42,301 nucleotides of DNA from an uncultured bacterium (GTDB lineage: Bacteria > Desulfobacterota > DSM-4660 > Desulfatiglandales > CALKZT01). Made by a program: the position numbers and the translations under genes. Where the stretch lies: positions 1 to 42,301 of the forward strand of contig CALKZT010000014.1 in NCBI GenBank assembly GCA_938002815.1. Direction: 5' to 3'. The notes under the pieces are model-generated. The model worked only from the letters and a program-made list of their open reading frames with translations. It did not search any database and was not told the DNA's origin. The stretch's first letter is position 1. Every line of letters begins with the position of its first letter. Positions 1 to 42,301 of this stretch are shown here, piece after piece.

Positions 1-2
1 TG

Positions 3-1583
3 ATGGTGGTAAGGGTGACCCTTGTGTCACTCTTCCTCGGAGTATCTGCCATCCTCCATTTCACAGAAAGGGTCGACATCCCATACTCTAGGATCTCAGA
101 AAGGGCCCATTATATCCTAATAGCCTTTGTCTATTTTCTGAGCCTCTTTTGGGCACTCTTACTCAATAGAACCAGGAATAAGAGAAAACTTGCCTATCTT
201 CAACTCCTTTTCGATGCCCTTACAGTCACATGTATGGTCTATATCACCGGCGGTGTACAGAGCATCTTTTCCCTACTCTATTTCCTTGTTATAATGTCTG
301 CAGGTCTCATCTTGGGGAAAAGGGCCGGTTATATCCTGGCTTCCTTCTGCGCAATCCTCTATGGTGGGTTAGGAGATCTACACTACTATGGAATCATTTC
401 TCCTATGGGTTATTTTGGGACGCCTTTGACAGCTTATCCAGAAATCATGTTTTTCTATAGAATTGTAGTACACATATTTGCCTTCTATCTTGTTGCCTTT
501 TTGACAGGTCTTTTGTATCAAAGACTTAGTAGCAGCGTTAGGGAATTTAAGAGGCTTCAAAGCCTCACAAACAATTTGCTTCAGAATAATATCACAGGTA
601 TAGTTCTGGCTGACCAACAAGGAGAATTCCTTTTTACTAATCCCAAAGCAAAAAGGCTTCTTTTTGATGAGTCGAATAGATCAGATGGAAGTTTAGTTAA
701 TCACATTAAGGAACTATTGGGTAAGCTTAAATCCTCAAATTCTCTTTCTGTGAATACCTGGAAATTGTTGGAACTTCCCAATGAGAACGGTATGTCTTAC
801 TATCAGGTGATGTTGTCGCAGATAGCTTTGCCAGATGAGAGTAACACATTTTATGCAATATACATTCAAGATATAACCGAGATGAAAGTCCTTGAAGAGG
901 AGCTAAATAAGATGGAGAGCCTGGCAATGGTTGGAGGATTGGCAGCCAAGATAGCCCATGAGGTCAAAAACCCCCTTGCCATTATAAATACAGTGATGGA
1001 GATGTTACAGGAGGAAACTGGGTCAGCCGTGGGGAAGAGACTCTTTGAGATAGCATTTCGGGAGATAGGCAGAATCCAGGCCCTAATACACGATCTATTG
1101 ATGCTTGCCCGCCCTAAGAAGCCATTCTTTAAGGAGATCTATATTGGCGAATTCTTGGAAGAGCTGGTAAATGTGCTGAGGCCCATAAATACGAGAAGGA
1201 AGAGGATAGAGCTCCAAACAGATGTGGAAAAAGGGCTTAGGATCAAAACGGATCCAGAATTGCTGAGACAGGCCTTGACCAATGTGATCATAAATGGCCT
1301 GGAAGCTATAAGCACTGATGGGGAGGTAAAGGTGGCCGTGACCCTCATTGAAGAGGCCCATCAGAGTAGACACCTCTCCCTATCGGTCATAGACAGTGGG
1401 CCAGGTTTTTCAGAGGAGGCGATCAAGAACCTTTTTGTGCCCTTCTTTACAACCAAAGAGAAGGGCTCAGGATTGGGACTGGTTATCTCAAAGGGTATCC
1501 TAGAGAGCTTGGGCGCCTCTATTTCAGTAAAAAATCTAAGGCCCAAAGGGGCTCAGGTCACAATCCTTTTGCCTGTGAATTAG
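3..1583 (+). CDS. Membrane sensor histidine kinase, PilS/NtrB-like, 5' end cut by the window
   Basis: The reading frame gives 526 residues. The first ~180 are hydrophobic, with about six membrane segments as in PilS-type kinases. A PAS-like domain follows (~185-290, with IVLADQQGEFLFTN), then a HisKA domain with the phospho-acceptor His near residue 318 (AAKIAHEVKNPLAII). The HATPase domain shows an N box near 425 (ALTNVIINGLEAI), a G1 box (DSGPGFSE) and F/G2 boxes (FFTTKEKGSGLGL). It should autophosphorylate and pass phosphate to a response regulator, often a sigma-54 activator, which is not seen next to it here. The ATG at base 3 aligns inside the first membrane segment of PilS homologues (R-V-T-L-V-S-L-F-L-G), so the true start probably lies upstream of the window and the gene is incomplete. 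The ligand is unknown. It converges with the next gene across an 81-base gap in which I see no clear terminator. Confidence 0.85.
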   Translation: MVVRVTLVSLFLGVSAILHFTERVDIPYSRISERAHYILIAFVYFLSLFWALLLNRTRNKRKLAYLQLLFDALTVTCMVYITGGVQSIFSLLYFLVIMSAGLILGKRAGYILASFCAILYGGLGDLHYYGIISPMGYFGTPLTAYPEIMFFYRIVVHIFAFYLVAFLTGLLYQRLSSSVREFKRLQSLTNNLLQNNITGIVLADQQGEFLFTNPKAKRLLFDESNRSDGSLVNHIKELLGKLKSSNSLSVNTWKLLELPNENGMSYYQVMLSQIALPDESNTFYAIYIQDITEMKVLEEELNKMESLAMVGGLAAKIAHEVKNPLAIINTVMEMLQEETGSAVGKRLFEIAFREIGRIQALIHDLLMLARPKKPFFKEIYIGEFLEELVNVLRPINTRRKRIELQTDVEKGLRIKTDPELLRQALTNVIINGLEAISTDGEVKVAVTLIEEAHQSRHLSLSVIDSGPGFSEEAIKNLFVPFFTTKEKGSGLGLVISKGILESLGASISVKNLRPKGAQVTILLPVN

Positions 1584-1664
1584 ATACCTCATCGCCCCCG
1601 GGCCTTAGGACAACTTTACCTCCTCAACTCCCCTTGCCCTCTCTTAGCGTGCAACATGCCCAAA

Positions 1665-3182
1665 TTAGAAGTATTTCCCTATGTCCAAATCTTTGTATTT
1701 GCCTATGTACTTATCATTGTAATAAGTATCACAATTGTTATTAGAGCAATTATAAAGTATGTTATTATTCCTGAAACTTAATTTTAACTTGGCAGAAAGC
1801 AAATTACCATTTGAGTCGATATTCAATGGATTAATCGTCTGGATGAAAACTTTTCCGTTAACAAGGTCACTATGCATTTTTCCATTTACACTTATAGTAA
1901 GACTGCCATTGTAAGACATAGCAAAATTCATCTTATAATCATCATATACTACTCTGACCCAGTCAGAATTGCCTTCCTTGACAAAAGTAGCACCTTTGAT
2001 GGTAGCATTAAATGACAAAGAATTATAAGACTCATATATGTTGCTGTAGCTAATTGTAAGCATTGGAATATTAATCGCTACCTCTTCATTCTTTAAATTA
2101 GCTTTTATGTTGATATTGTTCATAGTGACATTAGCTGACGTGGCATATCCATAGTTTCCGGGAATATAAATTGTCATCTTTCCGTTCATAAGGATCCCAT
2201 CCATATAACATTGGTTCATCGTTACTTTCATATCTAAGTTTTGAATGTCATATACGGAGTTTGGTTGATCTGGTCCATTCCACGAGACAGAAAAATTTAT
2301 GCTACCCGATTGACACTGCTCAGAGAAGGTGAGACCGGCATAAAGACCCTTTGGGGTTTGAATATATTCCTCCAGAAGGGACTGAAGTAAGCCGCCCAGG
2401 GGCCCTGAGAGAGGTGGAACCAAATTGAAACTCTTCAAGCCCGTAGTATCCTCTGCGAGATCCACTACATCAAAAGGGCTCCCCCCAAAAAGTGCACTCC
2501 CGGATACAGAGAGGAAAGTTCCATCAAGTGCCTGGAGGGCATCTGTCTCTTTCAGAAATGCCTCAGCTGTATCCAAGGTAGCGTTGGTCTTGGAGTTTAC
2601 CCAGAACCCTTCATAAGGTTTTATCTCAGTAAGTACTTCAAAGCCCTTAAAGGAAGCATACTGCTCCGTATCTCCCCCTGGCAGAAAGACCCTCCAGCTC
2701 TGTTTCGCCGTATCCCATGACCAGACACTTTCAAACTTTGAAGGGTCCTCAAAGAGCTGATCCACATACACCTTGTTCAGTGATCTTGTACCCTTTAGAT
2801 TCCATTTCTCTGAAAGAGAAAGGATCCCGTCCTCTACCATCGAACTTTCGGGGCAATCTGGTATCGAGGTCTGGCTCTTTGCGTTTACCCAAAAACCCTC
2901 CCCCGGCTCGATATTTGTTAGGACATAAAAACCTTTTTGGTTGGCATACCCACTTGTATCCTGGCCCGGTAAGTAGACGGCCCATTTGTTACCTTGCCAT
3001 TTCCAGACCGAGTTGATTGAATTAGGGGAAAAGACACTGGAAGGGATTGTGGAACACTTATTGGACAACAAATTCCACTTCTCATTGATAGTTAGGGCAC
3101 CCAGAGGATGGGGCGCTAAGAAGAGAAAAAAACCCAAAAACCACAGAAGAGAAGTGATCTGCACAATTCTCCATGGCTTCAT
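1665..3182 (-). CDS. Secreted protein with two tryptophan-rich GFWVN repeats
   Basis: This encodes 505 residues from the ATG at 3182, preceded by a strong AAGGAGG; a longer frame adds nine residues but lacks that ribosome site. Residues 1-29 form a signal peptide (MKPW..., hydrophobic core, cleavage near PLGA-L). Two copies of a ~80-residue repeat follow, about 31-110 and 120-205. Each runs W-N-L ... S-V-W-x-W ... W-x-V-x-L-P-G ... YA-x2-KGF ... L-x2-I-x-P-x-EGFWVN. The same repeat occurs twice in the protein at 10434-14876. The C-terminal ~300 residues are Asn/Ser/Tyr-rich with alternating beta-strand character and no family I recognise. It is probably exported to the periplasm or cell surface, as a structural or binding protein. 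A perfect-consensus promoter lies just upstream. Function is unknown. Confidence 0.8.
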   Translation of the reverse strand: MKPWRIVQITSLLWFLGFFLFLAPHPLGALTINEKWNLLSNKCSTIPSSVFSPNSINSVWKWQGNKWAVYLPGQDTSGYANQKGFYVLTNIEPGEGFWVNAKSQTSIPDCPESSMVEDGILSLSEKWNLKGTRSLNKVYVDQLFEDPSKFESVWSWDTAKQSWRVFLPGGDTEQYASFKGFEVLTEIKPYEGFWVNSKTNATLDTAEAFLKETDALQALDGTFLSVSGSALFGGSPFDVVDLAEDTTGLKSFNLVPPLSGPLGGLLQSLLEEYIQTPKGLYAGLTFSEQCQSGSINFSVSWNGPDQPNSVYDIQNLDMKVTMNQCYMDGILMNGKMTIYIPGNYGYATSANVTMNNINIKANLKNEEVAINIPMLTISYSNIYESYNSLSFNATIKGATFVKEGNSDWVRVVYDDYKMNFAMSYNGSLTISVNGKMHSDLVNGKVFIQTINPLNIDSNGNLLSAKLKLSFRNNNILYNCSNNNCDTYYNDKYIGKYKDLDIGKYF

Positions 3183-3214
3183 AGAGCACACCTCCTTATG
3201 TGATCCCAATTTAA

Positions 3215-3243
3215 ATTATACCAAAAAGATCTCTTTATGTCAA
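3215..3243 (-). promoter_or_regulatory. Consensus sigma-70 promoter for the secreted repeat protein
   Basis: On the minus strand, TTGACA (3243-3238) is followed after exactly 17 bases by TATAAT (3220-3215). Transcription would start near 3208, about 26 bases before the ATG at 3182, with AAGGAGG in the short leader. Both hexamers match the consensus in every position, which suggests strong housekeeping expression. Confidence 0.8.
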
Positions 3244-3580
3244 CTAAAAGCCAAAACCAAAACCCTTTTAGGTCTACCATGGTAAGAACTGGACCAGATG
3301 GACACCATGGCTTCTCATAAGCCCTCGACAAGCCCTGACGGACTAAACCACCTTGAGATCACCCCCTTCTATTTCACAAACACCCCAATACTTCCCTGCC
3401 CTGATTCGGCGAACATATTTTTTTAGGGGTTAACTATTGCGAATATTCTACCCATTCTGAGTTAGCTCAGAAGAGGCATTACAAAAAAGACCCTTGACCC
3501 CAGATTAAGCCCTTTTATTTCTGAAGAGAGTAACTATAATCAAAATATTAATAGCGATTAAATCCAGAAGGAGGAAACTG
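3244..3580. other. Intergenic region between divergent genes
   Basis: This is the spacer between the secreted repeat protein (minus) and the HesB-like selenoprotein (plus). I find no reading frame with coding character. The only regulatory candidate for the plus-strand gene is a TATAAT at 3535-3540, 40 bases before the ATG, without a good -35 hexamer at the right spacing; a TTGACC at 3494-3499 is too far away at 35 bases. A strong AAGGAGG sits just before the ATG at 3581. Confidence 0.4.
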
Positions 3581-3901
3581 ATGTTAGAGGTAACAGAGCA
3601 TGCAGACCAGATGATAAGAGAGTTTTTAAAGGATAGGCCAAGCATTCCGCCTATCAGAATAATGTTATCCCAAGGCGGTTGAGCGGGCCCAACCTTAGGA
3701 ATGGTTCTGGATGAACCAAAAGAAGAGGATGAGGTATTCCATTTAAGGGGGATCACCTACCTGGTGGATAGGGATCTCTACGAAAAGGCAAAACCCATAA
3801 TGGTTGACTATGTAGTCTCCCCTTTTGGCTCAGGGTTTCAGATCAAATCCAATCTCAACTTGGGCGGTGGATCCTGCGGCGGAAGTTGCTCCACCTGTTA
3901 A
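3581..3901 (+). CDS. HesB/IscA-like selenoprotein with in-frame TGA (Sec34)
   Basis: Reading from ATG 3581 (AAGGAGG eight bases upstream) gives 106 residues with a TGA at codon 34 (3680-3682) and a TAA end at 3899-3901. The residues around the TGA read LSQGG-U-AGPTLGMVLDE, exactly where HesB/IscA-like proteins carry a conserved cysteine, and the frame is alignable on both sides. The C-terminus GGGSCGGSCSTC is Cys-rich, as in A-type Fe-S carriers. HesB-like proteins with Sec at this position are a known selenoprotein family in anaerobic deltaproteobacteria. Likely role: Fe-S cluster or metal handling, with Sec as a ligand or redox residue. Automatic annotation would probably truncate it to the part starting at 3701 or call it a pseudogene. 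A hairpin follows the TGA (3703-3717). It is probably monocistronic, because a strong hairpin follows the stop. Confidence 0.85.
3703..3717 (+). promoter_or_regulatory. Candidate bacterial SECIS hairpin
   Basis: GGTTC (3703-3707), loop TGGAT, GAACC (3713-3717) forms a perfect 5-bp stem. It starts 20 bases after the in-frame TGA, with its loop about 25 bases downstream, inside the usual window for bacterial SECIS elements. An alternative pairing of AACC at 3691-3694 with GGTT at 3703-3706 is also possible. Folding was not computed. Confidence 0.5.
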
Positions 3902-3904
3902 GCG

Positions 3905-3930
3905 TAGGCACCTGATCTTTCAGGTGCCTA
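3905..3930 (+). terminator. Perfect 11-bp hairpin between selenoprotein gene and rsmG fusion
   Basis: TAGGCACCTGA (3905-3915), loop TCTT (3916-3919), TCAGGTGCCTA (3920-3930) starts four bases after the selenoprotein stop codon. There is no U-run after it, so it is not a canonical intrinsic terminator. It may terminate, stabilise the selenoprotein mRNA 3' end, or hide the weak ribosome site of the next gene, whose ATG is at 3943. Confidence 0.6.
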
Positions 3931-3942
3931 TAACCCATTTGG

Positions 3943-5388
3943 ATGACCAATAAGGATCATCTCAGGATACTCTTCCAAAGATCAGGCCTCAGGCTTACGC
4001 GAGAGCAGACCCAGCTCTTTTGGCGCTTTCACTCCCTTTTGAGGGAAAAGAGCAGAGAATCAGATCTCACAAGGATCTATAACTTTGAAAACATGGTGAT
4101 AAAACACTATGTGGACTGTGCCATAGTCCCCAGCTTGGTGGAGCTACCCTCGGAACTACTTGACCTTGGCACAGGTGCAGGGTTCCCTGGTATTCCAATC
4201 AAGATTATGATGCCTCAAATTAGGCTTACCCTCGTAGAGACAAGGCAGGAGCGTGTAGAATTCTTGGAAGAGGTATTAGAGGAACTTGAGCTAAAGGACG
4301 TTACTCTGATCAAAAAGAAGCTCTCCGGCCCAATTGGAAAAAGATTCGAAGGTGTTATAACAAGGGCTTTGGAGGATATAACCAGCACACTAAGAAGAGT
4401 GCTTGAGGTGTTGGAGCCCAATGGAAAAGTAATTTTTATGAAAGGCCCTAATTGCGATGAAGAAATAGAAGAAGCCAAAGAAAATATGGGCGCCTTTTAT
4501 GCTCTCTATAAAGACATACATTATACGATACCAGAGACCACTTACAGGAGAAGACTTTTGGTCTACAGGAAAAATGATGTTCCTTTCAGAGACCTCAAAG
4601 AGATAACCAGTTCGGATAATAAGACATACAAACTCTTTAAAAGCCTTCTCACATCAAAAGGGATAGAGAAAAGCTCTCTTTTTTTGATGTGGGGATCAAA
4701 AGTTGTAAAAGAAACAATCCAAGATCACATAACGCATATAGAAGGAGTAATATTAAGGCAAGGAGGACCCTTCCCAGAGTCAATATTAATAGATTCTCCG
4801 TATTTTAGGCTCTCAAAGGAGCTTTTTGACCAACTGGATCCCTTTGGAACATCTTATCCTATCCTCCTACTCAAAAAACCTAAAATAAGGCCATTTGGGG
4901 ATATGCCCAGAAAAGGCCCCATCCTTGCCATACCCTTCCAGGATCCTTCAAACGTGGGAGCAGTAATCAGGACCTCTCTTGCTATGGGAGTAAGGAATCT
5001 TTTGCTGACAGAATCCTGTGCAAGCCCTTTTCATCCCAAGGCGGTGAGGGCCTCTGGACCGTGTATCCTAAGTGTAGAGCTTTTTGGTAGGCCGAAGTTA
5101 GAGGAGCTCAGGGCATTAAGGCTACCCATCGTGGGGCTTGCTACCCCACCCAAAGGGGTAGACCTCTTACGTTTTGGGTTTCCTGAAGATTTTATATTGC
5201 TTCCGGGCCTGGAAGGGCCTGGGTTGCCCCTTGAGATGGCGGATCAGCTCATCTCCATCCCCATGGAAGATGGGGTGGAATCCCTGAATGTGGGTGTGGC
5301 AACGGCCATTGCCCTCTTTTGGTGGAGGGCCAGAAGGGACCTCAGAGGTCCTCTATCAATTCCTCTGAAGGTGGGGGAGGGAGCTTAG
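3943..5388 (+). CDS. rsmG: RsmG 16S rRNA m7G methyltransferase fused to SpoU/TrmH-type 2'-O-methyltransferase
   Basis: The protein has 481 residues. Residues 1-~210 match RsmG (GidB), which methylates G527 of 16S rRNA: SAM motif LLDLGTGAGFPGIPI at 73-87 and the MKG motif near 166-168. RsmG alone is usually ~210 residues. Residues ~220-325 resemble the substrate-binding domain before SpoU enzymes (YKLFKSLLTSKGIEKS). Residues ~329-460 carry SPOUT motifs in order: IPFQDPSNVGAVIRT, LLPGLEGPGLP, IPMEDGVESLNVGVA. The SpoU half should make a 2'-O-methylribose in rRNA or tRNA; the target is unknown. No stop or frame shift separates the halves. The ATG has no good Shine-Dalgarno sequence, and the hairpin at 3905-3930 precedes it. 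The 3' end overlaps korC by 47 bases on the opposite strand. Confidence 0.9.
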   Translation: MTNKDHLRILFQRSGLRLTREQTQLFWRFHSLLREKSRESDLTRIYNFENMVIKHYVDCAIVPSLVELPSELLDLGTGAGFPGIPIKIMMPQIRLTLVETRQERVEFLEEVLEELELKDVTLIKKKLSGPIGKRFEGVITRALEDITSTLRRVLEVLEPNGKVIFMKGPNCDEEIEEAKENMGAFYALYKDIHYTIPETTYRRRLLVYRKNDVPFRDLKEITSSDNKTYKLFKSLLTSKGIEKSSLFLMWGSKVVKETIQDHITHIEGVILRQGGPFPESILIDSPYFRLSKELFDQLDPFGTSYPILLLKKPKIRPFGDMPRKGPILAIPFQDPSNVGAVIRTSLAMGVRNLLLTESCASPFHPKAVRASGPCILSVELFGRPKLEELRALRLPIVGLATPPKGVDLLRFGFPEDFILLPGLEGPGLPLEMADQLISIPMEDGVESLNVGVATAIALFWWRARRDLRGPLSIPLKVGEGA

Positions 5389-5935
5389 AGAGCTTAATCT
5401 TTTTAGCCGCCCTGATCCCTGCTTCAAAGGCTTTCAGGTTCAGGGCCTCTGTTGCCTTCGGGACCCGGGCAGAGATGGCTCTTTCAAATGAGGTTTTCTT
5501 AATGATCTTAATGAGCCCACATATCACCCCAAGGCTCACCAAATTTGCAGCCATGCTCTTTCCCGTCTCTTCTATGGCAATCTCTGTAATGGGGATCTTA
5601 ATTACCCTCCCCTCTGGTACATGGACCACATTGCTGGTATCCACCACAATAAAACCATCCCCCTTTATCTCTTCCTTATGCCTGTTTAATCCTTCCTGGT
5701 TTAGTGCCACAAGGATGTCAGGGGAGATCACAAAAGGGTAGTCTATGGGCTCCTTGCTGATCACCACCTCTGCCATGCTATAGCCACCCCTGGCCTCTGG
5801 CCCGTAATTTTGACTTTGGGCCGCATAGAGTCCTTCAAATTGTCCTGCTGCCTCTGCAAGTATTATGGAGGCCAGAACAACACCTTGGCCACCTGAACCT
5901 GTTATCCTTATTTCGTATCTCAGGGAGTTCGTCAT
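5342..5935 (-). CDS. korC: 2-oxoacid:ferredoxin oxidoreductase, gamma subunit
   Basis: This 197-residue protein is of the PorG/KorC type. The N-terminus YEIRITGSGGQGVVLASIIL is the family's glycine-rich signature, followed by AAQSQNYGPEARGG and a C-terminal helical tail. It is the small subunit of the enzyme that oxidatively decarboxylates a 2-oxoacid (most likely 2-oxoglutarate) to the acyl-CoA and reduces ferredoxin, or runs in reverse in the reductive TCA direction. Its ATG overlaps the korB stop as ATGA, so translation is coupled. It is last in the operon dtd-korD-korA-korB-korC and its end overlaps the rsmG fusion gene convergently. The cytoplasmic complex would be KorABCD. Substrate assignment to 2-oxoglutarate rather than a branched-chain or aromatic oxoacid is by subunit layout only. 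Confidence 0.88.
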   Translation of the reverse strand: MTNSLRYEIRITGSGGQGVVLASIILAEAAGQFEGLYAAQSQNYGPEARGGYSMAEVVISKEPIDYPFVISPDILVALNQEGLNRHKEEIKGDGFIVVDTSNVVHVPEGRVIKIPITEIAIEETGKSMAANLVSLGVICGLIKIIKKTSFERAISARVPKATEALNLKAFEAGIRAAKKIKLSKLPPPPSEELIEDL

Positions 5936-6759
5936 GACTTACTCTTTTCCTTCACCTGCAGATAATCTTCCATATAGACGGGCTTTTCCACATCTGCCAG
6001 TATACCTATGACAAACTTGTCCTTTATCTCCTTTGGATCCATTGTGTCTGCCTTTTCTTTCTTTACGGAATTTTCCTTCAGATAGGTCATCATTGCCACA
6101 GGATCCGCCAGCTTATTTCTCCTGCCATATTGTACAGGGCAGGTGGAGATCACCTCCACAAGGCTAAACCCTCTTTTCTTTAGGGCAGCCTCAATCATAC
6201 CCTCCAATAGCTGTGCATGGTATACAGTAGCCCTTGCCACAAAGGAGGCACCTGCCACCACAGCCAACTCAGAGATGGGAAAGGCATGCTCAATGTTTCC
6301 GTATGGAGATGTAGTGGCATATGCGCCATAGGGGGTAGTGGAGCTGAACTGGCCCCCTGTCATTCCATATATCTGGTTATTGACTATGATGGCATTGATA
6401 TCCACATTCCTCCTGGCTGCATGTATCAGGTGATTTCCGCCAATGGAAAGGGCATCCCCATCCCCCATCACTACCACCACGGTGAGCTCAGGTTTCACCA
6501 GTTTGATCCCTGTGGCAAAGGTAAGGGCCCTTCCGTGGGTAGTATGGAGGGTGTTGAAGTCCACATATACACTCATCCTTCCAGAGCACCCAATGCCTGA
6601 GACGAGTACAACCTGGTCCTTTGAAAGCCCTACTGCATCTATTGCCCTAATGAGACCCCCAAGCACAATCCCATTACCGCAACCAGGGCACCAAACATGG
6701 GGAAACTTCTTGTCGTGGCGGAGATATTCATGGATGAGTTTTGTGATGGGCTTTTTCAT
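5932..6759 (-). CDS. korB: 2-oxoacid:ferredoxin oxidoreductase, beta (TPP-binding) subunit
   Basis: This encodes 275 residues from the ATG at 6759, where GGGAGG lies seven bases upstream; five residues of a longer frame are rejected. The motif HVWCPGCGNG holds an Fe-S-type Cys pair (C24, C27). The thiamine diphosphate/Mg site is GDGDALSIGG followed by NNQIYGMTGGQ, as in KorB/PorB. A C-terminal region with STCPVQYGRRN follows. The subunit binds thiamine diphosphate and decarboxylates the 2-oxoacid. The start codon overlaps the korA stop (ATGA) and its stop overlaps the korC start in the same way, which should give equal subunit production. Confidence 0.9.
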   Translation of the reverse strand: MKKPITKLIHEYLRHDKKFPHVWCPGCGNGIVLGGLIRAIDAVGLSKDQVVLVSGIGCSGRMSVYVDFNTLHTTHGRALTFATGIKLVKPELTVVVVMGDGDALSIGGNHLIHAARRNVDINAIIVNNQIYGMTGGQFSSTTPYGAYATTSPYGNIEHAFPISELAVVAGASFVARATVYHAQLLEGMIEAALKKRGFSLVEVISTCPVQYGRRNKLADPVAMMTYLKENSVKKEKADTMDPKEIKDKFVIGILADVEKPVYMEDYLQVKEKSKS

Positions 6760-7916
6760 TTTAGCTCCTCCCACATCTGCAAGATGGCAGCCAGTATCTC
6801 CTGTGGTTTAATACCTTGTCCGTCTATCCTGTTTAGCTTATAGACCTTAGTCATACACTCATTCACCCTCTTTACCTCTCTACTGATCTGGCCCAGATTC
6901 ATCTCTGGCACCAAGACCCCTTTGCTCTTGGAAAGGACTCCCTGAACCGTTCTCTTTGGGAAGGGGAAGAGGGTTATCAACTGAAGGAGTCCAGCCTTTA
7001 TTCCCCTATCCCTTGCCTCTCTAATTGCCCTTTTGGCTGCCCTTGCCACAGAACCATAGGCAATTACAGCATATTCTGCATCCTCCAGCATAAAACCTGA
7101 GGTAATAAAGATCTCTTGGAAGCCCTGGGTGATCTTCCTAAAAAGCCTTGACATAAAGGAAGTTATCTCGTCTACCCGCTGTGTGGGAAAACCCCTAACA
7201 TCGTGTATCAGACCTGTGACATGGTACCTATAGCCGTCCCCAAAGGCAGCCATTGGGGGAACCCCTGTGGGGTTATCCTGATACGGGATATACCATTCAG
7301 GGGGCATGGTGGGTTTTACCCTGTCGACGATCTTGAGAGTGCCGGGATCCGGAAGTTCTATTGTCTCCCTGGTGTGTGCCACTATGGCATCCGAAAGGAG
7401 GATCACCGGTACCCTATATTTCTCAGAGAGGTTAAACGCCTCCACGGTGAGGGTAAAGCAGTCCCATACAGAAGAGGCGGCTAAGACTATTATGGGGTGA
7501 TCACCATGGGTCCCCCACCTTGCCTGGAGCACATCCCCCTGGGCCGGACTTGTGGGCAGCCCTGTACTTGGGCCTGCCCTCATGACATTTACTATGACAC
7601 AGGGGATCTCAGCGATACACCCAAAACCCAGGTTTTCCTGCATGAGTGAAAACCCAGGTCCGCTTGTGGCTGTCATGGCCTTGGCCCCTGCTAAGGAGGC
7701 CCCAAGCACAGCACCCAAAGAGGCAATTTCGTCTTCCATCTGGATAAATACACCACCCACCTGGGGCATCCTCTCTGCAAATAATTCAGCTATCTCAGAA
7801 GCAGGTGTAATGGGGTATCCGGCAAAAAATCTGCAACCAGCAGCAAGGGCACCTTCCACCACTGCTTCATTCCCCTGAATCAGCCTTCTAACCTTTCTGA
7901 CATTGGTCCTTGACAT
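6756..7916 (-). CDS. korA: 2-oxoacid:ferredoxin oxidoreductase, alpha subunit
   Basis: The protein has 386 residues. The N-terminal pyrimidine-binding domain shows GNEAVVEGALAAG and FAGYPITPASEIAE, the second being the hallmark of KorA/PorA. The acid residue of QMEDEIASLGAVLG activates TPP in the family. Further conserved parts are TATSGPGFSLMQENLG and RAGPSTGLPTSPAQGD, as in 2-oxoglutarate-type alpha subunits that lack a fused gamma domain. A transketolase C-like domain follows (~270-386). It begins one base after the korD stop and ends coupled to korB. Together with korB it forms the active site. Assignment to KGOR is favoured over POR because the alpha subunit is short and the ferredoxin subunit is separate. 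Confidence 0.9.
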   Translation of the reverse strand: MSRTNVRKVRRLIQGNEAVVEGALAAGCRFFAGYPITPASEIAELFAERMPQVGGVFIQMEDEIASLGAVLGASLAGAKAMTATSGPGFSLMQENLGFGCIAEIPCVIVNVMRAGPSTGLPTSPAQGDVLQARWGTHGDHPIIVLAASSVWDCFTLTVEAFNLSEKYRVPVILLSDAIVAHTRETIELPDPGTLKIVDRVKPTMPPEWYIPYQDNPTGVPPMAAFGDGYRYHVTGLIHDVRGFPTQRVDEITSFMSRLFRKITQGFQEIFITSGFMLEDAEYAVIAYGSVARAAKRAIREARDRGIKAGLLQLITLFPFPKRTVQGVLSKSKGVLVPEMNLGQISREVKRVNECMTKVYKLNRIDGQGIKPQEILAAILQMWEELK

Positions 7917-7917
7917 G

Positions 7918-8142
7918 TCAATTCCTCTGATCCTTCTCTGTTATGGATATGGCGAAATCAGGACAGTGGAGTTCACAAAACCTGCAACCTATGCAGTCCT
8001 GGGGCCGTGCCACTATGGGCGCACCTTTGGGGTCTCTGTCAAAGACCTTTTTGGGGCAAAATGCCACACAGATGCCGCACTGCTTGCACCAGTCCCTGAA
8101 TATCGTGTGACCATATCTCTTCTCTCTTCTGGTCTCCTCCAT
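7918..8142 (-). CDS. korD: Ferredoxin-like delta subunit of 2-oxoacid oxidoreductase
   Basis: This 74-residue protein has two [4Fe-4S] ferredoxin motifs: CKQCGICVAFCPKKVF (CxxCxxCxxxCP) and DCIGCRFCELHCPDFAI. It would carry electrons from the KorB active site to free ferredoxin. AGGGG eight bases before the ATG overlaps the end of dtd, and the stop is one base from the korA start, so the cluster is one transcript. No frame shift or missing cysteine is seen. Confidence 0.9.
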   Translation of the reverse strand: MEETRREKRYGHTIFRDWCKQCGICVAFCPKKVFDRDPKGAPIVARPQDCIGCRFCELHCPDFAISITEKDQRN

Positions 8143-8151
8143 AAGGCACCC

Positions 8152-8601
8152 CTAAAAGGACTTTTCGCTGTCAAGAAGTATAGTAACTGGTCCGTCGTTT
8201 ACAATAAAAACCTCCATCATCTCCTGAAAGATACCTGTCTCCACCTTAAGCCCCCTCAGCCTGAGACCCTCCACCACCATCTCGTAGACCTCCTTTGCCC
8301 TCTCAGGCCTTGCGGCCCTTGTAAAGGAGGGCCTCCTGCCCTTTCTCACATCTCCCCAAAGGGTGAACTGGGAGACTACCAATATCTCTCCCCCGATATC
8401 CACACATGAGAGATTCATCCCATCTTTCTCATCCGGAAATATCCTAAGTTCTGGGATCTTCTGTACCATGTACCTCACATCCTGTTCGGTATCTCCCTCC
8501 CTTACACCTAAGAAGACCAAGAGCCCTTTACCTATTTTCCCTACCGTATTGCCCCTTACTTCTACACGTGCCTCCTTTACTCTCTGGATCACTGCCCTCA
8601 T
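8152..8601 (-). CDS. dtd: D-aminoacyl-tRNA deacylase
   Basis: The protein has 149 residues, the usual Dtd length. It hydrolyses D-aminoacyl (and glycyl-mischarged) tRNA in the cytoplasm. Both active-site motifs are present: [10 protein letters not shown] and IVNDGPVTI (the GP cis-dipeptide region), plus the N-terminus [15 protein letters not shown]. The ribosome site GGGAGG is five bases before the ATG. It is first in the dtd-korDABC transcription unit. Only 11 bases separate its start from the start of the divergent radical SAM gene, so each promoter must lie inside the other gene or use that tiny gap. Confidence 0.93.
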
Positions 8602-8612
8602 AATAGCCTCCC

Positions 8613-9980
8613 ATGGACATCTTGATCATAAACCCCTGGATATTTGACTTTGCCGCCTTTGATATGTGGGCAAGGCCCTTGGGGCTCCTCCAGATTGCCG
8701 CATGTTTGAGAAACCATGGATACAGTGTATCTTTTCTGGACTGCCTTGATACCTCTCACCCCATGGTACAAGAATCGGCCAAGAGACCTAAAGCCAAGGC
8801 CTTTGGCACATCTAAGTATTACAAAGAGGAGATAGAAAAACCTCTACAATATGCCCACATACCCAGACGCTATAGCAGATATGGACTCCCACCTCACATT
8901 GTAAAAGAACTACTTCTCTCTTTACCTAAGCCCAAGGCGATTTTGGTAGGATCCATGATGACATACTGGTATTTAGGTGTCCAGAGTACAATATCCCTTG
9001 TAAGGGAGGTATTCGAAGGGGTTCCTATAATCCTGGGCGGAATATATGTTAGATTGTGTTCGGAGCACGCAGAGAGGTTTTCTGGTGCGGATTATGTCAT
9101 AGCAGGAGACTCATTTTCCCAGCTCTTAGGTCTCCTCAAATCCTTAAACATAACTGGAACCGAAAAAAGAGACTTTCATCCCTACCCTGCCTACGATCTC
9201 CTAAAGAGGAGGGACGTTGTCGGCCTCATGACCACAAGGGGCTGCCCCTTTTGTTGTAGTTACTGCGCCTCCCCTTATCTCTATCCGAGCTTTCAGATAA
9301 CCCCCTTTGAGGATGTGATATCCCAGATCAGGTTTTGGGCAGCGGAATTTGGAGTAAGAGAATTCGCCTTTTATGACGATGCCCTTCTCATGAGATCTGA
9401 CATAAAGAGACTCTTGGATGCCTTAGGGGAGCTACCCTATGAGATTAGGTTTCATACCCCAAATGCCCTCCACGCAAAGAGGATCACGAGGGAGATTTCA
9501 AGGCTTCTCCGGGAGGCCTCTTTCAAGACAATAAGATTAGGCCTGGAAACCCATCTCACAGGCTCCCAAAGGCCTTGGGATAAGAAGATAGGCCCTAGGG
9601 AAATAGAAGATGCCGTTGAATCCCTCTTTTGGGCGGGCTTTAGGCCAGATGAAATTGGGGCATATCTATTGGCAGGGCTTCCTGGTCAAAAACCAGATAT
9701 GGTCTACGCCGCCATAGAATATACCCAAAAGTTAGGCATTCCACCCTATATAGCAGAATACTCCCCCATCCCACATACTGGACTTTGGGAGGAGGCCAAG
9801 AGGCTCAGCAAATATCCCTTAGATGAACCACTTTACCATAACAACACCATTATCCCCTGCTGGCCTGGAAATGAAAGGGATATAGATGAGCTAAAGAGAT
9901 TCGCATTAGAGGTAAGGGAGTCAATTCGGGTTCAGTTAACTAAAGACTCTTTCTCAACCTCAAAAATTACTCTTCAATAA
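8613..9980 (+). CDS. B12-binding-domain radical SAM protein
   Basis: The protein has 455 residues. The N-terminal ~165 residues form a cobalamin-binding-like Rossmann domain ([35 protein letters not shown]), but I do not see a convincing DxHxxG lower-ligand motif, so B12 may bind base-off/His-off or not at all. The radical SAM CxxxCxxC is at about residues 210-217 ([13 protein letters not shown]). It probably cleaves SAM to a 5'-deoxyadenosyl radical, with an Fe-S cluster in the cytoplasm. This architecture is shared by methyltransferases and carbon-skeleton enzymes of lipid, bacteriochlorin and antibiotic pathways; the substrate here is unknown. The upstream gap is 11 bases and holds no clear ribosome site, but the MDILIINP start fits the family. 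No partner gene suggests a pathway. Confidence 0.85.
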
Positions 9981-10336
9981 CTCCGACTACGCATCATACG
10001 CTTCAAAAATGATGTCTGGAGGCTTAGAAGTTCTGATACATATGCTTTTAGGCTAATCTCTGTGCTGGAGGGATACTAACAAATCGTCCTCTTGAGCTTT
10101 TCTGCCCGAAATTATTTTAACTCATAAAAGACTCATTTTGAGGGTGTGTGAGCACAAGAAGATAATAGTCGGAGAGACAAAATCCACCATAAGCAAGGAA
10201 GAGGTGGCAAGTTTCCTTAGAAAGCCGCAAGGCAGGCGTGGCAATCTCATTGGGAAAAACTAGATTGCCTCTTTTTGGCTCGCAATGACAAAAAAATTAG
10301 CACCTAAAGGGATTTTTTCAAAAATCGAGTTTCTGA
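9981..10336. other. Intergenic region with no recognisable gene
   Basis: Between the radical SAM gene and the regulatory region of the giant secreted protein I see no reading frame with coding character and no intrinsic terminator. It contains a short dispersed-repeat-like element (10240-10289, listed separately). Confidence 0.4.
10240..10289 (+). repeat. Inverted-repeat element resembling a dispersed intergenic repeat
   Basis: GGCAATCT (10240-10247) and AGATTGCC (10262-10269) form an 8-bp inverted repeat, followed by TCGCAATGAC (10280-10289). From memory this layout resembles small intergenic repeats scattered through many anaerobe genomes. Only one copy is visible here, so multiplicity is inference. 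Confidence 0.4.
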
Positions 10337-10352
10337 TGTGACATTTGTCACT
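10337..10352 (+). promoter_or_regulatory. CRP/FNR-family-like operator
   Basis: TGTGA-CATTTG-TCACT matches the CRP-type half-site consensus TGTGA-N6-TCACA with one mismatch. It overlaps a second palindrome (ATTTGTCA-C-TGACAAAT, 10343-10359). The pair sits on the candidate -35 at 10351-10356, suggesting control of the giant secreted protein by a CRP/FNR-type factor (HcpR-like ones are common in sulfate reducers). The factor is not in this window. Confidence 0.45.
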
Positions 10353-10379
10353 GACAAATCGATGAAAAGCTCGTAGAGT
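10351..10379 (+). promoter_or_regulatory. Candidate promoter of the giant secreted protein
   Basis: CTGACA (10351-10356) and TAGAGT (10374-10379) are 17 bases apart. The -10 is a poor match, which fits a promoter that needs an activator. The start point would be about 48 bases before the ATG. Confidence 0.35.
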
Positions 10380-10433
10380 CATAAAAAATAGGCAAGGGCT
10401 TCGGTTTGTTTGACAACAAAAAAGGAGGTTTTT

Positions 10434-13400
10434 ATGAAGAGCTCATTTTACGTGGGTCTGGTATTACTCTCCCTTTGTATCTGCCTCCCCCTTTTTCCCG
10501 CCTTTGGTGCAGAGCTAAACTTAGGCGCCAGCTGGAATTTAGTGAGTTCAAGGGTAAGCATTGATACAAGCGCTGTCTTTGGGGACAAAGACCTGGAGAG
10601 CGTATGGAAATGGGAAAATGGGATTTGGGCAGTGATGCTGCCTAAGCAGTCTGACAAAGGAAAAGCCTATGCGAATTCCAAGGGCTTTGAATTTCTCTCA
10701 AAAATTGAACCAGGTGAAGGTTTTTGGGTAAATTCCAAGGAGTCTACTACAATACCCCTAACTGGTACAGAGGTAAACGACCCCAATATAACCCTTATCA
10801 AGTATTGGAACCTAAAAGGGCTTAGGTGCTCAACCCCTGTGAATGTAAAGGATCTCTTCTCTGATAAGGAGAAATACGCAAGTGTATGGAAGTGGGTCTC
10901 CTCTTCCTGGGCCGTATATCTACCAGGCCAGACTGACGGCGGGCTATCGTACGCCAAGCAAAAGGGTTTCTCCCCACTCCAAACCATAAATCCAGGGGAA
11001 GGCTTTTGGGTAAATGCCAGCAAGGCAGGGGAGGTGGTTGCAACCCCACCTGTGGTGGCAGGTACAGTCACATACCCAACACAGGAGATCGGTCTCCAAA
11101 AGATAGGGCTATACCTCAAAGGACTCCTTGCAGAGATACCTCAGGTGGAAATGCCGCCAGTGCCTGGTGCCACTGTAAAGGTTTATGCCACCACAAATCC
11201 ATACACACCCCTCGCAGAGACTACCACTGATAATAACGGAAACTATTCCTTTAGTAACAAGGACTTTGACAACCCTGAGACACCCGAAATGGAACTCCCA
11301 CCGCAGGTCCCTTTGATGGTCAAGGCAGAATTTAAAAGCCCTATAGATCCCACAAAGAAGGTGGCAGTGCAGGCATTGGTTGACCCCACAGACGATCCTA
11401 CCAAGAAGGCAAAATTGGAGGTGAACCCTCTTACCACTGCCATTGCCCAGAAGGTAAAGGAATTTGTGGAGAATACCTTCCAGGTCCAGCTCACGAAGGA
11501 GATCATGGATGCTGCCAAGACCTTTATAGAGCTCATTGCCACAGAGGTCCAGAAAAAGGGGCTTACCTTCTTTGACGAAGACGACCTCGTAGTGGGCGAA
11601 TACAAGGACGCGGCTTCGGATGAAGAAAATCCTGACTTCCAGCCACCTACAGACCAAAATATAGCAGACAAGGTGATAGACAAAGGGACCAATGGGCTAT
11701 TTGTAAACATGGAAAGCAAGCTGATGGAACAGGCAAATAAAGGGGCATTGACCAATGTGAATGTTTCAAATGACAAAAAGATAGAACACTACATCAAATA
11801 CCTGGTCTCCCTCGGGATCAAGGTTCAGGCAGGAAAAGATGGAGATGATAGCCAAAAGGTGATCGTCTTCATTGCAGCCCCTCCCACTATTCCAGATAAC
11901 CTGATACCTGGTACCATGGTATTTAACGACAAGGCCTTTAGAAAGATAAAGCCTGAAACTGACTTAACCCCTGAGAAAATCAATGCCATACCTGACCTGG
12001 GCTTTAGGTTCTACCTCAAGGATGCATTAGAGGGGCCTATGGTATCCTATGAGGCAGTTGAGGCATTTATGCAAAAGGCAGAAGAGGGTCTAACCACTAA
12101 TCTCACAAAATTAGCTGCTGTGGTAAAGGATAAGTTCGTCTGGCGAACTGAGAGCGTCCAGATGGTAAATGGGATACCCATATTTGGTGAAGATATGGTC
12201 CCCACTACCGGAGAAGAAGTCAGTGCCTCAGAGCTCATCTCTCAGCTTACAGGTAAATTGGGTAATACCCCAGAGGAGATAGCCAAAGGGATAGCCATAA
12301 CACCCGCCTATCTTGTCAAGTTCTTTGAACCACTGGTAAATCAGAAGATGAACGAGATACACAACAACAAGAATATAACCGATAAGCAGCAGGCAATGAA
12401 TCAGTTTCTGAAGTCTTTGAAAGACATAGAAACCCTCAAAAATGAGGTAATGAAGACCGAATTCTTTAAACATGCAGTGGAAGAGATTAGCCATGCAATA
12501 TTTGCGGCCTTTGAACCTGACCTCTATGGAAAGGTGTTGTCTGGATCAACAGAGTTAAAAGTAAAAAGTGCCTTTGTGCTTTTAAAGCAGATGATTGAAA
12601 GAGTATATTTAGTTGATGCCACAAAAGGCTGGTTTATAACTCACCAAGAGGGAGAAAATAGCTGGATTTCTCCTAACTATACCAACTTCAAGTTCTTATC
12701 ACCTAAGGATGAGGAAAATTTTGAATTTGCAAACCAGATATTTAGTTCCGCTCTCGGCACCACAATCGGGGCAAACTCCAATTTTGCAACCCTTGCCCAG
12801 GCCTATTGGAGCGCAGTGGATAATCTCCCAGAGCCAGAGCAGTTCAAATTTAACAATGATGCAATGCAGGGTATTGTAGGCCAAAAGTCTGTTACTGTTA
12901 CGGTAAATGGTATCTTGAAAGACAGTGATGGCGCTACTTTGCCGAACACGGCCCTGCAGCTTAGAAAGTTAGAGAAAGACGGTTTCAATACGGTACAAAC
13001 GGTTAACACAGATGGCAATGGGAAGTTCACCTTCCAAAATGTCCAGACAGGTTTTTCGTATCAGATCTATAACGATACAACGAAGGTATTTTTAAACTTC
13101 TTTGCCGACGGCTTTGTTAACCCCATAGAGCTTGGGGATTGGGTAATGCCTCCTTCTATGCCCACTGGGGGTGGGGGTGGAGAGGCTGCTCCAATGGTGG
13201 TCCCGGGTATAACCCTTTTTGTGGACGACACCTTTTTTAATCCCGTCAATCCAAATGACCCTCAAAATGGAAAACCTGTGGGTGTCAAATTTGGTAACTT
13301 TGCGACTGGCCAACCCTTCATAACCACAGACGCAGACCTCTTTTGGACAAAGGATGGTCTAAAGGCTGGAACAGGAGCAACTATAGCAGAGTTCCAAGGC

Positions 13401-14876
13401 AAGACCAAAGGGGTCTTAGGCCTTGCACAACTCAAACCCACCTTTACACAGGCCGAGCTGAAAGGTGAGTCCTTAATCCAGATAAAGGATGAGCAGTTTA
13501 AACTCCAGTGGACGACCCTGATCCAATCTCCAAAGGAGGGCAACTCCATCTATGTAATAAAGGATACAACAGGGAAGTATTTCTTGGTGGAAGTAAGATT
13601 CTGGGATAAGGACCAAGAGGGAAAACCCAGCGGCATAATAGACATGGGCTTTGTCTCCATCTCCAGTTCTGGACAGATACAGGTACCAAAGGAATCTTTT
13701 ATTGTAGGCCCAGGGGAGCCTGGACAGGAGACCGTGCCATTCTCTCTTTTAGTGGGCGACTATCTGGACCTGGATAGTAAGGCCTTCTCCCCACCACCTG
13801 GGGAACCTATGGGCGTTAACCAAGAGGTAATAGATGAGGCAGATCTGAGATGGCTTGGGAATTTCTATGAGAATTATTGGAAAGATGCCGACTGGCAGCA
13901 AAAGATGGGTCTTCTCAAAAACTCCGACAGGGCACTTAGCACAGTCAACGGCGCCACAATGAAGGTGCTAACCATAAGTGGGAATGCAGTTGCCCTCACA
14001 CCTGTGAACGAGCTGAAGCCCACCCTTCAAGGTCAAGTGTTTCTGCTCTCCACCAATAAAGGCAAGGAATTCGTGGTGGCTGTTATGATGGTAAACAACA
14101 TGGAGATCAACCTCCTGGCAGTCCCGAAGGAAAAGCTCATAAGCACCGCAGGGCAGCTCCTGGAAGGCATAGTGGACAATGACAAAGATGGCATCCCCAA
14201 TGTCCTGGACCCCAACGACTTTGATCCCAATGTCCCAGGAAAGGGCCAAATGCAGCCTCTCCCTGGACCCAAGGGCCTCCTTATCCCAAACGATCCAGAT
14301 GGTGACGGTATACCATTTGAGATGGACCCTGCCCCCAATGACCCCAACCTTCCATTTCAAGGGGGAAACCTGGATGAGGACAAGGACGGCCTTCCTAAGG
14401 GATTTGAGGAACATTTTGGCTTCGATGATAAGGATCCCCAGAAACCTGGGTTTATGGGTCCCCCTATATCTGCACAGGGCCAGGTAAAGCTTGCGCTTGC
14501 ATCTGGAGATTACTCCAATAACTTTAATAACAGCGTAAAGGTAAAGCTCCTTGGTCCAAATGTAGGCTCACTTATGGTTATGACAGAGGAAGATGGGACC
14601 AAAAAGGTAAACCTCATATGCCTCATTAGGGATGCGATGTTAAAAGAGATAAGCCAGTGGGTGGATCCATCTTCAGCCTCTGACAATGACCAGTATAGCA
14701 TTGTAATCCTCGACGATAACAACACGGTAGTGGGGTACCTCATCAACTATCGAATAGTAAAGAAAACCCAATTTCAGGGGGCATCTTGGCAGCTGCAACA
14801 GTATAGCTTCGGTAGTGAGCAGTGGGTCCCTTACGTCTATACTGTAATTCCTTTTGAGGTCTTCGACGGGGTATAA
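10434..14876 (+). CDS. Giant secreted protein: two GFWVN repeats, carboxypeptidase-like domains, Ca-binding DxDxDG repeats
   Basis: This encodes 1480 residues from the ATG at 10434, five bases after AAGGAGG (an upstream TTG at 10410 is less likely). Residues 1-26 are a signal peptide (cleavage near FGA-EL). Two copies of the tryptophan repeat lie at ~29-105 and ~119-200. A carboxypeptidase regulatory-like beta domain is at ~243-285 (PGATVKVYA, TDNNGNYSFS) and a second at ~820-880 (NGILKDSDGATLPN, TDGNGKFTFQ). Acidic thrombospondin-3/dockerin-like calcium loops occur at ~1247-1330 (DNDKDGIPNVLD, NDPDGDGIPFEMD, DEDKDGLPKGFE). The middle is helical and rich in Lys/Glu. A GGGGGE linker is near 910. 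It is probably a calcium-stabilised surface or periplasmic protein, adhesin-like; I recognise no enzyme. A CRP-like site and a strong terminator flank it. Confidence 0.82.
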   Translation: MKSSFYVGLVLLSLCICLPLFPAFGAELNLGASWNLVSSRVSIDTSAVFGDKDLESVWKWENGIWAVMLPKQSDKGKAYANSKGFEFLSKIEPGEGFWVNSKESTTIPLTGTEVNDPNITLIKYWNLKGLRCSTPVNVKDLFSDKEKYASVWKWVSSSWAVYLPGQTDGGLSYAKQKGFSPLQTINPGEGFWVNASKAGEVVATPPVVAGTVTYPTQEIGLQKIGLYLKGLLAEIPQVEMPPVPGATVKVYATTNPYTPLAETTTDNNGNYSFSNKDFDNPETPEMELPPQVPLMVKAEFKSPIDPTKKVAVQALVDPTDDPTKKAKLEVNPLTTAIAQKVKEFVENTFQVQLTKEIMDAAKTFIELIATEVQKKGLTFFDEDDLVVGEYKDAASDEENPDFQPPTDQNIADKVIDKGTNGLFVNMESKLMEQANKGALTNVNVSNDKKIEHYIKYLVSLGIKVQAGKDGDDSQKVIVFIAAPPTIPDNLIPGTMVFNDKAFRKIKPETDLTPEKINAIPDLGFRFYLKDALEGPMVSYEAVEAFMQKAEEGLTTNLTKLAAVVKDKFVWRTESVQMVNGIPIFGEDMVPTTGEEVSASELISQLTGKLGNTPEEIAKGIAITPAYLVKFFEPLVNQKMNEIHNNKNITDKQQAMNQFLKSLKDIETLKNEVMKTEFFKHAVEEISHAIFAAFEPDLYGKVLSGSTELKVKSAFVLLKQMIERVYLVDATKGWFITHQEGENSWISPNYTNFKFLSPKDEENFEFANQIFSSALGTTIGANSNFATLAQAYWSAVDNLPEPEQFKFNNDAMQGIVGQKSVTVTVNGILKDSDGATLPNTALQLRKLEKDGFNTVQTVNTDGNGKFTFQNVQTGFSYQIYNDTTKVFLNFFADGFVNPIELGDWVMPPSMPTGGGGGEAAPMVVPGITLFVDDTFFNPVNPNDPQNGKPVGVKFGNFATGQPFITTDADLFWTKDGLKAGTGATIAEFQGKTKGVLGLAQLKPTFTQAELKGESLIQIKDEQFKLQWTTLIQSPKEGNSIYVIKDTTGKYFLVEVRFWDKDQEGKPSGIIDMGFVSISSSGQIQVPKESFIVGPGEPGQETVPFSLLVGDYLDLDSKAFSPPPGEPMGVNQEVIDEADLRWLGNFYENYWKDADWQQKMGLLKNSDRALSTVNGATMKVLTISGNAVALTPVNELKPTLQGQVFLLSTNKGKEFVVAVMMVNNMEINLLAVPKEKLISTAGQLLEGIVDNDKDGIPNVLDPNDFDPNVPGKGQMQPLPGPKGLLIPNDPDGDGIPFEMDPAPNDPNLPFQGGNLDEDKDGLPKGFEEHFGFDDKDPQKPGFMGPPISAQGQVKLALASGDYSNNFNNSVKVKLLGPNVGSLMVMTEEDGTKKVNLICLIRDAMLKEISQWVDPSSASDNDQYSIVILDDNNTVVGYLINYRIVKKTQFQGASWQLQQYSFGSEQWVPYVYTVIPFEVFDGV

Positions 14877-14898
14877 TGCCCGTAGGGGAATAAAAACT

Positions 14899-14934
14899 AA
14901 GGCCCGGGTCGTAGTCCCCGGGCCTTGGTTTTTT
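14899..14934 (+). terminator. Intrinsic terminator after the giant secreted protein
   Basis: AAGGCCCGGG (14899-14908) pairs with CCCGGGCCTT (14917-14926) and a T6 run ends at 14934. The 10-bp GC-rich stem with an 8-base loop is a canonical terminator 22 bases after the stop codon. Confidence 0.9.
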
Positions 14935-15030
14935 CAAAGAAATCGGGGAAATTGGGTGTTGCCAATGAGGGGCAATCTGTTATCCTATCAGGGTAAGCCT
15001 AAAGGGCAAAAATCTTTTAGGGGTAAAGAG

Positions 15031-15660
15031 ATGCCAGAGAGGATCACTGACAAAGATTTGGAACATATCGATTTAGAAGGGGAAGGGCAAGAATTCCCCT
15101 TCATGAAGAAAGGTTCTTCCCAATTATTGGGGAATCAAGTCTCTGAGACCAGTAAGCTAAAAGTTATAGGTCTTGCCTCTGCAATTGTATTTGGGCTCAT
15201 CTTGATATTTCTGATGTTTGGCTCTTCTGGAAACAAGCCCGGGGACAAGGCCTCAAAGGAACTTGAAGAACTGAAGGAGAAGCTTACTGAATTGGATGCC
15301 CTCACACAAAGGGTGCAAAAGCTGGAAAAAGGTGTAGAGGAGCTACAAAAGTCGAATCAGGAAGCTGCCCTAATAATCGCAAAGGTGAGAAAAGAGATGG
15401 CCAGCCTTCCTCAGCAAAGGACGCAGCCGGATCAGTATGCTTCAGTTCCAAAGGAGGGACAAAGGGAAGATATACACAAGACCCCTGTCCCCAAGACGAG
15501 TAAAGAGACCCTGCCTCAATTCCACATCGTACAAAGGGGAGAGTCTTTACAGTCTATAGCCAAGAAATATAACCTAAGCTACCAAGAGCTCTTGAGGATA
15601 AACAATATCAAGGACCCCAATAAGGTGATGGTGGGCCAAAGGCTAAGGCTTATCCCTTAA
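15031..15660 (+). CDS. Membrane-anchored coiled-coil protein with C-terminal LysM domain
   Basis: This encodes 209 residues from the ATG at 15031; an upstream extension of the frame would run back through the terminator of the previous gene and is rejected. Order: an acidic cytoplasmic tail (1-42), one membrane helix (~43-65, KVIGLASAIVFGLILIFLMF), a coiled coil (~75-125, heptads with LEELKEKLTELDALTQRVQ), a Pro-rich linker and a LysM domain (~165-208: HIVQRGESLQSIAKKYNLS ... NKVMVGQRLRLIP). LysM binds N-acetylglucosamine-containing glycans, so it probably tethers the inner membrane to peptidoglycan; there is no catalytic domain. Its stop overlaps the amidase stop convergently within TTAA. 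Confidence 0.85.
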   Translation: MPERITDKDLEHIDLEGEGQEFPFMKKGSSQLLGNQVSETSKLKVIGLASAIVFGLILIFLMFGSSGNKPGDKASKELEELKEKLTELDALTQRVQKLEKGVEELQKSNQEAALIIAKVRKEMASLPQQRTQPDQYASVPKEGQREDIHKTPVPKTSKETLPQFHIVQRGESLQSIAKKYNLSYQELLRINNIKDPNKVMVGQRLRLIP

Positions 15661-17054
15661 TTGGGCCAGAGGGTATGTAGGCCCAGCCCTTCTTGAAGTT
15701 CAAACCCTAATCTTAGTAACAAGTCTTCCCTCATAAGGGGTGCCACAAGCTGAAGGCCTACAGGCAGGCCTTCCTCTGTTAGCCCTGCCCTGATATTCAT
15801 GGCAGGATGGCCTGTTAGATTAAAGGGATATGTAAAGGCCACCACATCCAAGAGCCTAACAGCCTTTCCCTCTATGGATTCAGGGGGAGGACCCTCAGCG
15901 GCGAAGGCAGCGGTAGGGGTGGTAGGGGTAATCAGGATGTCTGCCATCTCAAATAGCCCTTGGATCCTTAGATAAAACTCGGCCCTCACCACTCTTACAT
16001 CCTCCAGGTCCCTGATCCTTAGCCCCAAGACCTCCTCTATGGCCTTCACCATGGCCCTATTTAATTGAGCCCTCTTCTCCTCCAACTCTCTTTTCAGCTG
16101 AAAGGCCAAATCCATGGCCATGTATGTCCACCAAGCCCTCTCCAAGTCTGGAAGTTCCTGGGCTAATTCATAAACCCTGTGCCCAAAGCCTTCTAATTTC
16201 CTCACCACATCTTCCACCCTTTCCACTACCCTTTTTTCCACCGGGAATCTTCCAAGGTCTCGGGAATAGAGGATCCTAAGCCTCTCTTTAGGCTCACCGG
16301 GCTCATCTTCCAGATTCATTTCCGCAAGACCTGAGTGGGGATCCAAGGGATGAAAGCCTGCCGTTGCCTTCAAAAAGGCCCAGGCATCCTCCACGTATCT
16401 ACACAAGGGTCCCAAGGTCCATATCCCTCCTCCAAAGCCCATAAAATCAGGCCCCAAAGGGATCCTCCCAAATGTGGGCTTTAGGCCAACGCAGCCACAA
16501 TAGGAGGCGGGGATCCTTATGGATCCCCCTGCATCCGAACCTGTGGCTATTGGTGCCATCCCTGCTGTGACAGCTGCTGCACTGCCCCCACTTGAGCCAC
16601 CTGGGGTCTTGCTTGGGTCCCAGGGGTTTCTTGTGACACCAAATAGCCTATTCTTTGTAAAACCCGTAAACCCAAATTCCGGTGTATTGGTCTTTCCCAG
16701 TATCAAGGCCCCATTAGCCTTTAGCCTGGTTACCTGGATAGAATCTTTTGAGGCCAGGTTGTCCTTGAAGGCAGTGGAGCCATAGGTGGTCTTCATCCCA
16801 GATACATGTTCCAGATCCTTTACCAATATTGGCACGCCAGAAAGTATCCCTGGGTCTTCTCCCCTCAAGATCCTCTTTTCCAATTCTTTGGCCTCGTTCA
16901 TCGCCTCCGGGATCCTGAGGGAGACCACGGCATTTATAGCAGGGTTTTTCTCCCTTATGGCATCGGCAGCAGCTTGGAGGACTTCCAAAGGCGAGATCTC
17001 TTTCCTCTTCACCATCTGTGCCAGTAGGAGGCCGGGGATGCCACAGGGATTCAC
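15657..17054 (-). CDS. Amidase-signature family amidase (GatA-like)
   Basis: The protein has 465 residues. The Ser-cisSer-Lys triad can be placed: Lys79 (PILVKD), Ser155 in PGGSSGGSAAA, and nucleophile Ser178 in GSDAGGSIRIPAS. These enzymes hydrolyse or transfer amides. The context, four bases behind an AtoE-type transporter and no gatB or gatC, argues for a catabolic amidase rather than the Glu-tRNA amidotransferase subunit; the substrate is unknown. The C-terminal domain ends LLLRLGFELQEGLGLHT, typical of the family. Co-transcription with the transporter suggests uptake and breakdown of a small amide or acid. Confidence 0.85.
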   Translation of the reverse strand: MNPCGIPGLLLAQMVKRKEISPLEVLQAAADAIREKNPAINAVVSLRIPEAMNEAKELEKRILRGEDPGILSGVPILVKDLEHVSGMKTTYGSTAFKDNLASKDSIQVTRLKANGALILGKTNTPEFGFTGFTKNRLFGVTRNPWDPSKTPGGSSGGSAAAVTAGMAPIATGSDAGGSIRIPASYCGCVGLKPTFGRIPLGPDFMGFGGGIWTLGPLCRYVEDAWAFLKATAGFHPLDPHSGLAEMNLEDEPGEPKERLRILYSRDLGRFPVEKRVVERVEDVVRKLEGFGHRVYELAQELPDLERAWWTYMAMDLAFQLKRELEEKRAQLNRAMVKAIEEVLGLRIRDLEDVRVVRAEFYLRIQGLFEMADILITPTTPTAAFAAEGPPPESIEGKAVRLLDVVAFTYPFNLTGHPAMNIRAGLTEEGLPVGLQLVAPLMREDLLLRLGFELQEGLGLHTLWPN

Positions 17055-17058
17055 GGAT

Positions 17059-18456
17059 CTACCCTAAGAATGGCCAAAGGATAAATCCCACAGAGGTTAT
17101 GATCCAAAAGACCACAAATACCAATATGAGCCAGCCCATAATATCTCTAAACTCCAGTTTTGCCACGGCCAGCATGGCTATGGCCCAGAAGGGCTGGATC
17201 ATGTCAGTCATCATGTCGCCCCAGGCATAGGTCACTACCACCTTGTGAAAGGGTATACCCAGTTGCTTAGCAGCTGGTAAGAGATAGGGGGCAGTAATGG
17301 CCCATTCAGAGCCCCCAGATGGCACGAGATAATTCAGTAGCCCCGCATACCAATAGATGATCAGGAGATAGGTGGTCTTGTTGGAGATGGCAACAAAGGC
17401 ATTGGTGAAGGCCGTTGCCAATTGGGTGAACTTGAAGAGCCCAAAGATCCCTGCATAGAAGGGGAACTGGATGATTATGCCCCATACAGCTTTCCCGGCA
17501 TCTTCTGCGGCCTTCAAGAAGCTCCAGGGCCTCCAGTGAAAGAGGACCCCTAATACGAGGAAGAAAAGGTTGATGTTGTTCAAGGTGATTGCCTTGGCAA
17601 AGCCTATCTTGGCCACCTCTTTATAGAGCCACCAGAGGCCTCCAGCTGCCACAATAATGTTCCACCCCCACCACCAGTTAGCCCATTCTGAAAAATTGCT
17701 GTATTTGGAAGGCTTAGGAGGGGCTTCGTAGATCTTTAATTGATCCATGAGCTGTGGGCTCACCTTAAATGTCTTTTCCTCAGAGGGGTGCATGAGGCCC
17801 ATCAGTATCGTAATTACTACCACTACTATAAGAACCATGATTAGATTGAAAGGGGTAAAGATGGTTTGGGTGGTGGGAATGGTACTTGTGAGATACCCAC
17901 CCTTGATGAGAAAGTTATCAGGAGTGTTTACCAAAAGGGGGGCTGATCCACTCAACCCCGCATGCCATGTGCACCCCAACCCAAGATAAGCAGCAGCCAA
18001 GAGTAACCTATAGTCCACTTTAGGGTTATTCTTTACTACATACAGGGCAAGCATGGCACTGCCTATGAGACTGAGGCCCCAATTGATCCATGCGGTTATC
18101 ATGGAAAAAAGGGCCATTAAGACAATCGCCTGATGGGGTTTCTCTTTGTTAGGCCATGAAGAGAGTCCGTTTAGCAACCTGCGCACAGGTGGGGAACAGG
18201 CAAGGATGTAGCCTGTCATCATGATCAGGCACATCTGCATTGCAAACTCCAGTAAGGCCCAAAATCCCTTGCCCCATGCGATAACGGCTCCACTTAGGTC
18301 GGTCTTTCCCCAAATAAGGGCCATGATGAAGGTTATGATGGAAAGGATCCAGACAATCACCAAGGCATCTGGGATCCACCGCTCGGACCAGGCAGTAAGT
18401 CCTGATCCCCATCGTTTCAAAAACTCCATGCCTCCACCGTTCTGTGTCTGGGCCAT
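17059..18456 (-). CDS. AtoE-family short-chain fatty acid transporter
   Basis: The 465-residue membrane protein has about 11-12 hydrophobic segments. Conserved AtoE features are AWSERWIPDALVIVWILS near the start, GCTWHAGLSGSAPLLVNTP in the middle and NYLVPSGGSEWAITAPY plus YAWGDMMTDMIQPFWA at the end. The family is linked to uptake of short-chain fatty acids such as butyrate or acetoacetate. GAGGAGG precedes the ATG by nine bases. It is first in a two-gene unit with the amidase. The AtoE family name is a homology label; the substrate is not shown by sequence. Confidence 0.85.
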   Translation of the reverse strand: MAQTQNGGGMEFLKRWGSGLTAWSERWIPDALVIVWILSIITFIMALIWGKTDLSGAVIAWGKGFWALLEFAMQMCLIMMTGYILACSPPVRRLLNGLSSWPNKEKPHQAIVLMALFSMITAWINWGLSLIGSAMLALYVVKNNPKVDYRLLLAAAYLGLGCTWHAGLSGSAPLLVNTPDNFLIKGGYLTSTIPTTQTIFTPFNLIMVLIVVVVITILMGLMHPSEEKTFKVSPQLMDQLKIYEAPPKPSKYSNFSEWANWWWGWNIIVAAGGLWWLYKEVAKIGFAKAITLNNINLFFLVLGVLFHWRPWSFLKAAEDAGKAVWGIIIQFPFYAGIFGLFKFTQLATAFTNAFVAISNKTTYLLIIYWYAGLLNYLVPSGGSEWAITAPYLLPAAKQLGIPFHKVVVTYAWGDMMTDMIQPFWAIAMLAVAKLEFRDIMGWLILVFVVFWIITSVGFILWPFLG

Positions 18457-18636
18457 CGCGAAACCTCCTCTTGATTAAAGGGTATCACTTCTCTATAGCC
18501 CTGAACCACCTATCTTCTCATCTCACCCCCCTTCTCAAAGAGCTGTTTTCTTTTATTACCCCAGTTGATAGGATGTCAATACAATAACTCCAATTAGGTC
18601 TATGTCACATTCAAGGAAGCTGGGGGTATAGAAGGT

Positions 18637-19401
18637 ATGTGCCTCTTAGGTGTTGCGATACACATGCGTAAAGACCTGCCCTTGATAATTATGGGCAACA
18701 GGGATGAATACTATGAAAGACCCACTCTCCCTTCCCATTTTTGGGAACCTGATTTCCAAATCCTCGCCGGGAAAGACCTCGCCCAAGGTGGGACCTGGCT
18801 TGGAATCACAAGGGGAGGTAGGTTTTGTACGGTCCTCAATTATAGAGAACCCGAGGTCCTCAAGAGGAGGGTCCCCTCAAGGGGAAAGATTGTACTGGAG
18901 TTCTTAAGAGAAGGGGAAAAAACCGAGGATTTCTTAAGGGATTTGGAGAAAAGGGCTTTTGAGTACAATGGATTTAATCTCATACTGGGAACAGTGGAGG
19001 AGCTATGGTGGTTTTCCAATAGGGGTGGTAGCCAAAGGCTTGAAAAGGGGGTATATGCATTGAGTAACCATCTCCTTAATACGCCGTGGCCTAAGGTGAG
19101 GAAGGCAATTGCCCTTATGAGTGAGGCCTTGGAAAAGGAGATCCCATTGCTTAAGAGCTCACTGCTGGAAGGCCTCTTTGACCACACAATGGCTCCTGAC
19201 TCCCAATTACCCAGAACCGGTGTCCCCTTGGAATGGGAAAGAATTCTTTCATCTGTATTTGTAAGGAGCCCCAATTATGGCACCAGATCCTCACACCTCC
19301 TTTTGATCCAGGAGGACGGAGGAGTAGACTTCGTGGAAAGGACCTATGAGAGGGGCCTCTTCAAACAAGACAGGGAATTTTTCTTTTATCTAAATACCTA
19401 A
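18637..19401 (+). CDS. NRDE (TANGO2-like) family protein
   Basis: The protein has 254 residues and begins MCLLGVAIH; Cys2 and the MGNRDEYYERPT motif (residues ~28-39) define the NRDE/TANGO2 family. Other conserved parts are GGTWLGITRGGRF and the late NYGTRSSHLLLI. The Cys2 nucleophile and fold suggest an Ntn-hydrolase-like or heme-handling role, but biochemical function in bacteria is unsettled. It lies upstream of the NagZ-like gene in the same direction with a ~70-base gap. Confidence 0.85.
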   Translation: MCLLGVAIHMRKDLPLIIMGNRDEYYERPTLPSHFWEPDFQILAGKDLAQGGTWLGITRGGRFCTVLNYREPEVLKRRVPSRGKIVLEFLREGEKTEDFLRDLEKRAFEYNGFNLILGTVEELWWFSNRGGSQRLEKGVYALSNHLLNTPWPKVRKAIALMSEALEKEIPLLKSSLLEGLFDHTMAPDSQLPRTGVPLEWERILSSVFVRSPNYGTRSSHLLLIQEDGGVDFVERTYERGLFKQDREFFFYLNT

Positions 19402-19469
19402 TTTAGGGGTTCGGCCTTGTTTATTCTACAGAGTGGTACTATTGTGTTAGCAAAAAAGGAGGATTCGCC

Positions 19470-20486
19470 ATTCTTACGATCCCTATATTGGCAGGCCTGA
19501 ATTTGGAACTCATTCAGGAGTATCCGTTGGCAGGTGTGATTCTTTTCAAAAATGACATCGAAGGGCCCTTAGAACTTGCTGATCTTACAAACAGGATCCA
19601 AAGGATTTCGTTTCAAAGATGGAACCGACCCATGATAATAGCAGTGGATCAAGAAGGAGGTAGGGTCTCAAGGCTCAGGGAACCCTTTACCCAGTTTTCG
19701 GGGATGGAAGAGTTGGGGGCGAGGCCTGATGGGGCAGAAAAGGTAAAGGAGTATGCAAGAATAACCGCCTTTGAGATGCGTCTGGTTGGTCTCAACATGA
19801 ACTTGGCACCTGTCTTGGATGTAAGAAGGGGAGAGGTGGAGGATCATCTAAGGGGGAGAACCCTTTCGGATTCGCCTGTGCAGGCAGGGGTCTTAGGTGT
19901 CCATATAATAAAGACCATGCAGTCCCAAAAGGTATGGTGCGTGGGTAAGCATTTTCCCGGCCTTGGTAAGGCCAAAAAGGACCCCCATAGCCACGAGGTG
20001 AGGATCCCCTGCTCAATAGGGGAGCTGGAAGAAGTGGATCTGGTCCCCTTTAATATGGCCATAAAGGCAGGGGTTTGCGGGATAATGACCAGCCATGCAA
20101 TCTATGATTGCATCGACCCAGATCTTCCTGCCACCTTTTCTGAAGGTGTCACCAAGATGTTGAGAAAGGAATTTGGTTTCGATGGGATTATCATCACAGA
20201 TGACCTATTAATGGGCGCAGTCACCTCAAAATGGGAGGTCCATGAGGCAGTCTTCAATGCAATCGGGGCAGGTCATGACATGGTGATAATCTCACGCCAA
20301 GAGAGGATCCCTCAGGAAGTCCTAAGAAGGCTCTCTTCAGAAGACCCAGGTGATGAAAGATTAAGGGAGAAACTGGAGAGGGCCAGAAAGAACCTCCAGG
20401 GGATTTTCGTTTGTATAGCCGCGGATTTCAGATTTAGCGATGCCAAGGAAGTCACAGATTACTTCCACCTCGATCGCCTTCTATGA
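19470..20486 (+). CDS. Glycoside hydrolase family 3, NagZ-like beta-N-acetylhexosaminidase
   Basis: From a candidate ATT start (19470) the protein has 338 residues; from a TTG at 19488 it has 332. GH3 features: GVILFKNDI, IAVDQEGGRVSRL, KHFPGLG (substrate loop), DPHSH and the nucleophile region GIIITDDLLMGAV (Asp of TDD). It would remove GlcNAc from cell-wall muropeptides during recycling. The loop between KHFPGLG and the DPHSH acid/base region differs from the usual KHFPGHGDTxxDSH. The N-terminus is shorter than in typical NagZ. No ATG or GTG exists in this frame between the stop at 19404 and residue 1; AGGAGG at 19457-19462 is 7 bases from ATT but 25 from TTG, so the start is uncertain. Confidence 0.82.
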   Translation: MLTIPILAGLNLELIQEYPLAGVILFKNDIEGPLELADLTNRIQRISFQRWNRPMIIAVDQEGGRVSRLREPFTQFSGMEELGARPDGAEKVKEYARITAFEMRLVGLNMNLAPVLDVRRGEVEDHLRGRTLSDSPVQAGVLGVHIIKTMQSQKVWCVGKHFPGLGKAKKDPHSHEVRIPCSIGELEEVDLVPFNMAIKAGVCGIMTSHAIYDCIDPDLPATFSEGVTKMLRKEFGFDGIIITDDLLMGAVTSKWEVHEAVFNAIGAGHDMVIISRQERIPQEVLRRLSSEDPGDERLREKLERARKNLQGIFVCIAADFRFSDAKEVTDYFHLDRLL

Positions 20487-20774
20487 ACCTTTGAGGCTTT
20501 TTCTTTAGCTTTTTTTTCACTTTTGTAAATCCCTTTTGATCTTAGCTCAAACGGAGATTCTTATATAATGGCATCACCTACAATATCCCTTCTACGAAGC
20601 CCAAATGGGGGATTGTTTCACAAGATCTCCCCCACACCCACCATTTATTCTCCTATTCCTTTTTAGCTCCTTAAGGGAACTATACTTTGGATACTTTGAA
20701 GCTTGACTTGGTTTCCTATTTCTCATAATATCTCAAAAATCTAACCACGAATAAGAGGAGGCATAGAAATTCTC
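20487..20774. other. Intergenic region upstream of the TetR gene
   Basis: This 288-base gap has no gene. It contains a TATAAT at 20564-20569 with a weak -35, and T-rich tracts after the NagZ-like stop without a clear stem. No classical TetR palindrome was recognised. Confidence 0.35.
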
Positions 20775-21350
20775 ATGGAAGCCGTAAAGGATCGCATCAG
20801 GGAGAGTGCCTTTCGGGCATTTGCCCAAAAGGGGTTTAAGGCAGTAACCATGGAGCAGATATCCAAGGAGCTGGGTATAAGCAAGAAGACCTTGTATAAC
20901 TATTTCAGTTCCAAGGAGGAGCTCGCTGAAGAGTTCTTGAAGGACTTTTTTCAGAGGCTCAGAGAGGTATCTGACCGTGCTGCCGCTGAAGAAGAGGATC
21001 CCCAAAAGAGGCTTTGGATAAAATTAAACGCAGTCAAGGAGGAGTTCCTTAAGATAAATCCTCTGTTTTTTGAAGACATCCAGAAATATGCCCCTTCTGT
21101 TTGGGCCACTTATGGAAGGTTGAGGGAGGAGAGGGCGAGGAACCTGGAGCGGTATATCGCCCTCGGCCAGGAAAAGGGCCTGTTCAAGGATATCCCTCCC
21201 AGGATGGCAGTGGTTCTGTATCTGGGGATGACCAATTCCCTCTTCAGGAGTGATTTTTTGGAAGAGGCAGGGCTTACAAGGGAAAAGGCCTTTGAGCTAA
21301 TTATAGAGATGTTTGTATGTGGTCTACTTAAGGCGGACAAGAAGGCCTAA
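20775..21350 (+). CDS. TetR/AcrR-family transcriptional regulator
   Basis: The protein has 191 residues. The N-terminal DNA-binding domain is clear: FAQKGFKAVTMEQISKELG then SKKTLYNYFSSKEEL. The C-terminal helical ligand domain is unassigned. It converges with the HdrA/MvhD gene and their ends overlap by four bases, so it is not an obvious divergent regulator of hdr. AGGAGG (20756-20761) is 13 bases before the ATG but only seven before an in-frame ATT (20769), a pattern also seen for the preceding gene. The ligand and targets are unknown. Confidence 0.88.
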   Translation: MEAVKDRIRESAFRAFAQKGFKAVTMEQISKELGISKKTLYNYFSSKEELAEEFLKDFFQRLREVSDRAAAEEEDPQKRLWIKLNAVKEEFLKINPLFFEDIQKYAPSVWATYGRLREERARNLERYIALGQEKGLFKDIPPRMAVVLYLGMTNSLFRSDFLEEAGLTREKAFELIIEMFVCGLLKADKKA

Positions 21351-22783
21351 GAACCAAAAGCAGCAAAAAGGCTCAATGCATCCTGGGAAGAGACCCTGAA
21401 AAATTCCACCTTTCTAGGATCTCCATTTACCTGCTCCATTATGGCCTTGGTGGCCTCCACTGCCTTTTGGGCCCTAAGGGTTCCTGTGTTTGTACTGCAA
21501 TTATCCTTTTTGCATCCCACTATCTTCAATTCCTCTAACCCTTGAAGGAGGCAGATATTTAAAATTAGCTTTTCGTTTAGTATCCCTGTGCAGGGTAGTT
21601 CCACGATCCAATAATTTCTCAATTTCGGGAGGATGTCAGAAAGGGATTCAAGGAATAGTTTGCCTGACCTACTGCAGGCCAAGATGAGCTTTTGGTATCC
21701 TTTTTGTATCCCCTTTAAAACTTCATCCACAATGGAATCGTGAGGTGTTCTTATAAGGGTCAGAGCTTCTCCAGGGCAGTTTGCCATACAAATCCCGCAT
21801 TCCTTACATGCTAGTGGCATGAAGTTGGGAATTGTACCAAAAATAATTGCACTGTGAGGACAGACCCTAAGACAGGTAAGGCAAAAGGCGCAGTTTTTCT
21901 GGTTATATTCAACGGGCTTGCCTACTTTCAGGTCCTTGACTTTAGGCATCTTTTCTTTGATTTCAAAGATAGTTGAGGAGATCAGGTCGTTTATTTGTTG
22001 ATCTGCTAAGTAATCAGGTTGAGGTGAAATAATGTAAACTCCATTTCTATTGGTATAGTTTGGAAGCCTAAGTACGTTGTCAGCCTGTGGAAAGCCATTT
22101 TCATCAATTTCTATCTTTAAGGACTTAAACAAAGCTTGAAATTCAGGAGGAATTCGTGGTCCATCCATTAATACAATAAGCTCTGGCATCAAAGTTACCT
22201 CTTCATTAGAAATCTCGTCCACAAATGCCAAAGTATTTCCTTCTGATCCTCTCAATGTAAGGTTAAGGGGCTTGTAAAATACCACCCCCCTTTCCCTAAG
22301 TCTCTTGTATTTCCTCTCAAGACCATTTCTTGCTACCTTTATCTGTGAAGATATTACATGGACCTTTTGCTCTGGGCTGAGTTCAATTCCTAAAAGGAAA
22401 TCAAATAAGATCTCCCACCTTGAGGCAATTATTCTTCCATCGGTTGGATCCACAAAGGCTATTTCTTTTAGATCTCTTAGGGTCTGACCATTTCTGATAA
22501 ATTGATCCAAAGAGAGAAAGTTTCCTTGAGTAACAGAGGCCTCAAAGATTGGGATGAGACAGATGAGTATGAAGGAGGCCTTATACCTTACTGACCCTTC
22601 TTTTCCCTTTACCAGTAACTCAAAGTCTCCCATCTGGCCTGTAAGTTCCAGATCCAAGGACAATGGCTCATTTTTGGGCCCAATTTCCACAAGCGTTGAA
22701 GAGAGCCCTTCTAATAATAGCCTTTCTCTAATCGGCTCGCCCAGGTCTTTATGGCCTATTAAAATCACATCATATCTACCCAT
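21347..22783 (-). CDS. HdrA-like/ferredoxin/MvhD fusion protein (QmoB-like)
   Basis: The protein has 478 residues. Residues 1-~290 resemble a degenerate HdrA flavoprotein half: the first strand reads VILIGHKDLGE, without an intact GxGxxG FAD motif. Two [4Fe-4S] ferredoxin motifs follow (~298-345: CAFCLTCLRVCP, CKECGICMANCP). The C-terminal ~110 residues are MvhD-like (ACSRSG, LPCTGILNEK, GCKKDNCS), the [2Fe-2S] domain that connects hydrogenase or formate dehydrogenase to HdrA in other anaerobes. It would pass electrons into the HdrABC complex. Its start overlaps the end of the HdrA gene by eight bases. QmoB has the same domain composition. It may be the electron entry module; the partner is not in the window. 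Confidence 0.8.
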   Translation of the reverse strand: MGRYDVILIGHKDLGEPIRERLLLEGLSSTLVEIGPKNEPLSLDLELTGQMGDFELLVKGKEGSVRYKASFILICLIPIFEASVTQGNFLSLDQFIRNGQTLRDLKEIAFVDPTDGRIIASRWEILFDFLLGIELSPEQKVHVISSQIKVARNGLERKYKRLRERGVVFYKPLNLTLRGSEGNTLAFVDEISNEEVTLMPELIVLMDGPRIPPEFQALFKSLKIEIDENGFPQADNVLRLPNYTNRNGVYIISPQPDYLADQQINDLISSTIFEIKEKMPKVKDLKVGKPVEYNQKNCAFCLTCLRVCPHSAIIFGTIPNFMPLACKECGICMANCPGEALTLIRTPHDSIVDEVLKGIQKGYQKLILACSRSGKLFLESLSDILPKLRNYWIVELPCTGILNEKLILNICLLQGLEELKIVGCKKDNCSTNTGTLRAQKAVEATKAIMEQVNGDPRKVEFFRVSSQDALSLFAAFGS

Positions 22784-23792
22784 TCCTCCCCTCCAGATAC
22801 GCCACTATCTCATGAATTTTTGAATCCACATCCAGTATGCAGTCGGAGATGGACTTTGGTCCCGTGGCACCTCCCAAGGCAAAGATACCCTCCTGGGATT
22901 TGAAGTTCAAAAAACCATCCTTATCTCTGGAAAGCTCAAACCCTCCCACAAGGCTCAAACCCTCAGGTGGAGATATCCCGGTGGAGAGTATCACAAGGTC
23001 AAATACCATTTCTTCTATCTTGGTGGAGGGCTTTGCATACAGATAAATCTTCTCATCTGGATCTATGAATAATTCACCGGGTATTTGCCTTATGAATTGA
23101 AATTCTCTTTGGATTTCTGGAAAGATTTTTTGGAAGTCTCTCCCAAAAGTTTGGATGTCCATATAAAAGAAAGTTATATGCATATTTTCCTGAAATGACT
23201 TAATCAACTTTGCCATTCTTATGGCGTAGGCACAACATACTTGTGAACAATAAGGATGCTCTTTGTCTCTGCTACCCACACATTGAATGAAGCAGATCTT
23301 GTCTGGTTCTAAATTGTCAGAAGGTCTTACAAGCTTAAAGTTTTTTCTTATTATAGACTCAGCTTCAAGGGCAGTGATAATATTCGGACTTTTCCCATAA
23401 GCAAGAGTTTTCTTTTGTAAAGGATTATAGTTTTTAAATCCTCCGCAGAATATTAAAGATCTTGAGGTTGCATAAACTTCGTCGCCATCTTTTTTTAAGG
23501 TAATTTTAAAAAGGCCTCCATCTTTTTGTGCATCCTGAATGAAACTGGATACGAGCGGAACTACCTTTTTATTAGACAGGATCTCTCTTATCTTGTCGTT
23601 GACAAGACATGCATTGCACTTTGTACAAGCATCTCCAATTGCCTTACAATTATAGAGCTTTGCTTGCCCCCCCAGTGTGGGATTTTTTTCTACCAAAAGG
23701 ATATCATAACCCAGGTTCCCAAGCCTGTTGGCGACCTCTAACCCACTAATCCCGGCACCAATGACTAGTACGTCCCAGACCTTAGCTTCCAA
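22776..23792 (-). CDS. hdrA: HdrA/QmoA-like FAD-binding subunit
   Basis: The protein has 338 residues. FAD site: VLVIGAGISGLEVANRL (9-25), followed by VEKNPTLGGQAK. A Cys cluster characteristic of HdrA follows: C49, C56, C59, C62 (NCKAIGDACTKCNACLVN). The second marker is CIQCVGSRD ... CSQVCC. Full-length HdrA is ~650 residues, so this is the N-terminal half; the C-terminal half equivalents are in the next gene, which keeps the ferredoxin and MvhD parts. HdrA bifurcates electrons at FAD in methanogens; whether this shorter version does is unknown. The gene overlaps hdrB by 11 bases and the downstream gene by eight, so it is translationally coupled. Confidence 0.85.
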   Translation of the reverse strand: MEAKVWDVLVIGAGISGLEVANRLGNLGYDILLVEKNPTLGGQAKLYNCKAIGDACTKCNACLVNDKIREILSNKKVVPLVSSFIQDAQKDGGLFKITLKKDGDEVYATSRSLIFCGGFKNYNPLQKKTLAYGKSPNIITALEAESIIRKNFKLVRPSDNLEPDKICFIQCVGSRDKEHPYCSQVCCAYAIRMAKLIKSFQENMHITFFYMDIQTFGRDFQKIFPEIQREFQFIRQIPGELFIDPDEKIYLYAKPSTKIEEMVFDLVILSTGISPPEGLSLVGGFELSRDKDGFLNFKSQEGIFALGGATGPKSISDCILDVDSKIHEIVAYLEGRNG

Positions 23793-24660
23793 GTAACTCC
23801 TCCAGAAGTTGTTTGGTTTTGACTGTATTTAGATTCAATCCCAAAGACTTGGGGTCCAATCCCAAAGCAAGGCCGATCAGTTGGGGTAGAAACAAGACAG
23901 GGATCCCCAACTGGAGTTCGTACTTTTTTTCAATACTCTTTTGCCCGTCGTCATACATGACACTGCAGAAGGGACATATTACCACCATGGCCTTGGCTCC
24001 TGCCTCTTTTACATTTAAGAGCTTTGCCTTTGCGAGCTCAGAGGCAGTCTCCTCGTCAAAGGCAAGGACTGCACCACCACAGCAGTCCTTTTGACCCTTG
24101 TAGATAAGGGGTCTCGCACCTATGGAGGTAAGGATAGTGTGGAGAGAGGAGGGATCTTCAGGATCCTCTGGATCTTCAAAGGCACTGGAGGGTTTCAGAT
24201 AATGGCAGCCGTAATGAATGGCAATGGGAAGCCCTCCCAAGTACCTTTTTACCCTCTGTTTGAGGGATTCCAGGAGCTCTCCCCTGGCTAGGAGCTTTGC
24301 AAAATGGATTACCTCCGGTGGCCTCTCTATCTTCTGGTTGAGTTTGCCCAACCTTTGGTTGATGGCCTCTAAGTAACCCTTTTCGTGTAATATTCTCATC
24401 CTCTCTTCGTTTAGCATAGAGTTGCATGCGCTACAAAGGGTCACTATATTTAGCCTTTCTTTTTCTGCTATACTCAAATTCCTCCCTGCAACAGATCCTG
24501 CAATCTCTGCGCTATAAGACTTTAGGGGAAATCCACAGCAGGAAAAGTTCTCTAAGTAAATCAGTTCTATGGATAGGGCCTTGGCCACCTCCAAGGCGGA
24601 CATCTCATAGTGTCTTGAGCGGGCGGGTATTGTACAACCCAAAAAAAGGGCATATCTCAT
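23782..24660 (-). CDS. hdrB: HdrB-like subunit with two CCG domains
   Basis: The protein has 292 residues. Both CCG motifs of HdrB are intact: C9, C41-C42, C76-x2-C79 and C152, C193-C194, C229-x2-C232 (noncubane [4Fe-4S] cluster ligands). In methanogens HdrB reduces CoM-S-S-CoB; in sulfate reducers homologous subunits are thought to reduce a different disulfide or trisulfide such as DsrC. A short EDP-EDP-EDP tandem lies at 162-170 in a loop. It overlaps hdrC by four bases and hdrA by 11. Confidence 0.9.
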   Translation of the reverse strand: MRYALFLGCTIPARSRHYEMSALEVAKALSIELIYLENFSCCGFPLKSYSAEIAGSVAGRNLSIAEKERLNIVTLCSACNSMLNEERMRILHEKGYLEAINQRLGKLNQKIERPPEVIHFAKLLARGELLESLKQRVKRYLGGLPIAIHYGCHYLKPSSAFEDPEDPEDPSSLHTILTSIGARPLIYKGQKDCCGGAVLAFDEETASELAKAKLLNVKEAGAKAMVVICPFCSVMYDDGQKSIEKKYELQLGIPVLFLPQLIGLALGLDPKSLGLNLNTVKTKQLLEELLGS

Positions 24661-25076
24661 AGGTTCTCCTCCAAAAGCATGGCCACATCCGTGACCTTTT
24701 CCTTTAGCCTGGGAAGCCCTGCCTTCTCTCTCTTCTTCATGTCAAATTCGTCCAAAGGATAGGTCTTACCAGATGCCCTTATGGAGTCCAACTGAAGATT
24801 AATGGCCTGGGGAACAGACCCCGATCTGCAGGAGAGATTTCTGAGAGAAAAGATGAGATCTGCCACAGGGACCCCCTGGGGGCACCTCTCCTGGCAGTTA
24901 TAGCACATGGAGCAGAGCCAAATTGTGTTTTCGAGATACAGGTCCTCTTTGCCAACAATAATCTTGCGCAAGATCTGCCTTGGATCGAATATGGGGTTCG
25001 TCCTGGCTATGGGGCAGCTGGAGGTACATACCCCACACCCATAACACAAAGTTCCTAATCTCAGATCAGAGCCCAT
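24657..25076 (-). CDS. hdrC: HdrC-like ferredoxin subunit
   Basis: This encodes 139 residues from the ATG at 25076 (a GTG six bases earlier is possible, but AGGGAG is better placed for the ATG). It has two [4Fe-4S] motifs, C11-x2-C14-x2-C17-x3-C21 (CYGCGVCTSSCP) and C55-x2-C58-x2-C61-x3-C65 (CSMCYNCQERCP), then a C-terminal helix. HdrC carries electrons from HdrA to HdrB. It is the first gene of the hdrCBA-(hdrA/mvhD) operon with a candidate promoter 38-65 bases upstream. Confidence 0.9.
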   Translation of the reverse strand: MGSDLRLGTLCYGCGVCTSSCPIARTNPIFDPRQILRKIIVGKEDLYLENTIWLCSMCYNCQERCPQGVPVADLIFSLRNLSCRSGSVPQAINLQLDSIRASGKTYPLDEFDMKKREKAGLPRLKEKVTDVAMLLEENL

Positions 25077-25113
25077 AATCACTCCCTCTGTGTTTTCAGG
25101 CTACAGCACGGCT

Positions 25114-25141
25114 ATAATATAACTTTAGGTCTCCAAGTAAA
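25114..25141 (-). promoter_or_regulatory. Candidate promoter of the hdr operon
   Basis: On the minus strand TTTACT (25141-25136) and TATTAT (25119-25114) are 16 bases apart; the start point would be near 25107, about 31 bases before the hdrC ATG. It matches the consensus only moderately. Confidence 0.4.
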
Positions 25142-25336
25142 GGGAAAAGCCATCTGAAAGGCCAGTTACAAGGATGCCTTTGGACCTTTAGTGATCAGAA
25201 CCACCCACTGGCCCATGGGCCATAGCTCCATAAAAGCGATTACTTAGGATCCCCTGCTGCCGGCCCTTTTGCCGTTCAATGAGAGATAGGACTACTCCGG
25301 GAAGCCTTTCTCTTAAAACCAAGAGCTAAAGAAAGA

Positions 25337-25358
25337 CCCCTCCCCAAAGAGGGAGGGG
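25337..25358 (-). terminator. Terminator after dsrABD
   Basis: CCCCTCCC (25337-25344) and GGGAGGGG (25351-25358) form a perfect 8-bp stem with a 6-base loop. On the minus strand it is followed by T-rich TCTTTCTTT, so it can end dsrABD transcription before the hdr operon begins. Confidence 0.75.
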
Positions 25359-25366
25359 CGTATGGG

Positions 25367-25597
25367 TTAATGGTCTTCTGTCTGGCCTCTACCTTTTAGA
25401 CCATACATGGTGGTGCTGCCTGTGCTGAAGTATATCAGATCCCCTGAGTTTACAAGGTCTGTGGCAGCCTTCTTGATGTCCCTGGATTTGGCAGTAGGGA
25501 TTTTCTCCTGGACCGCCTTTTCCAGGTCTTTGAAATAAAACTTACTCTTCTTACTTGTGGCTGCAAAATCTAAGATTGCCTTTTTGATATCTTCCAT
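25367..25597 (-). CDS. dsrD: Dissimilatory sulfite reductase-associated DsrD
   Basis: This encodes 76 residues from the ATG at 25597; a longer frame adds two residues, but its ATG touches the AAGGAG, so the second ATG, six bases away and matching known DsrD starts (MEDIKK), is chosen. It is a winged-helix fold: KSKFYFKDLEKAVQ ... DLVNSGDLIYFSTGSTTMYGLKG. DsrD activates DsrAB and is limited to reductive dsr systems, so its presence supports a sulfate- or sulfite-reducing rather than sulfur-oxidising lifestyle. It is last in the dsrABD operon. Confidence 0.95.
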   Translation of the reverse strand: MEDIKKAILDFAATSKKSKFYFKDLEKAVQEKIPTAKSRDIKKAATDLVNSGDLIYFSTGSTTMYGLKGRGQTEDH

Positions 25598-25631
25598 ATC
25601 CATCTCCTTTCAAAATTAGAAAAGCACTCTC

Positions 25632-26819
25632 CTATTCTATTCCTCCAGCTGCCCTAGATACCTCCCATGATGCCTCTGTGTATTTAAACAAAGTAGAGGT
25701 CCTGTAAGTGTCATACTGTAGCCTGTAGTCATCTATGAGATGTTCTGTAAATGGAAGCCCTGTCTTTTCAAAGAATTTCTCCCAGCCTATCCTCTCTGCC
25801 CAATCTCCCAATCTTTCATATTTCTTTGCGTCCTTTGCATAGGCTTCCAGGATCTTTTTCACTGCATCACAGACCTCTGGGAACCTGGGGAAGTTGTTGG
25901 GCAGCCAGGGGACTACCACCTTTGAGAACTTAGGCGGGGTAATCCTGTTGGAGACCTTCCCTCCTGCAAGGACTGTTACCCCGTCACCTTCCTTGTCTGC
26001 CAAGGGAAGGGCCATGCACATGGTATAGCAGTTTCCACAGAACATGCAGCGGTCTTCCTTGATCTTCACCGTCTTCTTGCCTGTCTCTGTCTTGGAAGGG
26101 GAGATAGCTCCAGTGGGACAAGCAGCTATGACCAGCGGGATCTCGCAGACAGATTCCAACACCTCATTATCCACAATGGGGGGTTTCCTGTGATATCCAA
26201 GGAGGGCTATATCGGAGCAATGGACTGCGCCACACATATTCAGGCAGCATGCCATGGAGACCCTCACCTGGGCAGGGAGCTTCATGGACTGGAAATACTC
26301 AAAGAGCTCATCCATCAAGGCCTTGACCATGGAGGAGGCATCTGTAGCCGGGGTGTGGCAGTGGATATAACCCTGGGTGTGAACTACACTGGTTACACCG
26401 GCACCTGTGCCGCCTATGGGGAATTTATAGCTCCCTGAAACGTGTTTCCTGCTCTGGAGATCTTTCTTGAGGGCCTCTACCTTTTCAAGGCTATCCACCA
26501 TGAACTCTATGTTGTTCCTGGTGGTCCATCTCACATAACCATCACAGTGTTTGTCTGCTATCTCGCAGATCTCCCTCACATGTTCTGTGGTCATGAACCT
26601 TGCGCCACCACACCTTACCGTATAAACCTTTTCCCCTGTCTCAGAGACGTGTACAAGCACCCCGGGTTCAAGTATTTCATGGTATAGCCATTTCCCATAG
26701 TTGCGCTGGATTATGGGTGGGAAATACTGCCAAAAGTGTCTTGGCCCCAAATCCGTAATCCTGTTTTCCATGGGTTTTTCTGGGTTATATCTGCCAAGCC
26801 TTTCAGTGGATAATTTCAT
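25632..26819 (-). CDS. dsrB: Dissimilatory sulfite reductase beta subunit
   Basis: The protein has 395 residues. The siroheme half-site region reads [18 protein letters not shown]. The ferredoxin insert shows CPTGAIS and [16 protein letters not shown]. It pairs with DsrA in the alpha2beta2 enzyme that reduces sulfite and, with DsrC, makes a DsrC trisulfide. Motif order and length fit bacterial reductive DsrB, slightly longer than usual. The dsrA stop is 13 bases upstream. No missing cysteine was seen. Confidence 0.97.
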
Positions 26820-26832
26820 CTCTTACGCCCTC

Positions 26833-28251
26833 CTATCTCTTGTGTCTGGCTCTGTAATCTTTGATATCGCGCTTCCATCCTCCGGGCACATCTTCCTCCC
26901 TCCAGAAGATGTATGGGTTGCTCCTGGGCTCTTTTACCATCTGAGGCATGGGCGGAATTCCCAAGACCTCTAAGAACTTGGGTATGCCATATCTCTGTAT
27001 CAGCTCGCCAAGCCTTTCACGGTTTTTCCCCTCTTCCATCCACCAATCCCATGTCTTTTCTATGATCTGCTTTATGTTGTCATAAGGTGGTTCTGCCTTC
27101 ATGAAAGGTATGATTAGCACGCCCAGCTGGGCACCTTCCAGTATGGGGGCCTTGGCTCCAAAAAGCATGCTCAGGCCAGTGTCTATCCCTGGCCTTAGGG
27201 CCCTGGGCATGACATTTATACAGTGCATACACCTGGTGCACTCTTTGTTGTCAATCATTAGCTTCCCGTCTTCCATCCACATGCACTGGGTGGGGCAGAG
27301 GTCTATTACCTCCTTTTGGATGTCAAACTTACCCCAGTCCCTACCTACATGGGCTCCGCCGTTGGGGACTATCTCCCCTGCAATGTAGGCCTTAACTGCC
27401 TCTTGATCGATCCTTATTTCGTCCCTCCAAGTACCTATGAAGGCGATGTCTGCACGAGCCACTGATGCAACGCAGCAATTGGGACACCCATCAAACTTGA
27501 ATTTGAATTTGTAAGGGAATGCGGGCCTGTGGAGCTCGTCTTGATAATAGGTAGTGAGTTCGTAGCAGAGGTCCTGGGTGTCTATGCACGACCACTCACA
27601 CCTGGCCTTGCCTAGGCAGCACTCAGGAGTCCTTAGGTTTGATCCAGACCCACCCAAGTCCTGATCCAAGACATGGGTCAGTTCAAAGAAGATTGGCTCT
27701 AATTGCTCTGTGAAGGTTCCCAGCATGATGATATCGCCTGTGGAGCCATGCATGTTCAACATAGAACTGCCCCTATAGTCCCACAGGTCACAAAGGGTTC
27801 TGAGGTAATCTGTGTTGTAAAATTTGCTTGCTGGCTGGTTTACACGGATAGTGTGAAAGTGTGCAATGGAGGGAAATTGCTCTTGAAGGTCAGAGTAACG
27901 ACCAATAACTCCACCACCGTATCCAAACACCCCGACGATGCCGCCATGCTTCCAGTGGGTTTCCCCATGCTCAAAGGATAGCTCTAACTGCCCCAAGAGG
28001 TCCTCGATAACATCCCTTTCTATCATAAGCCTGTCTTGCCCCAGCTTCTTTCTGTGTAAAGCACCCCTTTTTGCATCGGCCACAAAACTTGGCCAGGGCC
28101 CTGACTCTAACTGTTCACACATGGGGATGGGATGTTTTACCTTGAAGTTTTTGAGTTCCTCTTCAGTGTAATTATGAAGTTCTTCATCCGAATAGATTCG
28201 AGTCTCTTGGTACTTGATTTCCTTTTCCTCTCTCTTTGGCTTAAATTCCAT
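26833..28251 (-). CDS. dsrA: Dissimilatory sulfite reductase alpha subunit
   Basis: The protein has 472 residues, some 30 more than typical DsrA; the extra length seems to lie at the N-terminus (acidic Lys/Glu-rich KPKREEKEIKYQET) and the C-terminal tail. The catalytic siroheme-[4Fe-4S] ligands are intact: C-x5-C near 213 (CLGKARC) and C-x3-C near 255 (GCPNCC). A ferredoxin domain with CPTQCMW and CTRCMHC lies at ~317-345. It carries out six-electron reduction of sulfite in the cytoplasm. AAGGAGG lies eight bases before the ATG. First gene of dsrABD, with the candidate promoter at 28406-28435. Confidence 0.97.
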   Translation of the reverse strand: MEFKPKREEKEIKYQETRIYSDEELHNYTEEELKNFKVKHPIPMCEQLESGPWPSFVADAKRGALHRKKLGQDRLMIERDVIEDLLGQLELSFEHGETHWKHGGIVGVFGYGGGVIGRYSDLQEQFPSIAHFHTIRVNQPASKFYNTDYLRTLCDLWDYRGSSMLNMHGSTGDIIMLGTFTEQLEPIFFELTHVLDQDLGGSGSNLRTPECCLGKARCEWSCIDTQDLCYELTTYYQDELHRPAFPYKFKFKFDGCPNCCVASVARADIAFIGTWRDEIRIDQEAVKAYIAGEIVPNGGAHVGRDWGKFDIQKEVIDLCPTQCMWMEDGKLMIDNKECTRCMHCINVMPRALRPGIDTGLSMLFGAKAPILEGAQLGVLIIPFMKAEPPYDNIKQIIEKTWDWWMEEGKNRERLGELIQRYGIPKFLEVLGIPPMPQMVKEPRSNPYIFWREEDVPGGWKRDIKDYRARHKR

Positions 28252-28531
28252 ACGTTAGCCTCCTTTTTTTAAATATAGTTTATTTTAGCTTCGTTAGGTT
28301 AAAAATATGTCTCTTTTTACCACCTCCCCCTCAAACTCCCCAAATGGGCTAATTCTATATTTTTTGCCTTTATTAACGTTTACAATAGAGAAACAAACCT
28401 CAGTTTCTATATCGAATGGGAGAATCCTTTGTCAACAAAAAAAGCTTTTAAAATCCTATTAGTTGGGATTGCACCAGGGCTTCAAAGCTGCATAATGGTC
28501 ATGTTTGGAAAATCCTAAAGGTAGGGCGGCT
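28252..28531. other. Divergent intergenic region between dsrA and cbiA
   Basis: This 280-base gap holds the dsrA leader (~148 bases) and promoter on the minus strand. AT-rich tracts are present and no gene was seen. For cbiA no convincing promoter was recognised. Confidence 0.4.
28406..28435 (-). promoter_or_regulatory. Promoter of dsrABD
   Basis: On the minus strand TTGACA (28435-28430) is 18 bases from TATAGA (28411-28406). The start point near 28399 leaves a 148-base leader before the dsrA ATG, long enough for regulation. The -35 lies within a small palindrome (TTTGT-CA-ACAAA). Confidence 0.55.
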
Positions 28532-29932
28532 ATGTTACATATTCCAAGATTGGTAATTGCAGGGCTAAGGGGTGGTTCAGGCAAGACTATTCTCTCCATT
28601 GGGCTTCTCAGCGAGTTGAATGGCAGGGGACTAAAGGTACTGGGTTTTAAAAAGGGGCCTGATTTCATAGACCCCGGATGGCTCAGTCTTGCATGCGGGT
28701 ACCCCTGTAGAAATTTGGACCCTTACATCATGGATGAAAAGAACATTCTCAATCACTTTGCCTCCGTTGGTATGGGGTATGACATAACAATAATAGAGGG
28801 GAATAGAGGTATTTTTGATGGGTTAGACCAGAAAGGCACCTTTTCTACTGCACAACTTTCAAAGCTCCTGAGGGCACCCGTATGTCTCATCGTAGATGTT
28901 ACCATGGCTACCACAACAGTCGCTGCCTTGGTGAAGGGGTGCCAGGTCTTTGACCCGGAGGTGGACCTAAGGGCAGTAATAATCAATAGGGTAGCCACAA
29001 CCAGGCAAGAGAGCTTGATAAAAAAGGCCATCGAGGAAGCATGCGGAATTCCTGTGGTAGGTGCTATTCCCCGAAAGATGGAAAACCCATTCCCGGAAAG
29101 GCACATGGGGCTATTGCCATATCAAGAAAATGAGGAGGCATTTAAGGCGGTGGAATGGGCCAGAAGGCTTGTGGGGAAACATGTAGACGTGGAAATTTTG
29201 AGGGAGATTGCTTATTCCGCTCCTCCTTTAGAGGTCAACAAGGGAGGGTTAGGGCCTTCCCTGGGGGCCAATTCAGTAAAGATAGGGGTCTTGCTGGACA
29301 AGGCCTTTTGGTTTTATTACCCTGAAAACCTGGAACTCCTCCGCTCCTTAGGTGCCCAATTGGTCTATCTGGACTCCCTTAGGGATAGGGAAGTTACAGA
29401 TATACACGGGATATACGTGGGAGGTGGCTTTCCAGAAACCCAGGCAGTGGCCTTAGCCAAGAACGAGGGATTCAGAAAGAGGTTGGGACAAATGATCCAA
29501 AATGGGCTTCCGGTATATGCAGAATGTGGAGGACTCATATACCTTGGGAAGGAAGTCCACTACAAGGGCAATACTTATCCTATGTTGGATATATTCCCCA
29601 TAAGGTTTGAGTTTCAAAGCCGTCCTGCTGGCCATGGTTATACAGAGTTTGTGGCGGAAAAACCAAACCCCTATTACGAGATGAACAGACCCATAAAGGG
29701 ACATGAATTCCACTACAGTATCCCAAGGCTTCTTAACGAGAATGCCTCAGAGTTTGTGTTCAGGGTCTTGAGGGGAAACGGTTTTGACGGGAAAAGGGAC
29801 GGTATAATGAAGGGAGCGGTTTTGGGCACCTATATGCATGTGCATGCCTTGGGAGAAAAACAGTGGGCAGAAGGGTTGGTGGAGCTATCAGAACTCTTTT
29901 CCCTAAAGGCTATTGGTAGGTTAGCCCCTTAG
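28532..29932 (+). CDS. cbiA: Cobyrinate a,c-diamide synthase
   Basis: This encodes 466 residues from the ATG at 28532; a TTG nine codons earlier extends the frame but lacks a ribosome site. It amidates cobyrinate at a and c using glutamine and ATP in anaerobic cobalamin synthesis. P-loop GLRGGSGKT (10-18), then KKGPDFIDPGW and EGNRGIFDG, the CbiA signature. The C-terminal class I glutamine amidotransferase has its nucleophile in YAECGGLIYL (Cys ~331). In many sulfate reducers cbiA sits with dsrABD; here it is divergent from dsrA. The connection is shared tetrapyrrole chemistry (siroheme in DsrAB), but CbiA itself makes no siroheme. Confidence 0.93.
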   Translation: MLHIPRLVIAGLRGGSGKTILSIGLLSELNGRGLKVLGFKKGPDFIDPGWLSLACGYPCRNLDPYIMDEKNILNHFASVGMGYDITIIEGNRGIFDGLDQKGTFSTAQLSKLLRAPVCLIVDVTMATTTVAALVKGCQVFDPEVDLRAVIINRVATTRQESLIKKAIEEACGIPVVGAIPRKMENPFPERHMGLLPYQENEEAFKAVEWARRLVGKHVDVEILREIAYSAPPLEVNKGGLGPSLGANSVKIGVLLDKAFWFYYPENLELLRSLGAQLVYLDSLRDREVTDIHGIYVGGGFPETQAVALAKNEGFRKRLGQMIQNGLPVYAECGGLIYLGKEVHYKGNTYPMLDIFPIRFEFQSRPAGHGYTEFVAEKPNPYYEMNRPIKGHEFHYSIPRLLNENASEFVFRVLRGNGFDGKRDGIMKGAVLGTYMHVHALGEKQWAEGLVELSELFSLKAIGRLAP

Positions 29933-30069
29933 CATACTACTCTCAGCACCTCATCCGGCCTCCAGAGGGATAACTCCTTCGTATTTTGGCCCATATCCCT
30001 CGATCCCGATCCTGAAACTACTATGGGTGGGCCTGCCAGGGCCAAAAGATGAGTATTTCTAAAACAGCT
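29929..30069 (-). pseudogene. Possible 3' fragment of a lost gene
   Basis: A 46-codon open stretch converges with cbiA, sharing its stop region, and reads like protein: HLLALAGPPIVVSGSGSR then LSLWRPDEVLRVVC, with no frame break. No start codon with a ribosome site is seen, and stop codons bound it upstream. Its family was not recognised. It lies in a region with other broken genes, so a remnant is plausible; chance is not excluded. Confidence 0.3.
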
Positions 30070-30431
30070 TTACCATGGATTCCAAAGAAAAGTCTACCCT
30101 ATGGGATAACACCTGAGGGCTGGATACAATCAAACTATGAGAGGTTAGGTAACCTAAGTAGTATCTTCAAAAAAATAGCAGCAAAGATCTTGCGTATGTA
30201 ATCGAGTTCGGTAAAGGGACAAGCTGGAAGCTACAGCCTGGAACAAAAAAGAGCATAGATTCTAAGTCTATCGAAACCTTGTGAAACAAAGCAAGACTAC
30301 AGTGTGCCATTTATTTGTAAAGCTGGCGATATGGATGACAGTTAAATTGGGCAATGAGAAGTATTTCCTTGACTTGTGTTTCTCTATGTAATAGAAGATT
30401 TCTACCTAATCTGATAGGGTGGAGTGCTTCC
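30070..30431. other. Non-coding stretch before a truncated permease
   Basis: No gene was recognised. A short palindrome (TTAGG-TAA-CCTAA, near 30144) lies in it. It is part of the decaying segment at 29.9-32.3 kb. Confidence 0.35.
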
Positions 30432-30854
30432 ATGAAAAGGTGGATCTTTGTATCTCTTGTTGCAATGCTCTTAGTCCCTCGTGTGGTGCTTGGGGCAGAG
30501 TCTGGCGTCTCAACCGGTATGGCCTGGTGGGGATGGGTTATTTTGCTCTTTGTGGTCACATTTGCCATGGGTATTGTGGCAGTGCTTGGGGGAGTAGGTG
30601 GGGGGGTGCCTTTTGTGCCCATAATCAGTGGGTTTTTCCCTTTCCACCTGGATTTTGTAAGGGGAGCAGGGTTATTGGTGGCACTCTCTGGCGCCCTGGC
30701 TGCAGGGCCTGGTCTCCTTAAGCTCAACATTGCAAGTTTAAGGCTTGCTATACCTGTTGCCCTCATAGCCTCATTTTGTTCCATAATTGGCGCCATGATA
30801 GGACTAGCCCTCCCAACAAAGATCGTCCAAACAGCTTTGGGAGCCACATATTAG
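30432..30854 (+). pseudogene. Truncated TauE/SafE (TSUP) permease, N-terminal third only
   Basis: From the ATG at 30432 (GGTGGAG seven bases upstream) 140 residues are read: a signal-like start MKRWIFVSLVAMLL, then membrane helices with GIVAVLGGVGGGVPFVPI, the GxGGG family hallmark, and LNIASLRLAIPVALIASFCSIIGA. The frame stops after IVQTALGATY, where intact TSUP proteins continue for another half of the protein (the copy at 34936-36222 has 428 residues). No continuation was found in the next ~100 bases in any frame I read. Probably a deletion remnant of a sulfite/sulfonate-type exporter paralogue. Confidence 0.7.
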
Positions 30855-30952
30855 TATTGACCTTGAGACCTTGAGAATTTCCCTAGCCATCCCTTGCTCG
30901 CCTGCCTCTCAAAGGCCGCTGCCGTAAAGCCCCTTTCAATGGCCTCCAGTTT

Positions 30953-31336
30953 TCACCTGGCCTCTATCTTTTTAAGCAATCTTGTTATGTCTTCTAGAAA
31001 ACATCCCATATCCAGCGGTAGCAGGTAATCTGCCAATGCACCCATATTCATACCTGCTATGGACAGGTGGATTTTCTTTGGCCTGTTTACTATGACGACT
31101 CCGGTGTCAGGCCTTTTATTTTTTATCTCCCTGAAGATCTTCAGGCCGTCTGTATCCAAGGCGTCCAGGCACAGGATAACCAGCCTCAGTGCCTTAGCTC
31201 GTAGGTATCTGGGCATCTCTTCAGGGCTTTTTACCTTGATGAGCCTGGCCTCCGGCTCATCAAGGGTATCAGGCAAGATATTGGCTATGGGAGAGCCTCC
31301 ACCCAGCACAAGAATCAGGGAATTGGATCTTCTCAT
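30953..31336 (-). CDS. Receiver-like protein lacking the phospho-aspartate
   Basis: The protein has 127 residues with a receiver-fold layout: LVILCLDALDTDGLKIFREI aligns to LVxLDLxxPxxDGLxLLxxI, but the phosphorylated Asp is replaced by Cys, the conserved Lys region reads DYLLPLD instead of DYLxKP, and the N-terminal acidic pair is missing (LILVLGGGSP). It therefore cannot be phosphorylated in the usual way. It is the last gene of a minus-strand unit behind the degraded kinase. It could be a phosphorylation-independent binding partner or another decaying gene. Confidence 0.7.
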   Translation of the reverse strand: MRRSNSLILVLGGGSPIANILPDTLDEPEARLIKVKSPEEMPRYLRAKALRLVILCLDALDTDGLKIFREIKNKRPDTGVVIVNRPKKIHLSIAGMNMGALADYLLPLDMGCFLEDITRLLKKIEAR

Positions 31337-31337
31337 C

Positions 31338-31442
31338 TCATGCCTCTACAATTACATAATGGAACTGTAAGTGAGCCAGCCCTACATTCTCTAAGAATTC
31401 TTCTAATGAGCCCTTTGCCGATCCCTTTAACTCGGAGCCCAT
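31338..31442 (-). CDS. Small open reading frame of unknown function
   Basis: A 34-codon frame from ATG 31442, MGSELKGSAKGSLEEFLENV then GLAHLQFHYVIVEA, ends one base before the next gene's ATG. The coupling suggests real translation or the tail of a once longer protein, since the frame is open further upstream (EEGFREEALEI) to a stop near the degraded kinase end. No family recognised. Confidence 0.35.
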   Translation of the reverse strand: MGSELKGSAKGSLEEFLENVGLAHLQFHYVIVEA

Positions 31443-31461
31443 GATTTCCAAAGCCTCTTCT

Positions 31462-32321
31462 CTAAACCCTTCCTCTGCCAGTTGGTTTTATAGGAAGGTA
31501 AATATAAAACGTAGTGCCCACTCCTTCCTTGCTCTCCACCTTTATGATACAGCCAAGCTTAGTGACAATCCCATATGTAATTTAATCAACCCTGCCTTTT
31601 CATTGATTACAGCAAGAGGGTTATTTATTTCATGGGCAACACCAGCTGCAAGTCTTCCAATTGAACTAAGCTTATGTGAGTGTTCCAATTCTCTAAATGC
31701 TATTTCTCTTTTTTTGTCAGATTCCATCAAGCTTATTACCATGCTTGCAGTTATTCTGTATATCAGGAATACTATCACCACAACGCTTATTATGTAAATA
31801 ACAAGTATGTCTGTCCTTAGTGTTTCCCAGGTTTTCATGATAAGTGATGTAGGTATTACTATAACAAGGAAAAACTTCAGATCGTAAGGACCTGAGTAGG
31901 TGACCTGGATGCCGGTTTCGCCGTCAATAAGGCCCAGATCTACAAAGCCACCGAATTCAGATCTGAGTAACCCAAGTATCCTCTCTAAGTTCCTGTTATC
32001 GCAGAGGGAGTTGATATCGTAGGCTGATGATATGAGTCTCAAGAGATTCAGCCTCTCTTCCAAAAAGAGCTGAAACGAATGCCTGGTCTTGGCGGCAAGT
32101 GTATTGAATGGTGTAACTGCTTCTGCGAGGAGCGCCCTGTGGTATTGCATAAATCCCAATATAGTCATGGTAGTGAGGGGCAATAGGACAACTGTCAAGA
32201 CCACGGTCCTCAGGTTTCTGAGCATCTTCTTATACCTTTGGGGCATTTCCTTGGCAGGGGTTGCCTCCCTAAAGAGGTTGCCCAGTATGTTTTTCATTCC
32301 AATTTGATCCTCAGAGGCCAA
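31462..32321 (-). pseudogene. Degraded Cache sensor histidine kinase with two large internal deletions
   Basis: The start is intact: a TM helix (TVVLTVVLLPLTTMTILGF) and the first part of a Cache domain (FVDLGLIDGETGIQVTYSGP). Compared with the paralogue at 36696-38414, ~170 residues of Cache are missing in frame after SGPYDL, and the text resumes at the second TM (FFLVIVIPTSL). The HisKA helix with His is present (AAGVAHEINNPLAVI). Then ~150 residues including the N box and most of HATPase are lost and the reading frame breaks: the normal frame stops at 31542, but another frame carries YGIVTKLGCIIKVESKEG then VGTTFYIYLP, the end of the ATPase domain, to a TAG at 31462. It cannot bind ATP and is very likely inactive. 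Confidence 0.75.
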
Positions 32322-32652
32322 GTATGTCTCCTGGTTTGAGTTTCCCTTCCATATATGCCTTTAAGACTGATTTGGCAGGGCCTATTATGTTGTCGAGCAC
32401 CTTTATCCTCTTCCACTCCAGGTATCTAAAGTATTCCTCCTCTATCCCACCGCATATTAAGGTGGTTGCACCTTCTTTGAGCAAGAACTGGCATAGCTCC
32501 TCGTTAGAGGCCTGGGGTAAGACAAAGAGTCTTTCTCCTTTTATGGCCCCTTCTTCCACAGAAAAGACCATCACCTCTGGGGTGAGGTCAAATCTGGGGG
32601 CCACCAGGTCTCCCACGACAGGTATCACTATCGTCTCAGAATGGAGGCCCAT
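32311..32652 (-). CDS. NifX/NifB-like dinitrogenase iron-molybdenum cofactor-type domain protein
   Basis: The protein has 113 residues with the small fold found in NifX, NafY and MTH1175-type proteins: IVIPVVGDLVAPRFDLTPE then TTLICGGIEEEYFRYLEWKRI. Family members bind Fe-S or FeMo-cofactor precursors; in bacteria without nitrogenase genes nearby, as here, the ligand is unknown. It starts three bases after the sigma-54 activator gene stops and overlaps the kinase remnant by 11 bases, so the three form one operon. Confidence 0.75.
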   Translation of the reverse strand: MGLHSETIVIPVVGDLVAPRFDLTPEVMVFSVEEGAIKGERLFVLPQASNEELCQFLLKEGATTLICGGIEEEYFRYLEWKRIKVLDNIIGPAKSVLKAYMEGKLKPGDILGL

Positions 32653-32655
32653 CTC

Positions 32656-34017
32656 CTACAACCCATAAATCTTCATCTTCCTCCAGAGGGTGCTCCTGCC
32701 CCAGCCCAACATGGCAGCAGCCCTGCCTTTTTTCCCTTTGGCCCTCAAGAGGGCTTCAATTATCATCTTCTTTTCTACCTGCCTCCAGTTTGGATCATTC
32801 TCCCCCAGGGCCGCAGGGGCGGTCTCCCCGTAGACCTTGGCCGGAAGGGTTTCGATTCTTTCAGATTCTAAGACATAGGGAGGCAGGTGATTGAGTGAGA
32901 TCTGGGATTCGTCACATATGGTAACCGCATATTCTATTATGTTTCTAAGCTCCCTTATGTTTCCAGGGAATGGGTAATGTCTTAAGAGGTCCCAGGTCTC
33001 TTGGCTTAAGCCAACTACCCCTTTCTTTGCCTTGACAGACAGATGGTGCACAAAATAGTCCACAAGGAGTTTTAAATCATCACCGCGTTCCCTTAAAGGT
33101 GGAAGGTGAAGCCTCACCACGTTAAGCCTGTATAAGAGGTCCTGTCTGAATGTCCCTTCCTTTACCATCCTCTCCAGATCCCTGTGGGTTGCGGCAATTA
33201 TCCTTACGTCCACCTTAATTCCCTTGGTACTTCCCAAGGGATAGATGATCTTATCGTCCAAAAAGGTCAGAAGCTTCACCTGGAGTGATAAGGGCAAATC
33301 ACCGATCTCGGTAAGATAAAGGGTGCCATTATGGGCCAGCCTAAACCTGCCGGGTTTGGATTCTGTGGCTCCAGTGAAGGCCCCTTTCTCGTGACCGAAG
33401 AGTTCTGATTCCAGTAAGGTCTCTGGCACAGCCCCACAGTTCACCTTAACAAAAGGCCCCTTTGCCCTACCTGACGCCTCGTGAATGGCTTCTGCCAACA
33501 AATCCTTACCCGTTCCGGTCTCTCCTGTGATCAAGACAGGGGAGTCTGTCTCCGCTATCAAGGGTAGGAGCTTGAAGACCTTTTCTATGGCAGGAGACTT
33601 ACCTATCATTCTGCCGAAGCGATAGGTCCTATCCCAGGCAAACCCCTTTTCAAAGACCTTGCTCGTATCCTCGAGGCATTCCATGTACGCCAACAACTCG
33701 CCTTTCTCCCCCGTAACGGTGGAAAAGGTGCTTCTCACATTTATCCTCTTTCTAAAAAAGGTCATAAGATCAGAATCCAGGGATACCTCAAAGGGGTTTT
33801 TCTCCTTTTGAAGGGGGCAGTTATCACTGCAGATCCTCTGCCTAAGTACAGCACAACAGGGAACCCCTCTTATCTTTGCGGAGTCCCACCCCAGAAGGGA
33901 CTCAAAGGCCTTATTTGCAAAGATTATCCTCTTTTTTTCATCTATGAGACAGATGGCCAAAGGCACATGGTCCAAAAATCTAGATAGGTACGCAAGCTTA
34001 TTCCCCTCTATGGGCAC
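32656..34017 (-). CDS. PAS-containing sigma-54-dependent transcriptional activator
   Basis: This encodes 453 residues from the GTG at 34017, seven bases after GGAGG. PAS domain (~10-115) with four cysteines in CCAVLRQRICSDNCPLQ, a pattern found in sulfate-reducer activators that could sense redox or bind metal. The AAA+ domain (~134-370) has Walker A GETGTGKD, GAFTGATES (sigma-54 contact), and the sensor segments AATHRDLERM and RLNVVRLHLPPLRER. A Fis-type helix-turn-helix at the end: KKGRAAAMLGWGRSTLWRK. It should melt -24/-12 promoters; I did not find a clear sigma-54 site nearby. Regulation by the PAS rather than by a receiver domain is implied. Confidence 0.92.
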   Translation of the reverse strand: MPIEGNKLAYLSRFLDHVPLAICLIDEKKRIIFANKAFESLLGWDSAKIRGVPCCAVLRQRICSDNCPLQKEKNPFEVSLDSDLMTFFRKRINVRSTFSTVTGEKGELLAYMECLEDTSKVFEKGFAWDRTYRFGRMIGKSPAIEKVFKLLPLIAETDSPVLITGETGTGKDLLAEAIHEASGRAKGPFVKVNCGAVPETLLESELFGHEKGAFTGATESKPGRFRLAHNGTLYLTEIGDLPLSLQVKLLTFLDDKIIYPLGSTKGIKVDVRIIAATHRDLERMVKEGTFRQDLLYRLNVVRLHLPPLRERGDDLKLLVDYFVHHLSVKAKKGVVGLSQETWDLLRHYPFPGNIRELRNIIEYAVTICDESQISLNHLPPYVLESERIETLPAKVYGETAPAALGENDPNWRQVEKKMIIEALLRAKGKKGRAAAMLGWGRSTLWRKMKIYGL

Positions 34018-34185
34018 CTGATTGCCTCCAGCATATCCTTAGAAAAATAATGAAACCACTTGTTACATGACCAATATTCTTGCCCCTTTTTGGGGGACAA
34101 AGTAAAAAACCTGACAACCAAATATTCTCAATATGTATCTCCTTGTGTCAAGGAAAACCGGGAAACAGAGGAAATGACGGAAGTT

Positions 34186-34224
34186 CTGCTGCCTGCCAAA
34201 AAGGGTTCCATAGACAGGCAGCAG
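34186..34224 (-). terminator. Stem-loop downstream of the membrane protein gene
   Basis: CTGCTGCCTG (34186-34195) and CAGGCAGCAG (34215-34224) are perfect 10-bp arms around a 19-base loop, just beyond the stop at 34233. There is no U-run on the minus strand, so it may act as a Rho-type or mRNA end-protecting hairpin. Confidence 0.55.
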
Positions 34225-34232
34225 GATAAAGA

Positions 34233-34934
34233 CTAGACCTCTTTTTTCTTTCCGGCCTTCATCTCAAGGCCTAACCCGTTAAACAGCCAGAGTATCCCGT
34301 ATCCGTACCAGAGGGTGTATAGCACATAAAAGATTAAAACAAAGCTCAGTAGCCCAAACTTGGAAGATGCCTTCTCTGCCTTGATCCCATAGAAATTGTA
34401 GGCAACTTCTACTGCCTTTCCTATCACCTCATTGGCCACCTTGGCTTCCTTGAACATTTTCTTGAATTTGAACTCTTTTTCCATTTCCTTTAGGAGATTC
34501 CACCAAGTATAGAGCAGGACCCTAGGCTCCATGTTATATTTAGCTTTTAGCTCGTCACCTTTCTCAAAGTATCCAGCTTCAGAGTCAAGGGTGATCTCAG
34601 ACAAGAGCCTTCCGTAGTCACACGAGATTTCTATCTTTTCGCCCTTCTCAATTACTTCAGCTCCTGCCTTTTTAAGGGCTGCGGCAAAGTTTTTTCCCTG
34701 CTCCGCCTTCATGGATACTTCTATCCTTATCCTGTTCCCTTTTTCCGTTTCAATGGCAGCTTTTACTGTATCAAAATAATTACTAGAGCCCTTTGCGATG
34801 CTATTAAAAAAGTCATCAGCTGCTTGAAATGCATTCTTGCCCGAAAAGATCGGGAAGAACATGATTATCAAAACAATAAAAAAGGCTATAAGAGTAACAA
34901 TGCCTAGTGCGAGTGACTTTTTATGTTGGACCAT
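34233..34934 (-). CDS. Membrane protein of unknown function, next to TSUP permease
   Basis: The protein has 233 residues with one TM helix near the start (LGIVTLIAFFIVLIIMFFPIF), a ~150-residue charged region (IRIEVSMKAEQGKNFAAALKK and KKAGAEVIEKGEKIEIS, Lys/Glu-rich), and a second TM segment near the end (LSFVLIFYVLYTLWYGYGI). Its start lies one base after the permease stop, so it is co-translated. This pairing with a TSUP transporter suggests a partner or accessory role, but I do not recognise a named family. Confidence 0.7.
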   Translation of the reverse strand: MVQHKKSLALGIVTLIAFFIVLIIMFFPIFSGKNAFQAADDFFNSIAKGSSNYFDTVKAAIETEKGNRIRIEVSMKAEQGKNFAAALKKAGAEVIEKGEKIEISCDYGRLLSEITLDSEAGYFEKGDELKAKYNMEPRVLLYTWWNLLKEMEKEFKFKKMFKEAKVANEVIGKAVEVAYNFYGIKAEKASSKFGLLSFVLIFYVLYTLWYGYGILWLFNGLGLEMKAGKKKEV

Positions 34935-34935
34935 G

Positions 34936-36222
34936 TTACACCTCCTCCTTTAGGGCCTTTATGTTTCCAAAGAATTTGCCAAAGACCCATACTCCGAATA
35001 TCCCCACCACGATGAAGAATATGTATATACCAACTGTGTCTATGAGCTTTGCAGTCTCTTGAGATATATCTATGACCTTCATCTTCCCTAATTTCCCTGG
35101 CAGAGAGAATAGTCTGTTTATAAAACCTGCCATTATTGTAATGGCATAGAAGCCCCGGATGTGAATTCCCTTCACCACCTTTGTTGTGAGGGCCCCTATT
35201 TGGATCCCCAATAGTGAACCCAAGAGCATTCCCATGGCAAGGGTGTAGAATACAAACCCGTATATGGCGTACTGGATGATGGAGGCATATCCAGCAGTGA
35301 ATATTATCTGGAGGATATCTGTTCCAACTGTGGTAAAAGAGGAAACGCCCAGCACGTATACAAATATAGGGAAGGTGAGGAACCCTCCACCTACACCCAT
35401 GATTGCAGCCACAAACCCCACAAAAACACCTGACCCGGCCACAAATACACCAGAGATCTGTTTCCCACCCGGAACTAAGTCATGGTCGAATTTGATCATG
35501 GGAGGGATCTTCATCTCTTGCAACCTGCCGGGAAGCCCCTTACCCGCCTTTATCTCTTCTCCGTGGGGGCTTTCTCCGTGATGAGCGCCCACATCTGCCC
35601 CTGATCTCCTCAATTTGAAAAAATCAGTCAAAGAATAGATCCCTAAGAATCCAAGGAGCAACGCATAAACTATGCTTATAAAAGCATCGCTGAGGACCGG
35701 ATCTTTTTCGTAGAGAAATCTGTTTATGACACCGCCCCCTGTTACCCCGATACCAGAACCTACCAAGAATGCCACTGCCAGGCTTACGGATACGTTTCCT
35801 AATTTCTTGTGCACTGCAGTTCCCATTATGGCCTTGGCAAAGATATGAAATAGATCTGTTCCGACGGCAAGTATTCCCTTTATTCCGGCACTCATAAGGG
35901 CCGGCGTGATGACGAACCCTCCTCCTGCGCCGATACAGCCTGTTATTAGGCCTGCACATATCCCTATCAGGATGGAGATCCAGAAGACAAAGGGATCATA
36001 GTGGGCAGGGCCATAGGCAGTCTTCCCGCCGATAAAATGGGGAAGCTGTCCACCAGTGGATGCCATTACTATCGAGAACAAAATAGCAGGCATAGCCAGT
36101 AATAAGAGTATTATTAATCTCTTTTTATTCCGAAGTATGCTGTTAGATGTTTCTATTTCCCACTGCGCGTGAGCTCTGCTTGCAGCAAAAAGAATATCCT
36201 TGCACTTTTTGAATGTCTCCAT
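34936..36222 (-). CDS. TauE/SafE (TSUP) family permease
   Basis: This encodes 428 residues from ATG 36222 preceded by AAAGGAGG; a longer frame adds ten residues. Two TSUP halves: GLITGCIGAGGGFVITPALM and GFVAAIMGVGGGFLTFPIFV. The family moves sulfite, sulfonates, organosulfur or other anions. A cytosolic His/Gly-rich loop lies between the halves (HHGESPHGEE). The position in a cluster with two-component genes and a dsr-containing neighbourhood makes sulfite, sulfate or a related anion a good guess, but not more. It is the intact relative of the fragment at 30432. Confidence 0.88.
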   Translation of the reverse strand: METFKKCKDILFAASRAHAQWEIETSNSILRNKKRLIILLLLAMPAILFSIVMASTGGQLPHFIGGKTAYGPAHYDPFVFWISILIGICAGLITGCIGAGGGFVITPALMSAGIKGILAVGTDLFHIFAKAIMGTAVHKKLGNVSVSLAVAFLVGSGIGVTGGGVINRFLYEKDPVLSDAFISIVYALLLGFLGIYSLTDFFKLRRSGADVGAHHGESPHGEEIKAGKGLPGRLQEMKIPPMIKFDHDLVPGGKQISGVFVAGSGVFVGFVAAIMGVGGGFLTFPIFVYVLGVSSFTTVGTDILQIIFTAGYASIIQYAIYGFVFYTLAMGMLLGSLLGIQIGALTTKVVKGIHIRGFYAITIMAGFINRLFSLPGKLGKMKVIDISQETAKLIDTVGIYIFFIVVGIFGVWVFGKFFGNIKALKEEV

Positions 36223-36316
36223 GTTTCCTCCTTTCAATAAATGTTTTTCCACACAATTCTTACAAAAAGCTAAAAGAAGAAAAGAATCTATTCTCCTCCT
36301 TTCGTGACATCAATTC

Positions 36317-36721
36317 TTAACGATTGATATCTATGTTCTTTGTTGCCTGGTAAATTTTTTGTAACAATTCATCTAATTCACAAGGCTTTGTAAGATAATC
36401 GAAAGCACCTAACTCTATGCCTTCTCTTGCAGCTTGTTCTGATCCATGGCCTGTAAGCACAATTACTGGCATAGATGGCAAAAGCTTCTTTGCAATTTTT
36501 AGAAGTTCCAAGCCATCCATGTCTTCCATTTTCAAATCAAATATCGCTACATCGAAGTCTTCTGATCTTAAAGCAACCAAGGCCTCTTGGCCAGAATATG
36601 CTTTTGTTACCAGTAAGTTTCTTTTCTGCAATCTATTTGCCAACACGTTTGTATATCCAACCTCGTCATCTACGAGAAGTACCTTTAATGGATGTCTAAA
36701 CATTTTCTTGTGGTTTGCCAT
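36317..36721 (-). CDS. Single-domain response regulator
   Basis: The protein has 134 residues, a complete receiver with no output domain: KVLLVDDE acidic pair, phospho-Asp in AIFDLKMEDMDG, TG of VIVLTGHG, and Lys of YLTKP. It overlaps the kinase gene by 26 bases, so the kinase is its likely phospho-donor. With no DNA-binding domain it must act by protein contact. AGAGG is six bases before the ATG. The gap to the next gene, a TSUP permease, is 94 bases without a promoter I can identify. Confidence 0.9.
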   Translation of the reverse strand: MANHKKMFRHPLKVLLVDDEVGYTNVLANRLQKRNLLVTKAYSGQEALVALRSEDFDVAIFDLKMEDMDGLELLKIAKKLLPSMPVIVLTGHGSEQAAREGIELGAFDYLTKPCELDELLQKIYQATKNIDINR

Positions 36722-38414
36722 CTACATCCTCTCCTTCTTTCCAATTTGCCTCCCTTTGAGCAGGAGGAAGTATAATGGTGAAAGCAGTTCCCTCACCCAC
36801 AGTGCTTTCCACCCTTATTTCTCCCCCCAGTTTCTTCACTATTCCGTAACAAATACTGAGACCGAGGCCTGTGCCTTTTCCCACAGGCTTTGTGGTAAAG
36901 AATGGGTCAAATATCCTGGCCAAGTTTGCCTTTGGAATTCCATGCCCTGTATCCTTGAATTTGATATATACCATTCCTTCTTCGACCCCTGTGGAGATAT
37001 GGAGTTCACCGCCTTTTTTCTCCATAGCATCGAAGGCATTATTGATTATGTTTAGGAAGACTTGTTGGATCTCTGATTCTGATGCCATTACAGTTGGAAT
37101 AGATGGATCGAGCTTTTCTATGATACTTATATTTGCATATTTGGCTCTTTGCGTAGAAATTGAAATAAGCTCATTTATTAGCGCATTGACATTGATTTCT
37201 TTAAGGGCAGGATCTGTCTTTCTGGCAAAACTAAGTAGCTTGTGCGTTATATCTTTACATCTCTTGCCTTGCATCCTAATTTGCTTGAGGGATCTCTTGA
37301 ACTCTTCCAAGTTTTTACTATTAGAAAATTCTTCTTCTTCAAGCAAATCTTCTATCCACCCCGCTTCTTCAACCATTATAGCCACAGGATTATTTATTTC
37401 ATGAGCTATGCCAGCAGCTAGCTCTCCTATAGATGCCAGTTTTCCAGCTTCAATTATCTGTTGGGTTAGAGCTTCTTTTTCTTGATCGATTTGGTAAATT
37501 CGCTTGATTATTTTTTGTGAAAGGTAAAAACCCACCAAAAGAACTGACAATACCGTCAACCCTGAAACAGATATTACAAATTTTAAAGTATAATTGAATT
37601 CGGAAAATGCATCTGAATAATCTTGAGTAAAAACCAATAACCACTGTCGTTCTTTTAATGGATATGCCACTAGTATCTTTTTAGTGTCTGATTTATTCTT
37701 ATAGGTCGTCTTAATACAAAAATTCTTTTCACACTGAGATGTATTTAATAATTCTACTATTTGCTCTATCTCTCTGTGGATTTCTTCGTCCGCTGCTGTC
37801 TGGAACTCACCTTTCTTGTTCAATATAAATGCTCTACCAGTCGTGCCTATTTTCAGGTTTTCCACCAGTGTGGTAAAGGCCATGAAGTCTATGGTTGCCC
37901 TTAAAAGCCATTTGTGGCCATACCAGTCGTCCTTTACTGTGACGATGAAGTGGGGATAATTTCTTAGACCCAAAAAGACATCGCTTATGTACTGGTCTTT
38001 CCCCATGGCCTCTTTAAACCATGGGGATGAGCTGTAATTCGCCTCCCTTAACCTATAAGGGCCTGCGTAGGCTACCTGGACCCCTGTTTCACTGACTATG
38101 CCTAAATCCACAAAATAGGGCCCGTAATTGGACTGGAGAAAAAAGAGCTTGTCCTCCAACGAGGGTTGATAGGAGAGCTCTCCGTAAGTAAAAAATTTTG
38201 TCAAGAGTTTTATATTCGAAATATTTTGGGACAAAAATGAGTCTATATGCTCAGCATGGTTCTTAATTATAACCTCTAAGTTGCTCCAAATCTTTTTTTC
38301 ATAGCTATCTTTGAATTGATATAAGATAAAACCAGTTATAACGAAGAGCGGAATTAGGGATGCACCTATGACATTTGCCAAGATGAGACGTTTTATTTTG
38401 TAGTAATGGTTCAT
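36696..38414 (-). CDS. Cache-domain sensor histidine kinase
   Basis: This encodes 572 residues from ATG 38414; a longer frame (38459) overlaps the upstream gene by 32 bases and is less likely. TM1 (~8-30), extracytoplasmic dCache domain (~40-260: VDLGIVSETGVQVAYAGPYRL, YISDVFLGLRNYPHFIV), TM2 (~280-300), HisKA with His ~339 (GIAHEINNPVAIM), HATPase with N, G1, F and G2 boxes (NIINNAFDAM, DTGHGIP, FFTTKPVGKGTGLGL). A paralogue starts at 41812. It would sense a small external ligand and phosphorylate the following response regulator. The ligand is unknown. Confidence 0.9.
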   Translation of the reverse strand: MNHYYKIKRLILANVIGASLIPLFVITGFILYQFKDSYEKKIWSNLEVIIKNHAEHIDSFLSQNISNIKLLTKFFTYGELSYQPSLEDKLFFLQSNYGPYFVDLGIVSETGVQVAYAGPYRLREANYSSSPWFKEAMGKDQYISDVFLGLRNYPHFIVTVKDDWYGHKWLLRATIDFMAFTTLVENLKIGTTGRAFILNKKGEFQTAADEEIHREIEQIVELLNTSQCEKNFCIKTTYKNKSDTKKILVAYPLKERQWLLVFTQDYSDAFSEFNYTLKFVISVSGLTVLSVLLVGFYLSQKIIKRIYQIDQEKEALTQQIIEAGKLASIGELAAGIAHEINNPVAIMVEEAGWIEDLLEEEEFSNSKNLEEFKRSLKQIRMQGKRCKDITHKLLSFARKTDPALKEINVNALINELISISTQRAKYANISIIEKLDPSIPTVMASESEIQQVFLNIINNAFDAMEKKGGELHISTGVEEGMVYIKFKDTGHGIPKANLARIFDPFFTTKPVGKGTGLGLSICYGIVKKLGGEIRVESTVGEGTAFTIILPPAQREANWKEGEDVDGKPQENV

Positions 38415-38427
38415 GTCTAAGTCTTGT

Positions 38428-38799
38428 TCAAGTCTTGAATATGATTTGATTGAGAACATTTGTTAGTGTTGCTACACTGTCTGAATCCTTTTCAACAAAA
38501 AAGATATTCTCTCTATTTACGTATCCCTGTAGCATAGCAACGTTGATTCCATGGATCAAAATTGGGATTTCTGGACTTCTCAGATCTATCTCTTCTATAT
38601 ATTTCCATAAAGGTCTGTGGATCCCATCAGAGTCCAGAATCAATACATCCGCCGGTATTGGCCAGTATATGTATTTGAGAACCTCCTCTGATGTCTTCAC
38701 GAGCCGTACTTTAAAACCTTCTCTCGAAAGTTCCCTCTTTAAGAAGTTTCTAATGTTGGGATTTCTGTCGAATACTAAAACTATTTTCCGGACTTTCAT
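38428..38799 (-). CDS. Receiver-domain protein
   Basis: The protein has 123 residues. It keeps the phospho-Asp (VLILDSDG) and a Lys in FVEKDSDS, but has a poor acidic pair (VFDRNPN). It precedes the Cache kinase with a 13-base gap and is the first gene of the minus-strand unit. It could be an alternate phosphate acceptor or a modulator. Assignment to the receiver family is from motif layout, not from high identity. Confidence 0.7.
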   Translation of the reverse strand: MKVRKIVLVFDRNPNIRNFLKRELSREGFKVRLVKTSEEVLKYIYWPIPADVLILDSDGIHRPLWKYIEEIDLRSPEIPILIHGINVAMLQGYVNRENIFFVEKDSDSVATLTNVLNQIIFKT

Positions 38800-38910
38800 G
38801 GCGTAACAGTAAAAGCAAAATTCGTTCCCAGAATGGTGGCTCTAAGACTAATATCTTATAGCCGCTTTTTCCCCTAAAGAGATAATGCTCTTTACATGCT
38901 GTCAACAAAA

Positions 38911-38938
38911 CTGACAAAGGGGTATAGTTCAATATAAT
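38911..38938 (+). promoter_or_regulatory. Promoter of the PEP-synthase-like gene
   Basis: CTGACA (38911-38916) and TATAAT (38933-38938) are 16 bases apart. TGTCA-N7-TGACA (38900-38916) forms an inverted repeat overlapping the -35, a possible operator. The leader before the ATG at 39034 is about 89 bases. Confidence 0.55.
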
Positions 38939-39033
38939 GGGGCCAAGGGCCGCAGGGGCATAGAGTTGCTGGTTTAGAAATTGTATCATGGGATTTTAGC
39001 TGTGGAGGCTATAAGGCCTTTTAGAGGGATTAT

Positions 39034-41595
39034 ATGAAAGCGATGATCAAGAGGCTAATGGATCGCATTAAATTAAAGTCTAAAGGAAACCGGCCTGCGG
39101 AGATTTTCAAGTATAAATATGCAAACTTTAAGGAGTTGCTGAACTCTAACACAGAATTAGGGAAGCTAATACAGGAGATATCAGAGGCCTTAGAGGGGAG
39201 AAATATCTTTGGAATGGGCTATGTTAAGAGCAGGGCGGCCATTGCCATAGCCCATGCCCAGAGGATGGTGAGGGCCCTAAACGCAATAAGCAACAATGGA
39301 TATCTGGGGCTCCTGAGCCGACTGGAAGAGCTCCAGAGGGTTATAACCATTAGCCTTTCAGAACATGTGAAGGAGCTTCCCCGAAGGATTGTGGTGCCCT
39401 TTGACCAAATCACAAAGGAGTTGGTGGATCTTGTGGGAGGGAAGAGTGCAAACCTCGGTGAGGCAAAGACGAGGGCTGGTGTTCCTGTACCGGAGGGGTT
39501 TGCAATAACCACCTACGCCTTCAAGGTCTTTATGGAAAAAAATGATCTATTCGATCTCATAGAGAAAAAGAAACTGGAAATAGAACCTTCCAACCCCAAA
39601 AGTGCTCTGGAGTTGAGTGAAGAGATACAGTCGCTCATATTAAAGGGGGAGGTCCCAGAGGAGATAGTGGAAAGGGTAATGGAGGCACTCGCGGACCTGG
39701 AGGCACAAATCGGCCCTTCAAAGACTCTTTCTCTGGCAATGAGAAGCAGTGCAATAGGTGAGGATTCAGACCTAAGCTTTGCAGGCCAGTATGTCTCCAT
39801 GTTGAATGTCACAAAGGAAAGGGTTTTTTGGGCTTACAAGGTGATCTTGGCAAGCCTTTATACCGCAAGGGCAATTGTCTACAGGCACAACATGGGACTA
39901 AGGGATGAAGATGTCTACATGGCAGTGGCTTGTATAAGGATGGTAAATTCAAGGTCAAGCGGTGTGATATATACAGTGGACCCTTCAGAACCCTATTCAA
40001 GATGTATGGTCCTAAGCTCCGTGTGGGGGCTTGGCCCATATGCAGTGGATGGGACCATTTCTCCTGATCTCTTCCATGTCTCACGTGTAAGGCCGTTTTC
40101 TGTACTGAAAAGGAGCATCTCGCACAAGCCCATCATGTTGGTCATGGGAAGTGAAGGAGCATTAGTGGATCAAGAGGTGCCCAAGAATCTGAGGGACTTA
40201 TCCTCTGTCTCAGATCAGGAGATCCAAACTTTATCCCAATATGCCATGGCCCTTGAAACACACTTTAAAACCCCCCAAGACCTGGAATGGGCCATAGAGG
40301 AGGATGGAAGTATCTTTATACTACAGACTAGGCCCCTCCAACTCCCTGAAAACTTTGTGGAAGAGGACCAAGAAGATATGGAGGTGGATGGTCCTCTGCT
40401 TTTCTCAGGGGGAGAGGCAGCTTATAAGGGAATTGGTTGTGGCCCTGCTTTTTACATTAGAAACGAGGATGACTTGGCGAGATTTCCTAAGGGGGCTGTA
40501 CTTGTGGCAAGGCATTCTTCACCTGAGTATGCTGTTGTAATACCCGTCGCGTCTGCAATAGTAACCGATGCAGGAAGCGTTACTGGGCATATGGCATCTG
40601 TCGCGAGGGAGTTTAAGGTCCCATGTATTTTGAATACAAAGATTGCCACTAATGTTATTCCTCCAAACGAGGAAATCACTGTGGATAGCAGGAGACTCAA
40701 GGTATACAAAGGCAAACCCAAAAGCCCCTTTAGAGATAAATCCTTAGAAAGAATCATGTCCAATACAGCTGTTTATAAAGCCTTGCAGAATGTTGCATCT
40801 CATATATTGCCATTGAATCTTACTGATCCAAGGTCAAAACAATTCGAAATTAGTAATATAAAGACCATACACGATCTTATGAGGTTTGTACATGAGAAAT
40901 CATATTCTGAAATGTTCAAGCTTAGCGATTCTGTGTCTGATGAGGCTCATAATACTTTCAAGGTAAAGGCAAGACTACCGATTGATCTATATGTTATCGA
41001 TTTAGGAGATGGAATAAATTATGAAAAAGCTGTTAAAAGAACTGTAAAAATAGAAGATATTAAGTGTGAACCCCTTATTAAATTATTAGAGGGGATGATA
41101 AAAGAAAGAAATGAGCTTTCTGAACCACGTCCAGTAAATTTCAAGGGGTTACTTTCAGTAATAGCAGAGCAAATGGTTTCACCACCCAACGTAAATATTG
41201 AGAGGTTCGGGGACAAGAGCTATGCCATTATCTCTGGCAAATACATGAACTTTAGCTCAAGAGTGGGATATCATTATAGTATCATAGACACGTACTGTGG
41301 TGAGACCTTGGTGAAAAATTACATAACATTTTATTTCATGGGCGGTGCAGCTGACGAGGTTAGAAGGGGAAGGAGGGCAAGGGCCATAGGATTGATCCTA
41401 AAAGAATTCGGCTTTGAAACGGAGGCAAGGGGTGACTCCATCAATGCCAGGTATCTGAAATACCCAAAGCAGGATCAATTGGAGAGGCTCTATGTTATAG
41501 GGAGGCTTCTGGAGTATACGAGGCAGATGGACATGCTCATGGAGGATGAAAGGGCAGTGGATGCCTTTGCCAAGAGATTCTTGTCATCCCTTTAG
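39034..41595 (+). CDS. PEP-synthase/PPDK-like protein lacking the PEP-binding TIM barrel
   Basis: The protein has 853 residues. Residues 1-~120 are a helical N-terminal extension. An ATP-grasp PPDK_N domain runs ~125-440 (VGGKSANLGEAK, AMRSSAIGEDSDLSFAGQY, SGVIYTVDP, LEWAIEEDGSIFILQTRPLQ). A swivelling His domain runs ~465-570 with the phospho-His near 518 (VTDAGSVTGHMASVARE). The C-terminal ~280 residues do not match the PEP/pyruvate TIM barrel and remain unassigned (YVIDLGDGINYEKAV, FMGGAADEVRRGR). So it could phosphorylate its His from ATP, but the phosphate acceptor is unknown, as in antibiotic phosphotransferase relatives such as rifampicin phosphotransferase. AGAGGGA precedes the ATG. 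Such proteins recur beside signalling genes in Desulfobacterota. Confidence 0.85.
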   Translation: MKAMIKRLMDRIKLKSKGNRPAEIFKYKYANFKELLNSNTELGKLIQEISEALEGRNIFGMGYVKSRAAIAIAHAQRMVRALNAISNNGYLGLLSRLEELQRVITISLSEHVKELPRRIVVPFDQITKELVDLVGGKSANLGEAKTRAGVPVPEGFAITTYAFKVFMEKNDLFDLIEKKKLEIEPSNPKSALELSEEIQSLILKGEVPEEIVERVMEALADLEAQIGPSKTLSLAMRSSAIGEDSDLSFAGQYVSMLNVTKERVFWAYKVILASLYTARAIVYRHNMGLRDEDVYMAVACIRMVNSRSSGVIYTVDPSEPYSRCMVLSSVWGLGPYAVDGTISPDLFHVSRVRPFSVLKRSISHKPIMLVMGSEGALVDQEVPKNLRDLSSVSDQEIQTLSQYAMALETHFKTPQDLEWAIEEDGSIFILQTRPLQLPENFVEEDQEDMEVDGPLLFSGGEAAYKGIGCGPAFYIRNEDDLARFPKGAVLVARHSSPEYAVVIPVASAIVTDAGSVTGHMASVAREFKVPCILNTKIATNVIPPNEEITVDSRRLKVYKGKPKSPFRDKSLERIMSNTAVYKALQNVASHILPLNLTDPRSKQFEISNIKTIHDLMRFVHEKSYSEMFKLSDSVSDEAHNTFKVKARLPIDLYVIDLGDGINYEKAVKRTVKIEDIKCEPLIKLLEGMIKERNELSEPRPVNFKGLLSVIAEQMVSPPNVNIERFGDKSYAIISGKYMNFSSRVGYHYSIIDTYCGETLVKNYITFYFMGGAADEVRRGRRARAIGLILKEFGFETEARGDSINARYLKYPKQDQLERLYVIGRLLEYTRQMDMLMEDERAVDAFAKRFLSSL

Positions 41596-41811
41596 TCCTT
41601 AACAGACTGTAAAGATAAGCTACAGAGGGCTCATGGAGGACCTACTCAGATCCCAATAGAGTTTTCAAATGGTAGCGCCGAAGATTAGGAATGGTTCTTG
41701 CAGTTAAAGGGTAGATCGAGATTAGAGGCTTTATTCTTGCCAGATATGATAATTTAGTTTCGTTCTATTCTTGATATATTGATACATAAACTTGATTTTT
41801 TTGGGGGCAAG
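41596..41811. other. Intergenic region before the last kinase
   Basis: No gene or clear terminator was seen in this 216-base gap. Confidence 0.35.
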
Positions 41812-42301
41812 GTGGGTACAGAGGATTACAGCAGATTCCGAACAAGAATAATAATTACTCTCATCTTATTTTCCATTGTCCCTGTTTTAATAATAGGCAC
41901 TATTATATACAAACAATTCCAAACTGTTTATTACGATAAGCTTAAAGAAACAATTAGAAGTGTTGTAATGAGTAGAAAAAACACTATAGATCTATTTTTA
42001 GAAGAAAGAGTTGCTCAGCTTGTTACATTGGCTTATTCTAATAGTTATGCTAAGATGGTTGATATCTCGTATCTTGAGTATTTATTCAGTTTTATTCAGA
42101 GAGGTACGAAATATTTTGTGGATATAGGAGTTATAGATGAGTACGGTAATCACGTTGCTTACTATGGCCCTTATAGACTCCACAATGTGAATTATAGGGA
42201 GGAAGAGTGGTTCAAAAAGGTATTGGTTCAAGGAACCTATGTTAGTGATGTATTTTTAGGATTCAGAGGAATACCGCATTTTATAATTGCCGTACTCAGA
42301 T
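41812..42301 (+). CDS. Cache-domain sensor histidine kinase, 3' part beyond the window
   Basis: The reading frame from a GTG at 41812 (GGGGG five bases upstream; a TTG at 41779 is an alternative) is open to the window end, 163 codons. A TM helix (IIITLILFSIVPVLIIG) is followed by a Cache sensor like that at 36696-38414: VDIGVIDEYGNHVAYYGPYRL, NVNYREEEWFKKV, YVSDVFLGFRGIPHFIIAV. The HisKA and ATPase parts are expected beyond the window. It is the third Cache kinase of this type in 11 kb. Confidence 0.85.
   Translation, partial: MGTEDYSRFRTRIIITLILFSIVPVLIIGTIIYKQFQTVYYDKLKETIRSVVMSRKNTIDLFLEERVAQLVTLAYSNSYAKMVDISYLEYLFSFIQRGTKYFVDIGVIDEYGNHVAYYGPYRLHNVNYREEEWFKKVLVQGTYVSDVFLGFRGIPHFIIAVLR

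Follow-up and report, generated by a model that had tools for sequence, protein, structure and literature searches.

Selenoproteins of the HesB-like family have been described since 2006 or earlier. Eleven members were listed in that year, several of them from Deltaproteobacteria (PMC1794560), and a 2026 review includes the family with its UxGP motif (PMC13188914). The HesB-like selenoprotein of Methanococcus maripaludis has been labelled with 75Se, and a mutant disrupted in the gene could be obtained, in which nitrogen fixation was not impaired (PMC11097638). UGA is also read by a second described system, selC* tRNA-Cys with SelB* (Mukai 2017, reviewed in PMC7609411), whose features are U73, an acceptor stem of 8 bp, a T stem with a bulged A and a selB* gene downstream (PMC7609411).

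Here we describe a hesB-like gene in a stretch of 42,301 nucleotides (the window) from the draft genome of an uncultured bacterium of the Desulfatiglandales. The gene is a clear but ordinary additional member of the HesB-like family, and the preliminary description of this DNA had itself held that the family is known from deltaproteobacteria and not new. It adds one more selenoprotein that is well supported and would be overlooked by standard annotation; more useful than the single gene is the outcome of the comparison, namely covariation in the SECIS hairpin and replacement between selenocysteine (Sec) and cysteine at least 10 times.

A hesB-like gene with an in-frame UGA

The gene lies at 3581–3901 on the forward strand and encodes 106 amino acids followed by TAA when its single TGA is translated as U; the read-through product is MLEVTEHADQMIREFLKDRPSIPPIRIMLSQGG-U-AGPTLGMVLDEP...GGGSCGGSCSTC-stop. 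The UGA (3680–3682, forward strand) is codon 34, a predicted Sec codon, and aligns with the first cysteine ligand of IscA-type proteins. Homology to the family is present on both the N- and the C-terminal side of this codon, in agreement with the intact HesB-like frame across the TGA that had been proposed for this stretch. The strong ribosome site that had been claimed is likewise there: a Shine–Dalgarno sequence, AAGGAGG (3568–3574, forward strand), precedes the ATG by 6 nt. Under the standard code no forward-strand open reading frame (ORF) of at least 80 amino acids is listed at 3581–3901, and ordinary gene calling would therefore miss or truncate the gene, much as had been expected of standard calling, which was thought to miss or mis-start it.

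We scanned the window for in-frame TGAs with at least about 30 open codons to either side. Nearly all of the about 60 cases overlap a longer ORF. Two TGAs are free of such overlap, codon 34 of the hesB-like gene and one at 30169 on the reverse strand, and a selenoprotein-like context was seen around the former and not the latter.

The protein scores 125.8 bits with NCBIfam NF038090 (IscA_HesB_Se; cut-off 85), the match covering positions 1–101 of the 101-position profile. Where this profile has GG-[U/C]-xGP, the hesB-like protein has U-A-G-P at residues 34–37. It shares with NF038090 the full-length match, the Sec column and the Cys-rich tail found in relatives; nothing substantial differs. 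With the TIGR01911 (HesB_rel_seleno) proteins of Methanococcus maripaludis and Clostridia it shares the fold, the UxGP motif (U-A-G-P here) and Sec at the first ligand position. Its TIGR01911 score of 38 bits falls below the cut-off of 66.35, for which reason we place it in a sister subfamily. The highest identity to any of eleven aligned relatives is 68%, and the nearest solved sequence is that of Aquifex AQ_1857 (1nwb).

The fold was predicted with AlphaFold from a 12-member alignment with Cys substituted for Sec (mean pLDDT 82.9; the last 12 residues, the C-terminal tail, were left unmodelled). The model matches structures of IscA and SufA (1r94, 1s98, 1x0g and 2d2a), those of E. coli among them, with a TM-score of about 0.7. 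The likeness to the A-type Fe–S carriers IscA, SufA and ErpA thus consists of the predicted fold and a first ligand position aligned with Sec34. The protein differs from these carriers in having Sec instead of Cys35 and a Cx3Cx2C tail instead of CxC, so that in place of their three-cysteine set C...CxC we find U34 with C99-x3-C103-x2-C106. It also scores 23.5 bits against PF01521 (Fe-S_biosyn), just under the gathering cut-off of 26.3. Given the sub-threshold score and the altered tail, a classical A-type function cannot be taken for granted. The tail cysteines, Cys99 (3875–3877), Cys103 (3887–3889) and Cys106 (3896–3898), span 3875–3898 on the forward strand; the first two are invariant and the third nearly so in the 12-sequence alignment. 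By analogy with IscA, the three cysteines and Sec34 are presumed to be cluster or metal ligands.

The codon-34 column and the SECIS hairpin

We analysed a sample of 395 genomes of the phylum, 168 of which contain NF038090 members above cut-off; among the matches listed, most have exactly one TGA. Together, the window and 90 retrieved loci yielded 99 family members. Their codon-34 column consists of TGA (74), TGC (15) and TGT (10), with no other codon. The aligned position had been described as normally Cys; the column indeed admits Cys and Sec only, but within this subfamily it is usually Sec (74 of 99). On the protein tree the state changes between Sec and Cys at least 10 times, single forks being uncertain in proteins this short. 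Tandem or adjacent Sec and Cys copies occur in families f18, f19 and f43 (loci L049, L050, L045, L023, L024, L025, L032 and L075), and the Cys copies of these sets have lost the hairpin described below. Named records with Cys relatives came mostly from Desulfobacterota/Deltaproteobacteria; this search used TGC/TGT patterns and so returned Cys forms only.

Downstream of the UGA the transcript can form the hairpin GGUUC-UGGAU-GAACC (3703–3717, forward strand), with stem 3703–3707/3713–3717 and loop UGGAU at 3708–3712; an extra outer pair, 3702/3718, extends it to 3702–3718. The spacing from the UGA is exactly 20 nt to the hairpin (3683–3702) and 25 nt to the loop. In TGA genes generally the stem has the form GGYUC/GARCC with a UGGAY loop, starting 20 nt past the UGA. 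The preliminary description had pointed to a 5-bp hairpin 20 bases downstream, as in bacterial SECIS elements, and the comparison bears this out: all five stem pairs form in 73 of 74 TGA homologues as opposed to 1 of 25 Cys homologues. The codons under the hairpin follow the same division. TGA genes use CTG for Leu (74/74) and GCT for Ala (63/63); in Cys genes the Leu and Ala codons are unconstrained, GCC, CTT and others being common.

In 63 genes the third stem pair (3705/3715) is C-G, from an Ala codon GCT and a Glu codon GAG, and in 11 it is U-A, from Val GTT and Glu GAA; no mixed combination was found. The window belongs to the 11 GTT+GAA members and its nearest relatives have GCT+GAG; the U-A form appears in about three separate places of the tree (the window, families f72/f92 and f19). 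Such compensation indicates that the hairpin, which lies just 3' of the UGA and carries a G in its small apical loop, is a real bacterial SECIS element. Counted over 35 diverse members, 97.1% of cells are paired, and covariation was 0.241 against 0.169±0.011 in shuffles, none of 500 being as good; helices slid out of register were 17–50% paired. Covariation thus fixes the SECIS element of the family to a 15-nt hairpin over the A/V-L-D-E-P codons.

We dropped folding energy as evidence for SECIS elements, position-specific pairing and covariation being needed instead. The energy of the window hairpin alone was unremarkable (z = −1.0), and the difference between Sec and Cys groups was weak (p 0.046), because the coding region is generally structured. 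An Rfam scan of the window gave no match; for bacterial SECIS elements, which are short, we regard this result as uninformative.

Decoding machinery and alternative readings of the UGA

The genome that holds the window is a 2.25-Mb draft in 128 contigs (90.7% complete, 3.5% contamination). It encodes all four genes that the UGA had been said to imply: selA on contig C56 (616.6 bits), a full-length selB on C67 (384 bits), a tRNA-Sec with UCA anticodon on C26 (80.7 bits) and selD on C32 (376 bits), the last with one UGA inside selD itself. SelB is present in 353 of the 395 genomes of the phylum, so its co-occurrence with the gene is not discriminating at that scale.

With this machinery, Ser-tRNA-Sec(UCA) would be converted into Sec-tRNA-Sec by SelA and SelD, and SelB would bind the hairpin at 3703–3717, 20 nt past the UGA, so that Sec is delivered at codon 34. 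The product would be a single-domain A-type (IscA/HesB-fold) protein with Sec in place of the first metal- or cluster-ligand cysteine. It most likely binds iron or an Fe–S cluster via Sec34 and C99/C103/C106, and may be a carrier or a redox-active accessory protein in Fe–S metabolism. We hold it to be very probable that the gene encodes such a selenoprotein, with Sec34 inserted by SelA, SelB, SelD and tRNA-Sec by means of the SECIS hairpin and with iron or Fe–S binding as the likely property of the protein.

The genome also carries a second UCA tRNA and a second SelB. The tRNA is on contig C32 (locus L051, 2803–2893, reverse strand); it carries U73, its acceptor stem is 8 bp long and its T stem contains a bulged A. 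The second SelB, 40% identical to the first, is split between C32 (L051, 43–1446, reverse strand) and C19 (locus L052, 1–602, forward strand), the latter holding its C-terminus. The C32 copy stops 42 nt short of the contig edge and C19 continues; we read this stop as an assembly end effect. The selC* marks (U73, 8-bp acceptor, T-stem bulged A and UCA) were found in 10 tRNA copies compared, with selB* nearby. Judged by these shared marks, the second pair is the selC*/SelB* system already described and would insert Cys. We rejected two other interpretations of it, namely a new Sec system, as U73 and the T-stem bulge are marks of selC* tRNA-Cys, and contamination, as the composition of C32 matches the rest and, in genome G132, a single contig carries both pairs. 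Of 85 genomes of the order, about 11 encode a close SelB* homologue (at least 43% identity); most of these have a normal SelB as well, and the tRNA usually adjoins the SelB* gene. The tRNA on C32 is flanked by hdrA/mvhD-like and hdr-like (CCG domain) genes, and the hdrA-like gene there (L051, 5348–2893, reverse strand) is apparently broken into several frames, in which the frameshifts may be assembly errors.

Two systems that read UGA could make the hesB-like codon ambiguous, with Sec inserted by SelB and tRNA-Sec when selenium is available and Cys inserted by SelB* and selC* tRNA-Cys(UCA) when it is scarce. If this were true, a single gene would yield both a Sec-containing and a Cys-containing version of the apparently sole A-type Fe–S protein, but we consider it quite improbable. 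The one serious competitor to Sec at codon 34 is Cys, inserted by the selC*-type tRNA-Cys(UCA) and SelB* either constantly or when selenium is short: the genome has the second tRNA and SelB with the marks described in PMC7609411, and Cys is tolerated at this column in 25 of 99 homologues. The selC*/SelB* system is, however, not needed for the hesB-like gene, since relatives in which it was not detected retain the TGA and the hairpin. One of them, G331 (98% complete, on a single contig), encodes a single SelB and a single tRNA-Sec, with no detected selC*/SelB*, but shares the TGA and the hairpin, which favours Sec by a wide margin. In addition, the TGA form of the gene is widespread in the phylum, whereas close SelB* homologues were found only in the small part of the order given above. 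Decoding as Cys is thus a highly improbable account of codon 34.

Under the standard code UGA is a stop, and Sec insertion invariably has to compete with termination. The UGA might accordingly end translation and yield a 33-residue peptide, or a downstream restart; yet the protein is conserved to the end of its C-terminal Cys tail, and only TGA genes maintain the hairpin, so that this outcome is hardly credible. Single-base errors do occur in a draft of 128 contigs, but the reading of the TGA as a sequencing or assembly error for TGC/TGT, or of the gene as a pseudogene, is in practice refuted by the conserved TGA, which 73 further sampled homologues share, and by the hairpin, whose stem is preserved here through a compensatory double change, with the remaining frame, ribosome site and invariant residues all intact.

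Probable role and surrounding sequence

We found no other A-type Fe–S protein with PF01521 in this 90.7% complete draft, and the hesB-like gene was the sole match to NF038090, a profile that also matches the E. coli control. PF01521 matches nothing but a TGA member of the hesB-like family in genomes G331, G371 and G391, and nothing but a Cys member in G195 and G132; in G014 the PF01521 match differs from the family. We therefore favour a role for the selenoprotein as the cell's A-type-like Fe–S protein with a Sec ligand, which may function as a carrier. Several of the tested complete genomes yielded no A-type Fe–S homologue other than this family, which makes the family a good place to ask what part selenium plays in Fe–S cluster trafficking. 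No conserved neighbour or operon partner was found across the hesB-like family.

Around the gene we noted several further features of the window. On the reverse strand, a TTGACA-17-TATAAT sequence with an extended TG (3243–3215, matched 12/12) lies upstream of an ORF of 514 amino acids (3209–1665, reverse strand) that has no Pfam or NCBIfam family match. Right after the hesB stop codon there is a perfect 10-bp inverted repeat, AGGCACCTGA-TCTT-TCAGGTGCCT (3906–3929), without a U tract. It is followed at 3943–5388 (forward strand) by a single ORF, apparently a fusion, with RsmG (16S rRNA G527 methyltransferase) and SpoU/TrmH-type RNA methyltransferase domains.
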